Made by a program: the position numbers and the translations under genes. A DNA stretch of 64,000 nt, from assembly GCA_013112555.1 (NCBI GenBank), contig JABFGK010000001.1:2020581-2084580 (forward strand). Reading direction: 5' to 3'. The notes beneath the pieces were generated by a model that worked only from the letters and a program-made list of their open reading frames with translations, was not told where the DNA came from and did not search any database. The first letter of the stretch is position 1, and each line of letters begins with the position of its first letter. The stretch is from Planctomycetota bacterium. GTDB lineage: Bacteria > Planctomycetota > Phycisphaerae > Phycisphaerales > UBA5793. Positions 1-64,000 of the stretch are shown in pieces.

Positions 1-572
1 AGCATGTGTCTGAGTTGCACTTGCGGGATGCCGAAGAGGACGTAACTCTGATCTTTATCGACATCGACGCCGCGGAGCAGAACCGAGCGGTTTTCAATCG
101 ACCCGGTGCGTGCATAGTGACCGGAGGCGACGGCATCGGCACCCATCTGCTGTGCATACTCGTGCAACTTGCCGAACTTGAGCCAGTCGTTGCAGCGGAT
201 GCACGGGTTGGGCGTGCGGCCGGCGTTGTACTCGGCAACGAAGTAGTCGATGATGCGGCCGAAATCGCGTTTGAAGTTGCAGACGTAAAACGGGATGCCG
301 AGTTTGGCAGCCACGAGCCGGGCGTCGGCAGCGTCATTGATCGAGCAGCATCCCTGATGGCCGATTTTGATTTTATCGGTGTCGCAGTCCGTCGTGAGTT
401 CGTCCAGTTCATCACCGGGTGAGCCGAGCCGCATGAAGCAGCCGATCACCTCGTGCCCTGCCTCGAGCAGGAGAGCAGCAGCGACGGAGGAATCGACCCC
501 GCCGGACATGGCCAGGAGGACTTTGCGGGGGGGATGGTCGGGGACGGGATGTCGCGCTTCGGAGGAACTCAT
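1..572 (-). CDS. mnmA: tRNA-specific 2-thiouridylase MnmA (partial, C-terminus beyond window)
   Basis: MnmA installs the 2-thio group on wobble U34 of Lys, Glu and Gln tRNAs, using ATP and a persulfide relay. About 190 N-terminal residues are visible and the rest lies left of the window. The PP-loop ATP-binding motif SGGVDSS is at residues 23-29. The motif NPCIRCN follows at 122-128; its first Cys (124) is the expected catalytic nucleophile. GHYAR is at 151-155 and KDQSYVLF just after 172, all typical of the family. A short insertion with a Cys pair (TDCDTDK...GCCSIND, about 61-80) sits after the PP-loop. The start is the ATG before SSSEARH. The next gene is divergent, with a gap of about 100 bp. 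Confidence 0.93.
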   Translation of the reverse strand, partial: MSSSEARHPVPDHPPRKVLLAMSGGVDSSVAAALLLEAGHEVIGCFMRLGSPGDELDELTTDCDTDKIKIGHQGCCSINDAADARLVAAKLGIPFYVCNFKRDFGRIIDYFVAEYNAGRTPNPCIRCNDWLKFGKLHEYAQQMGADAVASGHYARTGSIENRSVLLRGVDVDKDQSYVLFGIPQVQLRHM

Positions 573-677
573 CGTCGTTCGATTGTATGGGAGCAGGTAT
601 CCGATGCGAGGACGCATCGCCACGCGGCAGAGCAGTGGGCTAACCGGGCGGATTGACGGCCATAGGATGTGGGTGCG

Positions 678-1748
678 ATGTATGTGTATGCGGGAATCGA
701 CGAAGCCGGGTATGGTCCGATGCTGGGGCCGCTGGTTGTGGCATGCACGTGTTTTATTGTGGAAGAGACGGGATCTTCCGGCCGAGGTGATGAGGATACC
801 CGCTCCCTGACGGTCGCGGCTCGTCGGATGAAGCGGCCGTGCTTGTGGGAGATGCTGGAACCGGCGGTGAGCAGGGAAAGCAAGGGGAGCCGGGGGCGGC
901 TGATCGTCAACGATTCAAAGAAGGTGAAGTTGCCGAATCCGAAGGCAGGGTCGAAGTCGGCAACGCGGCATCCACTGCTGAATCTGGAGCCGAGTGTGCT
1001 GGCATTCCTCGGTTCGCTGGAATCCACCGATGGGATCCCTGCGTCCGATGAGGCGTTGCTCGGCTTGATTGATCCGGAGTTATGCGCGCACCTGAAAACG
1101 ATCCCGTGGTATCAAGGTGAGCCATTGCGTTTGCCGCAGTCGGTGGAAAGGCATGATGACGGTTCGATCCGGATCGGGCTGAATGTCCTGAATCGCGCGA
1201 TGAAAAAGGCCGGCGTGCAGATCAGTCAGATGGCGTGTCATTCGCTGACGGCCGGTGCGTTCAATCAAATGACGAAGTCGATGCGGTCGAAATCTGCAGT
1301 GTCGATGACGCTGGTGGGTCGATTGCTGCAATCGGTCATTGATGCGCATGGCGCCGAGCGGCCGTTTGTCGCGATTGATCGGCAGGGCGGGACGACCCAC
1401 TACCGGAGGGCACTGCAGACACTGTTTCCGTCGGCCTCGATTCGGATTGTCGAGGAGGTACCGGCTGCGAGTACGTATGCACTCGATTTTGGTCGCGAGC
1501 GAGGTGCCACGGTGTCATTTATCAAGGGTGGGGATGGATTGCATCTGCCGACGGCACTCGCGTCGATGACGGCGAAGTATGTCCGTGAGTTGCTGATGAT
1601 CCGGTTCAATCGGTACTTCGCTGCCAGGCTGCCGGAGGTGAAGCCGACTGCCGGGTATGTGCAGGACGGGCGTCGGTTTCTGGAGGAGGTCGGCACCGTG
1701 ATCCGGGATCAGCAGTTGAGCCGGGACAATCTGGTTCGTTTTTGTTAG
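678..1748 (+). CDS. RNase HII-like protein (divergent)
   Basis: The N-terminus reads YAGIDEAGYGPMLGP, which matches the RNase HII active-site signature GIDEAGRGPxxGP. A second motif NDSKK (Asp near residue 79) and a third acidic site AIDRQGG (Asp near 234) fit the other metal-binding positions. RNase HII cuts at ribonucleotides embedded in DNA. At about 356 residues it is much longer than the usual 200-250, and the GRG tripeptide that reads the RNA-DNA junction is GYG here, so activity or substrate may differ. The ATG at 678 is preferred over an in-frame GTG at 669 because AGGA lies about 10 bases before it. It may be a lineage-specific RNase H-fold protein rather than the main rnhB. Confidence 0.6.
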   Translation: MYVYAGIDEAGYGPMLGPLVVACTCFIVEETGSSGRGDEDTRSLTVAARRMKRPCLWEMLEPAVSRESKGSRGRLIVNDSKKVKLPNPKAGSKSATRHPLLNLEPSVLAFLGSLESTDGIPASDEALLGLIDPELCAHLKTIPWYQGEPLRLPQSVERHDDGSIRIGLNVLNRAMKKAGVQISQMACHSLTAGAFNQMTKSMRSKSAVSMTLVGRLLQSVIDAHGAERPFVAIDRQGGTTHYRRALQTLFPSASIRIVEEVPAASTYALDFGRERGATVSFIKGGDGLHLPTALASMTAKYVRELLMIRFNRYFAARLPEVKPTAGYVQDGRRFLEEVGTVIRDQQLSRDNLVRFC

Positions 1749-1779
1749 TGGGTTGCGCACGCGGGGGCGGGCAGGTGTA

Positions 1780-2448
1780 TCAGTCGAGATTCTGATTCCG
1801 GCCGTAGCGTTCGATGGTTTTGACGACGGTTCGATGCACCTCAAAGGACTTCGCCACAGACAGCCAGATGGTGTCGTAGCGATCGCTGCCGGCAGTCGCG
1901 AAGGCAATGCTGCCGAGTGCCGTGAGCCGTTCGGGGACATTGCGCACGACGGCAAGGTGCTGGATGTTGCGGAGCGGTGCCTGATAGAAGGCTCGGCGGA
2001 GGATCCCGCTCATGGAAACGATGCGTCGATCGGTCAGGACATAGAGGCGGCACCACCAATCCATGGCCTGCCAGCCGAGTCGGACGGTCACGAGGAGGAT
2101 GCCGAACACAATGGCGTCGACTTCGCTCCATGTGACGAACGAGCGCGTGAGGATGGGGATGCGTGTGAGGTAGGCAAGCAGGACGACGAGAAACGCAATG
2201 CCGAAGAGGCTGCCGAGGCACGAGATGACGATATAGGCGATCCCGGGGCGGATCTGGAGGACGATGACTTCATCCCCGTCGAACATCTTGTTCGCTGATC
2301 TGGCTGCTTCGGCCGCTGCGGCAGCGATCGGTTGGACGGTCGCCTCCCCGGAGCCGGCAACATCGGAGGCAGCCCAACCCGGCTCGATCCGTCGTGGGAT
2401 GTGATCGAGTTCGGTGACGGTGCAAGACTCTGCCAAGTTCGGATTCAC
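1780..2448 (-). CDS. PH-domain (bPH2/YdbS-like) membrane protein
   Basis: This 222-residue protein has two hydrophobic segments (about residues 70-95 and 108-125). They are followed by YVLTDRRI (136-143) and RNIQHLAV, which resemble the bacterial PH domain family 2 (YdbS/YdbT). These proteins sit in the cytoplasmic membrane and their function is poorly known. The first 50 residues are polar and alanine-rich without a recognised motif. The GTG start overlaps the stop of the upstream hpt as GTGA, so the two are probably translationally coupled. It converges on the RNase HII-like gene with about 30 bp between. Confidence 0.75.
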   Translation of the reverse strand: MNPNLAESCTVTELDHIPRRIEPGWAASDVAGSGEATVQPIAAAAAEAARSANKMFDGDEVIVLQIRPGIAYIVISCLGSLFGIAFLVVLLAYLTRIPILTRSFVTWSEVDAIVFGILLVTVRLGWQAMDWWCRLYVLTDRRIVSMSGILRRAFYQAPLRNIQHLAVVRNVPERLTALGSIAFATAGSDRYDTIWLSVAKSFEVHRTVVKTIERYGRNQNLD

Positions 2449-2994
2449 AGTGCTTCCTTGCGGAGCGTGACGATATCAGGCAGATTTCGATAGTAGTCAT
2501 CGTAGTCCAGACCGTAGCCGACGACGAACTCGTCGGGGATGTCGAAGCCGACGTACTCGACGGGGACGGTCATGGCTTCGGGGCGATCCTTTCGGAGCAG
2601 AACACAGGCCCAGACGCTGGCCGGCTCCTGTTCCTGGATGATCTCGCGGACCATGGCAATCGTCTGCCCGGAGTCGAGGATGTCATCGATGATGACGACG
2701 TGGCGGCCTGCAAGACTGGGGAGGCAATGCGCTGCGGATGGAGACGCCCTTGCTCGTCATTGACTTGCCGGGGTAACTGCTGACGGAGATGACGCCGATG
2801 CGGAGTTTCTGGGGAAGGTGGCGGATGAGGTCGGCTAAGAAGACGATGCTGCCGGTGAGGATGGGCACGAGGACCACATCGGTGGGGTGATCGGCCAGGT
2901 TTTCGAGGTCGCCGGCGATCTGCTTGCCAAGTTCAGCCACTCGCTGGGCAATCCGAGTTCGGTCGAGGAGGATGCTCTGAATGTCATTGTGCAT
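2445..2994 (-). pseudogene. hpt: hypoxanthine phosphoribosyltransferase, frameshifted as sequenced
   Basis: HPRT salvages hypoxanthine and guanine with PRPP. The first part (MHNDIQSILLDRTRI through SSYPGKSMTSKGVSIRSALP) and the second part (LAGRHVVIIDDILDSGQTIA, containing the PRPP-binding loop) are in different frames. Removing one C from the CCCC run on the coding strand (GGGG at 2718-2721 on plus) restores a 182-residue protein, the normal family length. The spacing to the PRPP loop then also matches E. coli Hpt. It is either a one-base sequencing insertion or a real frameshift. The start is the ATG at 2994; the gene is upstream of, and overlaps, the PH-domain gene. Confidence 0.85.
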
Positions 2995-3123
2995 GATGTG
3001 AGGGCCGATCGTGGTCTGTTGGAGCAGCAAATCGCTTCGCTTCGCGTCGCGGCTCGGGTGATCAAGCAGGAAGTATCCTAGAATGTTGGTGCACGGTCTC
3101 CACGAGAAACTTGCGAGGTTGGC

Positions 3124-4146
3124 GTGACGCGTCAGAGAGAGACAATCCGAGAGTTGATCGGCGGTCTCCTGTGCCTGAGCCTTCTGGGCGGCTGCGGGCA
3201 CGGGACGAAGGATGAGGGTGCGTCGTCGCAGGATCGGCGAGCGACCTCGGAGATGGCCCTGGCACAGCAGGGGCAGTCCAGGGGCGTGGTACGAGCACGT
3301 GCCGGCCGGTTTCAGGCGAGTCTCGGCCCGGGGTGGACGATGCATCGGACGGTCGTGCGTGTGGGAACGTCGAGCGTGTACGACTTCGTTCAGGCGGTCG
3401 GTGGCTGCAGGACAGGTGGGAGCCCGTCTGATCATGATGCCTTGTCAGAGGCACGCAAACAGGCATTGGCAACAAACGGGCTGAATTTGTCTCTGATCCC
3501 GGTCGATCAGGTGGAGCATCTGCTGTCAGTGATGGGCGAGGACCCCTCATTGGAATCGACGTGGCTGGGCAATGTGAACAACTGGAAGTCAATCGCAGCC
3601 GGTTCCCCCATTCGCGACCGCACCCTGTTTCGCATTGACGAGGCGGACGTGGAGTACATAAGCGGGTACGGGCAGTTGCTGATGCGCGGCTATCCGCTGC
3701 AATCGCTGGATGGGCCGTTCGTATGGCTTGAGTTGATCCCCCACTTTCGCCAGCCTCCTGACAATCCATACGCCGTCTCATCGTTGGCTGATTTGGAGAT
3801 AATCGGCGATTGGGTAACGTCGTGTGGGGTCCGGCTGGCCCTGGACGGATCGTGTGCGGTGGTGATTCTGCCGGAGCGTGAGCAGGATGAACCGGAAGAT
3901 GATGCTGCCGGCAGCACCGAAGACGATGCCGATGGTGATCCGGGGGATGATCAGGTTGAGGAATCGGTTGAGGAGGTGGGAGAAGGCGATGATGTCATTG
4001 CCCAGGAGCCGGCAGACCCGCCATCGGCGCCAAAGTACGGCCCGTTGCCGGTCCCGATTCTGACGATCGGGCACGACGTGCTGTATTCTGATGATGAGAA
4101 TCGGATGCTGGTGGTGATCCTGATCCCGTCGGCACCCCAACCCTGA
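3124..4146 (+). CDS. putative lipoprotein, function unknown
   Basis: The GTG-started protein of 340 residues begins with a short basic stretch, a hydrophobic core and a lipobox LLGGC (Cys about residue 24), so it is probably an acylated, secreted lipoprotein. The middle part has no motif I recognise. Around residues 257-305 there is a highly acidic Asp/Glu-rich stretch, followed by a more hydrophobic C-terminus. It is divergent from hpt. A hairpin with a T run lies about 70 bp after the stop. No function is assigned. Confidence 0.7.
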   Translation: MTRQRETIRELIGGLLCLSLLGGCGHGTKDEGASSQDRRATSEMALAQQGQSRGVVRARAGRFQASLGPGWTMHRTVVRVGTSSVYDFVQAVGGCRTGGSPSDHDALSEARKQALATNGLNLSLIPVDQVEHLLSVMGEDPSLESTWLGNVNNWKSIAAGSPIRDRTLFRIDEADVEYISGYGQLLMRGYPLQSLDGPFVWLELIPHFRQPPDNPYAVSSLADLEIIGDWVTSCGVRLALDGSCAVVILPEREQDEPEDDAAGSTEDDADGDPGDDQVEESVEEVGEGDDVIAQEPADPPSAPKYGPLPVPILTIGHDVLYSDDENRMLVVILIPSAPQP

Positions 4147-4217
4147 GCCATCGATGCGGGTTGGTCGGTACGGAAGCGTCGGCCTGAAAGCGGTGGGATA
4201 GGATTGCAGGATGTGGA

Positions 4218-4240
4218 GGCCACACGGTGTGGCCGTTTTT
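4218..4240 (+). terminator. rho-independent terminator after the lipoprotein gene
   Basis: GGCCACAC and GTGTGGCC form a GC-rich stem, directly followed by GTTTTT. It lies about 70 bp after the lipoprotein stop and inside the longest possible reading frame of pssA, which argues for a later pssA start. Confidence 0.65.
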
Positions 4241-4303
4241 CCAGGTCTCTTAGTAACGGTGATCGTGTTGCCTACAGACCGCGAGGACAAGCAGCGCAGC
4301 AGG

Positions 4304-5182
4304 ATGGTTCGCAAGCGTGGCGGACGGCTCCGTCGGAGACGACGTCGGCTGAAGGCGGTGGCTGTGGTGCCGTCGATGTTCACGCTGGGCAATCTGCTGT
4401 GTGGCTTTGCAGCCGTGTATTACGCAGCGAAGCCGTTTGCAGCCGAGGATCAGTCAAAAAGCCTGCTGATAGCCGGGATTCTCGTTTTCGTCGGGATGTT
4501 TTTTGATTCGGTCGATGGGTATGTTGCTCGTCTGACCCGCTCGGTGTCCGAACTTGGGGGGCAACTGGACTCGCTGGCTGACATTGTGACATTCGGGGTG
4601 GCACCCGCGTACATGACGCTGCAACTGGTCACCCGGTATTACCTCGGGGGTGATGCCGAGCAGACGGTCATCAGTCCCCTGCACGATGATGTATTCGGCC
4701 GGATCTTTTGGGTGTGTGCAGCGATCTATGTTGCCTGCACGGCGCTGCGGCTGGCACGGTTCAATGTGGAGACAGCCAGCGGGGTGTTGGATGATCACAT
4801 GTATTTTCGGGGGTTGCCGGCCCCGGGGGCCGGTGGATGTGTGGCCGGCCTGATTCTGTTACACGAGCACTATTACGAAGCGTTGAATCAATTTCAGTGG
4901 GTGGCTCGGACGACGGGCCTGGGGATGACATTCATCTTGCTCTTGTGTGCCGTGGCGATGGTGAGTCGTTTGCCATATGTGCACATCGTGAACAAGTATC
5001 TGCGTCGCAAGGCCTCGTTCGGCTTTCTCGTTGAGGTGGCCATTGTGCTGGTCTGTGCTGCTATTTTCATGGTTGAGGCGATCGCGCTTTCGTTTACGGC
5101 CTATGCATTGAGCGCACCGCTGCGGAGTGTATGGGTGGGATGGCGGAGAAGGGCTCGGGCGATCAGGAGCCGGTCGGCGTAG
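4304..5182 (+). CDS. pssA: CDP-diacylglycerol--serine O-phosphatidyltransferase
   Basis: This integral membrane enzyme makes phosphatidylserine from CDP-diacylglycerol and serine. The CDP-alcohol phosphotransferase signature D-x2-DG-x2-AR-x8-G-x3-D-x3-D is complete at about residues 68-93 (D68, D71-G72, A75-R76, G85, D89, D93). The usual N-terminal FTLGNLLCG precedes it, and several hydrophobic helices follow. The frame is open from 4211, but the chosen ATG (MVRKRGGRLRRRRRR) lies after a terminator-like hairpin and gives about 292 residues with a basic N-terminus. A start at GTG 4259 or 4265 is possible. No psd (decarboxylase) is adjacent. Confidence 0.88.
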   Translation: MVRKRGGRLRRRRRRLKAVAVVPSMFTLGNLLCGFAAVYYAAKPFAAEDQSKSLLIAGILVFVGMFFDSVDGYVARLTRSVSELGGQLDSLADIVTFGVAPAYMTLQLVTRYYLGGDAEQTVISPLHDDVFGRIFWVCAAIYVACTALRLARFNVETASGVLDDHMYFRGLPAPGAGGCVAGLILLHEHYYEALNQFQWVARTTGLGMTFILLLCAVAMVSRLPYVHIVNKYLRRKASFGFLVEVAIVLVCAAIFMVEAIALSFTAYALSAPLRSVWVGWRRRARAIRSRSA

Positions 5183-5277
5183 ATTTTGTTATCTGATGTC
5201 CTCGTGCATACCCCACGATCTGCTCGAAACACCCGCAGGTCACGGGACTTCTTTCTGGTGCGCGTGGATGGTGTGCG

Positions 5278-5862
5278 TTAGTGGGAGTGGATGCGGGAGT
5301 GCATCTGGAATCCGAGGATCGGATTGATCCGTTGCAGAATCCAACTGATTGGCAGCGAGATCACTGCACTGTAGAGGATGATGAAGAACCCGTCGTAAAG
5401 GCTCGTCGTGGCCGACCAGGTGAAGGACGGGTACCAGCCGCTCCATGCTCCCAGTGCGTGTCTGACGGAGATGAGAAAGACGGCCAATATGACAGCAGCG
5501 ATGCCGGCCAGCAACGTGAGGATCGGCATGACAAACGGGTGCCGCCGGTACATCATGGAGCGCATCTGGAGGATGAGGGCTGCACCGAGCATAAAGCCGA
5601 GTGCATTCGGACCGACGATAATGAGTGATGACCCGGTCGGGTCTGAGAATCGAGCCGTCAGGTCCACGATGAGGCCGAGGAGCAGCGCGCTCCACATGGT
5701 CTGATAGGCGGGTGCCATGGAGGCGTAGCAGACCATGAGGACGAGGACGAACGAGGGGGCAATGACGGTCCCGCCGGCAAAGCGGACGGCCAGCAGATCG
5801 TGGAGGCCGAGGTCAAAGCCGGCAAAGAGATAGGCCAGGATGAGGAAGGTGATCCAGTTCAT
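5278..5862 (-). CDS. mreD: rod-shape-determining protein MreD
   Basis: This 194-residue membrane protein has five or six hydrophobic segments. It follows mreC with an ATGA overlap, the usual mreC-mreD arrangement. MreD is part of the elongasome that guides cell-wall synthesis along the cylinder. Sequence identity in the family is low, so the call rests on size, topology and position. The conserved-type PTGSS segment sits in the middle. It converges with pssA, about 95 bp between. Confidence 0.82.
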   Translation of the reverse strand: MNWITFLILAYLFAGFDLGLHDLLAVRFAGGTVIAPSFVLVLMVCYASMAPAYQTMWSALLLGLIVDLTARFSDPTGSSLIIVGPNALGFMLGAALILQMRSMMYRRHPFVMPILTLLAGIAAVILAVFLISVRHALGAWSGWYPSFTWSATTSLYDGFFIILYSAVISLPISWILQRINPILGFQMHSRIHSH

Positions 5863-6722
5863 GGCCCACCCCCCCCGTCCGATGGTGGCACGTCAGGCCG
5901 GCGCTGCGGAATCTTGAGCAGCATGTCTGAGAGTCGCATGATATCGATGGTCGGCTTAACGGAGACGAGTTGGTGCAGTGAGTGTTGTGGGTATGGCTCG
6001 CAGTACTCGACAAACCCGACGATGAGGCCGGTGTTGGAATGTCCCCAGACGTCATCGTCGCAGAGTCTGACCACACTTCCGGGAGGAAACATGATGCCGC
6101 TGTCAAACAGGCCGGAGAGACGTCCTTGTTCGTCGGCCTTGAGCGACCCCGGCTCATCATCCTGAAGTCCGTCTGCCCCGGCTTCAATCCGAACGCTCAG
6201 GACGGTCTCGGGGTGGATGATCGGAATGATCGAGGCAGTCAGCGTATCGACACGTTGCACGCGGCCGATGAGTTGACGGTACGGCGTGATGGCCACCGTC
6301 TCACGGGTGACGCCCTGCCGTGTGCCGGCATTCACCTGAAATGCGTTGGCCCTCCCGGCACTCGTACCACCGGTTCCCCGGCGCACGGGCAGGTAGACGA
6401 CGTCCGGGTCTTCCTGATAGAGGCTGGTCAGTTCGCTGAGTTGGTGCTGGAGGAGGTCAACCTGTCGTTCGAGGTAGAAGATGCGTTCGTCGCGTGTGTT
6501 GAGTTCGACCAGGAGTTGATCGATTTCCTCGGCGTCGCCGGGAACGGCTCGTCGTGGCGGTCGGACGGTGGCGGACAAGTGGGCCAGCGGTTCACTGATG
6601 GGCATCAGCATCTGGACTGCGGGGCCGTCGAGCAGGTCCCCGAGTGGCCAGGGGAGGATGACGAGCGCCAGCAGGAGTCCTGTGGCCATGATCAATCGTC
6701 TTGCAGGATGTGATTGCGTCAT
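5859..6722 (-). CDS. mreC: rod-shape-determining protein MreC
   Basis: MreC is a bitopic periplasmic elongasome scaffold. The protein has one N-terminal membrane segment (MATGLLLALVILPWP). A coiled coil follows (about residues 65-105, rich in Glu/Leu/Gln), then the beta-rich MreC domain containing LPVRRGTGG, NAGTRQGV and LIGRVQRV. About 287 residues is normal. The ATG at 6722 is chosen; an in-frame GTG at 6734 is an alternative. It overlaps mreD by four bases. mreB is not adjacent. Confidence 0.87.
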   Translation of the reverse strand: MTQSHPARRLIMATGLLLALVILPWPLGDLLDGPAVQMLMPISEPLAHLSATVRPPRRAVPGDAEEIDQLLVELNTRDERIFYLERQVDLLQHQLSELTSLYQEDPDVVYLPVRRGTGGTSAGRANAFQVNAGTRQGVTRETVAITPYRQLIGRVQRVDTLTASIIPIIHPETVLSVRIEAGADGLQDDEPGSLKADEQGRLSGLFDSGIMFPPGSVVRLCDDDVWGHSNTGLIVGFVEYCEPYPQHSLHQLVSVKPTIDIMRLSDMLLKIPQRRPDVPPSDGGGGP

Positions 6723-6820
6723 GCGATCACCCACCCGTGTAAATCGAAACGGCGCTCCGTCAGAGGATATCGAGGCATGGTCTGCCGGGCAGCGATGCCT
6801 TCCGGGTCATATGTGTCAAA

Positions 6821-7816
6821 TCACGTATCTGAGGCAGCCGGCACCGGCGTGGTCGGTTTCTCTGCCGTCCCGGCTGCGGGATCGGAACTGGTGGTCGCCT
6901 GATTCTGGGTCATGCCGACCTTGTCATCGGGATTGGGGACGGGCCAGTCGACGTCCTGGACGTAGCCGTACTCGATTAACAGGGGCGTGAGCCAGGCACG
7001 CATGGTTTCGATCTGCTCCGGGGAACACTCGCGCGACCACTTGACGTTGCGATTCTCGAGGTGCTCGGGCCAGCGGTTGATTGCCTTGTCATCGGTCCGC
7101 AGCCCGAACTGCTCGCAGACATCCTTCATGATGCCTCGGGTCCGGATGATGAACTCCTCGTAGCGGGTTCGGAAAATCCGGTCAGCAGGGATGGCAGCCA
7201 GATCCTGTTGCACGGTTGACTCGATGCCGACCCACTGCCGTGAGTGCGCTTCGTAGGGATCCTTCTGGTAGTAATCCTGCCAGCCGGGGGGGCGGGCAAA
7301 GGCACCGAGGACGCGGTCTTGCTTTGATTGTCGCTCGACGGCCCGGATCATGGAGCGGACGACGGCACGGCCGTCGCGGATGATGTGGACAAACTGGGCG
7401 TCAGGAAATGCCTTCAGCAGGTACGGGACCCGCAGCGTGTTGCGCGGGAGTTTGTTGGTGAATCGACATATCGGCAGACGCTGTCGGAATCGCATGTACT
7501 TCGTGAAGTAGCCGACATTGGCCCGGAGGCGTCGGGAGCCGATCCAGGAGGCATCCTCGTCGGTCCACCGGTGCTCGGTCGTGCGGCTGAAGTACATGGG
7601 GTCGAACAGGCAATGGCCTTCGGACCAGTTGGCGAGTTGTGGGTGTTGGCCGAAGAGTCTGGAAAAGACGCTCGTACCGGAACGTGGGGAGCCGAGGATG
7701 AAGATGGGGCGGTCGACCCTGGGGTGCGGGAGGACGGCAATGATGCCCAGCGTCAGGGGATTGCGCCCCCAGACGAATTGCCAGAGTGTGCGTTCAAATG
7801 GTCCGGGGATCCTCAT
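6821..7816 (-). CDS. sulfotransferase family protein (PAPS-dependent), paralogue 1
   Basis: The 5'-phosphosulfate loop SPRSGTS (about residues 43-49) and a 3'-phosphate-binding segment around HIIRDGRAVVRSM mark a PAPS-dependent sulfotransferase of about 331 residues. The acceptor is unknown, but carbohydrate or lipid-linked glycan is likely given the neighbouring glycosyltransferase. The C-terminus is a Thr/Ala/Pro-rich tail. The ATG (MRIPGP) is used; a TTG ten codons earlier is possible. It lies in tandem with a second sulfotransferase on the same strand, and both share the layout DRPIFILG.PRSGTS, NW/HWSE, HRWT and LENRN.KW, so they are likely duplicates. Confidence 0.85.
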   Translation of the reverse strand: MRIPGPFERTLWQFVWGRNPLTLGIIAVLPHPRVDRPIFILGSPRSGTSVFSRLFGQHPQLANWSEGHCLFDPMYFSRTTEHRWTDEDASWIGSRRLRANVGYFTKYMRFRQRLPICRFTNKLPRNTLRVPYLLKAFPDAQFVHIIRDGRAVVRSMIRAVERQSKQDRVLGAFARPPGWQDYYQKDPYEAHSRQWVGIESTVQQDLAAIPADRIFRTRYEEFIIRTRGIMKDVCEQFGLRTDDKAINRWPEHLENRNVKWSRECSPEQIETMRAWLTPLLIEYGYVQDVDWPVPNPDDKVGMTQNQATTSSDPAAGTAEKPTTPVPAASDT

Positions 7817-7867
7817 GTGGTTGGTGCTCCGGGTAGGGCACGTCAATGTGCCGTCGTGTCTGCCCCA

Positions 7868-7901
7868 CCCCCCGTGTGGTCAGGTCCCCGCTCACGGGGG
7901 G
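7868..7901. repeat. 9-bp perfect inverted repeat between the two sulfotransferase genes
   Basis: CCCCCCGTG and CACGGGGGG are separated by 16 bases. No T run follows on either strand, so an intrinsic terminator is not supported. Confidence 0.5.
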
Positions 7902-7937
7902 ACGGATTATTCGGAAGCACTCCCCTGTGGGACGCTG

Positions 7938-8846
7938 CTACGCCGTATTGTCTTTTCGTTCCTTCAGGACGCGGTCGAGCCAGGCGTCGTCGGTTTCGTA
8001 GCCTTCATCGAGAACGATCGGGCCCAGGATCCGGTGCATGGTCTTTATCTCATCGACCGACCTGGTCGCCGCCCATTTGTAGTTTCGGTTTTCGAGCGTT
8101 TCGGGGACTTTTGCCAGGGCCTGCTCATTGACCGTGACATCGGCAAAGTCATAGGCCTGTCTGAGCGTACCGTGGCAGTCCTGGCCGAAGTCCTCGTAAC
8201 TCACGGCAAACAGGTTTTCGGGCTTGACGGCTTCCTGGAGGTCTTGCTTGAGTACCTGGTGGATAGCCACCGTCATGCGGCAGAATCGCTCCATGGGGTC
8301 CTTGATGGCATCGATCTCGCGCCATCCGGGTGGCCTGGCAAAGCCGCCCAGAGGGAAGCGGTGTCGTTGTCGTTCCCTTTTCGTGATCGAATAGAGGCTG
8401 TTTGCGACGGCCCGGGGATCGCGGCGGATGTGGATCAGGCGTGCCTCGGGCCAGCCGGCCGTGAGGAACGGGACGCGGAGGGCATTGCGAGGATGCTTGT
8501 TGATGAAGCGATCGCAGCCCTTCCATCGGGTGTAATACCCGAAGTTGTTGTTGATTCGGCGAAGGGCCTGGGGAGTGCACTCCTGCGCGGTCCAGCGGTG
8601 TTCGTTCTCGTATGCTCGCCACTTGGGATCCCAAACGACGGGCGCTTCCGACCAGTGAGCCAGATTCGGATTCGAGCCCATGAGTGTGCAGAAGATCGAT
8701 GTTCCGGACCGTGGCAGGCCGAGAATGAAGATGGGTCGATCAAGGACGACGGCCGGGAAGCGGGCGATGATCCGGTGAGCGATCGTATTTCGCGTATGTA
8801 TTTGTGCCCAAAGGAGTTTTGGGAGTCGTTTTGCGGTCAGTTGCAC
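7938..8846 (-). CDS. sulfotransferase family protein (PAPS-dependent), paralogue 2
   Basis: This 302-residue protein carries LPRSGTS (44-50) as the 5'-phosphosulfate loop and HIRRDPRAVANSLYS as the 3'-phosphate-binding segment. The sulfate acceptor cannot be read from sequence. It is upstream of, and similar along its length to, the sulfotransferase at 6821-7816, with about 120 bp between. The best start is a GTG before CAACTGACC; no ATG lies nearby and the ribosome-binding site is weak. It is divergent from a GT4 glycosyltransferase across a long intergenic region. No PAPS synthesis genes are in the window. Confidence 0.85.
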   Translation of the reverse strand: MQLTAKRLPKLLWAQIHTRNTIAHRIIARFPAVVLDRPIFILGLPRSGTSIFCTLMGSNPNLAHWSEAPVVWDPKWRAYENEHRWTAQECTPQALRRINNNFGYYTRWKGCDRFINKHPRNALRVPFLTAGWPEARLIHIRRDPRAVANSLYSITKRERQRHRFPLGGFARPPGWREIDAIKDPMERFCRMTVAIHQVLKQDLQEAVKPENLFAVSYEDFGQDCHGTLRQAYDFADVTVNEQALAKVPETLENRNYKWAATRSVDEIKTMHRILGPIVLDEGYETDDAWLDRVLKERKDNTA

Positions 8847-9277
8847 TTCGAGTGGTCCCTATTGTTCCATTTTACGATGGTAGTATAGACCCTGAGTCGG
8901 CGTATTCGAAGTTGCGGCATTCCGGATCGGCTGCCCGGGCTGGCGGCACGGAGTCCCAAACTGAGGACTTGGCCGGTCAAAGACCACGCGCGTGTGCCGA
9001 TGATGGGCTGTACTCGTCCTGACAGGCATGTTTGTTATAGGATGTTGCACCGCGTGATCGAGCGGTTCGCGGGAGCGGACGTGGCTTGAGACGGGCGACA
9101 GGGTGTGCATGATGGGCGGCCTGGGAGTGGCTCGGTCGGCCCCATCTGCTACAGTAGGTGTCATAAGCGATGGCGCATGCTGAAACAGGCCGGGATCGGA
9201 CCCCACGGCCGTTTGCGGCGTGCATTTGGTTTTTGCAGACTGCGGGTGCGGTCGCGCCATGATGATCGAGGTGACCG
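8847..9277. other. divergent intergenic region of about 430 bp without a recognisable gene
   Basis: This separates the minus-strand sulfotransferase from the plus-strand GT4 gene. Short open frames on both strands look like chance: no ribosome-binding site, no family motif. It should hold two divergent promoters; AT-rich -10-like boxes such as TATAGGAT (near 9037-9044) are visible but not convincing. GAGG at 9269-9272 is the likely ribosome-binding site of the GT4 gene. Confidence 0.5.
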
Positions 9278-10477
9278 GTGCGGATTGCTTTTGCGTTCGG
9301 CTCCATCCCGACTCGGAACAATCAGGAGACGGATCTCCAGCGCGCGGTGGTTGACAAGAAGGACTGGCTGGGGCAGGAGGCCGAGTATGTGGCCGAGGTC
9401 CTGGGCCGCCGTCAGCCCGGCAGCGCGACGTCGATTCACGTGATGTACCCGGTGTCCGGTGAGGCTGAGTCCAATGGGGTGGAGTGGTATGCCACCCGGC
9501 CGCCATCATTCATGATGAAGCCGTTCTTCTACCAGGGCAAGCAATGGTCCTCGCGTTGGATGAACAAGATTCTGGACTGGAAGCCGGATCTGGTTCACTG
9601 GCATATGAACAGTTATGCCTACACGTTTCATCTTGCGTCACGTCGGCTGGTCAAGGCCGGGATGCCGTATGTGTACCAGCATCATGCCGCGTACCTGGCG
9701 AAGAAGCCGTGGGTCCGGCGGATTCTGCGGTACCCACACCGGATGGCCAAGCGTGGGATCTACTCGATTTCGTACTATGAGAAGCAGTATCGGGAGGGAT
9801 TGGGGCTTGATCCGAGCAAGTCGACGGTGATTCCGGTGGGGTATGACGAATCGTTCCACAAGATGGATCGGGATGAGTGTCGCCGGATTACCAAGTTTGA
9901 AGGCGATCCGGTCTTGTTCTGGTGCCACGGGCTGACGCATCGGAAGGACCCGCTGACCGTGCTGAAGGCGTATGAGCAGGTCATCGGGGAGTTTCCGAAG
10001 TCACACTTCTACATGGCCGGCAGCGGGCCGATAGCCGATCAGGTCGGCGCATATGTGCAGCAGAGTGAGGCATTGCGGACCCATGTGACGCTGATGGGCT
10101 ATGTGAACAACAGTGATGTGCCGCCGATGGCCAACGCGGCGGATATTTTCATCATGGCCTCCCACATGGAGCCATATGGAATCGCATCAATGGAGGCGAT
10201 GGCCTGCGGTGCGTTCCCAGTGCTGTCGGCGATCCCGTCGATGTACGAGCAGACGGACAACGGCCGGCTCGGCTTGCTGTTTGAGCCGGGCGATGTCGAA
10301 GACTGCACCGCGAAGTTGCGTCGGGCCATGGGCGACGTTGAGTTTCGAGAGGCGATTCGGGCGCAGTTGCCGGAAGCCACGAAACCGAGATCCTGGGGCC
10401 AGACGGCTGAGCGTCTGGTTGATTTGTACGAGGATGTTCTGGGCCTTGAGCCGACACGGGAGCGTGACGGCCGGTAG
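9278..10477 (+). CDS. glycosyltransferase family 4 protein
   Basis: This 399-residue GT-B enzyme probably transfers a sugar from a nucleotide donor in surface glycan synthesis. The C-terminal donor-binding half contains FYMAGSGP and the EX7E motif in EPYGIASMEAM (about residues 298-306), typical of GT4. The N-terminal half has the acceptor-side Rossmann fold with VHWHMNSYAYTFHLA. The GTG start has GAGG about five bases upstream. Acceptor and sugar are unknown. It is followed by a phosphodiesterase and a third sulfotransferase on the same strand. Confidence 0.87.
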   Translation: MRIAFAFGSIPTRNNQETDLQRAVVDKKDWLGQEAEYVAEVLGRRQPGSATSIHVMYPVSGEAESNGVEWYATRPPSFMMKPFFYQGKQWSSRWMNKILDWKPDLVHWHMNSYAYTFHLASRRLVKAGMPYVYQHHAAYLAKKPWVRRILRYPHRMAKRGIYSISYYEKQYREGLGLDPSKSTVIPVGYDESFHKMDRDECRRITKFEGDPVLFWCHGLTHRKDPLTVLKAYEQVIGEFPKSHFYMAGSGPIADQVGAYVQQSEALRTHVTLMGYVNNSDVPPMANAADIFIMASHMEPYGIASMEAMACGAFPVLSAIPSMYEQTDNGRLGLLFEPGDVEDCTAKLRRAMGDVEFREAIRAQLPEATKPRSWGQTAERLVDLYEDVLGLEPTRERDGR

Positions 10478-10646
10478 AGGTAGGCCTTGCAGATTGATTT
10501 TGTATTGAGCGTGGGCGTTTGCCGTCCGACAGGCGGGGCATCACGGCACGCACGAGCGACAGACGAAGCGCAGTGGTCCGGAGCGTGCTGTGGAGGCAGC
10601 GTGCCAGTCCGGGTCGGTGCGTCTTTGCTATATCAGAGGATGGGAC

Positions 10647-12371
10647 ATGACTCCCGAACGGATCTTATTGATCGGCCTTGACGGCATGACCTTTGACATC
10701 ATGAAGCCGCTCGCAGAGCAGGGCATCATGCCGACGTGTCACGATCTGATGCAGCGCGGCTCGTGGGGCGTCCTGCGCAGCACGATCCCCCCACTGACGG
10801 GCCCGGCATGGACGAGTTTCTACACGGGCAAGATGCCGGGGAATCACGGGCTGTTTGATTTCTTCAAGCCGTCTGCCGTTGACAATGCGGTCGGGATCGG
10901 CCGGCGGCTGATCAATTCGAGAGAGGTTGACGGTCGGGCCCTGTGGCACGTATTGTCAGACCACGACAAGACGAGTCTCGTGCTGAATGTGCCGGTCACA
11001 TACCCGCCTTCGAAGATCAAGGGGGCCATGTTTACGGGGATGCTCACCCCGAGCGTGCAGGGCAACCTGACGTATCCGGAAGGCCTGTACCCGAAGTATC
11101 AGCCGGAACTGGGCGATTACACGATAACGATCAACTGGCAATCGTATTCTGAACATGATGCGCACCGGTTCGTACAGGATCTGATCCACTGTCAGCATCA
11201 GCGCACGCGGTACACGGCTCGGCTGATGGATGACTGGCCGGACTGGAATCTGTGCTTCCCGTGCTTCACGGAGACGGACCGGATCCAGCATGCGTTATGG
11301 CATTACATCGACCCGGTCGAGATTGAGAAATTGAAGCAAGAGGGCCGGTACGACGAATCGGTGCGGGAGTTGGTGCTGGAGTTCTATCGTCAGTGCGATG
11401 AGGATATTAGGGTATTGATCGAGAAGGCCGGCGGGACGGACAACGTGCCGGTGTTTTTCGTGTCCGATCACGGGTTCGGGCCGCTGCGCGGCAAGGTGAT
11501 GATGAATCACTTCTTTGCGCAGCAGGGATTGCTGGCCGCCAAGCAGGCAAAGGTGCGGCAGGCGATTCTGATGATTCTGTGGCGCAAGGCGTATCAGAAG
11601 GCACTGAAGTCGGTGGGGTTGTTGAAGTGGTACAAGGCACGACAGGCTCGGGCCGTCACGACGCGCGTTTCAGGGGCAGCCAAGACGATCTATGACATTT
11701 TCTACGAGTCGATCGACTGGAACCGGACGAAGGTGTACCTCGGTTCGAACACCGAGGGAGCTCTGTACATGAACGTGAAGGGCCGCGGTCTGTACGGCGA
11801 CGTCGACCCGGGGATCATCGAGCCGGAGGACTACCTGACGGTCCGTGCTGAGATCATTAATGCACTGAAGTCGATTCGCCACCCGGACACGGGCAAGCCG
11901 ATGTTGACGTATGTCGGGACGCGTGAGGAAGCATACCCGGGCAAGTACTGTGACATTGCGCCGGACATCGTGTTCTTCTTTGACGACGGTGCATGGCTGG
12001 GCGACTTCCAGTTGGGCAAGGGCGCGTTCAAGCCGTCGGACTGGAAGACGGGTTCGGGGACACATCGGCTCGACGGGTGTTTCCTGGCTTGCGGGCCGGG
12101 GATTGCTCAGAACCGGGGCGGGATTAACACCGAAATCTGGAACGTGACGCCGACATTGCTCGGCTACATGGGATTGCCGGTCCCGGCTGAGATGGACGGG
12201 AAGTTCATCGGTGATGCGTTTACGGATGAATGGAAGGCGGCTCACCCGGTGCAATATCTCGAGCCGGGCGAGGACTCGGGCGCAGGCGAAGTGTCGGGCG
12301 CTGATGTGTTTGACGCGGATGATCAGGAAGTGCTCGTCGATCGTTTGCGTGGGCTGGGATACCTTGACTGA
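10647..12371 (+). CDS. alkaline-phosphatase-superfamily protein (type I phosphodiesterase / nucleotide pyrophosphatase)
   Basis: This 574-residue protein begins LLIGLDGMTFD, giving the first metal-binding Asp (12). PPLTGPAWTSFYTG puts the likely Thr nucleophile at residue 51. Later metal ligands are visible in VSDHGFGPLRG and GSGTHRLDG. These place it in the type I phosphodiesterase / nucleotide pyrophosphatase branch, whose members split phosphodiesters or pyrophosphates. No signal peptide is seen, so it may be cytoplasmic. The ATG with AGAGGATGGG upstream is chosen over a longer frame from 10590. In this glycan block it might process a nucleotide by-product or a phosphodiester-linked precursor; that is inference. 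Confidence 0.82.
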   Translation: MTPERILLIGLDGMTFDIMKPLAEQGIMPTCHDLMQRGSWGVLRSTIPPLTGPAWTSFYTGKMPGNHGLFDFFKPSAVDNAVGIGRRLINSREVDGRALWHVLSDHDKTSLVLNVPVTYPPSKIKGAMFTGMLTPSVQGNLTYPEGLYPKYQPELGDYTITINWQSYSEHDAHRFVQDLIHCQHQRTRYTARLMDDWPDWNLCFPCFTETDRIQHALWHYIDPVEIEKLKQEGRYDESVRELVLEFYRQCDEDIRVLIEKAGGTDNVPVFFVSDHGFGPLRGKVMMNHFFAQQGLLAAKQAKVRQAILMILWRKAYQKALKSVGLLKWYKARQARAVTTRVSGAAKTIYDIFYESIDWNRTKVYLGSNTEGALYMNVKGRGLYGDVDPGIIEPEDYLTVRAEIINALKSIRHPDTGKPMLTYVGTREEAYPGKYCDIAPDIVFFFDDGAWLGDFQLGKGAFKPSDWKTGSGTHRLDGCFLACGPGIAQNRGGINTEIWNVTPTLLGYMGLPVPAEMDGKFIGDAFTDEWKAAHPVQYLEPGEDSGAGEVSGADVFDADDQEVLVDRLRGLGYLD

Positions 12372-12459
12372 TTGACGGTATCCCGGCAGCGATTTTGCCG
12401 GCAGCGCTTCTTTGTTGTGTGCTTTCTTATAGGGTGTGTTTGGCAGGGTTGTATAGGAT

Positions 12460-13284
12460 ATGGCTGCATCACCATTTGTTTATGTTGCTTCATTGCGTCG
12501 AACCGGATCGACGGTCGTGGCTGAGGCATTAACTCAGTTGCCGTACTCGTTTATCTTCCGTGAGCCGGGACTCGGTCGAAACAAACATAACTTCAAGAGC
12601 GATGACATTGCATGCCTGCGCGAGCACGGCGTTGACATCGAGAAGTTTGTCAAGAGTACGCTGTGGAAGGTGAAGTTAAACCGGTTGCTGCGGACGAAAC
12701 GCGACGTGATGGTAAAGGCGTTTGCGAACCGGCTTGCCCCGCACCTGGCGGCTCAGGTGCAGCAGTTCGGGGTAAAAGAGATCCGGCACGAAGGGTGGCG
12801 ACGGTATGCGCGGGCGTTTCCTGAGATGAAGATCGTACTGACGGGCCGGGACCCGAGGGATATTTATATTTCACTGTACTATCGCTTAAACGAGGAACGC
12901 GGCAAGCGCTGGCGCGGCGAGTTTGAGCCGGTGGCCGTGGCCGATGATCTGAATCGGCAGTTCCGGCACCAGGTGCGAATGCACGAGCAGTTCGGGGCAT
13001 TCAAGGCAAAGTATGAGGATGTGTGTACGAACCCGGCCTTGATGGAGCAGGTGAAGCAGTTTGTTGACAGCCCGATTCCGGCCGGTGACGTCGGTGAGGT
13101 CGGTGGCTTCCTGGCAAGTAATCCTCGACGTGCCGAGGAACATCAGGTGCATGGGGATCAGATCACAGACAAGCGGGTCCGGCGCTGGGCCCAGGAGACC
13201 GATGAGCAGTTGGTGGCCGATGCGCATCGGGCGTTTGATTTGATGCCGGAGTATTGCGAGTTCTGGGAGTACGGGCGGGAGTAA
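12460..13284 (+). CDS. sulfotransferase family protein, third copy
   Basis: SLRRTGST (residues 11-18) is the 5'-phosphosulfate loop and VLTGRDPRDIYISLYY the 3'-phosphate-binding segment of a PAPS-dependent sulfotransferase. The protein has 274 residues and is clearly different from the two tandem copies: it lacks their HRWT and LENRN motifs and is rich in basic residues in the first half. The substrate is unknown. AGGAT lies directly before the ATG. It ends about 30 bp from the convergent aroA. Confidence 0.78.
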   Translation: MAASPFVYVASLRRTGSTVVAEALTQLPYSFIFREPGLGRNKHNFKSDDIACLREHGVDIEKFVKSTLWKVKLNRLLRTKRDVMVKAFANRLAPHLAAQVQQFGVKEIRHEGWRRYARAFPEMKIVLTGRDPRDIYISLYYRLNEERGKRWRGEFEPVAVADDLNRQFRHQVRMHEQFGAFKAKYEDVCTNPALMEQVKQFVDSPIPAGDVGEVGGFLASNPRRAEEHQVHGDQITDKRVRRWAQETDEQLVADAHRAFDLMPEYCEFWEYGRE

Positions 13285-13306
13285 TGAGGGGGCGCGGGAG
13301 TCTTAC

Positions 13307-13328
13307 CCCACGCATTCATATCCGTGGG
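13307..13328. repeat. palindromic element overlapping the aroA stop
   Basis: CCCACG and CCGTGGG arms enclose a 10-base centre. The 22-bp unit matches the terminator palindrome at 21337-21358 at 18 of 22 positions, including the following CT, so both seem to belong to one dispersed family. No T run is present here. It sits at the convergent end of the third sulfotransferase and aroA. Confidence 0.55.
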
Positions 13329-14704
13329 CTCGGTCCTGGGGACGATGGCTGCCGACGGTCTAATGCAGACAGGAAGTCATGCCAGAAGGTGGGGTAGGTT
13401 TTGTTGACACAATCCGGATCTCGGATGATGACGTTTCCGCGGGCGGCTGCAGCGACGGCAAAGGCCATTGCCATACGGTGATCGTCATAGGTGTCGACTT
13501 CAATCGGGACGCTGTTATCAAAGAGCGGTGCATCGGGGCTCGTCGGGGGTTCAATGACGAGGATTTCATTGTCCTCGATTTCGACGTTGGCACCGAACTT
13601 CGCTAATTCGGTTTTGAGTGCGTGGAGGCGGTCGGTCTCCTTGTGCTGCAATGTGGCCAGCCCTCGAATCACGGTTTCCCCTTTGGCAAAGAGGGCTGTG
13701 ACGGCCAGCGTCATGGCAGCATCGGGCATGTGTGCCATGTCGATGTCGATGCCGGTGAGCCCGGCTTTGGGCCCGAGTACGGTGATGAAATCGGAGCCGA
13801 AAGTCAGGCCGGCTCCCATTTGAGCCAGCACATCGGCAAAGCCGGCATCGGGTTGGAGCGAGCCGCGGCCGAGGTTCTCGATTGTGCACACGGACTCGGG
13901 GATCACGGCTGCAGCGGCCAGGAAGTAGGTGGCACTCGAGGCATCGGGTTCGATGGCAAAGGTGCCGGGCGAGGTGTAGCCGCCGGGTGCGACGCTGATG
14001 GTCGTGAGCGGGCCTTCGACTTCGAAGCGGGCGCCGAATCGCTCCATGAGGCTCAGTGTCATGCCGACGTAGGACGCAGATGTGACCGGTGGGTCGAGCG
14101 TCAGCGTCAGCCCATCGGGCAGGCACGGTGCGATCATGAGAAGGGCAGAGATGAACTGGCTGGATTGTGTGCAGGGCAGATGGGCGGCGCGCTTGATTGT
14201 GGAAGCCGGGTGGATACGCAGGGGCAGGTGATCCGGTTGATCGAGGTACTCGATCGTGGCACCGAGATGGGTCAGCGCATTGGCCAATACGGCAATGGGT
14301 CGCTGACGCATACGGGGATTGCCGTCAATCGTGACCGGGCTATCGGCACACACCCCCGCAGCGGCCGTGAGGAAGCGGGTAGCAGTCCCGGCATTGCACA
14401 GGTCGAGTGTGACATTTCCCTGCAGGCGACGGTCGGAGCCGATGCCGTGAATTGTGAGTCGTTCCCATTCTCCTGTGCCGTCGTCACGGTCATGGATTTC
14501 CAGCAGAATCCCGAGACTCAGGAGTGCGGTTGCCATGACCTCCGTGTCCTGAGCGGTGAGCGGGGCGGTCAGGGTGGTCGCCTCATCGGCCAGCGCTGCC
14601 AGCAGCATGGCCCGGTTTGTGAGGCTTTTGGAGCCGGGCGTCGTGACTGATGCTCGGAAGGCCGTGGCTTTGGGGATGACTGGCTTTGGTTGTGCAGCGC
14701 TCAT
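13316..14704 (-). CDS. aroA: 3-phosphoshikimate 1-carboxyvinyltransferase (EPSP synthase)
   Basis: AroA joins PEP and shikimate-3-phosphate in the shikimate pathway. The protein of 462 residues shows the shikimate/PEP-binding GSKSLTNR (24-31), NAGTATRF, QSSQFISALL, the second-domain DASSATYFLAA and LQHKETDRL, and the closing DHRMAMAF. The length is slightly above the usual 425-450. The C-terminal dozen residues are Pro/Ser-rich and run into a palindrome. It follows groES by about 11 bp and is probably cotranscribed with it, an unusual pairing. Confidence 0.95.
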   Translation of the reverse strand: MSAAQPKPVIPKATAFRASVTTPGSKSLTNRAMLLAALADEATTLTAPLTAQDTEVMATALLSLGILLEIHDRDDGTGEWERLTIHGIGSDRRLQGNVTLDLCNAGTATRFLTAAAGVCADSPVTIDGNPRMRQRPIAVLANALTHLGATIEYLDQPDHLPLRIHPASTIKRAAHLPCTQSSQFISALLMIAPCLPDGLTLTLDPPVTSASYVGMTLSLMERFGARFEVEGPLTTISVAPGGYTSPGTFAIEPDASSATYFLAAAAVIPESVCTIENLGRGSLQPDAGFADVLAQMGAGLTFGSDFITVLGPKAGLTGIDIDMAHMPDAAMTLAVTALFAKGETVIRGLATLQHKETDRLHALKTELAKFGANVEIEDNEILVIEPPTSPDAPLFDNSVPIEVDTYDDHRMAMAFAVAAAARGNVIIRDPDCVNKTYPTFWHDFLSALDRRQPSSPGPSPRI

Positions 14705-14715
14705 GGTGGGCGTCT

Positions 14716-15039
14716 TTATTCGCGGCGGAAGACGGCCACGATATTCTCGACCGGGACGACGAAGAGGCGGTTGTCGCCCTCGAAGTCGACCGGGACGGCG
14801 TCTTTGGGATGGAAGAGGACGCGATCGTAGCGTGCGATGGGGTAATCGGGGTCGTCTTCGAGCATGGCACTGATGGCAACGACCCGGCCGGTGAGGGTCG
14901 GGATTTCCATCTTGTCCGGCAGGTGGATGCCGGACTTGGTCTGCTTCTTATCCTCATCCTTGCGGATCAGGACGCGGTCGCCGATCGGCTCGATGACTTC
15001 GATCTTGGTCTTTGTCTGGTCGGATTTGTTGGCAGCCAT
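14716..15039 (-). CDS. groES: co-chaperonin GroES
   Basis: This 107-residue Cpn10 caps the GroEL chamber. Recognisable parts are IEPIGDRVLIRKDE near the N-terminus, SGIHLPDK in the mobile-loop region, and VPVENIVAVFRRE at the end. A 12-residue charged N-terminal extension precedes the domain, and the insert LEDDPDYPIARYDRVLF differs from the common GDRVLF form. groEL is not adjacent: the next gene in the same direction is aroA. No CIRCE inverted repeat (TTAGCACTC/GAGTGCTAA) is visible upstream. It could be a second, specialised copy. Confidence 0.85.
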   Translation of the reverse strand: MAANKSDQTKTKIEVIEPIGDRVLIRKDEDKKQTKSGIHLPDKMEIPTLTGRVVAISAMLEDDPDYPIARYDRVLFHPKDAVPVDFEGDNRLFVVPVENIVAVFRRE

Positions 15040-15326
15040 GATGATTCCGGTTCATCGTGATGAGTTGTCAGGAGTTTCCTTCGGTCTGTTTGCTGTATGG
15101 TATGCACTGTTTTCATGAATCTGCAATGCGGGCCGGGGATTGCAGGGGAGCCGTTATCGCAGGACGTATCCGGATTTGCCCCGGTTTCGTGGAGGCGGGT
15201 TGGTGGGTGGTTGGGTCTCCGCCCGGACGGGCGTAGGATCGGGTCCGGTTTTTACGTACATATTCCAGGACCGCTCGACCCGGGCGGCCGGTGAGGATTC
15301 TCCCGATCCGACGAAGGAGACGCGTT

Positions 15327-16610
15327 GTGGACAGTCTGACGGTTTCGTATCTTGAAATGCTCGAACAGCATGACGCTGAAGCGTGCCGAATACTTCGTGC
15401 TGAAGCAGCACGCCAGGAGACGACGATCGAGTTGATCGCGTCAGAGAATCACGTTTCGCAGCGCGTGATGCATGGGATCGGCACGTGTCTGACGAACAAA
15501 TATGCTGAGGGGTACCCGGGTCGTCGGTATTACGGTGGGTGCCGGCATCACGACGAGATTGAGCAGTTGGCTCGTGACCGGGCGAAGGAGTTGTTCGGGT
15601 GCAAGTACGCGAATGTGCAGCCGCACTCAGGCGCGCAGGCGAACATGGCCGTCTACATGGCGTTTCTGGAGCCGGGTGATACGTTTGCATCACTCGTGTT
15701 GAAGGATGGGGGTCACCTGTCACACGGGATGCATCTCAATTTCTCCGGGCGGTATTTCAAGCCGGTTCATTACCCGCTCGTGTATGACGAGGCGAAGCCG
15801 GACTTTGAGCACATTGATTACGATGCGATGCGGGCACTGTGTCTGGAACATCGGCCGAAGATGATTCTGTGCGGGTACTCAGCCTACCCGCGGACGATCC
15901 ACTTTGAGAAGTTCCGGACTGTGGCTGATGAGATCGGTGCAATCATGGTGGCTGACATTGCGCACATTGCAGGGCTGTGTGCCACCGGCGTGCATCCGAA
16001 CCCGTTTCCTCACGCTCATGTCGTGACGACGACGACGCATAAGACACTGCGCGGTCCGCGGGGCGGGCTGATCATGACGAATGATCTCGAGTTGCACAAG
16101 AAGATGAACACCACCGTGTTCCCTGGCACGCAGGGAGGGCCGCTGATGCATGCAATCGGGGCCAAGGCAATTGCGTTCGGCGAAGCGTTGAAGCCGGAGT
16201 ACAAGACGTATTGCCGGCAGGTGGTGAGCAATGCCCAGGCACTGGTGAGTGCGTTGTCGGAGTACGGCTATCGGCTGTGCTCCGGTGGGACGGACAATCA
16301 TCTTATGCTGGTCGATTTGTCGGCCCGTGACGCCGACTTGACGGGCAAGGATGCAGAGGCCTGGTTGGAGTCGGCTGGGATCATCACAAACAAGAACGGG
16401 ATCCCGAAGGACACTCGGCCACCAATGGTGACGTCGGGCTTGCGGCTGGGCACGCCGGCTGTGACGACTCGAGGATTGCGTGAGGAGCACATGCCGCAGA
16501 TTGCTGCGTGGATTGATCGCGTATTGGGTTCAGGAGGGGATGAGGGCGAGTGTGCAGCGGTTCGGGGCGAGGTCCGGGAGTTCTGCGAGGGGTACCCGCT
16601 GGAGCATTGA
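15327..16610 (+). CDS. glyA: serine hydroxymethyltransferase
   Basis: GlyA converts serine and tetrahydrofolate to glycine and methylene-tetrahydrofolate. The 427-residue PLP enzyme has ELIASENHVS, the nearby NKYAEGYPGRRYYGG, and the PLP-lysine motif TTTTHKTLRGPRGG (Lys about 239). The GTG at 15327 is selected because AAGGAG lies seven bases before it; an upstream in-frame start would place this ribosome-binding site within the coding region. It is divergent from groES with about 290 bp between, where I see no riboswitch. Confidence 0.95.
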   Translation: MDSLTVSYLEMLEQHDAEACRILRAEAARQETTIELIASENHVSQRVMHGIGTCLTNKYAEGYPGRRYYGGCRHHDEIEQLARDRAKELFGCKYANVQPHSGAQANMAVYMAFLEPGDTFASLVLKDGGHLSHGMHLNFSGRYFKPVHYPLVYDEAKPDFEHIDYDAMRALCLEHRPKMILCGYSAYPRTIHFEKFRTVADEIGAIMVADIAHIAGLCATGVHPNPFPHAHVVTTTTHKTLRGPRGGLIMTNDLELHKKMNTTVFPGTQGGPLMHAIGAKAIAFGEALKPEYKTYCRQVVSNAQALVSALSEYGYRLCSGGTDNHLMLVDLSARDADLTGKDAEAWLESAGIITNKNGIPKDTRPPMVTSGLRLGTPAVTTRGLREEHMPQIAAWIDRVLGSGGDEGECAAVRGEVREFCEGYPLEH

Positions 16611-16682
16611 ATGGAAGGTACGCCGGCCCTCCCATGAGGAGACGGGGGCGGGAGGTGCGCGCCGGTCATATCATGAGATGGC

Positions 16683-17390
16683 ATGGCCGATTGCGCAACC
16701 ATTTTGTGTGCGCTGGAGTTTGAGCAGCGTCATCTGACAGCGCGGCTCGATCGGGTGGGAGTGTCGGTCCAGGTGACGGGGCCGGGGCCGACTGCCGTTG
16801 AGCGGTTTCTGGGTGATATGAAAGATCCGATCGACAGCCCGGTGATTCTGGCCGGGGTGTGCGGCGGGCTGCATGAGACAATGAAGCCGGGTCAGGCGTA
16901 TGTGGCCATGCGCGTGGTGAATGCGCGTGGGGGCCATTGGACGACGAACTGGCCGCCATCTGACGCCCACCAGACGGCCGGGATGCAGATGGTGACGGTC
17001 CTGGGGGCCGATTCACCACTGGCAACGGCCTCGTCCAAGCAGCGGGCACGCAATGAGAGTCGGGCCGACGTGGTCGATACCGAGTCACACGGGCTGGCTG
17101 CCTGGGCTGGTTCGAAGGATCACGGCCGTGCGATCCGGTGGGGTGTGGTCCGAGGGGTGGTTGATGCGCATGATGAACCATTGCCGGCCGGCTGCGAGCG
17201 CTGGGTGTCGGCCGACGGCCGACTGATCCCGTATCGGGTCGCACTCGATCTGGTGACCCACCCACTGTCGTGGCTTCACGTAGCCCGGTTGCGAACCCAG
17301 GCGACTCAGGCGCTGGATGCGGTAGCCGATCTGATTCTCAGCCTTCTGAAGCATGATGGTAGTGGTGGTGACGATGATGACGACACCTGA
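16683..17390 (+). CDS. nucleoside-phosphorylase-like protein (PNP_UDP_1 / HpnG-like)
   Basis: The 235-residue protein has the fold markers of the nucleoside phosphorylase / MTA-SAH nucleosidase superfamily: ILAGVCGGLHETMKPGQAYVA resembles the phosphate/ribose-side glycine motif, and VVDTESHGLAAWA resembles the VxMExxA motif that binds the ribose. The nearest type seems to be the hopanoid-associated phosphorylase family, but no hopanoid genes are here. The C-terminus is an unusual Gly/Asp tail (DGSGGDDDDDT) whose DNA overlaps the nadD start. Substrate unknown. Confidence 0.55.
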   Translation: MADCATILCALEFEQRHLTARLDRVGVSVQVTGPGPTAVERFLGDMKDPIDSPVILAGVCGGLHETMKPGQAYVAMRVVNARGGHWTTNWPPSDAHQTAGMQMVTVLGADSPLATASSKQRARNESRADVVDTESHGLAAWAGSKDHGRAIRWGVVRGVVDAHDEPLPAGCERWVSADGRLIPYRVALDLVTHPLSWLHVARLRTQATQALDAVADLILSLLKHDGSGGDDDDDT

Positions 17391-18030
17391 TCGATTCACG
17401 ACCGAGCCGCCCCTCGGGCATCCGACACCTGCTTCGATCGTTGTTGTCGGTGGCACGTTTGACCCGCCGCATCGAGCCCATACGGCTTTTGCACAGGCCG
17501 CCTGTGAGCATACCGGCAGCGAGTGCGTTGTTTTCATCCCGGCGAATCGATCGCCGCACAAGACCCGGGTCCAGAGTGACGGTTCGCATCGGCAGGCAAT
17601 GGTCAAACTGGCAACGGCCACCATTCCCGGGGCCCATGTGAGCACGTATGAACTCGATCGGCCGGCCCCGAGTTACACGGTGCTTACGCTGGAGGCGCTG
17701 CGGGCGGCAGTCGGTGAGACGGTACGGCTGCATCTCTTGATGGGTGCCGACCAGGCAGCGTCATTTGAGCGGTGGTACCAGTGGGAGCGGATTCTCGAAC
17801 TCGCCGAACCGGTGATCGCGGTGCGTGAAGGGTCGGATGACGGTTTGGCCGAGACGTTGAAACGGCATCCTGAGTGGGGACCGTGCGTGATGTCGGTGCC
17901 TCGGATGGACATCAGTTCGACGGCGATTCGGGAGTCAGTCGCTGCAGGACGTGACGTGAGCCAGTGGCTCCACCCGGATGTGCTCCGGTATGTGCTGAAG
18001 CATGATCTGTACGGGTGCCCGGCAGGCTGA
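17374..18030 (+). CDS. nadD: nicotinate-nucleotide adenylyltransferase
   Basis: NadD adenylates nicotinate mononucleotide in NAD synthesis. VVVGGTFDPPHRAH (about residues 23-36) is the nucleotidyltransferase HxGH-type site and MDISSTAIRESV near the C-terminus the second conserved ATP-binding motif. About 218 residues is usual. Several starts are possible between 17353 and 17377; all overlap the end of the phosphorylase-like gene, suggesting coupling. ndk follows about 110 bp later. Confidence 0.92.
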   Translation: MMTTPDRFTTEPPLGHPTPASIVVVGGTFDPPHRAHTAFAQAACEHTGSECVVFIPANRSPHKTRVQSDGSHRQAMVKLATATIPGAHVSTYELDRPAPSYTVLTLEALRAAVGETVRLHLLMGADQAASFERWYQWERILELAEPVIAVREGSDDGLAETLKRHPEWGPCVMSVPRMDISSTAIRESVAAGRDVSQWLHPDVLRYVLKHDLYGCPAG

Positions 18031-18138
18031 GTGGTGTGTGTGCCTTATTGGAGCCCCCTACGTGCCGGCCCTATCCTTGTGCCCTCATTCAATCCGTATT
18101 CAAGATAACAGCCCAGAACCTCGCAGGAGTATGACGTG

Positions 18139-18609
18139 ATGGAGACGACTCTCATTATCCTCAAGCCGGATGCAGTGCAACGCGGACTCATGGGTCGGAT
18201 CATCGGCCGGTTTGAGGACAAGGGGCTTCAGGTTGTCGGGATGAAGTTCATGAAGATCCCGCAGGACCTGGGGCAGCGACACTATGAGGTTCATAAGGGC
18301 AAGCCGTTCTACGAGGGCTTGCTGCGGTACATGACCTCATCGCCGGTTCTGGTACTGGCACTCCGTGGGGTGTCGGCCGTCTCAATCACGCGGAAGATGA
18401 TGGGTGCGACCTTCGGGAGCAATGCAGACCCGGGGACGATTCGCGGGGATTTCGGGGTGTCAAACTCGTTCAATCTGGTCCACGGTTCAGACTCGCCGGA
18501 GAACGCAGCCAAGGAGGTCGCGTTGTGGTTTGGCGACGGCGAACTGGTGGACTGGTCGCGCAATACCGAGGGGTGGATCTACGACCTCACGGGCGAGAAG
18601 CCTGAGTAA
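18139..18609 (+). CDS. ndk: nucleoside diphosphate kinase
   Basis: Ndk balances (d)NTP pools by phosphate transfer through a phospho-histidine. The 156-residue protein starts TLIILKPDAVQRG and contains the catalytic FNLVHGSDSPENA with His115. It is slightly longer than typical (about 140-150) owing to a C-terminal tail after DLTGEKPE-like residues. AGGAG is nine bases before the ATG; a GTG one codon earlier is equally placed. The heptosyltransferase gene begins about 40 bp downstream. Confidence 0.96.
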   Translation: METTLIILKPDAVQRGLMGRIIGRFEDKGLQVVGMKFMKIPQDLGQRHYEVHKGKPFYEGLLRYMTSSPVLVLALRGVSAVSITRKMMGATFGSNADPGTIRGDFGVSNSFNLVHGSDSPENAAKEVALWFGDGELVDWSRNTEGWIYDLTGEKPE

Positions 18610-18647
18610 CACGGAGCCTGAGTCTGACATCGATCAGCCGGAGACGG

Positions 18648-19724
18648 ATGCCCATGGCATGGACAGCGCCGGATGAGCCGATCACGCGTTTGCTGATAGT
18701 GATGCCGTCGTGGGTTGGCGACACGGTGATGGCAACCCCGTTTCTGTCGGCGCTTCGTGATATTCCTGCGTTTGCAGACTCCCATATCACGGCATACCTA
18801 CGGCCGGGCTTGAACGATCTGCTGAGCGGGCAGCCGGAGATTGATGACATGATCCCGGGCCGGCCTGCAGGGCTGCTCGGGCCGTGGCGGGGGGGACGGC
18901 GTCTGGCCGGCCAATCCTTTGATGCTGCGGTTTTACTTCCAAACAGTTGGCGGCTGGCATGCACGGTTTTTCTATCGGGGATCGGGCGACGGGTCGGCTA
19001 TGGGCGTGACGGGCGTTCATGGATGCTGACGCATGCCGTGAGGTGCCCGGTGGCCGGCGGGTGGAAGGAGCCGATGCCGGCCGTCGCGTACTACCTGAAT
19101 CTGGCAACGTACCTGGGGGCGACGGAGGTGGCGGGTCAGGCTCGACCGATGCGCCTCGTGTGTACGGATGAGCAGCAGGAGTCGGCTACAGCGATACTGG
19201 CTGCGGAGGGTGTGGCGGAGGATGAGCCGATTGCACTACTCAATCCCGGGGGGAACAACCCGGCCAAGCGTTGGCCTGCCGATCGGTTTGCCGCATTGGG
19301 GGCCTGGCTGTCATCGGAGCACGGCATGCATGTGCTCGTGAATGGGTCCCCGCCTGAGGCTGACCTGGTGCAGCGGATTTGCTCGGAGGCAGCCGGATTG
19401 GCCGGTTCGGCTACGAAGATGATCCCGCTGACCCGGCATCGGGCCTCGCTGGGGGTGCTCAAGGCGTTGTGCGACCGGACCCGACTGGTCATTACCAACG
19501 ACACCGGCACCAGGCATATTGCTGCGGCTTTGGGGATGACGCAGACTACCAATCCTTCCCACAGTAACCCCCCACTGGGTCTGGTGACGCTGTTCGGGCC
19601 GGTGGCACCGGAGTGGACGACGCTCGGGTATGACCGGGAGATCGAGATGTACGACCGTGACTCCGGGGAGGTCGGCGCCATTGCGCTGACTGCGGTGCAA
19701 AGCGCGTGTACGAAACTGCTGTGA
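18648..19724 (+). CDS. glycosyltransferase family 9 protein (lipopolysaccharide heptosyltransferase II-like)
   Basis: The 358-residue protein has the GT9 pattern: LIVMPSWVGDTVMATPFL at the N-terminus, LLNPGGNNPAKRWPADRFAALG in the middle, and the donor-site ITNDTGTRHIAAALG, then VTLFGPVAPEWT. WaaF-type enzymes add heptose to the LPS inner core, consistent with an outer membrane. The exact sugar is not readable. A DUF6165 gene follows; that family is often near surface-glycan genes. Confidence 0.83.
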   Translation: MPMAWTAPDEPITRLLIVMPSWVGDTVMATPFLSALRDIPAFADSHITAYLRPGLNDLLSGQPEIDDMIPGRPAGLLGPWRGGRRLAGQSFDAAVLLPNSWRLACTVFLSGIGRRVGYGRDGRSWMLTHAVRCPVAGGWKEPMPAVAYYLNLATYLGATEVAGQARPMRLVCTDEQQESATAILAAEGVAEDEPIALLNPGGNNPAKRWPADRFAALGAWLSSEHGMHVLVNGSPPEADLVQRICSEAAGLAGSATKMIPLTRHRASLGVLKALCDRTRLVITNDTGTRHIAAALGMTQTTNPSHSNPPLGLVTLFGPVAPEWTTLGYDREIEMYDRDSGEVGAIALTAVQSACTKLL

Positions 19725-19880
19725 GGCTCAGTGCCGGATGCAATGCAGGAGAGGCCGTAGTCATCCCCCGGGGCTGAGGTGCCTACAGTTGGCGATTGCG
19801 AAACTGCATCAACTCCAGATACACAAACCATGGCGAAGGGTGTTCTGCTTCTTCGCCGCCGGCCTTGATCGGAAGTATCC

Positions 19881-20315
19881 ATGCCCGGAAAAATGCCACT
19901 CGTTCCCGCCAGCGTTGGCGATGTTGTTGATCGTCTGACGATTCTCGAACTGAAGCGGGCGCATCTGTCGTCGGATGATTCTCGGCGCGGATTTGTCGAC
20001 TCGGAGCGGCAGCACCTTCGAGCAGCACTGTCAGAACAGTGCGGGTTTAATCTTGATGATCTGTTCCGGAGTGAGTTGGTGTGCGAGTTGGCAGACATCA
20101 ACGCGCAGTTGTGGGACGTTGAGGATGACATTCGGGCGTGCCTGGCTGCAAACCGTTTTGATGCCGACTTCATTGAGTTGGCTCGTCGCGTCCCGACCTT
20201 GAACGACCACCGATCGTCCCTGAAGTACAAGATTAACCAGCAGTATGATTCCGAACTCGTTGAGGTTAAGTCCTACGAGGGGTTTGAACTGGGCACTCCC
20301 AATGAGCAGCACTAG
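19881..20315 (+). CDS. DUF6165 family protein
   Basis: This small 144-residue protein has the pattern SVGDVVDRLTILELK near the N-terminus, then ELADINAQLWDVEDDIR, FIELARRVPTLNDHRSSLKYKIN and a final SELVEVKSYEGF, which I recognise as the DUF6165 family. The function is unknown; it is probably cytoplasmic and helical. It lies between a GT9 glycosyltransferase and arginase; its last 14 bases overlap the arginase start (ATGAGCAGCACTAG). Confidence 0.75.
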   Translation: MPGKMPLVPASVGDVVDRLTILELKRAHLSSDDSRRGFVDSERQHLRAALSEQCGFNLDDLFRSELVCELADINAQLWDVEDDIRACLAANRFDADFIELARRVPTLNDHRSSLKYKINQQYDSELVEVKSYEGFELGTPNEQH

Positions 20316-21264
20316 GACGAGCCCCGGAAGCATTCGGATCATCGGTGTGCCACTGGATCTCGGTGCCGGTCACCGCGGTGTGGACATGGGTCCTTCTGCG
20401 CTGCGGGTGACGGGGCTGCAGCGCCGGATCGAAGCATTGGGGCATGCGGTGGCAGACTGGGGTGATCTGGAGACGGATGTCTTCGAGACGGTGCAGTACG
20501 GGGCCGATGAGCGCATGAGGCATGCCGGCCCGGTGCTGGCGGTCAATGCTCGACTCGCATCGCTGGTCACTGAGACGCTGTCGGAGGGGCACTTCCCCTT
20601 GGTGATCGGCGGGGATCACAGTCTCGCCATCGGCTCGCTGGCAGGGTCGAGTGCGTTTGTTCAGGCACAGGACGAGCATGGGGCGGGCCGAGTCGGCGTG
20701 ATCTGGATCGACGCCCATGCAGACATGAATACCCCTGAGTCGACGCCGAGCGGGAATATCCACGGGATGTCGCTGGCAATTTCGATCGGGCGAGGCGACC
20801 CGCGCTTCACGGACCTCGGGACACCAGGGGCCAAGGTGGACCCCCACCATGTGGCCATAGTCGGCGTGCGCGATCTGGATCCGATTGAGCGCGACACGCT
20901 GCGCGAGGCCGGCGTCACGGTGTTCACGATGCGCGAGATTGATGAAATCGGGATGCCGACCGTGATGCAGCAGGCGATCGGCGTCGCGTCGGACGGGACG
21001 GCAGGGATTCATCTCCAGTTTGACATGGATTCGATCGACCCTCAAACAGCACCGGGAACCGGCACACCGGTGCCGGGCGGGCTGACCTATCGGGAGGCGC
21101 ACCTGGCCATGGAGTTGCTGCATGACAGCGCAAATGTCATTGCGGCTGACATCGTGGAGACGAATCCGGCGTTGGATGTGCGCAATACGACGGCTGAACT
21201 GGCCACGCAACTGGTGCTGTCATTGCTCGGCAAGAAGATTTATGGGAGGAGCCGCCGGGTGTGA
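20302..21264 (+). CDS. rocF: arginase
   Basis: Arginase hydrolyses arginine to ornithine and urea with two Mn ions. Metal-ligand motifs are visible: GGDHS (His106), WIDAHADMN (Asp137, His139, Asp141) and FDMDSIDP near residue 240. GNIHGMSLA and GTGTPVPGGLTYREAH favour arginase over agmatinase. The ATG overlapping the DUF6165 stop gives 320 residues; an upstream frame from 20245 would overlap far more. A clear terminator follows. Confidence 0.93.
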   Translation: MSSTRTSPGSIRIIGVPLDLGAGHRGVDMGPSALRVTGLQRRIEALGHAVADWGDLETDVFETVQYGADERMRHAGPVLAVNARLASLVTETLSEGHFPLVIGGDHSLAIGSLAGSSAFVQAQDEHGAGRVGVIWIDAHADMNTPESTPSGNIHGMSLAISIGRGDPRFTDLGTPGAKVDPHHVAIVGVRDLDPIERDTLREAGVTVFTMREIDEIGMPTVMQQAIGVASDGTAGIHLQFDMDSIDPQTAPGTGTPVPGGLTYREAHLAMELLHDSANVIAADIVETNPALDVRNTTAELATQLVLSLLGKKIYGRSRRV

Positions 21265-21281
21265 GGAAGGCAGCAGATGGG

Positions 21282-21320
21282 CTCCCCCGACCCGGCCACG
21301 GCCGGCCCAGACTGGGGGAG
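21282..21320. repeat. inverted repeat upstream of the arginase terminator
   Basis: CTCCCCC and GGGGGAG arms enclose a GGCC-rich centre that can itself pair (CCGGCC/GGCCGG). It forms a first hairpin immediately before the T-tailed hairpin at 21337. Confidence 0.5.
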
Positions 21321-21336
21321 GAAGGGACGAACAGAC

Positions 21337-21367
21337 CCCACGGATTGGAATCCGTGGGCTTTTTTTT
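21337..21367 (+). terminator. strong rho-independent terminator after arginase
   Basis: CCCACGGATT and AATCCGTGGG form a perfect ten-pair stem around GG, followed by C and eight T. It lies in the convergent gap of arginase and prmC. The stem belongs to the palindrome family also seen at 13307-13328. Confidence 0.85.
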
Positions 21368-21388
21368 GGAGGGGGGATGGGGGAGTGA

Positions 21389-22336
21389 TTACCGACGTTG
21401 AGCGATGAGGACGCGGGGGAGGCACTCGTGGTCGTCGAGGATTCTCGCCTCCTGCAGGTCGGTGTGGTTCTGTGCCAGTTGAAGGGCAGCCTGAGCCTGC
21501 GAAGCAGCGATCTCAATGACGAGCCATCCTCCCGGGCGCACGTAGAGCGGTCCGGACTCGATGAGCGGTTTGATACAGACGAGTCCATCTCGACCGCCAC
21601 GCAGTGCAAGAGGCGGCTCGTAGTCGCGGACGTTGGTCGGGACCTGTTGCCATTCCTGATCTGAGATATAGGGCGGATTGGAGATCAGGAAGTCGAGTGA
21701 ACCGGAGAGACCTGCTTCATCAAGGGGGGCAGTGAGCGGTCCTTCAACGAATCCCACCGTGTCGCGGACGCCGTGCCGTTGCGCATTCCGAGCAGCCATA
21801 TCCAGCGCATCGGGGCTGACATCGGATGCCAGAATATCGACGTCAGCAAGGTTCTTCGCCAGTGAGACGGCAATGCAGCCGCTGCCGGTCCCGATGTCTG
21901 CGATGCGGAGCGGTCGTTTCTCGTCCTGACCGTCACGAGCAGCCCGGACGGTCTGGATGACGAACTCGACGAGCGTTTCGGTGCTGGGTCTTGGGATGAG
22001 GGTGGCCTGGCTCACTTCGAAAGGCATGCCAAAAAACCACCACTGACCCAGGAGGTAGGCAATGGGTTCGTGCCGGCCGGCTCGGGCAACGAGGTCGCGA
22101 AGGGCAGCAAGTTCGTCAGGCGCAGCAGGCCGGTCCGGCTCCATGTACAGGCGGAGACGTTCGCTCTTGATCACGTGTGCCAGCAGCATTTCAGCACACA
22201 GGCGTGGCGAATCGACGGACTTGGATTCGAGGAATGAGGTCATCCAGGCCAGCAGGCGGCGGGTTGTCCAGGGGCCGTTCTCAGCGGTGGATTTCGAGGG
22301 TGATGTGTGAGTCACGTTCGTGCGGTCCTGTGCCAT
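21389..22336 (-). CDS. prmC: peptide chain release factor N5-glutamine methyltransferase
   Basis: PrmC methylates the GGQ glutamine of release factors using SAM. The 315-residue protein has an N-terminal helical domain, LIPRPSTETLVEFV, the SAM loop IADIGTGSGCIAVSLA, and the catalytic NPPYI (about 219-223). EPPLALRGGRDGL is also typical. prfA is not adjacent. The ATG at 22336 is clear, and a small unknown gene starts divergently about 130 bp away. Confidence 0.92.
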   Translation of the reverse strand: MAQDRTNVTHTSPSKSTAENGPWTTRRLLAWMTSFLESKSVDSPRLCAEMLLAHVIKSERLRLYMEPDRPAAPDELAALRDLVARAGRHEPIAYLLGQWWFFGMPFEVSQATLIPRPSTETLVEFVIQTVRAARDGQDEKRPLRIADIGTGSGCIAVSLAKNLADVDILASDVSPDALDMAARNAQRHGVRDTVGFVEGPLTAPLDEAGLSGSLDFLISNPPYISDQEWQQVPTNVRDYEPPLALRGGRDGLVCIKPLIESGPLYVRPGGWLVIEIAASQAQAALQLAQNHTDLQEARILDDHECLPRVLIAQRR

Positions 22337-22472
22337 GGCCTGATTCTAGCACATCGGTGGCTTGTTCAGGTATCGTGGTGTGCGTGGGTGATATGTGGTT
22401 GCCAGCCTCGGGGGAGATGGATACGGTAGTGCCGCTTCCGATAAACATGTCAAGGACAGGTTTTTACTTCCA

Positions 22473-22934
22473 GTGAATACAGAACAGATACTGTCAAATC
22501 TCGTTGCCCGGCTTGGTCAATCAGACCTCTTTTTGAACGCGACGGCGACATCTGACCGAATCGAGTGTCAGGCTGCCGGCTGTGTGGGGGAGGCACAGTA
22601 TCGAGCCGAGTGGGATGGGAGCCAGTGGTGGGTCAGCCTCGTGACCGCTGATCGCTGGCTGAGCGAGTCGATCGAGGCAGACCTGATGCACACGGGGGAT
22701 GCGATTGAGGAGTTGTTGGAGGACGAGTTGGTGGATCTGGGGCTGTCGGGACGTCCGGCAGTTGAGCACTACCGGAGTGACGATTTGCTGTATACGTTTC
22801 GCAGCCGGGTAGGCGGTGCTGATGAGACGCCGGATGCAGCGGAGACAGCCGATCGGGTGTTCACATGGCTCAGTGCGTACGAAGCATGCTTCCGCGAGTT
22901 GGGAGATGTTGCTCAATCAGACGCTGCCGATTGA
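22473..22934 (+). CDS. hypothetical protein
   Basis: A GTG at 22473 (VNTEQILSNL) gives about 153 residues; the frame stays open from 22395. The product is acidic, without signal peptide or membrane segment, and has two cysteines near the start (ECQAAGCVG). I do not recognise a family. It lies alone between prmC and a GT4 gene. The start is uncertain, and it may be a lineage-specific gene. Confidence 0.5.
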   Translation: MNTEQILSNLVARLGQSDLFLNATATSDRIECQAAGCVGEAQYRAEWDGSQWWVSLVTADRWLSESIEADLMHTGDAIEELLEDELVDLGLSGRPAVEHYRSDDLLYTFRSRVGGADETPDAAETADRVFTWLSAYEACFRELGDVAQSDAAD

Positions 22935-23216
22935 AAAGAGCCCTCCTTCCTTCGATTATCACTACTACAATGGTGCGGCTGGGTTATTCAGGTCGAGATG
23001 TGAGTATGGCGCGGTGCCATTTGCAGTGATGGTCCAGCCATTATCGCACAATCGCCTTACCATGCCGTCATTCGGTCGGGCCGATGATTCCTCACCCGGG
23101 GTCGAGCAGTTGATGACAGGTGATGCCGGGCAGGAAGCAGCCATCGGGCGGACTTGATGCGGACCGGACAGTGGAGCGTCGGGGAAAGCGAACGGTACGA
23201 GAGAGGACAACGCGGC

Positions 23217-24773
23217 ATGCGAGTACTCATGCTGGGATGGGAGTTCCCTCCCTACATCTCGGGCGGCCTCGGCACGGCCTGTTACGGGCTCACCAAGGCG
23301 CTTGACAAGTTGGGCGTCGAGGTCACTTTTGTGCTGCCCAAGGCGGTCGACCGGTCGCTTGCCTCGCACGTGACGCTGCTGTCGCCGGAGTCTGGGTCGC
23401 CGTATGAAATGGCCCGGGCCGTCTACTTGTCGCGTCGGGTGGCAGAAGGGGTGTCGGTTGAGCAGGCTGAGCGTGAGTTGCGAGCCACCGGATTGCTGTC
23501 GTCAGATGCCGACTCGACCGCCAGCGGGATTGATGCCCAGGAGTTTGATCACGTCACGTTTCAGGCGGTACCGGCTCGATTCAGTTCTCCGTATGGGGAT
23601 CAGTCAGCATTGACGGAGCAGCAGATTCGATTGCTGCGACGGATTGAGACGGGCGAGGCTGATCCAGCCGAGATTCAGACACTGCGCGAGGAGTTGCGTG
23701 CCGTACTCCCATCGGTCGGGCCGGAAGCCGGGATGGCCGCAGCCCCGGGTGCCGATGATGACTCGGATGCTGATGCAGCCAATGCCCCGACACCTGGATT
23801 CCTCGGGCTGCACCGCCAGAAGGGGTCCGACTATGACGGCGATCTGATCGGGGATGTTCGGCGGTATGCCGACTTGTGCCTGGCGCTGACGCGGAATGCC
23901 GACTTCGATGTGATTCACGCCCACGACTGGATGACGTATCCGGCCGGGATGGCCGTCGCGCGGGTGACCGGCAAACCGCTGATCGTGCAGGTTCACTCGA
24001 CCGAGTTCGATCGCTCGGGCGAGAACGTGAATCAGCAGGTCTATGAGATTGAGCGGCGCGGGATGCACAGCGCGATGCGGGTGGTGACCGTGTCCTACTG
24101 GACGAAGAACATCGTGCAGCACCGGTATGGGGTGAATCCGGAACAGATACGGGTCGTGTGGAACGGCGTTGATCTGCAATGGCAGAATGTGTCGAAGCCG
24201 GCCATCTCATCGACGGACAAGATTGTACTGTTCCTGGGTCGGATCACGATGCAGAAAGGCCCGGAGTATTTCCTGGGTGCTGCCAAGCGGGTCCTGGAGG
24301 TGATGGACAATGTGAAGTTCATCATTGCAGGCTCGGGTGACCTCGTGACGCGCACGATTGAACTGGCCGCTCGCATGGGGATCGGGCACAAGGTGCTGTT
24401 TACGGGCTTCCTTCGCGGGGAGGACGTCGCACGGGTGTACAAGATGGCAGACTGCTACGTCATGCCGTCGGTCTCGGAGCCGTTCGGCCTGGCACCGTTG
24501 GAAGCCATGAGCCACGATGTTCCCGTGATCATCTCGAAGCAATCAGGCGTGAGCGAATGTCTCACCCATGTTCTGAAGGTTGACTTCTGGGATATTGACG
24601 AGATGGCAAACAAGATCCTGGCAGTCCTGCGGCACCCGCCGCTGAGCCAGACATTGCGGCAGCATGGCGGCATTGAACTGCACCACATCACCTGGGAGGG
24701 CGCTGCAGCCAAGTGCTCGTCAATCTACGAGGAAGCGGTGGCCGGCATGGCACTGGCGACGTCGGCCTGGTAG
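23217..24773 (+). CDS. glycosyltransferase family 4 / glycogen-synthase-like protein
   Basis: The protein (518 residues) starts MLGWEFPPYISGGLGTACYGL, the GGLG loop of GT4/GT5 synthases. It has VIHAHDWMTYPAG and VQVHSTEFDRSGEN in the acceptor domain, IVLFLGRITMQKGPEYFL, and the donor motif in SEPFGLAPLEAMS. A poorly conserved, acidic insertion (about residues 80-215, including DDDSDADAANAP) splits the N-terminal half. The activity could be alpha-glucan synthesis or another hexosyl transfer. The ATG with GAGAGGAC upstream is chosen over an earlier in-frame start. Confidence 0.83.
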   Translation: MRVLMLGWEFPPYISGGLGTACYGLTKALDKLGVEVTFVLPKAVDRSLASHVTLLSPESGSPYEMARAVYLSRRVAEGVSVEQAERELRATGLLSSDADSTASGIDAQEFDHVTFQAVPARFSSPYGDQSALTEQQIRLLRRIETGEADPAEIQTLREELRAVLPSVGPEAGMAAAPGADDDSDADAANAPTPGFLGLHRQKGSDYDGDLIGDVRRYADLCLALTRNADFDVIHAHDWMTYPAGMAVARVTGKPLIVQVHSTEFDRSGENVNQQVYEIERRGMHSAMRVVTVSYWTKNIVQHRYGVNPEQIRVVWNGVDLQWQNVSKPAISSTDKIVLFLGRITMQKGPEYFLGAAKRVLEVMDNVKFIIAGSGDLVTRTIELAARMGIGHKVLFTGFLRGEDVARVYKMADCYVMPSVSEPFGLAPLEAMSHDVPVIISKQSGVSECLTHVLKVDFWDIDEMANKILAVLRHPPLSQTLRQHGGIELHHITWEGAAAKCSSIYEEAVAGMALATSAW

Positions 24774-24870
24774 CACCGGCTTCGATCCTGTAACCAGCAC
24801 GGCATAGCGCATCGTGCATTCTCCGGCTGTTTGTCCCCACAATTGGCTAACACATGAGCGGTGAAACCCT

Positions 24871-24897
24871 GTACAATGGGGCTCATTGTACGTTTTT
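24871..24897 (+). promoter_or_regulatory. 8-bp inverted repeat before the M1 peptidase gene (operator or weak terminator)
   Basis: GTACAATG and CATTGTAC are separated by five bases and followed by GTTTTT. It could end the GT4 transcript. The stem is AT-rich, however, and it contains a TACAAT -10-like box about 55 bp before the peptidase start, so an operator is also possible. Confidence 0.4.
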
Positions 24898-24928
24898 CCC
24901 GTTTTTGCGATCTGAAGGGCTCTGACCA

Positions 24929-27196
24929 ATGACGACCTGTCCGGCTGGTTTGAAGATGTTTGCCATGGCACTGACCGGATCCGTGCTGTCGATCGGCTCG
25001 ACCGGCACGGCCTCGACCGCGTGCGGGGAGTTGCCCTCCACGTCCGAGAAGGCGGCGGTTGCGGAATCCGGTGGGCCCTGGTCGCAGTGTTCACGAGCAA
25101 CATCGGCACTCGCGCAGCAAATGCGGGAACAGCAGGAGGCGTTGTACGGCTCGTGTTTCATTCCTCCCGGCTCATACCTTGAATGGACTGATACGGGTGA
25201 GCAGGTGCGCGTCAATCCGGTCGATGATGTGGATGCGACCAACGATGTACTGCATTACACGCTTGACATCGAGATTGACCATTCGGCCGGCTGGCTCGGC
25301 GGCTCAAACCGGATCGATGCGGTGGCGGTCGGTGACAATGTGACATTGTTTCACTTCCGGCTGGCTGATCTGTTTACCATTCCCTCGATCCTGATTAACG
25401 GTGCCGAGGCATCATGGACCCGGCTTGATGAGTTCACGGTTGAGGTAGTGCTTGATCGGGCATACTCGGACGGCGAGCCCTTTGAGATTACGGTCTATTA
25501 CGATGGTTACCCGGCGTCACGAGGCTGGGGTTCGATCGTGTACGGCGAGCACAACCACGACCCGATCGTGTTCACGCTGAGCGAGCCGTGGTATGCCTAT
25601 ACCTGGTGGCCTGCCAAGGATGTTAATACGGACAAGACGACGGCTGATCTCCTGTATACTGTGCCGAGCAGCATGTCAGTTGCTTCGAACGGATTGCTTC
25701 TTTCGACGGATGATCTCGGCGACGGTCGCACGCAGTATCACTGGCAGACACAGTATCCGACGGTCACGTATCTGTACGCGTTTACGGCCACCAACTTCAA
25801 CCGCTTTGACGAGGTGTATGACTACGGCGAAGGAACCATGCCGTGCATGTTCTTCCTCTATCCCGAGAAGGACAACGGCGGGAATCGGTCTGCCATGCGC
25901 AAGTCGATCACGATGATGGAAGTCTTTCGGCCGCTGTTCGGGCTGTACCCGTTTATTGACGAGAAGTATGGGATCTGTCAGTTCGGCTGGCACGGGGGCA
26001 TGGAACACCAGACCATAACGAGCCAGACGAGTTTCTCCGAATCGCTCACGGCTCATGAGTTGGCCCATCAGTGGTGGGGCGACATGGTGACGTGTGCCAC
26101 GTGGGAGGACATCTGGCTCAATGAGGGCTTTGCCACGTATTCCGAAGCACTCTGGCTGGAGAATAAGAACGGAAACAGCCGGGCAGCGTTACTCAATGCG
26201 ATGAAGGATTTGCGCCCCGGCCGGGTTGATGGGAGTGTGTACTGCTATGACACGTGGAACGTGAATCGGATCTTCAGCACATCGTTCACATACCTCAAGG
26301 CTGCATGGGTCTTGCATATGTTGCGCACGGTGATTGGTGACGACGACTTCTTCCAGACGCTGGCTGAGTATCGCACAGCCTATCTGTATGACTCGGCCAC
26401 GACGGATCAGTTCAAGGCTGTGGCTGAGCGTGTGTGCGGGCGTGACCTGGCTTGGTTCTTTGACACCTGGGTCTATGACTGGGGGGCCCCGACGTATCGG
26501 TACAACTGGCGGCAGGTCGGGGCATTCGGCAACCAGTATCTGGAACTGTACATTCACCAGATCCAGGATGACCTGAACGGCTACCCGGACTTTCCGATGC
26601 CTGTTAATATTGAGATTGTCTACGGCGATGGGCGCGAGGTGACGCGCACGGTTTGGAATGATGCCGGCTTGGAGCATCTGTTGTTCGAGGTTGACGGGAC
26701 GGTCAGTGATGTGCGTTTTGACCCGGAGCAGTTGATTCTGTGGGAGGGCGCCATCCCGCTGGTTGAGTTCGTCGAAGGGCCGCCGCATGTCGTGGCAACG
26801 ATACCGGTTGCCGACAGTGTCAGTACGAGGCCGGTGAGTCTGGTTCGTATTGCATTTCAGAAGGATGTCGATGTTCGGCAGGCAGACTTCGCGGTCGTGG
26901 GTGACGTGGTCGGGCCGGTCTCGTTTGTTGCAACGTATCGTTCGGGCTCGGGACTTGCGACGCTGACATTCAGTGAGACGCTGCCGGATGATGTGTATAC
27001 GTTGACGGTGTTTGACACGGTGGCTGAGATTACGAACGGCTTAGCACTGGACGGTGAGATCGGGCCGTATTCCTGGGTTGAGAATGAACCGTTGTTGCCG
27101 TCAGGTGACGGCGAGCCGGGCGGGGATTGCGTGATTCGGTTTACGGTGGATACGTCCGGTGGAATCAAGCCGGTGGTTGCGAAGCCGGGGGGGTGA
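24929..27196 (+). CDS. secreted M1-family metallopeptidase
   Basis: This 755-residue protein has an N-terminal signal-like segment (LKMFAMALTGSVLSIGS), a beta-rich M1 N-domain, and the Zn site HELAHQWWGD (first His about residue 376) with the third ligand in NEGFATYSEALW. The aminopeptidase substrate motif appears as GGMEHQTI, a variant of GAMEN, so exopeptidase specificity may be altered. After residue about 600 comes an Ig-like region (VVATIPVADSVSTRPV...), probably a SbsA-type Ig domain, then a Gly-rich end. It is likely exported. The ATG follows GAAGGG. Confidence 0.83.
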   Translation: MTTCPAGLKMFAMALTGSVLSIGSTGTASTACGELPSTSEKAAVAESGGPWSQCSRATSALAQQMREQQEALYGSCFIPPGSYLEWTDTGEQVRVNPVDDVDATNDVLHYTLDIEIDHSAGWLGGSNRIDAVAVGDNVTLFHFRLADLFTIPSILINGAEASWTRLDEFTVEVVLDRAYSDGEPFEITVYYDGYPASRGWGSIVYGEHNHDPIVFTLSEPWYAYTWWPAKDVNTDKTTADLLYTVPSSMSVASNGLLLSTDDLGDGRTQYHWQTQYPTVTYLYAFTATNFNRFDEVYDYGEGTMPCMFFLYPEKDNGGNRSAMRKSITMMEVFRPLFGLYPFIDEKYGICQFGWHGGMEHQTITSQTSFSESLTAHELAHQWWGDMVTCATWEDIWLNEGFATYSEALWLENKNGNSRAALLNAMKDLRPGRVDGSVYCYDTWNVNRIFSTSFTYLKAAWVLHMLRTVIGDDDFFQTLAEYRTAYLYDSATTDQFKAVAERVCGRDLAWFFDTWVYDWGAPTYRYNWRQVGAFGNQYLELYIHQIQDDLNGYPDFPMPVNIEIVYGDGREVTRTVWNDAGLEHLLFEVDGTVSDVRFDPEQLILWEGAIPLVEFVEGPPHVVATIPVADSVSTRPVSLVRIAFQKDVDVRQADFAVVGDVVGPVSFVATYRSGSGLATLTFSETLPDDVYTLTVFDTVAEITNGLALDGEIGPYSWVENEPLLPSGDGEPGGDCVIRFTVDTSGGIKPVVAKPGG

Positions 27197-27217
27197 TTGT
27201 TCGCCCACGGCGGATGA

Positions 27218-27239
27218 CAGTAGGATTGAAATCCTACTG
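27218..27239. repeat. palindromic element CAGTAGGATT/AATCCTACTG
   Basis: This is a perfect ten-base inverted repeat around GA, with the same GGATTGRAATCC core as the terminator palindrome at 21337. It has no T run and lies just after the M1 peptidase stop. Confidence 0.65.
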
Positions 27240-27277
27240 CCTGGCATTCGAGTGCGTCCCCTGTTGCAGAGCACCCC

Positions 27278-27304
27278 TGGATTCCTGTCCCCACTGGAAT
27301 GACG
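27278..27304. repeat. dispersed repeat TGGATTCC...GGAATGACG, copy A
   Basis: The outer arms TGGATTCC and GGAATGACG are identical to those at 48250-48276 (opposite orientation); the centre differs. This unit resembles the short TGGATTCCCGC-type repeats seen in many bacterial genomes. Confidence 0.6.
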
Positions 27305-27323
27305 AAGGTGTGTCGTCCAGTAG

Positions 27324-27343
27324 GGGCACGCTGCCGCGTGCCC
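27324..27343. repeat. perfect hairpin GGGCACGC/GCGTGCCC
   Basis: The eight-pair stem has a TGCC loop and lies between two other palindromic repeats in the 27197-27401 gap. Confidence 0.55.
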
Positions 27344-27355
27344 TCCTCCAGTGCG

Positions 27356-27390
27356 AGGTCAGGGGACGAAGGTCCTACCAGAGTCCTGAC
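27356..27390. repeat. degenerate copy of the AGGTCAGG/AGTCCTGAC element
   Basis: It shares AGGTCAGG, ACGAAG and GAGTCCTGAC in the same order with the left half of the element at 57954-58052. Confidence 0.4.
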
Positions 27391-27401
27391 GCACATACAG
27401 T

Positions 27402-28916
27402 CTACTGCTCATCAAGCGGCGGCCTCGGCACATTGACGATCTGGTCATACCCCCCCAAGTCGCGGTTGGTGAGCACATCATATTCACGCGGCCGTCGTCG
27501 ATCAGCAGGTGCTGGCGTGCCGCCATTGTCTTCCTGGTCCAAACCGGTCGAATACAACAGGTACGGCCTGCCCTCAGGATCATCATTGACCAGATGATAA
27601 CACCATGATCCGCCATGCACCGGATCGGGCGGCAACTTGTCCAGAATCTCCGGGACAAGGGCATCCAACTGCGTCGGATACGAGCCGTGCTCGCCACAGT
27701 AGATCTCCAAAGCCAGCATGAGTCTTGTACCATCCTGGTTGAACCGAGTCTGTGTTTGATACTGCAAACATTGATAACAGTATGAATCCACCAACTGTAT
27801 CAGGAAGTACTTGCGCATATCTGATGCTACAAAGAACTCATCGTAGTACTTGTGCGTGACGACCCGCTCCACCGGCGGATATTGTGACTGCCCTATGCAC
27901 AGGGCGTACCACTCGTCGTATTTGTTAAGCAGTTCGCGCCGGTTCGCGACTCTGTAGCGTCCATTGAACGCAGCAGCAAATGAGTGCTCTACAGGCCCTT
28001 CATTCAGTTCCCGCTCGCACATCCATGCCAGAAGATAGCCATTTTTTGAATCGTTGCCCGAGTACATCCGCTGCGTCACGTCATAGATAAATGCTCTCTC
28101 ACACCTTGCATAATAGTCAAAGCCACTCAAAGGCGGATACTTGTCAATCAGGGCCAATATCTGTTCACACGTATCCGGAGTCAATGTGCCATCGACAGTG
28201 CAGTACTGCAGCATCAGCAGTGTGCGCGCACGCCTCAGCCAGCCAATCCTGACGGCAAGCCTGTGCGGCTGATTGGACGTCCACTGCTCCATCTGAAGGA
28301 GTAGCCTCAATCTGCTATCCGCAAGTGTAACATCAGACGCTTCCAAGGCCAGATGCACGCTTGCCAACAGTGCCGTATGACATGTTCGGCTAGTACTGAC
28401 CCACCAGACTTGTTCCTGATACACCGAGCACTCGCCCGAGTACGTCATGACGCCATGGCCGGCCTGCATCGCCTGTTCCAGATTGTTGAAGATCCCTCCC
28501 TCTTCCAGCCGACGTAGGCATTCTCGCTCCACGGTGGTATCAGTGGCCCCTCTCCAGATCCGTGACAGATGCAAGCGCACGCTGTATTCTTCCTCACCGC
28601 GCTGTGCTTCAATCTCTCTTTCATACTGAGACTTGACGTCCCAGCCTTGGCTGCACGCACTCTCAAACAGCCTCCACCCTTCATCCCCCTCACCCGGCTG
28701 CAACCCGAGTCGTTCCTCGGCCATCCGCTTGAGTTGTGCCCCATAATCCACCGAAATCGTCGGCTGGCCGTTGTACACGGACAGCGTCTGCACAAACACA
28801 ATGAGAGCCACAGCGCCGACCGAACCTGCAACGACAATGCACAACCACATCACCACCCACGGCCCGGTGCGCATGCGGGAACGCACGGGTACGCCATTGT
28901 CCGTTTGTTCGCTCAT
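27402..28916 (-). CDS. membrane-anchored protein of unknown function
   Basis: About 504 residues: one N-terminal membrane helix (WVVMWLCIVVAGSVGAVALIVFV), then a long extracytoplasmic helical region. Near the C-terminus, RLMLALEIYCGEHGSYPTQL followed by LDKLPPDPVHGG resembles the sequence seen at the C-terminal part of planctomycete pseudopilin-like proteins, but no prepilin cleavage site is at the N-terminus. The ATG (MSEQTDN) is preceded by GGGAGG; an earlier TTG is unlikely. It ends in a repeat-rich gap and is downstream of the Lon-family protease. Confidence 0.6.
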   Translation of the reverse strand: MSEQTDNGVPVRSRMRTGPWVVMWLCIVVAGSVGAVALIVFVQTLSVYNGQPTISVDYGAQLKRMAEERLGLQPGEGDEGWRLFESACSQGWDVKSQYEREIEAQRGEEEYSVRLHLSRIWRGATDTTVERECLRRLEEGGIFNNLEQAMQAGHGVMTYSGECSVYQEQVWWVSTSRTCHTALLASVHLALEASDVTLADSRLRLLLQMEQWTSNQPHRLAVRIGWLRRARTLLMLQYCTVDGTLTPDTCEQILALIDKYPPLSGFDYYARCERAFIYDVTQRMYSGNDSKNGYLLAWMCERELNEGPVEHSFAAAFNGRYRVANRRELLNKYDEWYALCIGQSQYPPVERVVTHKYYDEFFVASDMRKYFLIQLVDSYCYQCLQYQTQTRFNQDGTRLMLALEIYCGEHGSYPTQLDALVPEILDKLPPDPVHGGSWCYHLVNDDPEGRPYLLYSTGLDQEDNGGTPAPADRRRPREYDVLTNRDLGGYDQIVNVPRPPLDEQ

Positions 28917-28956
28917 GTCGTCCTCCCACAACTGGATGCATCGACTCTCTTACATC

Positions 28957-31479
28957 CTACCCGTCATCTTCCTCTTCGCCACCTTCTGAGCCCTCTTGCT
29001 CCTCAGAATCCGCTGTGGTTACATGGCTGGATGTCGCTGCCACCACCGGCCCGGATTGTCGGGCTGCCATCTCCCAGTAGGCACGGGCCTTATTAACAGC
29101 GGTGGCAAGCAATGTGCCATCAGGATACTGGCCGAGCCCCGCCTTGTCGCGCTGCCCGACCGGGACGCCCGTGAGCAGTTCGAGGGCTTCATAGATTGTC
29201 TCGACGGCCCAGACGTGGAACCGGCCGGTGGCGCAGGCCTCCACGACATCCTCGCGGAGCATGAGATCACGCACGTTTGCCTTCGGGATGACCACGCCCT
29301 GTCGTCCGCTGAGCCGGCCGACGTCGTTGCAGGCATCAAAGAACCCCTCGATTTTCTCGGTGGCAGCGCCGATCGGCTGGATGTGCCCGACCTGGTCAAT
29401 CGCACCGGTCATCGCAATGTCCTGGCGGAGTGGTGCGCCGGTCAGGGCACTGATGAGGCAGCACATTTCAGCCCCCGATGCCGAGTCGCCGTCGATACCG
29501 CCGTAACTCTGCTCGAAGGCAATCGAGGCGTCAAATGCCAGCGGGTGCTCGGGCCTGAGCAGATAGCGTAACAAGCCGCCGAGGATATAAAAACCCTTGG
29601 TATGGATGGCCCCGCTGAGTTGTGCTTCGCGTTCAATGTTAATAGCGCCGGCAGTGCCGGGACCGATGGTTGCTGTAATGCGGGCCGGGAAGCCGTAAGT
29701 CAGCGGGCCGGCACTCATGACGGCCAAGCCGTTGATCTGCCCGACGACGGCTCCGGTGGTCTGGATGCGAATGGTGCCGTCGGCAATGTATTCACGGAAT
29801 CGGCAGGCTGGGAGGTCGGCTCGCTTCCGGCTGCGATCGACGGCCAGTTGGACGTGATGGCCTGCGACCTTCCGGGCGTTCTTCTTTTTCGCTACAAATG
29901 AGGCTTCACGGGCCACATCGGCAAGGCGCCCGAAGCGGGTGGTGAGTCGATCCTGTCTGGCTGCGATGCGGGCCCCGTGCTCGGCAAGGGCGGCAACAGC
30001 CGTTTGATTAAACGGGAGCAGGTTCTCTTCCTTGACAAGTCGAGCCAGGACACGTGCGTAGTTGTAGATGCTCTTTTGATTGCGGGGGATCACACTGTCG
30101 AAATCGGCGAGCACTTTGAACAGATTCGGAAAATCGGGGTCATACGCATCGAGGGCATAGTAGAGATCGCCATCGCCCAGCAGGATGACCTTGACGCTGA
30201 GTTCGATCGCTTCGGGCTTGAGTGATGGCCCGACCCAGGGCCAGTTCATCTCGGAGGGCACAATTTCGAGCATGCCGGTGCGCATCGTACGAATGAGGAC
30301 TTTCCAGGCCGCGGGCTCGGTGAGCACATCACGCGCTTCGAGGACCAGGTAGCCGCCGTCAGCACGGAGCAGGGCACCGGCCCGGATCATGCGATGATCT
30401 GCCTGAGCCCCTTCGCCGGGATCGAACTGGCGATCGATCGTTCCGAGCAGATGCTGCATCGTCGGTGAATTCTCGACGATGATGGGGCACTCTTCGCCTT
30501 CATGGCTGAGCAGAACATTGACTTCATAGCGATCAAGGAAGTCAAAATCGCCCTCGTGGATCTCCTTGAGTCTGTTCTCGAGTACGTCCTTGTGCATCGC
30601 ATCGAGAAACTCGATGACACGCTCGTGCTGTTTGAAATCCTTGCGCAGGCCGGCCATCTCGCGGGCCAGCAGCACGCCGGCTTCAGTCGAGATCAGGGCG
30701 CGCATCTGCTCGCGATGCTGCGATTGGATAACGCGAATCTGCATACCGATCTCATCAAACTTGTCGACGAATGTTTCGCTGGCCGACTTATAGACCTCAA
30801 CCTGCTCTCGTGATATCTTGCCGGAGGAAATGAGTTCCTCCAGATCTTCAAAGGCGACGGCTTCGCCTTCGATAACCGGGACGATGGCCGGCAGTGACTC
30901 GGTCCCGGCCTGCACCATGACGAGGGCCATGTTTGCCTCGCGCAGTTCCTCGTCAAACGGCTTGCTGATCGCCTCGATTGTCTTCTGTGTTTTCTTATCG
31001 AGGTTTGCCTGCTTCTGTCGCAGGGTGTCGGAGGACAGGGCAGACTTAAAATCTGACTGAATGTACTGCGCAATCACATTGACCCCGGCACGGAGGCGCT
31101 CCCCATCCCCGCGTGGGAGCGTGATCAACCGCGGCCGATCAGAATGGACGAAGTTGTGGACGTAGCATCGGTCCTGCGGCATGGGGCATGCCGGCCGGAT
31201 TTCCTCCAGGAGCCGTCGCACAAGGGTCATGCGGCCGGTCCCTGACAATCCACGGACAAAGACATTTTGCCCCGGGGCCACCGTCTCCAGGCCGAAGCGG
31301 AGTGCCTCCATAGCGCGATCCTGGCCGATGGCCCCGACGATCGGCTCGACGTCATTGGTCGACTTGAACTCGAAGTCACTGCACTCACAGCGCCAGCGGA
31401 GTTTTTCTGCAGGAACATGCCACCGCTTCTCGACGGAGGTCGATTTCGGTCCGGTCGTCTTTTTCTTACGTTGTGACAC
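28957..31479 (-). CDS. Lon-family ATP-dependent protease (AAA plus Lon_C; LonB/COG1067 type)
   Basis: This 840-residue protease has an N-terminal zone, a Walker A GLSGTGRMT (about 77-85, Arg in place of Lys as in related proteins), and a long helical insert (about 150-300). A C-terminal Lon protease domain follows, with GDSASG (Ser666) and EKIEGF (Lys709). The 43-residue Ser-Lys gap equals that of classical Lon. It lacks the N-terminal substrate domain of LonA. The C-terminal tail is acidic (EEQEGSEGGEEEDDG). The GTG start has AGGAG seven bases upstream. Confidence 0.88.
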   Translation of the reverse strand: MSQRKKKTTGPKSTSVEKRWHVPAEKLRWRCECSDFEFKSTNDVEPIVGAIGQDRAMEALRFGLETVAPGQNVFVRGLSGTGRMTLVRRLLEEIRPACPMPQDRCYVHNFVHSDRPRLITLPRGDGERLRAGVNVIAQYIQSDFKSALSSDTLRQKQANLDKKTQKTIEAISKPFDEELREANMALVMVQAGTESLPAIVPVIEGEAVAFEDLEELISSGKISREQVEVYKSASETFVDKFDEIGMQIRVIQSQHREQMRALISTEAGVLLAREMAGLRKDFKQHERVIEFLDAMHKDVLENRLKEIHEGDFDFLDRYEVNVLLSHEGEECPIIVENSPTMQHLLGTIDRQFDPGEGAQADHRMIRAGALLRADGGYLVLEARDVLTEPAAWKVLIRTMRTGMLEIVPSEMNWPWVGPSLKPEAIELSVKVILLGDGDLYYALDAYDPDFPNLFKVLADFDSVIPRNQKSIYNYARVLARLVKEENLLPFNQTAVAALAEHGARIAARQDRLTTRFGRLADVAREASFVAKKKNARKVAGHHVQLAVDRSRKRADLPACRFREYIADGTIRIQTTGAVVGQINGLAVMSAGPLTYGFPARITATIGPGTAGAINIEREAQLSGAIHTKGFYILGGLLRYLLRPEHPLAFDASIAFEQSYGGIDGDSASGAEMCCLISALTGAPLRQDIAMTGAIDQVGHIQPIGAATEKIEGFFDACNDVGRLSGRQGVVIPKANVRDLMLREDVVEACATGRFHVWAVETIYEALELLTGVPVGQRDKAGLGQYPDGTLLATAVNKARAYWEMAARQSGPVVAATSSHVTTADSEEQEGSEGGEEEDDG

Positions 31480-31539
31480 GTTCTGCGCTCCTACCGAAAA
31501 AAGGCTGCGATCATCAGTACGTCGCTGCCCTCATGATGT

Positions 31540-32253
31540 TCACTGTCTGGGTCGGCCGATCAACTGTCGAGACGGTATGGACCAGACGACCGTCATCGCT
31601 GCGAGGAAGATGGCAGCCAGAATAGCCATGACGGCGACGCGCCAGGGCCAGGGGCCGATGACATCCAGCAGTGTGGGGGTTTGCGGGTCAGCCTGGCCGA
31701 TGTAGCCGTAGTTCCAGCCCAGACTGAGGTTCACAGGAAACATGACGGCACCGTATGCCAGTAGTGCGGTCATGGCCTTGCCATAATCACCCCAAGTTGG
31801 GCGGTAGCCTCGGGCGATGACGTCATACAGTGCGGCTCCGACGATGGAGAAGTGATTCAGCCAGAAGAGCCAATATGCGGCGATGGCGGGCCCCTCCTGC
31901 AGCGTCGGGGTGAAATAGGCCTGCGAGGTCAGCCCGAGACCCCAGAAGTAGAGGATAACTCGGAAGAACCGCTGTCGGCTGAGTAATGCAAACGGTGCGG
32001 CGAGGCTTGCCAGATCACAAAGGTGCAATGGGAGGCTCTTGTCGAGCTCAAGGCGTGGCGGGATTGCCCACCAGACGGTCTGCCCGATCCAGGCCACGAG
32101 CAGGAGGACGCCCAGGATTCGGTCGCACTTCTCGGGAGACAGTGACATGGGGGGATGTCGGCGAATGCTGATCAGGGCGCACACAAGGCCGGCCGACAGG
32201 ATGATCGCCAGGGCATGACTGAAGGACCACAACTCGAACGTTTCCGGCAGCAT
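31540..32253 (-). CDS. TIGR02206 / YwaF-like membrane protein
   Basis: About 237 residues with six or seven hydrophobic helices. The pattern SLPLHLCDLASLAAPFALL and the later WLNHFSIVGAALYD and GWNYGYIGQADPQTPTLLDVIGPWPW agree with the YwaF family (TIGR02206), integral membrane proteins of unknown role. The ATG (MLPETFELWSF) is chosen; the frame remains open upstream but would run into the end of the fusion gene. It follows that gene closely, about 24 bp, and may share its transcript. Confidence 0.8.
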   Translation of the reverse strand: MLPETFELWSFSHALAIILSAGLVCALISIRRHPPMSLSPEKCDRILGVLLLVAWIGQTVWWAIPPRLELDKSLPLHLCDLASLAAPFALLSRQRFFRVILYFWGLGLTSQAYFTPTLQEGPAIAAYWLFWLNHFSIVGAALYDVIARGYRPTWGDYGKAMTALLAYGAVMFPVNLSLGWNYGYIGQADPQTPTLLDVIGPWPWRVAVMAILAAIFLAAMTVVWSIPSRQLIGRPRQ

Positions 32254-32276
32254 GATCGCCTTTATCTGGGGGTGAC

Positions 32277-35200
32277 CTACTTCAGTGTGCGCCAGTCGAT
32301 CATGGCCTGCCAGTGTCGCAGCTTCATCGGTTGGTAGACGCGCACATAGTCCACAATCAGCGAATCCGGCAGCTCGGCCTCGCCGATGTCGCCGGCCCAG
32401 TCCCCAACTTCGCAACTTAATATCATGTACTGGGGCCGTTGTGAGACGGCCGTGCGGGTCCGCCAGGTCTCTCGGCCATCGACCAAGAAGACGTACTCGG
32501 CAGGCGTCCAGAGCAGGCCGAATGTATGGAATCCATCATTGAGTCCGTCGATCGGCACGAGCCTGCCCTGTGACTTGTGATGTTCGCCATAGCCGTCCCA
32601 ATGGAGTGTGTGTTGGACGGCACTTTCGTGTTTGCCGTTATGCAGGAGTTCCGCGACGTCGATTTCGGTGCCGGCGGTTGCTACATCACCAATCGGGTTC
32701 CCCATGGAGTGTGTGTGAATCCAGAAGGCTGACCAGTGGCCGACCTCCGTTTGCAACTGCATGCGCGCTTCGAAATACCCGTAGGCGGTGCCAAAGTGCC
32801 CTAGCGTGTCAATCATGCCGGTGTGATACCGCGCGGTGCCGTCTGCCGCCTCCACACGGGAGGTGGTGATGGTGAGGTGGCCGTTCCCATCAAGTGAGAC
32901 TGCATCAGTGACGTTGATGGCATCTCGTCGCGGCCCAAGGCGAGAGTGCTTCCATTTCGTCTCGTCCAGGGCAGTCCCGTCAAACTCATCATGCCAGATG
33001 AGGCCGTAGTCATCGAGACGCGGCACCGGCCGCAGGTTGCGGGGCAGCTCCGGGCCACCGGAGAATGGGCCATCACCCGGCCGGAACTTTAACCACGCGA
33101 AGCCCCGCTCAGAGACGGCCTGTCGGCCCGTCGCCGTGAAGTCAGTAATGATGCCGTCAATGCCGTATTTCTGCACAAAACGGGCCATCTGCTCCGTGTC
33201 GTCGCCGAATGTATAACCCAGGACCATCAGGCCGCGCAAATGCGCTCGCTCGATCAGGTCTGGATCTTGGCCGTCTGTGCGACCGGCCGGCCCGATCGAC
33301 TTCCAATTGGGTGCTATTCCATCAACGATGTCTGCCAGTTGATCAAGGCGCGCATCCGGAACTTCCTCATCCTTGTCCACGAGATAGACAAGTGGGATTT
33401 GACAGTCCAGGTCACGACGCAACTGCACGAGAACGTCGAAGTCAAATGATTGAACAACGATTCGCGAATAGCCGTGATTGAGGCCGTGCGACTCAAGGGT
33501 ATCTACGACGTGGGATGCAATATCCTTCTCTGCATCGGCGTGGAATTTCGGATCCTTAATCTCTGTCAGGATCCCGACCTCGCGCCCCGATTCCTTATTA
33601 AGTGCATGGACGAGCGTCAGCAGATCATCATATGACGGAATCATCAAGCGCCACTTCCCGCTTATTCCCATCTCTCCCCGGCCGATGACAGCCAGTCGCT
33701 GTAGTTCCTGCCAGGTGAAGTCGATCACATACCACTTTCCGTCTTCTCGGACGCGGTCTGGGTACACCTCAGCCACGTTGGTGACGCCCTCGAGTGTCAG
33801 GTCATGGAAGCAGACCAGTTGATTATCAGCAGTCAGCACCAGATCCGTTTCGATCACGTCGGCACCTTGTCGGTGGGCTGCAGTAAAGGCAGCCAGTGTG
33901 TTTTCCGGCACGGTCCCGGAGGCACCGCGGTGTGCAATGGCGTAGGCATCAAGGACATCGGGTGCAGCGCGCACCCACTCCTCGGGTCCGCCGACGTCCT
34001 TCCGGATATCGACCGGAGCGCGCATGGGAAGGGAAGGATCGCCGAACAGCATGAATTTCATCCCCTGGAAGAAGATGCTCGGGGGATACCAACTATTTGA
34101 CGGCTGGATGGAGGCCAGTTTCTCGGCCTCATAGTAATAGGCTAACGCAGACTGCCAGCAGTCACCGACCGTCACTCCCAGGGCATCGCCTGTGCTCGTG
34201 GCGGCGTTGTATCCTTTGACGAAGCCGCGCATGAGCGTCATCGCACAGGGTTGGCTGCCGGTATTACATCCGATGTAGGCAACGGCTCCGTCGAGCGAGG
34301 CGCGCAGGAGTTGCTCACCGAGGCCGCTTGCGTTGTAGAGGCCGGCCTGGTAAACAGCGGGCGGCGGTGGCGGCGCATCAAAGACCTCACCGTTGTTTGT
34401 GCCGTCATGGGTGACCCCATCGGAATCGAGATACGGCTCGTATGGCGGCAGGGTCGCAAAGACGGCTGTGGAGCAGCCCACGGAGAACATAATGGGCAGG
34501 TGGTCGCGGTTGGTCAGTTCTGTAATTGAGGTCGTGGAGATGCTGTCGTGCCAACTGTCGCCCGTGCCGTGCCCGGCATGGAGGACGAGGTCCACCCCCT
34601 CGTTGAGTAGTCGAACGACTTCACGCGCAGTGGGCGGGGGTGTCTGGTCATCGCGCGTGGAATCGGCGTAGTAGCGGCGTGCATGGCTCCAGGTTGCCGG
34701 CATGTCATCGCGCATCTGATCCATCATCCCTCGGCTCTCGATCCACCCACTGGTGGTTAGGTAAGCCGCTCGGGGGAGTCGGTTCGTAACCGGTATGCTG
34801 TTGAGCACGGACACTTCCTGCGAGTAATATTGTGACTTCGTGATCACCGTCTCCAGTGCAACATCGTTGCTCACCGGCCAGCGGCCGACAGCAATCTCCG
34901 GGACGTAACTGACGCCGTCAAAGTTGATCGGATCGGCTTTGTTATGCTCACCGCGCACTTCGCCGAAGTAGGTTGCGTGGAAGTCGTCGCTCGCACCGTT
35001 CCAGTTATCGAACTCCCCGCCGGCGTCGGCAAGGTCGGCGTAATAGAGATCACAGGGATAGAAGGCGTAGTTGAAAGCGGCATCCGTGTTTCGGTCCAGC
35101 ACCATGTACCGAACCGGTATCACGTCGGCATCGCCGACGAGCAGGACGTAGCGGAGGGCACCATCGGACTCGGCCCAGCGCGTGTAGAGGTACTGCTTCA

Positions 35201-35477
35201 GACGTTCGGCGTCATCCGCAGCGTCAGCGTTCGATTCCAGTATCAATTCGAGGGAGCAGACCTCCGTATTCAATGACTGGATGACGCCTTTGAAGTCGGC
35301 ATACTCCTGCATCTGTTTTGCCCACTGCTGCGGTGTGATGATGAGGAACTGTGCCGGTTGGGATACAGCGGCCGGGTCACCGTGTGCCAGCGCAGACGTA
35401 TGGTGCGCGAGGCAGAAGACGATCGTGATCAGGAGCCGAATCGGTATGAATCGTTTGGCCATGCTGAGCCCTTCCAT
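32277..35477 (-). CDS. secreted three-domain protein: gingipain-like C25 peptidase, GDPD, GH16 glucanase
   Basis: About 1066 residues with a signal peptide (FIPIRLLITIVFCLAHHTSALA). Domain 1 (about 40-480) is like peptidase C25 (gingipain): YVLLVGDADVIPVRY, LHAGHGTGDSW (His about 298) and FSVGCSTAVF (Cys about 333). Domain 2 (about 510-800) is a glycerophosphodiester phosphodiesterase: IAHRGASGTVPENTLAA, VIETDLVLT and CFHDLTLEG. Domain 3 (about 825-1045) is GH16: WHDEFDG and GTEIDVAELL, with the E-x-D-xx-E catalytic set near 937. The parts act on peptides, glycerophosphodiesters and beta-glucans respectively. The start could also be ATG 35462. No frameshift is seen at the joins. Confidence 0.85.
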   Translation of the reverse strand: MEGLSMAKRFIPIRLLITIVFCLAHHTSALAHGDPAAVSQPAQFLIITPQQWAKQMQEYADFKGVIQSLNTEVCSLELILESNADAADDAERLKQYLYTRWAESDGALRYVLLVGDADVIPVRYMVLDRNTDAAFNYAFYPCDLYYADLADAGGEFDNWNGASDDFHATYFGEVRGEHNKADPINFDGVSYVPEIAVGRWPVSNDVALETVITKSQYYSQEVSVLNSIPVTNRLPRAAYLTTSGWIESRGMMDQMRDDMPATWSHARRYYADSTRDDQTPPPTAREVVRLLNEGVDLVLHAGHGTGDSWHDSISTTSITELTNRDHLPIMFSVGCSTAVFATLPPYEPYLDSDGVTHDGTNNGEVFDAPPPPPAVYQAGLYNASGLGEQLLRASLDGAVAYIGCNTGSQPCAMTLMRGFVKGYNAATSTGDALGVTVGDCWQSALAYYYEAEKLASIQPSNSWYPPSIFFQGMKFMLFGDPSLPMRAPVDIRKDVGGPEEWVRAAPDVLDAYAIAHRGASGTVPENTLAAFTAAHRQGADVIETDLVLTADNQLVCFHDLTLEGVTNVAEVYPDRVREDGKWYVIDFTWQELQRLAVIGRGEMGISGKWRLMIPSYDDLLTLVHALNKESGREVGILTEIKDPKFHADAEKDIASHVVDTLESHGLNHGYSRIVVQSFDFDVLVQLRRDLDCQIPLVYLVDKDEEVPDARLDQLADIVDGIAPNWKSIGPAGRTDGQDPDLIERAHLRGLMVLGYTFGDDTEQMARFVQKYGIDGIITDFTATGRQAVSERGFAWLKFRPGDGPFSGGPELPRNLRPVPRLDDYGLIWHDEFDGTALDETKWKHSRLGPRRDAINVTDAVSLDGNGHLTITTSRVEAADGTARYHTGMIDTLGHFGTAYGYFEARMQLQTEVGHWSAFWIHTHSMGNPIGDVATAGTEIDVAELLHNGKHESAVQHTLHWDGYGEHHKSQGRLVPIDGLNDGFHTFGLLWTPAEYVFLVDGRETWRTRTAVSQRPQYMILSCEVGDWAGDIGEAELPDSLIVDYVRVYQPMKLRHWQAMIDWRTLK

Positions 35478-35525
35478 CTGTGCCGCTCCCCCCACTGCGG
35501 CGGACGCCGACTGATGCCCGCTTCG

Positions 35526-36356
35526 CTAGGACAGCCCATCGGCGCGGTTCTGTTCGAGCAGGCGGAGTACCTCGCGCGCAACTTCCTCGATTGCCTTGTA
35601 TGACACGTCGATCTGCTTCCAGCCGTAGCGGGTCATGAGGATATTGGCGGCCCTGATTTCGGCGGCCAGGCCTTCGCGATCGATGTAATCGTCGATTTCC
35701 TTGACGCCGATACTTGTGAGTCGCGCCTGCCGGACGCTGCGGAGCCGGTGCGGATTCGTGGTCAGGCCGACGACCTTGTGGGCCGGCAGTGCCAGGAGTT
35801 CCTCCGGCGGTTCGCGACCGGATACGAGGGGGACGTTGGCAGCCCGGATGCCTCGGTATCCGAGATAGAAGCAAGTTGAGCTTTTCGAGACTCGTGAGAC
35901 GCCGATGACGACGATGTCGGCACTGTCGAGTTCATGTATGCGGGCACCGTCATCGTGTTTGAGTGTGTAGTCGATGGCATCGATGCGATCGAAGTATTCC
36001 TTGTGCGAGTCGTACATGAGTCCCGGGTGGGCGGACGGCAGGCTTGACAGGTGGAAGGCCATGGCCGAGAGGACCGGGCCGAGGATGTCAACGCTCGCGA
36101 CGAGATGGCGTTCGCAGGCAGCCTTCATGGCCTGACGGACATCCTGAGACACAAAGGTGTAGAAGACGACGGCACCACGATCGGCGGCCTGCTGTGCGAG
36201 TTCCTCGGCACGCTCTGAGGTTCGGACTCCGGAGTATGGGACGACGTTGAAGTCACGCTCGGCAAACTGGACCATGGCGGCCTCGACGACCTGCATGGCC
36301 GTGCGGCCGGTGCCGTCTGAGACGATAAACAAATCGAGTCGACCCGAATCGGTCAT
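35526..36356 (-). CDS. ppsR: pyruvate, phosphate dikinase / PEP synthase regulatory protein (kinase-pyrophosphorylase)
   Basis: This 276-residue DUF299-family enzyme adds phosphate to, and removes it from, the catalytic Thr of PEP synthase or PPDK in response to ADP and Pi. IVSDGTGRTA is at the N-terminus and the P-loop GVSRVSKSS at 152-160, followed by CFYLGYRG. The C-terminal region with KVVGLTTNPHRL also fits. The ATG (MTDSGR) follows AGAGGTG. The target enzyme gene is not in the window. Confidence 0.92.
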   Translation of the reverse strand: MTDSGRLDLFIVSDGTGRTAMQVVEAAMVQFAERDFNVVPYSGVRTSERAEELAQQAADRGAVVFYTFVSQDVRQAMKAACERHLVASVDILGPVLSAMAFHLSSLPSAHPGLMYDSHKEYFDRIDAIDYTLKHDDGARIHELDSADIVVIGVSRVSKSSTCFYLGYRGIRAANVPLVSGREPPEELLALPAHKVVGLTTNPHRLRSVRQARLTSIGVKEIDDYIDREGLAAEIRAANILMTRYGWKQIDVSYKAIEEVAREVLRLLEQNRADGLS

Positions 36357-36455
36357 CCTGCACCTCTTGATCGCATCCCGGGAGTGACTGAAATCTGCAA
36401 TTGCGTACTCTCCCCTGCTATTCAGTGTATGCCGCTGAACTACACTTTGGGTGCC

Positions 36456-37439
36456 ATGAGCATAGAGACGACGGTACCTCTTGCAGTCTTTCACGATCAG
36501 CGGGCCGACCTGCACGATACCGGTCCGGGGCACCCGGAGCGGCCGGAGCGGCTGCCAGCAGTGGTGTCGGCTGCTCGGGCGTATTGCCGCCACCTGCATC
36601 ACCCGTCTCAGACCGGTTGGGATTCGCAGATTCGAGTACTTGAGGCAGTTCGAGCGGTCCACGCAGCCTCATACATTGACCGGCTGCAGCATTCGTGTGC
36701 AGCGCACAAGAACTACATTGATGTGCCCGACTCAGCCATCTGCCCCGACAGTTTCGAGGCAGCCGTCGCATCGGCAGCCTGCGGGCTGGCCGCAGCGGAA
36801 GCGGTCGCGGTCACGAAGTCGGCACGCCATGCGTTCGTCGCGATGCGCCCACCCGGTCATCATTGCGAGCACAATCGATCGATGGGGTTCTGTCTGTTCA
36901 ATAACGTGGCAGTCGCTGCGTGCCGGCTGCTGACCACCCCTGGGATCGAGCGGGTCGCGATCGTTGATTTCGACGTCCATCATGGGAACGGCACGCAACA
37001 CCTGTTTGATGCTCGCGATGATGTGCTGTACATTTCGACGCACCAGCACCCGGCCACGATGTACCCGGGTACCGGATATGGGCATGAAACGGGGACTCCC
37101 GGAACAGCCGGGGCAGGGCACACACTTAATATCCCACTCGATCCGGGGACCGGCGAAGCAGAGGCTCTGGTGGCGTACGCTGGGCCGATTACCGAGCGGC
37201 TTGATGCGTATCGCCCGCACATCCTTCTCGTGTCAGCAGGGTTTGATGCAGACCGGCGTGACCCACTGGCAAATCTGCGATGGGATTCATCGACCTTTGA
37301 GCGCATCACCCGGCTGCTTACTGAGGTGGCGGACCGGCACTGCGAAGGCCGAATCGTGTCGTTTCTCGAGGGTGGGTACGACCTGCACGCGTTGGCAGAG
37401 GGCGTAACAGCACATCTGGGCGTGCTGGCCGAGGGGTGA
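36456..37439 (+). CDS. histone deacetylase family protein (AcuC-like)
   Basis: About 328 residues of the arginase/deacetylase fold. Zn and active-site motifs: RPPGHHCEHNRSMGFCLFNN (His-His pair), IVDFDVHHGNGTQ (Asp and His ligands), ISTHQHPATMYPGTG and LVSAGFDADRRDPLA. Such bacterial enzymes deacetylate acetoin-utilisation targets, polyamines or other small N-acetyl compounds. Alternative starts at 36384 or 36429 exist; ATG 36456 begins just before the domain. It is divergent from ppsR. Confidence 0.9.
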   Translation: MSIETTVPLAVFHDQRADLHDTGPGHPERPERLPAVVSAARAYCRHLHHPSQTGWDSQIRVLEAVRAVHAASYIDRLQHSCAAHKNYIDVPDSAICPDSFEAAVASAACGLAAAEAVAVTKSARHAFVAMRPPGHHCEHNRSMGFCLFNNVAVAACRLLTTPGIERVAIVDFDVHHGNGTQHLFDARDDVLYISTHQHPATMYPGTGYGHETGTPGTAGAGHTLNIPLDPGTGEAEALVAYAGPITERLDAYRPHILLVSAGFDADRRDPLANLRWDSSTFERITRLLTEVADRHCEGRIVSFLEGGYDLHALAEGVTAHLGVLAEG

Positions 37440-37477
37440 TGCGTTGACGCCGGGAAGTGTTCCCACGACGGAGGGCT

Positions 37478-38311
37478 TCATCGGCGAGAATCAGTCTGCG
37501 GGACCCACGATCCGTCCGGTGGGCGAATCTCGTGGGGTCGGAAGCGCGACTTGTAGCCCATCGTCTTCGACCCCTCGACCCAGTATCCGAGGTAGACCCA
37601 GGCCGGCTCGCGACCGGCGCGCTGCGTGCGGCACAGGTCGATCGTGTGCAGGATGTTGAGCGTGCCGAGTGACCGCCCGGGCTCATCAGGATCAAAATAG
37701 CAGTAGACGCAACTCAAGCCGTTGGGCAGTCTGTCGGTTGAGCCGACGGCCAGCAGCCGATTGTTGAGCCGATACTCAATCTCGAAGGTATCGACGCAGG
37801 TGGCGCCAAGGAAGCGTTCAAGTTCGCGGCGGGTTCCGGTCATCAGGCCGTCGTGACGTGTCGTGATATACCGTTGATATAACTCGGCTCGTTCATCGGT
37901 GACCTGCACATCTGTGATCGTCACCTCGACATCACGATTGCGCTTTACTACGCGTCGTTGTGATCGGCTGAGATGGAAGCGATGAGCCGGGATTCGGATG
38001 GACCGGCAGTCATTGCAGACAAGACAGGCCGGCTCGTAGATGAGCGTGCCGGAGCGTCGCCAGCCGTCGTCGAGCAGGTGCTGCCAGATGATGGGGTCGA
38101 TCGCGCCGACGGCAAAGCCTCGATCGCGAGCAATGAAACCGGGTCGATAGGGGCAGGGATGGGTCGGCTGGGTCGGGAGTGTGTGGAGGACGCTCAGCGA
38201 CGGCCTGACCCGAGTCTGCGGTTCGATAGCCCGGGGGGCCGCGCCGGTATCAGGCGTTCCCCCTTCGGGCGTGGGCATGTCATCATGCTGACCATCTTCG
38301 TCCCGGGCCAT
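37478..38311 (-). CDS. bpt: aspartate/glutamate leucyltransferase (Bpt-type arginyl-tRNA--protein transferase)
   Basis: This enzyme tags proteins with an N-terminal residue from aminoacyl-tRNA, feeding the N-degron pathway. The N-terminal Cys-containing CPYRPG and the CLVCNDCRSIRIP cluster, then YQRYITTRHDG, and C-terminal YLGYWVEGSKTMGYKSRF match the ATE/Bpt family. About 277 residues from ATG 38311; MQRTTGD at 38335 is an alternative. A 45-residue Pro/Thr-rich stretch precedes the domain. Confidence 0.85.
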   Translation of the reverse strand: MARDEDGQHDDMPTPEGGTPDTGAAPRAIEPQTRVRPSLSVLHTLPTQPTHPCPYRPGFIARDRGFAVGAIDPIIWQHLLDDGWRRSGTLIYEPACLVCNDCRSIRIPAHRFHLSRSQRRVVKRNRDVEVTITDVQVTDERAELYQRYITTRHDGLMTGTRRELERFLGATCVDTFEIEYRLNNRLLAVGSTDRLPNGLSCVYCYFDPDEPGRSLGTLNILHTIDLCRTQRAGREPAWVYLGYWVEGSKTMGYKSRFRPHEIRPPDGSWVPQTDSRR

Positions 38312-38368
38312 CGTGTCCCCTGTTGTACGTTGCAACGTCTGCGCGCCAGTGGCGGTTCACTGAATCGC

Positions 38369-39723
38369 TTAACTGAAGGACACTCGACGCTGCGTGTCGA
38401 GTTTTCGTGCCTTCAGTTCGCAGGACAGGAGATTCTCGTAGGTCTCCGGCTCTCGGACGACGGTAGCGGTCGAGCCGTCGACGAGCACTTCGGGGGGGAG
38501 CGGCCGGGTGGTATAGCGTGCTGACAAGGCGCTGCCGTAGGCCCCGCAATCGAAAACAGCCAGCAGATCGTCTCGGGCCACCGGCGGCAACTTCCGGCCC
38601 CGAGCCAGGAAGTCGGCTGATTCGGAAATGGGACCGACGACATCGGCGGTGTCCAGGCCCGGCATGTCCTGATCCGGGGCCCGATCATGGGGAACATGCA
38701 TGGGGGCCACCTGCACCGGCCAGACAAAGTGTCGGGCGTCATACAGTGCCGGCCTGAGCAGGGTATGCATCCCGGCATCGACGACGATGTACTGTGTCGC
38801 GCCGTCACGGCGAATGTACTGCACGCTCGTCACCAGGACGCCGGCACCGGCTGCAATCGTGCGGCCCGGCTCGAGGATAAGGGACAGGCCGTCGTCGACG
38901 AGGGGCTGCAGAAGCGGGAGCAGGTGTTCGGCATAGTCAGCCGGTGTCGGAGCAACGGCTGCGTCGACATCGACCCCGAGACCGCCTGCCAGATGGAGCG
39001 TGTTGATCGTGTGACCGGCCTGACTCAGTCTCTCGATCAGTCCGATGACGGCTCGAAGTGCCGAGGCGCATGGTTCGACCTGATCGATTTGCGATCCGAA
39101 GTGAATATGAAGCCCGTCGAGTTTGCAAAACTCGTTGTGACCGCAATGCTCGAAGAATCGTTCGGCATGCTCGATGTCCTGCTTGAAGGCAGCCGCGACG
39201 GTCTCGGATGCGATAGTGAGTTCCGGCGCGCGGCGTTGCACTTCCGGGTTGATTCGTAGTGATGCATGACCTGCGATCCCGATCGCGCGCGCGACGGCAG
39301 CAATGTGGTCACGTTCGGCAGGCGTTTCCAAGACGAATTGGCCGATCCCCTGCCCGGAGGCCGAGCGCGCGGAGTAGGTCAGCGCCTCGCGGACTTCGGC
39401 ATCCGTCTTCCCCACGCCGGCATAGACGACTTTCGATCCTGAGACACCGGCGAGCGCGCACGGTGCAGTTCGCCGCCGCTGACGACATCGACGCCGGCCC
39501 CGCGATCGGCCAGCAGCCGCAGTATGCCGAGGTTGGCGCAACTCTTGATCGAATAGCAGATGACAGGATCAGCCGCTGCAAAGGCATTAGCCAGCCGTCG
39601 GAAGTGTTCGGCAAGTGTGTTGCCGCTGTAAATGTAAGCGGGCGTGCCGACCTGGTGGGCAATATCAGCCACGGGCACGTCTTCGCAACAAAGTTCGCCA
39701 TCACGGAAATTAAAGAGGTCCAT
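38369..39723 (-). pseudogene. lysA: diaminopimelate decarboxylase, frameshifted as sequenced
   Basis: LysA makes lysine from meso-diaminopimelate with PLP. The first part carries the PLP lysine in VICYSIKSC (Lys60) and ends VDVVSGGELHRA. The second part continues LAGVSGSKVVYAGVGKTD in the next frame, then HIHFGSQ and FLLEPGR-like ILEPGRTI. The join lies in the GCGCGC at 39454-39459. One base appears to be missing; restoring it gives 451 residues and the normal spacing between SGGEL and VYAGVGK. The gene is otherwise complete, so it may be functional if this is a sequencing error. GGAGAAGG precedes the ATG. Confidence 0.86.
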
Positions 39724-39883
39724 CAGTTTCCTTCTCCACGGGCAGGCATGTGGGGGGTAGATGATGGCGGAACCGCGCGCATCACAAGTACATCCACCAC
39801 CGCCTCGCCATGGTGGTACATCGGCATATCAGGGCGTACTTGATGAGTCTGGGGAGTGCGATTTGAGGATCCGGCAAGGATGG

Positions 39884-42800
39884 TTACGAGGGGGAGGAGA
39901 GGATGTCGTTGAGCAGGACGATCGGGTGGTCGGCATGCCGGCCGGTGCCATCCAGAATCTGCTGACGGCAACTCGTCCCCGGAGCGACGATGCGCGACGT
40001 GGATGGGTCGAAGGAGCGGACCTGCGGGAAGAGTGCGAGGTCGCCGATCTGCATGGACAGGCGGTAGTGATCGGCCTGGTACCCGAACGCGCCGGCCATC
40101 CCACAGCAGCCGGTGTCCATTTCACGAACATTAATGCCTGCCGGAGTGAGGACTCGGCCCAGGACGTCATGGGTATCCGCCGTCGACCAAAGCGCTTTCT
40201 GGTGACAGTGGCCGTGCAGCGCGACGGTCTTGATTTTCGTGACTGCCGGGGCATGGCGGTCAATGGTGAACGGTCTTGGGTGGTCCTCCCATCGCCGGCT
40301 GATGAACTCCTCGGGCAACATGCACACACCCGCGAGGCGTGCCAACTGTTCGTGCCCGACATCGAGATTTTTGAGCGATTGCCACTCATCGTGGATGGCC
40401 GCAAGGCAACTCGGCTCGGGGATGACGACGGCAACGGCACCGGTCCTGCCGATCTGGTCCATGAGGCTGGAAGCCGCCTTCGAGACCTGTCGCATGGCCT
40501 GGTCGAGGAGCCCCTGTGATATCATGGCCCGGCCACAACACGGAATGCGCGGGACGGCAACCCGATACCCGAGACGGGTCAGTACCTCGAATGTGGCAAC
40601 GGCTACATCAGGTTCCGTGTAGGCTGTGAAGCAGTCGAGATAGAGCAGGACGGTCGGGGCGTCCTTGCCGGCGATGCGCCCGGCCTTCCCCTGCTTACGA
40701 GCCAGGATCGTATGGGCCGGCTTGGAAAAACGCGGCAGGGAACGCTGGGGTGCAATGTCGGCCTTGCGATTGATTAACCCGCGTCCTGTCTTCGTGTTGA
40801 GGAACCAGTTGGCGATCGGGGCCATCGCAGCGCCCCGGCGATAGTGTTTGTTAACATTACCAAACAGTTTGCGTGCCCCGGTTGGGCGCCGGCCGACCCG
40901 GTCTGATTGGGCCTCGTACTCCGCCTTGTAGCGAGCAACGTCGACATTGCTCGGGCACTCGGTCTTGCAGGCCTTGCAACTCAGGCACAGTTTGAGAATG
41001 CCCAGAACGCTGGGATCGTTCCAGGGTGAAGCGTCTGTCCCGGCGTCGTTCTTCAATTGGCCGGTCATGGCAAGTCGGAGTGCATTGGCCCGGCCGCGGC
41101 TGGAATCGCGCTCAAGCCGTGTTGCCATGTAAGAGGGGCACATGGTCCCACCGGCCGCCTGGGGCTTGCGGCAGACACCGGCACCGTTACACAGTTCCAT
41201 GGCATGGGGCCAGCCGCCCTGATCCTCATAGCTGAAACATGTATCACAATCCGGAACTGTGACCGGGTGATTATTCGGGCTGACACGAAGGTGAATGTCA
41301 GCCGGCTCCGGGCTGACGATGTTGCCGGGGTTCAATCGGTTCCCAGGATCGAAAACGGCCTTGATTTGCTTGAAAACCTGGATGAGTTCCGGGCCGAAGT
41401 ATCGTTCGAGTAATGGGCTACGTGCCCGGCCGTCACCGTGCTCACCGGAGAGTGACCCGCCGTATCGTTTGACCAGATCGCAGACTTCCTCCCCGATGCG
41501 AATCATGTGTCTGCGATCAGCCTCGAGGTGGAGGTTTAGGAGCGGGCGGACGTGAAGGCAGCCGACCGATGCATGCGCATAAGAGGCGGCTCGGGTCCCG
41601 TGCGTTTCTACGATACTGCGAAAATCACGGACGAAATCAGGCAGGACTTCGGGGGAGACCGCTGTATCCTCAACAAACGTGATCGGCTTTTTCAAGCCGG
41701 GGATCCCGTGCAGGAGCGGCTCGCCCGCCTTGCGCAGGCCCCAGGCCTGTTCGATTTCAGCCGGCTTCACACACAGGCGGACGGCTGTCCGAACGAGTTG
41801 ATTCGATGCGAAGTGCCGATCGACACCCGTGAGTTTCTCGGCCAGTTCCTCCTTTGAGTCAGCAAAGTACTCAACATACAGAAGAGCCGACGGGCGATCA
41901 CGTTTGCCCCGGCGCTTACCGCGCCCGGCCAGGGTGGGCATCAGGTGCAGATCGTGTTTGTGCTTGCGATTCCCAGCTGCCAGTTGCATTACGAGGTCAT
42001 CAAGCAGTTCGATGGCACTCGGCTCGGTTATCAAGAGATCCTGTACCGCATGAACTGCCTGCTCAAGTGAATCAAAGGCAATCAGTGCCAATCCCGTGTG
42101 TGCCGGCCGTTCGACGAGATTCAGTGTCGCTTCGGTCACGACGCCGAGCGTCCCCTCGCTGCCGCAGATTAGATGAGCGAGATTCAACTGATCCAGTGTG
42201 CCGGGCGTGCACGCTTCGATCTGAGTGAGGATACGGTCGAGGCAGTATCCGTTGACGCGTCTGGTAATCTTCGGGTAGCGTGTCCGTATTAAGTTCGCAC
42301 TCGCTGTGACGATCTCAGCCACCTGCTGGCTGATTGACTGAACTCTTTGATCGCGCTCGGCAGCACCCTGGAAGAGTTGGAGGCGCCCGCCGTCGGCAAG
42401 CAGGAGTTGCACGCCGGCCACATGATCGACGGTATGGCCGTAGCGTATTGAATGGGTGCCGGCAGAGTTGTTATTGATCATCCCGCCGATCGTTGCCTGC
42501 CGAGCCGTCGCGACATCCGGCGCAAACCAGAGTCCCTTCCCGTTCTTCCCTCCGGACGCGCTCTTCCTGGCCCCCTGTGCATGCCATCGTGATCGAAGGT
42601 TGCGGTTGAGCGTATCGAGTTCGATCCCGGGTTCGACACGACATTGCCGGTGTGGCCAATCGATATCGAGGAGTCGGGCGCACCAGGTAGACAGATCGAT
42701 GACCACGGCCCGATTGGTGCACTGCCCGGCAAGGCTCGTGCCGCCGCCGCGGATCAGAACGGGCAACGTGTGCTGATGGCAATAGTGAAGCGCCTTCTCC

Positions 42801-42970
42801 ACGTCGGAGATTGAGCGTGGGATGACAATCCCCAGAGGCTCCACCTGGTACAGACTGGCATCGGTCGCATATAGCAGCCGATCGTGTCGGCTGAAGTGGG
42901 CTTCACCCGTGACGAGCAGTGCCAGCGCCTCGGCATGTTGCTGAAGTTCCTTTGCGGTGGGCACTGCCAT
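39884..42970 (-). CDS. FAD-binding and (Fe-S)-binding dehydrogenase (YdiJ / D-2-hydroxyacid type)
   Basis: About 1028 residues, close to E. coli YdiJ (D-2-hydroxyglutarate dehydrogenase). Order: FAD_binding_4 with LIRGGGTSLAGQC (74-84) and a second FAD-side segment ATIGGMINNNSAGTHSIRYG; FAD-oxidase C-terminal domain; two 4Fe-4S motifs (CLSCKACKTECP visible); then two CCG-type Cys-rich units (RIPCCGRAM and MDTGCCGMAGAFGY) for electron transfer. Next to the FAD domain is a basic insertion (RSRWHAQGARKSASGGKNGK). An earlier start at 43030 is possible. The substrate may be lactate, glycolate or 2-hydroxyglutarate. Confidence 0.85.
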   Translation of the reverse strand: MAVPTAKELQQHAEALALLVTGEAHFSRHDRLLYATDASLYQVEPLGIVIPRSISDVEKALHYCHQHTLPVLIRGGGTSLAGQCTNRAVVIDLSTWCARLLDIDWPHRQCRVEPGIELDTLNRNLRSRWHAQGARKSASGGKNGKGLWFAPDVATARQATIGGMINNNSAGTHSIRYGHTVDHVAGVQLLLADGGRLQLFQGAAERDQRVQSISQQVAEIVTASANLIRTRYPKITRRVNGYCLDRILTQIEACTPGTLDQLNLAHLICGSEGTLGVVTEATLNLVERPAHTGLALIAFDSLEQAVHAVQDLLITEPSAIELLDDLVMQLAAGNRKHKHDLHLMPTLAGRGKRRGKRDRPSALLYVEYFADSKEELAEKLTGVDRHFASNQLVRTAVRLCVKPAEIEQAWGLRKAGEPLLHGIPGLKKPITFVEDTAVSPEVLPDFVRDFRSIVETHGTRAASYAHASVGCLHVRPLLNLHLEADRRHMIRIGEEVCDLVKRYGGSLSGEHGDGRARSPLLERYFGPELIQVFKQIKAVFDPGNRLNPGNIVSPEPADIHLRVSPNNHPVTVPDCDTCFSYEDQGGWPHAMELCNGAGVCRKPQAAGGTMCPSYMATRLERDSSRGRANALRLAMTGQLKNDAGTDASPWNDPSVLGILKLCLSCKACKTECPSNVDVARYKAEYEAQSDRVGRRPTGARKLFGNVNKHYRRGAAMAPIANWFLNTKTGRGLINRKADIAPQRSLPRFSKPAHTILARKQGKAGRIAGKDAPTVLLYLDCFTAYTEPDVAVATFEVLTRLGYRVAVPRIPCCGRAMISQGLLDQAMRQVSKAASSLMDQIGRTGAVAVVIPEPSCLAAIHDEWQSLKNLDVGHEQLARLAGVCMLPEEFISRRWEDHPRPFTIDRHAPAVTKIKTVALHGHCHQKALWSTADTHDVLGRVLTPAGINVREMDTGCCGMAGAFGYQADHYRLSMQIGDLALFPQVRSFDPSTSRIVAPGTSCRQQILDGTGRHADHPIVLLNDILSSPS

Positions 42971-43048
42971 GAATCGGGCGCCTTCAGTGGTTCGACTCGG
43001 AGTCAAGGCTGGGTCTGGTCTTGATGTCACCCGTGGTGAGATACCGGA

Positions 43049-44479
43049 TCAGATGTCTTTCGTCACCGCCTGGCGGATGGCTGTTTTCATCTTCGTCAGC
43101 AGCGATTGGCCGGGCTTCGGATCACCTTCGTGCACATAGAGAACGGTGCCGTCGGCTGCCACCACCGCCAGCGTCGGCATGAACCGAACCATGAGATCAT
43201 TCCAGGCGATCTGATGCGTCGGGTCATGATACGTTGTGATCGGCTCATCAAGACCGGCAGTAATCGCCCGGATCTCTTCCATGGGATCGCTGAAGTTAAC
43301 AGGAATGATCGTCATCACGTAGCCTTCCTCCTGCCCCCACTTCTGCACGGCCGTGAGCGTCGGCAGTACGTCATAGAGTCCGTTGGAAGGGGCATCCCAG
43401 AAGGCCAGCAATATGACCCGACCCATCAACGAGGCTCGGGAGATGGTCGCGACGTCCTCATCTGCAGGATCGTCTCCCGGGTTGTCTACGTCGGCCATCT
43501 CGACGGGGACGAACTCGAAGTCGGGGATCTGTTTGCCGATCAGACTGGACAACGAATCCTGGGCAAAGAGCATGTCAAACACATCGACTTCGTGACGATC
43601 CTCGGTATTGACGACAAACTCCTCGACCGGAACATCGGGCTCAATCGTGGGATTCAGTGCCACGCGGATGATGGTGCCGTCGCCTTCATTCTGCTGGACG
43701 TTTGTGATCGATGCCTCAAACAGCGTGACCAGTTTCGTGTCCGGATCAAGTCGGATGACGAGGTTGGCCCCTTCGATTTCAGGTTCGATCAGAATGTCAA
43801 AGACGGTCTGTCCGGGGGTCTCGGGGGCAGCGTCAGCCGGCGGATCGAGCGTCACTTCGCGCATGCCGACGATTTCAGGCTGAATGGTATGGACAAAAAT
43901 TTCGGCCAGCGGATCCGAGGAGAACATGAGCGGGAACTGTGGGAAGACGAACCCGCCGATGAGATCGGTAAACATCGTCATCGTAATCGGCGGCTCGTAG
44001 TCCTGAGCGAAGAATCGGCTCGGCTTGTCTGACCATTGCCCATACATCGTGCCGTCGAGAACAGTCAACGTCGTGGTATTGGCTTCATTGTGCAGTTGGA
44101 CGACGGCGGAGTCGGATGTGATGACGACTTCGACCGTTGACTCATGCTGGGACACCTGTCCCATGGACTGGACGATGACCGTCACGGTCATGGCATCCCG
44201 GACCGCAGCAGCCGTGCGGTATGCCTGTGACGATTCATGAAACAAGCGTGTCGCCCTGGCGACTGCCTCCGGGGATCGGTCGAAGCGTGTGCCGGTCATG
44301 GTCATCGGCTCGGTTGAGGTCGCCACCGGCGGCTCAGCGGGAGGTGCGCCATCCTGGGCACGTACCAGGCCCGGCCCGGCCAGGCAGATGGCAGCCGAGA
44401 GCAGCAGCATCCGGAGCAGGCTGTCTGACCGTGTCGTGCAGCGTTGGTTGTGATGCCCATTCGTAAGTAAATCTGACAT
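43049..44479 (-). CDS. secreted protein with C-terminal thioredoxin-like domain lacking CxxC
   Basis: The 476-residue protein has a signal peptide (LLRMLLLSAAICLAGPGLVRAQ). A middle domain of about 250 residues resembles the DUF2092 / lipoprotein-carrier beta fold (VQLHNEANTTTLTVLDGTMYG). A TlpA-like redoxin domain follows (GKQIPDFEF, VILLAFWDAPSNG, FMPTLAVVAADGTVLYVHEG). Where active TlpA proteins have WCxxC, this has WDAPSN (about 359-364), so redox activity is unlikely. It probably acts in the periplasm as a structural or binding protein. It precedes the YdiJ-like gene by about 80 bp. Confidence 0.72.
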   Translation of the reverse strand: MSDLLTNGHHNQRCTTRSDSLLRMLLLSAAICLAGPGLVRAQDGAPPAEPPVATSTEPMTMTGTRFDRSPEAVARATRLFHESSQAYRTAAAVRDAMTVTVIVQSMGQVSQHESTVEVVITSDSAVVQLHNEANTTTLTVLDGTMYGQWSDKPSRFFAQDYEPPITMTMFTDLIGGFVFPQFPLMFSSDPLAEIFVHTIQPEIVGMREVTLDPPADAAPETPGQTVFDILIEPEIEGANLVIRLDPDTKLVTLFEASITNVQQNEGDGTIIRVALNPTIEPDVPVEEFVVNTEDRHEVDVFDMLFAQDSLSSLIGKQIPDFEFVPVEMADVDNPGDDPADEDVATISRASLMGRVILLAFWDAPSNGLYDVLPTLTAVQKWGQEEGYVMTIIPVNFSDPMEEIRAITAGLDEPITTYHDPTHQIAWNDLMVRFMPTLAVVAADGTVLYVHEGDPKPGQSLLTKMKTAIRQAVTKDI

Positions 44480-44530
44480 TGAACATGCCCCCTCAGTCTG
44501 GTCGCGTTGTGCTTCGATGAGCGACAGTGA

Positions 44531-45532
44531 TCAGGTCCCGTTTCGCTGTGATTCATACCACTGGAGTGTATGGTGCAACCCTTCGCGAAGCGCGACGGTC
44601 GGCTGGAACCCGAGTTCGTTTCGGGCAGCCTCAATATCGGCCAGGCTGTGTTCGACGTCGCCTTCCCGTGGCGGGAGGAAGTCGACATCGGCCGGTCGGC
44701 CTGTGAGTGTTGCCATCTCCTGCAGCAGTTCGAGAACGGTAATGCGCTGCCCCATTGCAATATTGAATACGCGTCCCGACAGGGTCGGATCACATGATCC
44801 GGCTGCCAGGTTGGCGTTGACGACGTTGTCGATGTAGGTGAAGTCGCGCGAGGCGGACCCGTCTCCATAGATGCGAGGTTGCTCACCGGCCAGCAGTGCC
44901 GTTGCAAAGGCAGCCACGACGGCTGCGTACGCACTGTCGGCCGCCTGCCGCGGCCCGAAGACGTTGAAGTAGCGAAGGCTGACGGTGGTCAGGCCATAAC
45001 AGGCCGACCAGACGGAGCACATATGCTCGCCGCTGAGTTTCTGCTGTGCATACGGGCTGAGAGGCTGAGGCACATGGGATTCATGCTTGGGCAGCGTCGG
45101 CAGGTCGCCATAGACACTGCTCGAGGAGGCGTACACGAGGCGCGGAACGTCGTGATTCACGCACGCCTGCAACACGCGCAACGTGCCGATGACATTAACC
45201 TCGTTCGTTCGCTCCGGCTCGGCCACGCTGCGCGGCACGGAGGCGAGCGCTGCTTCATGAAAAACGAGATCCTTGCCCTCGACTGCATCAGCCAACGCAT
45301 CGGCGTCCAGGATGGAAGCGTGAACGAAGCGAATCTGATCGCGGATGTGACGGAGGTTGTCGGCCCGCCCTTCACTCAGATCGTCGATGACGGTGACGTG
45401 TGCCCCGAGGGCCACGAGCCGGGTCGCCAGGTGTGAGCCGATGAATCCTGCCCCGCCGGTCACAAGCACGGGTCGGCCGGCATAGGCGGCAATGGCGAGG
45501 TCAGGGTGATTCTTGATATTCCCGGTGGTCAT
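44531..45532 (-). CDS. NAD-dependent epimerase/dehydratase (UDP-hexose 4-epimerase-like)
   Basis: This 333-residue short-chain SDR has VTGGAGFIGSHLATRL for NAD binding and ASSSSVYGD. YAQQKLSGE is the catalytic Tyr-x3-Lys, followed by LRYFNVFGPRQ and GSASRDFTYIDNVVNANL. The last two favour UDP-GlcNAc/GalNAc or UDP-glucose 4-epimerases (WbpP/WbgU-like). It may supply sugars for the surface glycans in this window. It is upstream of the thioredoxin-like gene on the same strand (about 50 bp). Confidence 0.86.
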   Translation of the reverse strand: MTTGNIKNHPDLAIAAYAGRPVLVTGGAGFIGSHLATRLVALGAHVTVIDDLSEGRADNLRHIRDQIRFVHASILDADALADAVEGKDLVFHEAALASVPRSVAEPERTNEVNVIGTLRVLQACVNHDVPRLVYASSSSVYGDLPTLPKHESHVPQPLSPYAQQKLSGEHMCSVWSACYGLTTVSLRYFNVFGPRQAADSAYAAVVAAFATALLAGEQPRIYGDGSASRDFTYIDNVVNANLAAGSCDPTLSGRVFNIAMGQRITVLELLQEMATLTGRPADVDFLPPREGDVEHSLADIEAARNELGFQPTVALREGLHHTLQWYESQRNGT

Positions 45533-45630
45533 GCGGCATTGTATTCAGCCCGGATGGCGGGACGGCTATGGTTGCCATGTCGAAAACGGAGTGGTGAGAC
45601 CGGTTTATTTTCAGAAAGCAGGGTACGCCA

Positions 45631-46239
45631 ATGGAGTTTATGGATGCAGTTCGGGCCCGCCGGACGGTACGCGAGTTTGCGGATCGGCCGATTCCGGAGG
45701 ACGTGCTGGCAGAGGTACTCGAGGCCGGTCGGCTGGCAGCGGCCGGGCGCTATGCCCAACGGTGGTACTTCGGGGTGGTGCAGGACCAGTCACACAAGGA
45801 GGCACTGGTCGCCGAAGCCTGCCACCAGGAGTGGATTGCCACAGCCCCGGTGATTCTGGCACTGTGCGCCCGGCTGAATGACGATCTGCGTGGCCGGGCA
45901 GCAGACGACATGGTGCTACGCGTGAATCAGGAGCGATTCGGGGAGGATGTAATCGAGCATCTGAACGCGTTTGCCAATCGGCAGGCAATCACCACGGTCT
46001 TGCAGAACGGTGATGTGTTCATCCCGGGTCAGCAGATGTTTCTGGCAGCAGCGAACCGGGGTCTGAGTGCGTGCTGGATCGGGTGGGTGAACATCCGTGA
46101 GGCCGGGCGCGTGCTGTGCCTGCCGGACGATGTCGTGTGCCTGTTCCTCATGCCGATGGGATACCCGGCCGTGGAACCGGACCCCGGTGAATGGCGGGAT
46201 ATCGAGCAGATGACGTTCCATGAGCGCTGGGGAGAGTAA
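45631..46239 (+). CDS. nitroreductase family protein
   Basis: The 202-residue flavoprotein begins MDAVRARRTVREFADRPIP, the FMN-binding R-x-S/T-R motif, and has the C-terminal LGMPVGYPA-like LMPMGYPAVEPDPGEWRDI. The middle contains QQMFLAAANRGLSACWIG. It is probably an FMN-dependent NAD(P)H oxidoreductase; substrate unknown. It is divergent from the epimerase with about 100 bp between. Confidence 0.87.
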   Translation: MEFMDAVRARRTVREFADRPIPEDVLAEVLEAGRLAAAGRYAQRWYFGVVQDQSHKEALVAEACHQEWIATAPVILALCARLNDDLRGRAADDMVLRVNQERFGEDVIEHLNAFANRQAITTVLQNGDVFIPGQQMFLAAANRGLSACWIGWVNIREAGRVLCLPDDVVCLFLMPMGYPAVEPDPGEWRDIEQMTFHERWGE

Positions 46240-46504
46240 GGCCCCGGCAGCGCGGGATGAGGGTGTGAGATGGCATGAGCAACCGAACGCTCAATGCTCA
46301 GCGCCTGTACATTGAATGTATAGGCACCTGCCGGGTATCGTGGCTCCTTCGTGATGCAGATAACCGTATCATCTTCGATTTCAGTGAGTTATGGGCTCTC
46401 AGGATTTCTGGCGCGCCGATTGCGTTGTGGAAGGGAGCGTGGAAACGCACATCCTCCGGGGCGGGGCAACTGAGAACGAGACACACACACAAGGAGAGCG
46501 GGTC

Positions 46505-47140
46505 ATGGCACGTCAAATGGGTAATACGGTGCGGGATATGGGGGCAGCGATGATCGGCGTGGTCCTGATGGCTGTCTTGTGGATTGCACTATCGGCCGGC
46601 TGTGCCGGGCCGATTGACAATCAGGCATGCAGCGAGTTCATCGGCAGCGTCGAGCAGGCCCAGGCACCGGGGGCGGCCCCGACGGTTTCGATCACGGTGT
46701 TCCCGACCATTGTTCGCTCGAGTGAGGTGAGCCATGATGTGGATGCAGGCAAGGCAGCGGCCGACTACTTCACGTCGAACGGTTTGGCAGCAGTCACCTG
46801 GGACGAGGCTGGGCTCATTCCGGCCGGCGGGACGTGGGGGCACAACCAGGCAAAGATGTTCCGTCAGTCGATCGAGTCGTTTGCTCAATACCTGGCCGAC
46901 GCACCGATCAAGACCGACTACGCATTCGTGTCGGAGTACCTGATCTCCTCGAACGGCCGGCCGGTCGGCGTGCATGGGTATCTCCTGAAATCGGACGGGA
47001 CGCCGGCCTATGGTCTGCTGCTCAACTCGCATCACGAACCGTTTTACGAGACTGACCCGCAGACGATTGAGGACGCGACGACCGTGCTGTGCAATGGGAT
47101 GGCGCTTGACATGATGCCTGAGGCAGCAGACGGTGGCTGA
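46505..47140 (+). CDS. putative lipoprotein, function unknown
   Basis: The ATG at 46505, with AAGGAG eight bases before it, gives about 211 residues. It has an N-terminal hydrophobic stretch (MIGVVLMAVLWIALSAGC) ending in a lipobox-like Cys. The rest has no recognised domain; LLKSDGTPAYGLLLNSHHEPFYE is its most ordered-looking part. It overlaps the next gene by eight bases, so the two are likely coexpressed. Confidence 0.6.
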   Translation: MARQMGNTVRDMGAAMIGVVLMAVLWIALSAGCAGPIDNQACSEFIGSVEQAQAPGAAPTVSITVFPTIVRSSEVSHDVDAGKAAADYFTSNGLAAVTWDEAGLIPAGGTWGHNQAKMFRQSIESFAQYLADAPIKTDYAFVSEYLISSNGRPVGVHGYLLKSDGTPAYGLLLNSHHEPFYETDPQTIEDATTVLCNGMALDMMPEAADGG

Positions 47141-48137
47141 TTCACCGGTGGCCAACTCGGAACCTTCCACCACCCCCCCGCTGCCGAGCCACTGGCGTAG
47201 TGTGCTCGGCTGGGTTGCGGTCTGGTTGAACACGGTGGTGGCCGGCCTGTGGGCGTTCTGGGGATCGATCGAGGCCTTTCATGAAGGGTGGCGCTCGGAG
47301 ACCCTCCTGCTCAATGTGCTTTTCGTGGGTTTGTACCTAAGTTTCGCCGGCATCGCAGTCACTCTGGGCTTGCTCGGATTGCGCTTCCCACGGTCCGGAG
47401 GTGTGATCGTCTTACTCATCGGTAGTACATTTGCAGTATGGTTTCTCGGCATGCAGAATCTGTCGGACGCGCCGCCACTTAATATCGTGATCGGCGTAGC
47501 GATGGCAGGGTTCGGGGGGGTGCTGGGACTGCTGTGGTGGTTCGGTCGGCCGCGACGGAAACGGCTGGCATATACGGTGACATGGGGCGTACCGCTCGTG
47601 GTGGCCTGTGTATGCGGGGCGCAGCCTGCATGGCGAGTGGCCACACGGATCGACGATACCGGCGATCGCTCGGCTCAGGTCATTACATCAAACACGGGAC
47701 GAACGCTCGTGTGGGCCCCGCAAGGCCCGGGCTGGCCGACGGACCGCGGCTATACCTGGCAGGAGGCGATGGATATCTGTGCCCGTCTTGAGGCGGACGG
47801 CCGGTCGCTCGCTGACACTCCCCAGAACATCTGGCGGCTGCCGACCATCGAGGAATATGTGACATCGGCGATGCTGCATGGGGAGAATGCCGGCGGGACA
47901 TGGGAGGCATCGACCGGCACCGCACAGTACGAACGGCAGCCGGATAAGGAAGTCCCGCTGTGGAATCCGCAATCGCAGATCATCTACTGGTGGACATCAA
48001 CTGAGGTTGGAAAAGACAAAGCGTATCGCGTGGTCTATCACGGCGGTGTGTATGCCAAACCGAAGGTGCTCGGCATGGGCAGCGGCGCGTTCCGGGCCGT
48101 GCGGGATGCGACAGTAGCAGATGAGACAGGAGGGTAG
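47133..48137 (+). CDS. membrane protein with C-terminal DUF1566 (Lcl_C) domain
   Basis: The 334-residue protein has four or so membrane helices in the first 180 residues. The C-terminal domain carries TLVWAPQGPGW, WQEAMDICARL, NIWRLPTIEEYVTS and YWWTSTEVGKDKAYRVVYHGG, resembling Lcl_C / DUF1566. Those domains are typically extracytoplasmic and C-type-lectin-like. The GTG start overlaps the preceding lipoprotein stop by eight bases. The gene ends at a palindrome-rich junction. Confidence 0.66.
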   Translation: MADSPVANSEPSTTPPLPSHWRSVLGWVAVWLNTVVAGLWAFWGSIEAFHEGWRSETLLLNVLFVGLYLSFAGIAVTLGLLGLRFPRSGGVIVLLIGSTFAVWFLGMQNLSDAPPLNIVIGVAMAGFGGVLGLLWWFGRPRRKRLAYTVTWGVPLVVACVCGAQPAWRVATRIDDTGDRSAQVITSNTGRTLVWAPQGPGWPTDRGYTWQEAMDICARLEADGRSLADTPQNIWRLPTIEEYVTSAMLHGENAGGTWEASTGTAQYERQPDKEVPLWNPQSQIIYWWTSTEVGKDKAYRVVYHGGVYAKPKVLGMGSGAFRAVRDATVADETGG

Positions 48138-48153
48138 GACCGTGTCCGTATCT

Positions 48154-48218
48154 GTAGGTCAGGACGCCAGTCCTGACTGATTTGCTATCAGGACTCGTGA
48201 AACCTCGTCCTGACCTAC
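48154..48218. repeat. nested inverted-repeat element GTAGGTCAGGACG/CGTCCTGACCTAC, copy 1
   Basis: Thirteen-base outer arms are perfect complements. Inside, AGTCCTGA and TCAGGACT pair as a second stem. The last 30 bases match the element at 57954-58052 almost exactly. It lies between converging genes. Confidence 0.8.
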
Positions 48219-48233
48219 GGGCGTCTCGCCCGT
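48217..48233. repeat. hairpin ACGGGCG/CGCCCGT
   Basis: A seven-pair stem with a TCT loop lies directly after copy 1 of the nested element; a pyrimidine-rich stretch follows. Confidence 0.5.
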
Positions 48234-48249
48234 GCTTCTCCTCCTCTTC

Positions 48250-48276
48250 CGTCATTCCCGCGCACGCGGGAATCCA
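48250..48276. repeat. dispersed repeat CGTCATTCC...GGAATCCA, copy B
   Basis: ATTCCCGCG and CGCGGGAAT pair around CA. The outer arms equal those of the 27278 repeat. On the minus strand it encodes the last residues and stop of the 5-oxoprolinase gene. Confidence 0.65.
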
Positions 48277-51200
48277 TCTTCTTCCCCATTCCCAACCTGC
48301 CCCCACCCACCGCCGCCGGGCGTCATGAGGGTGAATCGATCACCCGCATTCAGGTCGCAGCCGTCAATCGAACTTAACTCGATGCGTTGTCCCGAGTCAT
48401 CATTATCACCGCCGCGCGTGACATACTGCACACCGGCTTGCCCGGCTTGCCCGCCGGCCATTCCATACGGCCCGGCCACCCGGTGTTGCGTCAGTAGCGA
48501 CAATGAGACCGGCTCGAGAAAACGAAACTCCCGGATCACGCCGTTCCCACCGATATGCTGCCCCAGCCCACCTGATCCTTCGCGTATCTGGAACCGCTCG
48601 ATGCGGGCAGGATAGCGATGTTCGACCACCTCAGGATCGGTAATGCATGTGTTCGTCATATGCGTATGAACCGCATCCGCACCGTCGCAGGTCGGGCCGG
48701 CCCCGGATCCGCCGCAGATCGTTTCGTAATACCCGAAGTTCTCATTGCCGAAGATGACGTTGTTCATCGTTCCCTGGCTGCACGCAGCCAACCCGAGCGC
48801 TTTGATCAGCGTATCGACCAGCCGCTGACTTGTTTCGACATTCCCGCCGGCTACCGCAGGACACGCTGTCGGATTCGTTCGATCAAATACCGGATTGAGC
48901 AGACACCCTTCCGGAAGAACAACCTCGAGGGGCTCCATGAACCCTTCGTTCAACGGCAACGGTTCATTAATAAGTAATCGCAGCACATAGATGATCGCAC
49001 TGTGAACGATGGCCGGCGTGGCATTCAGATTGCCTGGATGCGTATCACCGGTACCGGTAAAACCGAAGATGGCTGAATCGCCCTGGATGTCAATAGCAAC
49101 CTGTATCACGGTCCCGCAGTCGAGCCGTTCAACTGCTTCGAATCGACCATCGGCATGAGCCGAGAGGGCGGTACGAACACACTGAGCCGACTTGCTCTTG
49201 AGAGCCTTCATTGCTGCCCGAAGTTTGTGCGAGCCATGCTGCGATGCGAGCCGCTGCAATGTGGTTGCCCCACGGTGATTCGCAGCCACCGCGGCAGCCA
49301 TGTCAGCCAGGTTCTCATGGACGGATCGGGTAGGAGAGTCACCGGACGTTAGAAGATGCTGTATGTGCTGCCAATCCGGCTCGTTCCCTGCCCGAGCAAG
49401 GTGCATCGGGGGAATGATCACGCCTTCCTCAAGCAACGATTCAGCAGCCGGCGGCATGGAACCGGGTGCGATTCCCCCGATCTCAGCATGGTGCGCCCGG
49501 CTGGCAACATACCCGAGTCGGGTGGCACCGTCGCTGTCGAAGACCGGGGTGATTACTGTGACATCCGGCAGATGCGATCCGCCATATGCCGGGTGGTTGG
49601 TGATGATGATGTCGCCCCGCTCGATGTTGACAGTATCTCGCACGGTTCGAACGCACAGCCCGAGTGAGCCGAGATGAACCGGGATGTGTTTGGCGTTGGC
49701 AACGATTTCGCCGTCGGCATCGAGCAGCGCACACGAGAAGTCGAGCCGCTCCTTGACGTTTACAGACACAGCCGTTCGGCGAAGCATCTCCCCCATTTCC
49801 TCGGCCAGTGACTCAAATCGGCAGGTGAACAGTTCGAGTTCGACGGGCCCAATGTCACCGCTCGGCACCCGCCCACACGATTCATCAGACTTGAGGCTGA
49901 TCAAATCAGCAGCCGACTGATGGGTGAGGACGATCGCACCGGCCTGATCGATCCGCACCGACCAGTCGCGTTGGACGATCGTCGTGGCATGTGCTTCGAG
50001 AACCAGGGCCGGCCCTTCGATGGTAGTGCCGGGTGTCAGGTCGAGGCGGTCGTATGCATTGACATCGTGCCATGCCCCGTTGATATGAGTACGCATGACT
50101 CGGTGGAATGGGCCGCGATTTCGGTGCCAGGAGTCGGCCACGCTGGGAGCGGAGTTGGGTTCGGGCTGCTGCAACGATGCGCGCGGGGGGCGGACGTGGA
50201 GGCAACCACACGGACTGATTCAAGTTCGATGTCCCTTGTAGCCGGCGGTGGGTGGCCGTAGGTCTGCTGATAGTGCGTGGTGAATCGGTGCGACAGGGTT
50301 TCGACGGGCGACTCGTCCAGCCCCGTAGGCTCAATGTCAATAGCCAGTGCCGTATCCTGGCCGACCAGGCGCATATTTACAATGCACCGGCGGATTGATA
50401 CCGCAGCCTGTTCATCCGGGGCACACTCCAAGCGCACGCCGGCAACGGCTTCGGTCTCAAGTTGCTCGATGATCCCTTTCAGATTGGCAGCCGAGTCGGC
50501 GTTGAGGATCGTCAGAAGTTGTCGTTCGGCAAAGCGTTCGATGACGGCACGGCCCAGGCCGTAGGCACTGAGCAAGCCGGCATCGGGGGGGGATGATGAC
50601 GGTCTCGATTCCCAGAGCCGTGGCGACGCCACAGGCATGTTGCCCGCCGGCCCCGCCGAAGGCTACCAGTGCATAATCAACCGGATCGTACCCGCGTTGG
50701 GCCGAGATTTTCCGGATCGCATTGGCCATTCGCTCATCGGCAATACTGAGCAGACCGTTGAGGATCTGCATCTCATCAGCCGCAGCCGTGCCGTCTGTTT
50801 CTGAGACGAGGCTGAGCAACTCGTTGAAGCGGGCGCGGGCAGCGTGCACGTCGATGGGGATGCCGAACCGCTCGGGATCGAGTCGCCCCATCAGCAGGTT
50901 GACATCGGTGATGGTCAGCGGCCCGGAGCGGCCGTAGCAGGCAGGGCCGGGGACGGCGCCCGGCACTCTCAGGGCCGACGCGGAGTGCCTGCCCGTCGAA
51001 CCAGCAGATGGAGCCTCCGCCGGCAGCCACGGTTTCGATCGCCAGTGCCGGGGCAAGCAGGTGTGCCTGGCCGACAGTCTGTTCAAAGCGGTACTCGAAG
51101 TCACCGTCGCAGCGTGAGACGTCGGTGCTGGTTCCCCCCATATCGAACGTGATGATGCGTGTGATTCCGGATCGTGCTGCCGATGCTGCAGCCCCGGCCA

Positions 51201-52248
51201 CCCCACCGGCGGGCCCACTGAGCAGCGAGTCCTTGGGGCGAAATGCCTTGCTGCCGACCAGCCCGCCTGCACTTGTCATGACATGAAGTACCGGCACCGA
51301 TGCATCGGGCACTGCCTGGGACGCCTGTTCGATATCGCGGAGGTAGTTCTCGATGATGGGGCTGAGCGTGGCATTGACGACGGCTGTCTCGGCTCGGTGC
51401 AGCAGCCGAATCATGGGGGCCACATCGTGTGACATGGATATGTGACAAAAGCCACACTCCCGGAGACAGGCTGCGACGGCCTGTTCATGCGCCGGGTTGA
51501 ACGTGCTGTGCATCAGCGCGACGGCGGCCGTTGTGATCCCCTCGGCAGCAAGTGTGTCGGCCTGCCGGCGAACACCATCAAGGTCCAACGGCCGGAGGAC
51601 CGACCCGTCCGGGGCCAGGCGTTCATCGACCTCGGTGACGGCAGCATACAGCGGCTCAGGTTTGATAATCTCGAGCGCAAACAGATCGGGGCGTTGCTGG
51701 GTTCCAATGCGAAGCAGGTCGGCAAAGCCGCGTGTGATGAACAGGGCCGTCGGGGCACCCTTTCGTTGGAGGAGCGCATTGGTGCCTCGGGTGGTGGCCA
51801 GTCGCAGCCGCATGGGAGGGAGGGGGCTGCCTGCACCGGTGGCCGTGATGACACGGGCTGCCAGTATGGGGGCCGGCTCATTGGGGACCGAAAACTCGAT
51901 CGTGGTGCCGATGGCAGGCGATGACTGCGGATCAGATGGGCGGTCGAGTTGGATCGTGTGCGTGGGGCCGTCGACCAGTCCTGCGACAGCAGCCTCCCAT
52001 GGCCCGCAACGTGCCGTCATGCCAACCAGGTACCGCGGGCGTGCTGTGTGGGGCAAGTCGATCGTCAGGTGATCAGCCGCCGGGATATCCGTGACACGTG
52101 CGCGAATGGCACTGCTGCTGAGCACTTTGGCCCGCAGGAGTGTCTGCGAGTCATTCGGCCCGATGGCCAGGCAGTCGGTAAAGGTCCCGCCGGTATCGAT
52201 CCAGAGTTGCCAGGGGGCGGGCTGAGGGTGTGTGGGGTCGGTGGTCAT
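48252..52248 (-). pseudogene. 5-oxoprolinase / hydantoinase (HyuA-HyuB fusion), three frameshifts as sequenced
   Basis: ATP-dependent 5-oxoprolinase opens 5-oxoproline to glutamate. The first frame (52248 to about 50960) has WIDTGGTFTDCLA and AAGGGSICWFDGQALRVGPESAG. The second starts AVPGPACYG and includes ALVAFGGAGGQHACG. The third resumes at DAGLLSAYGLGRAV. The fourth (to the end) is the HyuB half, with [23 protein letters not shown]. The joins are near 50957-50961, in G8 at 50585-50592, and in G6 at 50185-50190. Corrected (-1, -1, +1), it is about 1331 residues, near the eukaryotic-type enzyme. The last residues DGFPRARE are encoded by a dispersed repeat. It is divergent from rsmH. Confidence 0.85.
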
Positions 52249-52339
52249 CTGCCGGTCATGGTACGCCAAAAGGCGGTATGATGCATCGGCTGACCGGGGG
52301 GGCGGTGTATGACGACGCGACGACGAGTATCAGCGAGGT

Positions 52340-53500
52340 GTGGTGTTGGATTCCGGTCATGAACCCGTATTGCTCGACAAGATCCTGGCTGTATTGCAGC
52401 CGATGGCCGGCGACACGTATGTCGATCTCACGATCGGGCGTGGCGGCCATGCTCAGGCGATGGCGGAAGCGGTCGGACCGAGCGGGCTTGTGGTCGGATT
52501 CGATCTTGACCGCGGCAACCTCGAGTATGCGATGCAGCGGCTTGGGGGGGTGGTTCTGGATACTCCTGCAGAGTTGGGACGGGTCGTTTCGGACTCATCT
52601 GCGGCCCGCAGTGTGGGCAGCGGCTGCCGCGCGATCGGGATTCATGCCGGATATGCCCAGGCCGCATCGATTCTCGGGGCCGGCAGTGTCACGGCCGACC
52701 TGATTCTGGCAGATGTCGGGTTCTCATCAGTACACGTTGATGATCCCGAACGCGGGTTCTCGTTTCAGTCAGACGGCCCGCTTGACATGCGATATGACAG
52801 GGCCCAGCGCCTCACGGCCGCGATGATTGTGAACGAGACGGAGCAGGAGGAACTCGCGAACTTGATCTACCGCTACGGGGAGGAGCGAATGAGCCGAAAA
52901 ATCGCGGCTGCGATTGTTGCAAATCGCAACGAGTACCCGATAGAAACTACGGCACGGCTTGCGCATGTGGTTCGTGACGCGGTTCCCGGTGGCTCTCATC
53001 GTCGTGGTCGTCGCAGTTCAGCACGACCGTCCCCTTCACGTCGGCGTCATGGGATTGATCCGGCAACCAGAACCTTCCAAGCGATCCGAATCGTTGTGAA
53101 CGACGAACTCGGGAGCCTGGAACGGTTGATGGAGGCGATTTCGCTGTCGGCGTCTGTCCCGGCAGCCACGGAGTCACCTGTTGCGACCACGGAAGGAGAG
53201 TGGGGCGCTGCCCGATGGCTGAGCAGTTCAGCCCGGGCGGCCATCATCAGTTTTCACTCTCTCGAAGATCGCATTGTGAAGCAAGCCGTCAATCGCATGG
53301 CAGACGGGGGTGGGATTGCTCCGTTGTGGCTGAAGGACTCGGCCACCCAGGAGGAGCGAGACGGTGATGCGGGTCGGCTGGAATGCACACGCACCCGCAG
53401 GAGTCGCGTCATCACGGCTGATGACAAGGAGATCGACAGGAACCCGAGATCACGACCTGCCAAGATGCGGGCATGGACAATGGGGCGGGGCCAGGACTAG
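52340..53500 (+). CDS. rsmH: 16S rRNA (cytosine1402-N4)-methyltransferase RsmH
   Basis: RsmH (MraW) methylates C1402 of 16S rRNA with SAM. HEPVLLDKIL and YVDLTIGRGGHAQA are the N-terminal SAM-site motifs; FSFQSDGPLDMRYD, IDPATRTFQAIRIVVNDEL and AIISFHSLEDRIVK are all typical. At 386 residues it is longer than the usual 310-350. One insertion is very basic (about residues 215-232, SHRRGRRSS... RRRH); another is Ser/Ala/Thr-rich (about 270-290). The GTG start follows a GAGG-like site. mraZ is not upstream. It opens a reduced division cluster. Confidence 0.92.
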   Translation: MVLDSGHEPVLLDKILAVLQPMAGDTYVDLTIGRGGHAQAMAEAVGPSGLVVGFDLDRGNLEYAMQRLGGVVLDTPAELGRVVSDSSAARSVGSGCRAIGIHAGYAQAASILGAGSVTADLILADVGFSSVHVDDPERGFSFQSDGPLDMRYDRAQRLTAAMIVNETEQEELANLIYRYGEERMSRKIAAAIVANRNEYPIETTARLAHVVRDAVPGGSHRRGRRSSARPSPSRRRHGIDPATRTFQAIRIVVNDELGSLERLMEAISLSASVPAATESPVATTEGEWGAARWLSSSARAAIISFHSLEDRIVKQAVNRMADGGGIAPLWLKDSATQEERDGDAGRLECTRTRRSRVITADDKEIDRNPRSRPAKMRAWTMGRGQD

Positions 53501-53638
53501 GAGTAGCCGCGACGCTGAGTTTGTATCCGGCTGGACCAATCCGGACGAGCAAGCCGCACCGGGCTTGAGAGACTGAACCGGGACGCCAGGACGGTGACAC
53601 CACAATCCACCACTCGCTTTGCAGGGACGCGAAGCCCC

Positions 53639-54706
53639 ATGACCAGAAGCCACAAACTATCGTTGATCATCGGATTCAGCCTCGTACTGGTTGTTGCGAT
53701 CATCATTACCGACCACCTGACGCAGGGGCCGCGCACGGAATCAGCCCGATTCGATACGCAGCGCCGACAGGACTTCAATGCATCACCTCTGGGCGACACG
53801 GCCAGCATCCCACCGACGTTACGAGGAAGCGGCACCCCCGACGGGAGGGACGGCCAGGGCACCGGTGGTTCAAACAACGAGCGACCGATCATCTCGCTGC
53901 GCCCCGACAGCGAGACCAGGGCCGGCACCATTGCGGAGCCGGGCGGGTTCGAACAAGGCGACGAGCAGCAGCCGAACGTGAGAGGCAATCGCCCCACTCA
54001 ATCGCCACCGCTGCTGGGCACAAACCGTGACTCGACCGGTCCCGGCTCCGTCACCACCGGCGATCGGGTGCATGTTGTTCGAGCCGATGACACGCTGTAT
54101 TCGATTGCCATCCTGTATTACGGTGATGGTTCCCTGTGGCCGCAGCTGGCAGCGTACAACATTGATCGCGTGCCGCAGAACCTCCAGATTGGCCCGGGGC
54201 TGCAATTGCGTATTCCGGCGCGCGATGTCCTGTTGGGCCCGGCTGAGCCGACCCGTACTCCAGGCGCGGGACAATCAGGGGCCGAGACGGCCGGATCATC
54301 GGAATACATTTCGTACACGGTCACGACCGGGGACACGCTGACGGAACTGGCACAAGACTACATGGGATCCACGAGACGGTGGCAGGAACTCTACGACTTG
54401 AATCGTGAAGTGATTCGCGACCCGGATCGGTTGATCATTGGCACGGTCATTCGCATCCCGTCGAGAAGTGGCCGGAATACCCCGGTCGAGCCACCCACGC
54501 AGGGCCCAGCCCGATCCAACGGTACTCCGAGCGATGCGGAGTATGTCTCGTACACGATCCAGGCCGGTGACACGTTGACGGAACTGGCCCAGGAGTACAT
54601 GGGCACGATGAGACGGTGGCAGGAACTCTACGATCTGAATCGTGATGTCATTCGGGACCCGGACCGACCACTCATCGGCACGGTCATTCGTATTCCCCGG
54701 CAGTGA
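53639..54706 (+). CDS. membrane-anchored protein with three LysM domains
   Basis: After one N-terminal membrane helix (LSLIIGFSLVLVVAIIITDHL) and a long disordered Pro/Thr/Gly-rich linker (to about residue 140) come three LysM modules: VHVVRADDTLYSIAILYYG, YISYTVTTGDTLTELAQDYMG and YVSYTIQAGDTLTELAQEYMG. Each ends in a RIP motif; the last two are nearly identical, a recent internal duplication. LysM binds peptidoglycan GlcNAc, so it is likely a cell-wall-binding periplasmic protein. The position between rsmH and ftsL is where the family's division cluster usually has no such gene. A GTG at 53594 is an alternative start. Confidence 0.82.
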   Translation: MTRSHKLSLIIGFSLVLVVAIIITDHLTQGPRTESARFDTQRRQDFNASPLGDTASIPPTLRGSGTPDGRDGQGTGGSNNERPIISLRPDSETRAGTIAEPGGFEQGDEQQPNVRGNRPTQSPPLLGTNRDSTGPGSVTTGDRVHVVRADDTLYSIAILYYGDGSLWPQLAAYNIDRVPQNLQIGPGLQLRIPARDVLLGPAEPTRTPGAGQSGAETAGSSEYISYTVTTGDTLTELAQDYMGSTRRWQELYDLNREVIRDPDRLIIGTVIRIPSRSGRNTPVEPPTQGPARSNGTPSDAEYVSYTIQAGDTLTELAQEYMGTMRRWQELYDLNRDVIRDPDRPLIGTVIRIPRQ

Positions 54707-54762
54707 GAGGCCGAGCGTGCCGGCTGCGTGTTGACGCCACGCCATCTGGAGGCTGAGTCCGT

Positions 54763-55113
54763 ATGTTCTGGAAGATTGCTGTTTCGATTATCTGGATTGG
54801 CATCTCAGCCGTCGGGCTGCTGATGATTCGCCAGCAGCGCATTGATGCGGTGCATGACCAGGCTGTGATTCATGCGCGTCTGCTGCACAAGCGGCAACTG
54901 CTCTGGCAGTTGCGTATCGAGACTCATGAAATGCTGACGCCGGAGCATGTCGCTGCACTGATTGAGCAGTACAGCCGGGAGAACGGTGTGACGTTCAAAC
55001 CGCTGCTGATTGATCCCTGCCTGCCGCCGGTGCATGTCGGGCCGGTGATTCAATCTGCACAGTCGCCGTCACAACCGGCAACCCCCGTGGACCGACGGGA
55101 GGTCGTCGGGTGA
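54763..55113 (+). CDS. FtsL-like small bitopic protein
   Basis: The 116-residue protein has one N-terminal membrane helix (KIAVSIIWIGISAVGLLMI) followed by a helical region (about 25-75) that could form a coiled coil, then a Pro/Ser-rich tail. Size, topology and place directly before ftsI match FtsL of the divisome. FtsL sequences are too diverged for a motif-based call, so this rests on context. Its TGA overlaps the ftsI GTG start (GTGA). Confidence 0.6.
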   Translation: MFWKIAVSIIWIGISAVGLLMIRQQRIDAVHDQAVIHARLLHKRQLLWQLRIETHEMLTPEHVAALIEQYSRENGVTFKPLLIDPCLPPVHVGPVIQSAQSPSQPATPVDRREVVG

Positions 55114-57017
55114 TCAATACTCGACCGAAGGCCATCTGGCGGGCGTGCCGTTGTTGGATCACCCACGGGAACCCCGAGTCATGCGACATTGAGGTGCGAT
55201 CTCAGCGGCTGGCACGCGCCCTGGCATGGTGCTTCGGGTTGATCATGCTGGCAGTGCTGGTTCAGATCGGCCGCCTGCAGATGTTCCCGAGTGAAAACCT
55301 GCGCAAGCACGCCCCACAAACGAGTACGCTGCGACAGGAAATCGCGTTTCGAGGCAGCATCCGGGACCGGCGGGGGCGTACCCTGGCAACCAGCCGGGTG
55401 GGATACCGGATGTTTGTTGACCCGCAGTGGTGCGACGATGTGAACACGATTGCAGCCGACATCGGCCAGTTGCTCGGCATCGATCCGATTGCCATCGACC
55501 GGCTCATTCAGAAGCGGCTGGACACGCGATATGTGCGGGTCTTGCCCTTCCTGACTGACGCCCAGATCGAGGTCGTGCGCCAGGCATCATTGAAGGGCGT
55601 TGGGCTGGAGCCGGTGCTCATGCGGCATCGCACGGGCGGGGACCTGGCCGCTGCCATTGTCGGGACAGTGCGGCAGGACGGGACGGGACTGACCGGGGCT
55701 GAGCAGCGATTCGAGGGCCTGCTGACCGGGAGTGCCGGCTCACTCAGGTATCTGCGCGACGTGCAGCGTCGCGCCTTGTGGGTTCAGCCGGTGGATTACA
55801 GTGCGTCAACGGCAGGTGAGGATGTCTTTCTCAGTATTGATCTCGAAATACAACGGATTGCGTTTGAGGAACTGACCGCCACCGTCGAGGCAGTCAATGC
55901 CGGAGGCGGGCATCTGCTGGTTGTCGACCCGCAGACAGGCGAACTGCTGGCAGCAGTTGACGTCATTCGCCACCGGGAAGACTTTGAGGACTACACGACC
56001 GACGAGGAGCGAGAGACCGACCCGGCCCTCGGGCGGATGCGGTGTGCGACCGACATGTACGAGCCCGGCTCGACGTTCAAGCCGTATGTCTGGGCAGCCG
56101 CCATCGATGCGGGTGTGGTGACGGCCGACGAAGTCTTTGACCTGCAACAGGGGTCGTTCATACTGGGCCGTCGCCGGATCCGCGATGCACATCCGTATGA
56201 TGAGTACCCGTTTGACATGGTGCTGATCAAGAGTTCCAACATCGGGATGGCCCAGGCAGCCGTTCGGATGTCGCATGATCAGATGCGCGATGCCATTCTG
56301 AGTTTCGGGTTCGGCACGTCTACGGAATCCGGATTCCTCGGCGAAATGCCGGGGATTGTGACCTCAGTGAATTCCGAGCGGAAGTGGACCGAGTACACCC
56401 AGGCGAGCGTCTCGTTCGGGCAGGAGATTGCCGTCACCCCGCTGCAGATGGTGCGAGCGTTCTGCGCGTTTGCGCGCGACGGCACCCTGCCGCGACTCCG
56501 CTTGACCTGTGCAGCCCCGGGAATCTCCGACGGGTTACTGTTGCCGGCCCAGTCATGGAACCGCGCCGGGCTGGGCAATGAACGGCGTGCCGTGTTGGAA
56601 CAGCGTGCCATTGCAGAATCGATCGCGTTGCAGACACGGCACGTGCTGCGACGGGTCATGCTCGAGGGGACCGGTCGGGCAGCCAATGAGGGCGCGCGGT
56701 ACAGCATGTTTGCCAAGTCAGGGACGCCACAGATGCCGGACCGGGTCAACGGGGGGTATCATCAGGATCGCTACGTCCCGAGTTTCATTGCCGGGGCCCC
56801 ATTTGATTTGCCGCGCGTCGTCGTGTTGTGTGTGATCGAGGATCCGGACAAGCGAATCGGGCACTACGGCGGGTCACTGTGCGGGCCGGTGGTTCGGAAC
56901 GTCGTGAATCGCACGCTCGAATACATGGGGGTGCCGTCTGACCTGGTGGAGGGAACCGGCGGGCTCACGGCAGCAGAGGCTGATCGCGAGACCGAGTTGA
57001 TGAGTCGGGCAGACTGA
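55110..57017 (+). CDS. ftsI: division-type penicillin-binding protein (FtsI/PBP3-like transpeptidase)
   Basis: This class B PBP cross-links peptidoglycan at the septum. The 635-residue protein has a cytoplasmic/membrane N-terminus (ARALAWCFGLIMLAVLVQI) and the PBP dimer domain starting FRGSIRDRRGRTLATS. The transpeptidase domain contains STFK (Ser321, Lys324), SSN (375-377) and KSGT (536-539). The start is GTG, overlapping the ftsL-like stop. No murE, mraY or other dcw genes follow; the next gene is a peroxiredoxin after about 235 bp. Its presence means the organism keeps a PBP-based wall or septum. Confidence 0.9.
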   Translation: MINTRPKAIWRACRCWITHGNPESCDIEVRSQRLARALAWCFGLIMLAVLVQIGRLQMFPSENLRKHAPQTSTLRQEIAFRGSIRDRRGRTLATSRVGYRMFVDPQWCDDVNTIAADIGQLLGIDPIAIDRLIQKRLDTRYVRVLPFLTDAQIEVVRQASLKGVGLEPVLMRHRTGGDLAAAIVGTVRQDGTGLTGAEQRFEGLLTGSAGSLRYLRDVQRRALWVQPVDYSASTAGEDVFLSIDLEIQRIAFEELTATVEAVNAGGGHLLVVDPQTGELLAAVDVIRHREDFEDYTTDEERETDPALGRMRCATDMYEPGSTFKPYVWAAAIDAGVVTADEVFDLQQGSFILGRRRIRDAHPYDEYPFDMVLIKSSNIGMAQAAVRMSHDQMRDAILSFGFGTSTESGFLGEMPGIVTSVNSERKWTEYTQASVSFGQEIAVTPLQMVRAFCAFARDGTLPRLRLTCAAPGISDGLLLPAQSWNRAGLGNERRAVLEQRAIAESIALQTRHVLRRVMLEGTGRAANEGARYSMFAKSGTPQMPDRVNGGYHQDRYVPSFIAGAPFDLPRVVVLCVIEDPDKRIGHYGGSLCGPVVRNVVNRTLEYMGVPSDLVEGTGGLTAAEADRETELMSRAD

Positions 57018-57252
57018 GTGGGCATCCCCGCCGTGTCCACGAGGACTCGCACATCACAGCGCTTTGTGTGGGGTCTACCCTGGATTCATTCTAATCAACG
57101 TGACTTTGTGATGTCCGGTTCTACACTACGGCCTGCACGATGACACGTCATGGGGCTCGGGCGAGAGTCCTGCAGTGTCATGGCAGCCGCTGACTTTTTT
57201 CTGTTACAATACCTACCTGCACCTCCAGAACTCAGTAGAGGAGATACTTCTG

Positions 57253-57915
57253 ATGAGCGTTAATGAACACCAGGTGGAGCCGGACCTTGACTTCCTTGAT
57301 ATCCCGACGGGCGATGAGCAGGCCCGTGTCACGCAACCGGCTCCCGACTTCACGGGCACCGCAGTTGTCAATGGTGATTTCAAGCAGATTTCGCTATCCG
57401 ACTACCAGGGGAAGAATGTGATCCTGTTCTTCTGGCCGCTGGACTTCACGTTTGTGTGCCCGACGGAAATCGTGGCCTTTGATACCGCAGTGCCTGAGTT
57501 TGAGAAGCGGAACACCGTGGTCATCGGCGTCTCGACCGACAGCCACTTCACGCATCTGGCCTGGCAGAACACGACTCGCGATGCCGGCGGGATCGGGAAG
57601 ATCCGGTACCCGATGGTGGCTGACCTGACGCATGAGATCAGCTGGAAGTACGGGGTGCTGTTGGAGGAACAGGGGATTGCGCTGCGCGGCCTGTTCCTGA
57701 TCGATGCGAATGGTGTCTTGCGGCACATGGTGATCAACGATCTGCCGCTGGGCCGGAGCGTCGACGAAGCGATCCGAATGGTTGATGCGCTCCAGCACTT
57801 CGAGGAGCACGGCGAAGTGTGTCCCGCAAACTGGAAACCTGGCTCGGACACGATCAAGCCGGGCGTGAGCGAGTCGAAAGAGTATTTCGAGAAGTGGGGA
57901 TCGGAGAAAGGGTAA
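57253..57915 (+). CDS. 2-Cys peroxiredoxin (Prx1/AhpC type)
   Basis: Peroxiredoxin reduces peroxides by a thiol cycle. The 220-residue protein has the peroxidatic Cys in [14 protein letters not shown] (Cys69) and the resolving Cys in GEVCPANW (Cys190), plus [13 protein letters not shown]. The first 30 residues ([17 protein letters not shown]) are an acidic extension not present in most members. The ATG is chosen because GAGGAG lies upstream at 57238-57243; a longer frame from 57175 has no such site. It converges with an unknown helical gene across a nested repeat. Confidence 0.92.
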
Positions 57916-57953
57916 GCAGCAGCTGCTGCATGAGACGCGTCGCAGGAGTAGTC

Positions 57954-58052
57954 GTAGGTCAGGACGAAGTTCGATGAGTCCTGACACCTCCAAGATGGTA
58001 TAACTGTTCAAGACTGTTCAGTCAGGACTCGGGGAACCTCGTCCTGACCTAC
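57954..58052. repeat. nested inverted-repeat element GTAGGTCAGGACG/CGTCCTGACCTAC, copy 2
   Basis: The outer 13-base arms are identical to copy 1 at 48154-48218. Inner arms AGTCCTGAC and GTCAGGACT also pair. The loop is longer (35 bases). Confidence 0.8.
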
Positions 58053-58066
58053 TCGGCTCACGGTCA

Positions 58067-58633
58067 TCAATTGATGACCCGCTCTGACCATTTCTGCAAA
58101 TCGGTCAGATGTCGCCGGTTTTCATCCAGCAGGGATCGTACTTCATCGATCACCGGATCGTCAGAATCGTCTGCGTCGCCGAGTTGTGCCAGAACTGCTT
58201 CGTAGTTGTGGACGATCGAGGTCTTGGCCTTGATCAGCCGCGGAAGCATGGTCGACCACGAGGTGTAGTTGAAGTGGGTGTTGTCCTCACGAAACAGCCC
58301 TTCGCAGGCCTCGCCGCCCCCCACTGCTTCGATCATGGTGGACAATCGATCAGCATGCGCATAACTCTGTGCGCTCATCTTCTTGACAAGGGTGCGCAGG
58401 CGTGCGGTCTTGGCATTCGTATACGGCTGCCAATTCGAGAGATACCGAAAGACGCTGCGAGATTCAACGTAATACAGAACCTGCAGCGATGCAATAGCGG
58501 CTGCACAGGAAGCCGTTTCGCCTGCGTCATGGCCCGAGGCGCGGATGAGCATGTGGTCATCCAGATCGACTGCAAACAGTCCGCCGGCCCGGCTCGGATC
58601 AGATGAATCGGCTTGTTGTTGATCAGTTGTCAT
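58067..58633 (-). CDS. hypothetical helical protein
   Basis: The 188-residue protein, with no signal peptide, is mostly predicted helix with several His and Tyr residues (MSAQSYAHADRLSTMIE, FREDNTHFNYTSW). The size and repeated helical segments recall a four-helix ferritin-like fold, but no E-x2-H metal motif is evident, so I do not name a family. It follows nuoN by about 30 bp and probably shares its transcript. The ATG before TTDQQQ is used; an earlier in-frame start at 58663 abuts the nuoN stop. Confidence 0.5.
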   Translation of the reverse strand: MTTDQQQADSSDPSRAGGLFAVDLDDHMLIRASGHDAGETASCAAAIASLQVLYYVESRSVFRYLSNWQPYTNAKTARLRTLVKKMSAQSYAHADRLSTMIEAVGGGEACEGLFREDNTHFNYTSWSTMLPRLIKAKTSIVHNYEAVLAQLGDADDSDDPVIDEVRSLLDENRRHLTDLQKWSERVIN

Positions 58634-58663
58634 TACACATCCAGCGAACGGTGGTTGTCTCAT

Positions 58664-60343
58664 TCAATGGCCGTGGTCATCGGCAGGTGTCTCATCGTCT
58701 GCTGTCATCATTGTCGCAGCGATGGTGCGATTGTCATTGGGTGTGAACAGCGGCCGCGAGCGATAGTTCAGTGCTGCATTGCTGCGCGCCCAGCCGGTGA
58801 CCTGATCGGGAAAGATGCCGGTGGCCAGGATACCGATCAGTGCGACGAACATGAGCAGCCAGGCAGCCGGTACGACCGTCACCGGCGCGACCGCCGGGCG
58901 ATCGGCATCCGGCTTCGTAAAGACCATGAAGATGATCGGCTTCATATACAGGTAGAGCGAAAAGACCGTGTTGATAACGAGTCCTGCCACCAGCCACCAC
59001 ATGCCGGCCGACCACATCTCAAATCCGAGGTAGACCTTGCCTAAAAAGCCCCCGGTGCCCGGCATGCCGAACAGGCACATGAGGAAACACCCCAGCAGGA
59101 TCGCCAGAACGGGTTGCCGTGACCCGAGCCCAGCATAGTCACGCAGGTTTTCAGACCCGGTCGAGCGAGCCACCGATGCAGCGATCGTGAACGCGCCGAA
59201 GTTCATAAACGAGTAGACGATGACATAGAACAGCAGGGCATAAGCCAACGGTTCCTGCACGGCAATCCCGGCAACGTCGGACGAAGCGGCACCGCCAAGT
59301 GATGAACTGACCAAACCGGCAGCCATGATCATGTACCCGGCATGGGCGATCGAGGAGTAGGCCAGCAGACGCTTGATGTTCTCCTGGTAGTACGCCCCGA
59401 GATTCCCCCAGGTGGCCGTGACGAGCCCCACGATGCCGACACAGGTGGCAATGCCGTTGGCCATCCGATGGGCCTCGGCGGTGTCAGGCAGATAGAAGCC
59501 CAGCGTCAGGATGAGGCGACCCAGAAGGATGATGGCAGCCCCTTTGGAAGCAACGCTCAGGAACGTGGTTACTTCGATGGGTGCGGCTTCAAAGACGTCC
59601 GGGCACCAGAAGTGCATCGGGACAGCCGAGAGTTTGAAGCCGACCCCGATGAGGAGCCCGACAAATCCGACGATGACGCCGACAGACAAACCCTGCTCAG
59701 CGACGACTGAGGCAACCGTGGGAATATCGAGCGTGCCGCACACCCCGTAGAGCATGCTCAGGCCGTAGAGCATGACGGCACTGCTGACAGCCCCGAACAG
59801 CACATACTTCATGCCGGCCTCGGAACCGCGTCGGGTGGTCTTGTGGAAGCCGGCCAGGGCGAAACTCGGGAAGGATGCCGTCTCGATGGCCAGGAAGATC
59901 ATGAGGAAGTTCGAGGCCGACGCCATGAGGCTCATGCCCAGGACAGCCCCCAGAATGAGTGAGACATAGTCCGGGCCGTCCACCGTTCGAGTCTGCCGGC
60001 TCGTAATACTCCCCCACATCCACAGGACGAACATCGAGAAGAGATAGAGCACGATCTTGAACGCCATCGAATAGCGATCGACCGTCAGCATACTCCCCAG
60101 GACGGCATGGTCAGGCAGTTCGGTACCAAACCACTGGTTCAGCATGCCGGCCGACGCGAGGGCAGCGCCGAGCAGGCCGAGTATCCCGATGATCAACATC
60201 GGCTTATGCGAACGTCTGCAGGCGGACCGGAACGGAGGGAGGACGGGCACCAACAGAATGATGCACATGGCCGCTGCCAGGATCATCTCCGGCAGGACAG
60301 CCCAATACTCCGATGCTGGCGGGTACGACAACCCCATTATCAA
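58664..60343 (-). CDS. nuoN: NADH-quinone oxidoreductase subunit N
   Basis: NuoN is one of the three antiporter-like proton-pumping subunits of complex I. The 559-residue protein has many membrane helices, an early helix containing EYWAVLPEMILAAAMCIILLVP, and the conserved KYVLFGAVSSAVMLYG with the pumping Lys, then FKLSAVPMHFWCPDVFEAAP and LAYSSIAHAGYMIM. A C-terminal extension of about 45 residues (after TGWARSNAALNYRSRPLF) is His/Asp-rich. It follows nuoM by about 45 bp. Confidence 0.94.
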   Translation of the reverse strand: MIMGLSYPPASEYWAVLPEMILAAAMCIILLVPVLPPFRSACRRSHKPMLIIGILGLLGAALASAGMLNQWFGTELPDHAVLGSMLTVDRYSMAFKIVLYLFSMFVLWMWGSITSRQTRTVDGPDYVSLILGAVLGMSLMASASNFLMIFLAIETASFPSFALAGFHKTTRRGSEAGMKYVLFGAVSSAVMLYGLSMLYGVCGTLDIPTVASVVAEQGLSVGVIVGFVGLLIGVGFKLSAVPMHFWCPDVFEAAPIEVTTFLSVASKGAAIILLGRLILTLGFYLPDTAEAHRMANGIATCVGIVGLVTATWGNLGAYYQENIKRLLAYSSIAHAGYMIMAAGLVSSSLGGAASSDVAGIAVQEPLAYALLFYVIVYSFMNFGAFTIAASVARSTGSENLRDYAGLGSRQPVLAILLGCFLMCLFGMPGTGGFLGKVYLGFEMWSAGMWWLVAGLVINTVFSLYLYMKPIIFMVFTKPDADRPAVAPVTVVPAAWLLMFVALIGILATGIFPDQVTGWARSNAALNYRSRPLFTPNDNRTIAATMMTADDETPADDHGH

Positions 60344-60387
60344 CAGGCCCTTTCAGACGTGCCGTCAGTCAGCACAGAAACGAACGA

Positions 60388-62046
60388 TCAGTTTGCTCCA
60401 ACCAACGACGCGAGATTCGACACCAAGTCGCCCAGCCCGGCATAGGCCGCCCCGAAGGTAGCATCGGTCAATGAGAACACGATGCTCGGGAAGACGCCCA
60501 GGAGGATCGCAAAAACAGCCAGGACGGCCATCACGAAGTACTCACGCGGCTGGACGGATTCGCGGCCGGAGTAGGAGTACTCAGGCTTGGCCGGCCCCAT
60601 GTACACCCGCTGGAACATCCACAGGACGTAGCCGGCCGTCAGGACGACGCCGGTGGCTGCGATGATGCCGATCGTAATGACGAGCGCCTCAGCGCCGGCC
60701 CCGGCAAACGGCACCCACTCCGGTGCAGTCGTCAGCCAGTCAGAGGCCTTGAAGGTACCCAGCAGGCTCAATGCCTCACCGGGGAAACCACACAGTAACG
60801 GCAGACCGAGGCCGGCAAAGAAGCCGACGGCTGCCAGGCCGGTGTACGCCGGCATCGTGTTCCACAATCCGCCGAAGCGGCCGAGTTCACGGTGGTGTGC
60901 CCGTTCATAGACGACGCCGACCAGATAAAACATCATGGCCGAGGAAATGCCGTGGCCGATCATCTGGAAATACGCACCGTTTCGGCCGGCTGTCGTCAAC
61001 ACCGCCAGTCCCAGAATCACGTACCCCATATGGCTGACCGACGAATAGGCAACCAGTTTCTTCCAGTCCGTCTGTGCCATCGCACAGAAGGCACCGTAGA
61101 TGATGGCGACCAGCCCGAACATCGCGACGATAAACCAGGCCCACATGGCGGCATCGGGGAAGATCGCATAGTTGATCCGCATCAGGGCATAGCCGCCCAT
61201 CTTCAGGAGCACGCCGGCCAGAATCATGGAAATCGGAGTCGGGGCCTCGACGTGGGCATCCGGGAGCCACGTGTGGAACGGCACGGCCGGCACCTTGATC
61301 GCAAACGACACGAACAGCAGCATGAAGAACCACTTGGCGTGCGTCCAGTAGACACCACCCTGCCCGAAAGCACGCTGGAAACCGCCGTCCTCTGCCAGGG
61401 CGATCATGTTGAACGAGGCCTTGCCGTTGGCCACAGCCTGCTCGGCACCCGAAATCTTGGGGATCAGGAAGTAGAAGCCAAGCATCACGATCAGCAGGCA
61501 GATGGAGCCGACCAGCGTGTATAGGAAGAACTTGATGGCTGCGTATTCCTTGCGCGGCCCGCCCCAGATTCCGATCAGGAAGTACATGGGCAGGAGGCTG
61601 ACTTCGAAGAACACGTAAAAGAGGAAGAAGTCGAGGGACAGGAACACGCCGTACATGCCGAACATGAGCAACAGGTAGAGGCACAGGAAGCCCTTGATCT
61701 GCTTTTCAATGTTCCATGAGGCCGCGATGATGATGACGTTGAGAATACTGGTCAGCAGGAGTAACGGCAGGTTCAGCCCGTCGACCCCGGTTATGTAGTG
61801 GATGTTGACGCTATCGATCCAGACGAGATCCGTCATGTACTTGATGACTGAGCCGGAGCCGATGCCGTAGGAGCCGGTGGTTCCGTAGTAGTCAAAGGCG
61901 ATGGCAATGTTGAGCAACAGGCACACGATGGCCGTGCCCAGCGCGATCATTTTGACCGCAGCCGGGTTGTTGCGCGGCAGGAGTACTGCCACGGCCCCGA
62001 TCGCCGGCACGAAGATCAACAGGTCTACAAAGAGGTCGATTGGCAC
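60388..62046 (-). CDS. nuoM: NADH-quinone oxidoreductase subunit M
   Basis: NuoM is the second antiporter-like subunit of complex I. The 552-residue protein has FYVFFEVSLLPMYFLIGIWGG with the key Glu, KFFLYTLVGSICLLIVML with Lys, VPAVPFHTWLPDAHVEAPTPISMILAGVLLKMGGY, and KLVAYSSVSHMGYVILG. The insert near residue 200-240 (ISGAEQAVANGKASFNMIAL) is slightly longer than in E. coli. It lies between nuoL and nuoN with short gaps, the normal order. Confidence 0.96.
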   Translation of the reverse strand: MPIDLFVDLLIFVPAIGAVAVLLPRNNPAAVKMIALGTAIVCLLLNIAIAFDYYGTTGSYGIGSGSVIKYMTDLVWIDSVNIHYITGVDGLNLPLLLLTSILNVIIIAASWNIEKQIKGFLCLYLLLMFGMYGVFLSLDFFLFYVFFEVSLLPMYFLIGIWGGPRKEYAAIKFFLYTLVGSICLLIVMLGFYFLIPKISGAEQAVANGKASFNMIALAEDGGFQRAFGQGGVYWTHAKWFFMLLFVSFAIKVPAVPFHTWLPDAHVEAPTPISMILAGVLLKMGGYALMRINYAIFPDAAMWAWFIVAMFGLVAIIYGAFCAMAQTDWKKLVAYSSVSHMGYVILGLAVLTTAGRNGAYFQMIGHGISSAMMFYLVGVVYERAHHRELGRFGGLWNTMPAYTGLAAVGFFAGLGLPLLCGFPGEALSLLGTFKASDWLTTAPEWVPFAGAGAEALVITIGIIAATGVVLTAGYVLWMFQRVYMGPAKPEYSYSGRESVQPREYFVMAVLAVFAILLGVFPSIVFSLTDATFGAAYAGLGDLVSNLASLVGAN

Positions 62047-62136
62047 GGGATCATCGGTTCGCTTTTGGTTCGAACCGCCTCATTTTGAGTCACGGTGTCT
62101 GAGTACCTTCCAGTACACTCCGCTCCGTTGGCCTCA

Positions 62137-64000
62137 CTACTGCGTGAGGGCGGAGATGGTCGCGGTGGCAGCCGTGCTCGCGGCTGCCGGCTCGGCCCAC
62201 CCGAGGGCCAGCGGGATCACCACCACTGCCAGACCGGCCAGGCCGACTGCCAGCAGAATCAGGACATAAACGCGCAGGTTTCCGCCCTGCACGAAGTGGA
62301 ACACGCCGCCGAGTTTGACGGCTGAACGGCCCGTGCCACGCACAGCCCCGTCCACCACCTGATCGTCAAAGCCTCCCACGGCGAAGCCGATGTTCTTGCC
62401 GAGCCAGCCGCACAGATTGACCAGCCCGTCCACGACCATGCGGTCGAACCAGGCAGCCAGTTTGGCAACGATCTTGCACAACGCGACGAAGATCGTGTCA
62501 TACAGGCCGTCAAACCCGAACTTGTTGTACACGAGCCAGTGGAGTTGCTTCAGCACGGGCAGGCCGAAGATACGCGAGGTAATGGCAAAGCCGTTCCAGT
62601 AAATGACGGCTGCCAGCACCATCGGGATAATCCAGGCAAAGCCATGCAGCAGGAACCCGTGTGTCAGGTGGAAGCCGTGGGCCATCTCCGTATGGGCATC
62701 AAAGCCCTGAGACATCATCGTGAGGTGTTCCTGGCCGGCTGCATCGTGCGTGAGCATGGTCGGGGCCGTCGCATGGATGGAGGCTCCGACGCGGAACATG
62801 GGCCAGCCGATGATGATCGCAAACAGCGCCAGCACGAGTTGCGGGGCCCACATGGTCCAGGGGGCCTCATGGGCATGGTCGTGAATGTGCTTGTCGCGCG
62901 GCTTGCCGAGGAACGTCAGCACAAAAGCCCGCATCATGTAAAACGGGGTGACGTAGGCGATGATGACCGGCCCCCAGTAAAACAGGGACCCCCAGGACAT
63001 GCCGTTGCGCCCGAAGGCTTCGCCGTAATTGATGGCCCCGGCAATGATGCCGTCTTTCGAATAGAAGCCGGACAGGGCGTATTCGGTGTACGGGATGGCC
63101 GCCCCGGCAATCGCGAGTGTCGAGATCGCAAAAGCAATGGCCGTCAGGGGCATCTTTCGCATCAGCCCGCCGTACTTCGGCATCTCCTGCTCGTGATGGC
63201 AGGCATGAATGACCGAGCCGGAACACTGGAACAGGCAGCACTTGAAGAAGGCGTGCGTAATGAGATGGAACAACGCAAACGTATACGCCCCGACGCCGAC
63301 TGCCAGGATCATGTACCCGAGTTGGGAGAGCGTGGAGTAGGCCAGCACCCGCTTGATGTCGGTCTGGGCACAGGCAATGACGGCTGCCAGCACGAGCGTG
63401 ATCAGCCCGATGGTCGAGATGAACAAGTGGGCACCGGGTGTGAGGATCGGGAAGATCCGGGCTGACAGATACACGCCGGCAGCAACCATCGTCGCTGAGT
63501 GCACGATCGACGAGACCGGGGTGGGGCCTTCCATTGCATCGGGCAGCCAGGTGTGCAACGGGAACTGGGCGCTCTTGCCCATGGCCCCGCAAAACAGGCC
63601 GATGCCGGCAATCGTGAGCCACCATTGATCAGCACTGGACAGATCCAGCGGGTTCATGCCGTTGGCTGCCATCGTGCCGAAGATGCCGAGGCCGGGTTCA
63701 GCGGATCGCAGGACGAGGTCGCCGCCGAACTTGAAGAAGACGATGCCCATGCCGATGAGGAAACCGGTGTCGCCGATGCGATTCATCACAAAGGCCTTCT
63801 TGGAGGCCAGTTGCGGGCCGCGCTTCTCGTACCAGAATCCGATCAGCAGGTAACTCGTCAGGCCGACCAGTTCCCATCCGACAAAGAGTTGGATGAGGCT
63901 GTTGGCAATAACAATCGTGAGCATGGAAAACGTGAACAGCTGCATGTAGGCCATGAAGCGGCTCTTGCGGGGGTCGCCGTGCATATAGCCCACGGAATAG
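62137..64000 (-). CDS. nuoL: NADH-quinone oxidoreductase subunit L (partial, N-terminus beyond window)
   Basis: NuoL is the distal antiporter subunit of complex I and carries the long lateral helix. About 620 residues are visible; the beginning lies right of the window (reading enters as YSVGYMHGDP). FVGWELVGLTSYLLIGFWY with the conserved Glu, AQFPLHTWLPDAMEGPTPVSSIVHSATMVAAGVYL and RVLAYSTLSQLGYMILA identify it. A His-rich stretch (FLGKPRDKHIHDHAHEAPW) occurs mid-protein. The C-terminal half includes the usual lateral helix and final membrane anchor. Confidence 0.95.
   Translation of the reverse strand, partial: YSVGYMHGDPRKSRFMAYMQLFTFSMLTIVIANSLIQLFVGWELVGLTSYLLIGFWYEKRGPQLASKKAFVMNRIGDTGFLIGMGIVFFKFGGDLVLRSAEPGLGIFGTMAANGMNPLDLSSADQWWLTIAGIGLFCGAMGKSAQFPLHTWLPDAMEGPTPVSSIVHSATMVAAGVYLSARIFPILTPGAHLFISTIGLITLVLAAVIACAQTDIKRVLAYSTLSQLGYMILAVGVGAYTFALFHLITHAFFKCCLFQCSGSVIHACHHEQEMPKYGGLMRKMPLTAIAFAISTLAIAGAAIPYTEYALSGFYSKDGIIAGAINYGEAFGRNGMSWGSLFYWGPVIIAYVTPFYMMRAFVLTFLGKPRDKHIHDHAHEAPWTMWAPQLVLALFAIIIGWPMFRVGASIHATAPTMLTHDAAGQEHLTMMSQGFDAHTEMAHGFHLTHGFLLHGFAWIIPMVLAAVIYWNGFAITSRIFGLPVLKQLHWLVYNKFGFDGLYDTIFVALCKIVAKLAAWFDRMVVDGLVNLCGWLGKNIGFAVGGFDDQVVDGAVRGTGRSAVKLGGVFHFVQGGNLRVYVLILLAVGLAGLAVVVIPLALGWAEPAAASTAATATISALTQ

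Follow-up and report, generated by a model that had tools for sequence, protein, structure and literature searches.

One minus-strand gene of a Planctomycetota bacterium encodes a family C25 (gingipain-family) peptidase, a GlpQ-type glycerophosphodiester phosphodiesterase (GDPD) and a GH16 glycoside hydrolase in a single chain. We consider it probably a real lineage-specific gene fusion that arose by module accretion, and its product would be a secreted multimodular hydrolase with three independently working active sites. The component parts are known and their combination appears new. The gene lies in a window of 64,000 nucleotides, the whole stretch of DNA analysed, and its features in window coordinates are these.

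32277–35477, minus strand: triple-domain gene, 1,066 aa from the ATG at 35477 or 1,061 aa from the ATG at 35462 (the latter product is called P0001)
35385–35462, minus strand: putative Sec signal peptide MAKRFIPIRLLITIVFCLAHHTSALA, P0001 residues 1–26, assigned by eye
34023–35348, minus strand: peptidase C25 domain, P0001 39–480, Pfam PF01364 (9.3e-51)
33948–34022, minus strand: linker 1, P0001 481–505, without signal peptide or start/stop remnant
33132–33932, minus strand: GlpQ-type GDPD domain, P0001 511–777, Pfam PF03009 (1.9e-44)
33027–33107, minus strand: linker 2, P0001 786–812
32325–33026, minus strand: GH16 domain, P0001 813–1046, Pfam PF00722 (1.3e-19), with catalytic E933-I-D935-V-A-E938 (ExDxxE)

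The initial annotation described a single uninterrupted frame, and indeed the open-frame reading of the window finds no stop on the minus strand throughout 32277–35495. The whole-genome search recovers the same open frame, given as 1,082 codons and also without internal stop, on contig C1. The in-frame ATGs that may serve as starts are 35477, chosen in that annotation, and 35462, and purine-rich stretches precede both by eye. The signal peptide claimed there is kept as putative, the N-terminus being signal-peptide-like on visual judgement. P0001, which joins a glycoside hydrolase and other modules in one chain by Pfam, would then be exported.

The three domains stand in tandem without overlap in P0001 and score far above the curated Pfam cut-offs. 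The C25 and GDPD matches cover their full models with 173.6 bits against a cut-off of 23 and 153.1 bits against 23.6, respectively, and the GH16 match reaches 70.7 bits against 22. The catalytic residues align to gingipain, GlpQ and laminarinase structures. Hence, the motifs of all three families are intact as first proposed.

An architecture unique among the genomes searched may also come from pieces of three genes misjoined in metagenome assembly. However, such an artefact needs two independent in-frame joins, each with complete domains and without a stop, start or leader. GC3 stays at 0.58–0.80 along the entire frame, both linkers included, which fits one continuous coding frame. The source assembly consists of only 2 contigs with 4.55 Mb, and the gene carries the genome's only Pfam-detectable GDPD and only GH16, so there is no duplicate to drive a repeat-based misjoin. 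With no stop, even GC3 and long contigs, the hidden stop or misjoin once feared at a domain border is not seen, and we regard the artefact as very improbable.

In the C25 part, His298 and Cys330 align with the GHG and AC motifs of gingipain R (4ief/1cvr), and this catalytic pair is invariant among 22 aligned family members. The AF2 model of this part has mostly pLDDT 75–98, with low confidence at about 120–190 and 450–470, and its predicted fold matches gingipain R 1cvr in Foldseek (1.7e-16). Most likely, the domain is a His298/Cys330 cysteine endopeptidase acting on proteins. The genome has one other C25 domain.

The C25 relatives nearly always end where P0001 continues into GDPD. Among the tails inspected, 46 of 47 end within 30 residues of the GDPS/T motif, although these counts are not all independent as some loci are the same genomes in two collections. 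The sole exception, L065 (5701–7977, plus strand), is a C25 homologue with a C-terminal extension of about 230 residues that looks papain-like (C1) by eye and has no Pfam match.

Once exported, the protein may instead be cut by its C25 domain at either linker or at both, freeing GDPD and GH16 as separate enzymes, and the fusion would then be mainly a packaging device. Autoprocessing is known for family C25 in gingipains, and PorU, a sortase of this family, cuts secreted proteins. P0001 matches the NCBIfam PorU model (9.4e-14), its linkers are short, and Arg occurs in linker 1 and at its edges (MRAPVDIRKDVGGPEEWVR). However, most C25 relatives carry nothing past C25 to release. Moreover, the Pfam and NCBIfam results of P0001 contain no T9SS C-terminal sorting domain, and its C-terminus is GH16 plus 15 residues. 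We find the self-processing unlikely, yet the least so among the alternatives, ahead of a concerted action discussed below and of the assembly artefact.

In the GDPD part, the HRGAS..PENT, ETD, HD and EIK motifs are intact. It aligns to E. coli GlpQ 1ydy (4.1e-35) through the HR, E.D and HD catalytic or metal residues. The NCBIfam match to PRK11143 (2.7e-52) reaches 177.9 bits, below the equivalog cut-off of 254 bits, so the domain is GlpQ-like rather than GlpQ. For lack of GDPD homologues in its input alignment, the AF2 model is poor over this domain and was left unused there. The domain is most likely a metal-dependent GlpQ-like diesterase freeing glycerol-3-phosphate from deacylated phospholipid headgroups.

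The closest relatives of this domain are stand-alone GDPDs, and most have a hydrophobic leader-like segment ahead of AHRGAS. P0001 has lost the leader and retains a linker of 20–30 residues.

In the GH16 part, EIDVAE (E933/D935/E938) aligns with EIDIME of the beta-1,3-glucanases 9voq/3atg, and the catalytic glutamates and aspartate are invariant among 17 aligned relatives. AF2 models this part with high confidence, and Foldseek matches it to 4dfs (7.6e-19). The closest structures are laminarinases at 25–32% identity, while porphyranase and carrageenase match too. The domain would most likely be a retaining endo-beta-glycanase of laminarinase type acting on a beta-glucan-like polysaccharide.

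In a maximum-likelihood tree, the P0001 GH16 falls among other PVC sequences, a grouping of moderate support. Its relatives are stand-alone, doubled or joined to varied domains, as listed here.

L144 22–2298 and L166 6611–8887, plus strand, order-level relative (G110:C57): GH16 C-terminal to an SGSH-type sulfatase
L046 and L163: GH16 C-terminal to GH43
L083 and L085: doubled GH16, one C-terminal to another
L084 5785–7899, plus strand, Phycisphaerales chromosome: GH16-HD-GH16 in one open frame
L092: GH16 C-terminal to a sialidase-like BNR domain
L152, L153 and L161: GH16 N-terminal to an alpha-L-fucosidase

These architectures are scattered over the tree, which suggests repeated fusion events in this GH16 clade. 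With sulfatase, GH43, fucosidase, sialidase-like, HD and peptidase-diesterase partners joined to one clade, a shuffled module is indicated. Since related GH16 modules pair with many unrelated partners, the joining of domains in one protein is only a weak sign that they share a substrate.

This bears on a reading in which the peptidase, the glycerophosphodiesterase and the beta-glucanase jointly attack a single composite target, for instance a glycerophosphate-decorated beta-glucan in a protein-rich matrix, with C25 possibly processing the chain as well. The GlpQ-type diesterase and the beta-glucanase-type GH16 adjoin each other, and phosphoglycerol-substituted periplasmic glucans exist in proteobacteria. 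However, the linkages of the known osmoregulated glucans are mostly resistant to GH16 laminarinases, and the genomes searched hold no further GDPD-GH16 pair. We hold the concerted action improbable. If true, it would make the protein a new kind of combined degrader of protein, lipid headgroup and polysaccharide.

The fusion was sought in other genomes by whole-genome searches at the levels of relatives, family, order, class and phylum, the wider ranks as even samples, and by a single pattern scan across 84,980 species genomes, from which the best 80 loci were taken. The large whole-genome searches scored at most two candidates per genome. Neither a second C25-GDPD-GH16 protein nor a C25-GDPD or GDPD-GH16 pair appears in the genomes searched, all outside the source genus and ranging from relatives to phylum level, or among those 80 loci. 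Within this range, the three-domain combination is as unfamiliar as the initial annotation held it to be. Among the papers searched, none gave a relevant account of the combination, either.

In the five same-family genomes (G001–G005), C25 is stand-alone in all five and a stand-alone GH16 occurs in one. Separate domains in close relatives had been named as a reason to doubt the fusion. The separation is real, but it does not show the fusion false and rather makes it lineage-specific.

Eight long frames that contain C25 or GDPD (L037, L067, L075, L080, L129, L157, L190 and L191) were tried as further fusions and rejected, having no GDPD or GH16 fusion. L067 (2–3007, plus strand) combines an M20 peptidase with C25 in a single frame and lies on a low-coverage contig of 3.3 kb, and the remaining long C25 or GDPD frames checked have N-terminal extensions without Pfam matches. 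Viral contigs gave no relatives, and a viral origin was rejected. Plasmid records gave single-domain GDPD matches alone, among the matches listed.

The gene is flanked on the same strand by two others.

31540–32253, minus strand: TMEM164/TIGR02206-like membrane acyltransferase gene, downstream, 23 nt past the stop of the triple gene
35526–36662, minus strand: PPSR-type kinase/pyrophosphorylase gene

The TMEM164-like gene is possibly co-transcribed with the triple gene. A conserved link with either flanking gene was rejected, as the five same-family genomes carry TMEM164 relatives (37–41%) on other contigs than C25 and contain no match to PPSR. The genes around the triple gene are those for PPSR, the TMEM164-like acyltransferase, and LonB-like, histone-deacetylase-family, arginyl-transferase (ATE) and decarboxylase proteins. 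Elsewhere in the window, two long frames (27402–28931 and 43049–44479, both on the minus strand) have no Pfam match.

The neighbourhood contains no polymer-degradation or polysaccharide-utilisation cluster. Nothing directly supports the joint role once suggested for the domains, the breakdown of algal or bacterial wall material, with neither PUL-like context nor conserved neighbours found at the locus. The stand-alone C25 genes do not have conserved gene contexts, either, and keep neighbours only among near relatives. An operon origin of the fusion gains no support, as GDPD or GH16 genes are not beside the stand-alone C25 genes in the fetched flanks except at L046. There (4591–8041, plus strand, a Sedimentisphaerales MAG), a stand-alone C25 gene is followed 46 nt on by the GH43-GH16 fusion gene.

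For the lineage-specific fusion by module accretion, we infer the following course. The start would be a stand-alone secreted C25 peptidase, widespread in Planctomycetota and Verrucomicrobiota. A GlpQ-type GDPD that had lost its own leader may have been added at the end of the C25 reading frame, and a C-terminal GH16 module may have joined from the clade that these bacteria frequently shuffle. The product would be exported via Sec as a single multimodular hydrolase, and its active sites would act separately on proteins, glycerophosphodiesters and beta-glucan-like polysaccharide. The benefit may be that the enzymes are delivered together to composite debris, for instance dead cells or biofilm matrix.

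Against this account, the genomes compared all lie outside the genus, so any selection on the fused form would be conjecture, and the fusion could be young and non-adaptive, in one assembly.

In Planctomycetes, gene fusion is described as a source of multi-domain sulfatases, which often include glycoside hydrolase domains (PMC4807772). Multimodular CAZymes occur across Planctomycetota, most in Sedimentisphaerales (PMC11131199). The triple protein thus has familiar parts in a bacterial group that often shuffles such modules. Its union of three enzyme classes is apparently unreported, and it would be a clean case of module accretion in Planctomycetota. In its source organism, both the only detectable GDPD and the only GH16 are tied to a peptidase.

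Compared with the known systems, P0001 shares with gingipain R/RgpB (1cvr, 4ief) the family C25, the aligned catalytic His and Cys and a similar predicted fold, but the structural-alignment identity is only about 16–17% and no T9SS sorting domain is seen in P0001. The stand-alone PVC C25 proteins, such as L033 (JAKLEZ010000004.1) and those of the same-family genomes G001–G005, are much closer with 44–56% identity across the whole C25 domain and the invariant GHG His and GC Cys in common. Unlike P0001, they stop after C25 and lack GDPD and GH16.

E. coli GlpQ (1ydy) aligns its HRGASG..PE.T..E.DLV..HD..PDR motifs with P0001, whose GDPD instead lies inside a larger chain and lacks a leader of its own. 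The GH16 laminarinases (9voq, 3atg, 4dfs and the planctomycete PtLam 8xph) have the same GH16 fold and ExDxxE motif, but with about 25–32% identity, and the P0001 GH16 belongs to a separate PVC clade, in which no solved member was found. The sulfatase-GH16 fusion (G110:C57, L144/L166) likewise carries GH16 as a C-terminal module, with 59% identity over P0001 785–1045, whereas its N-terminal partner is a sulfatase and not C25-GDPD.
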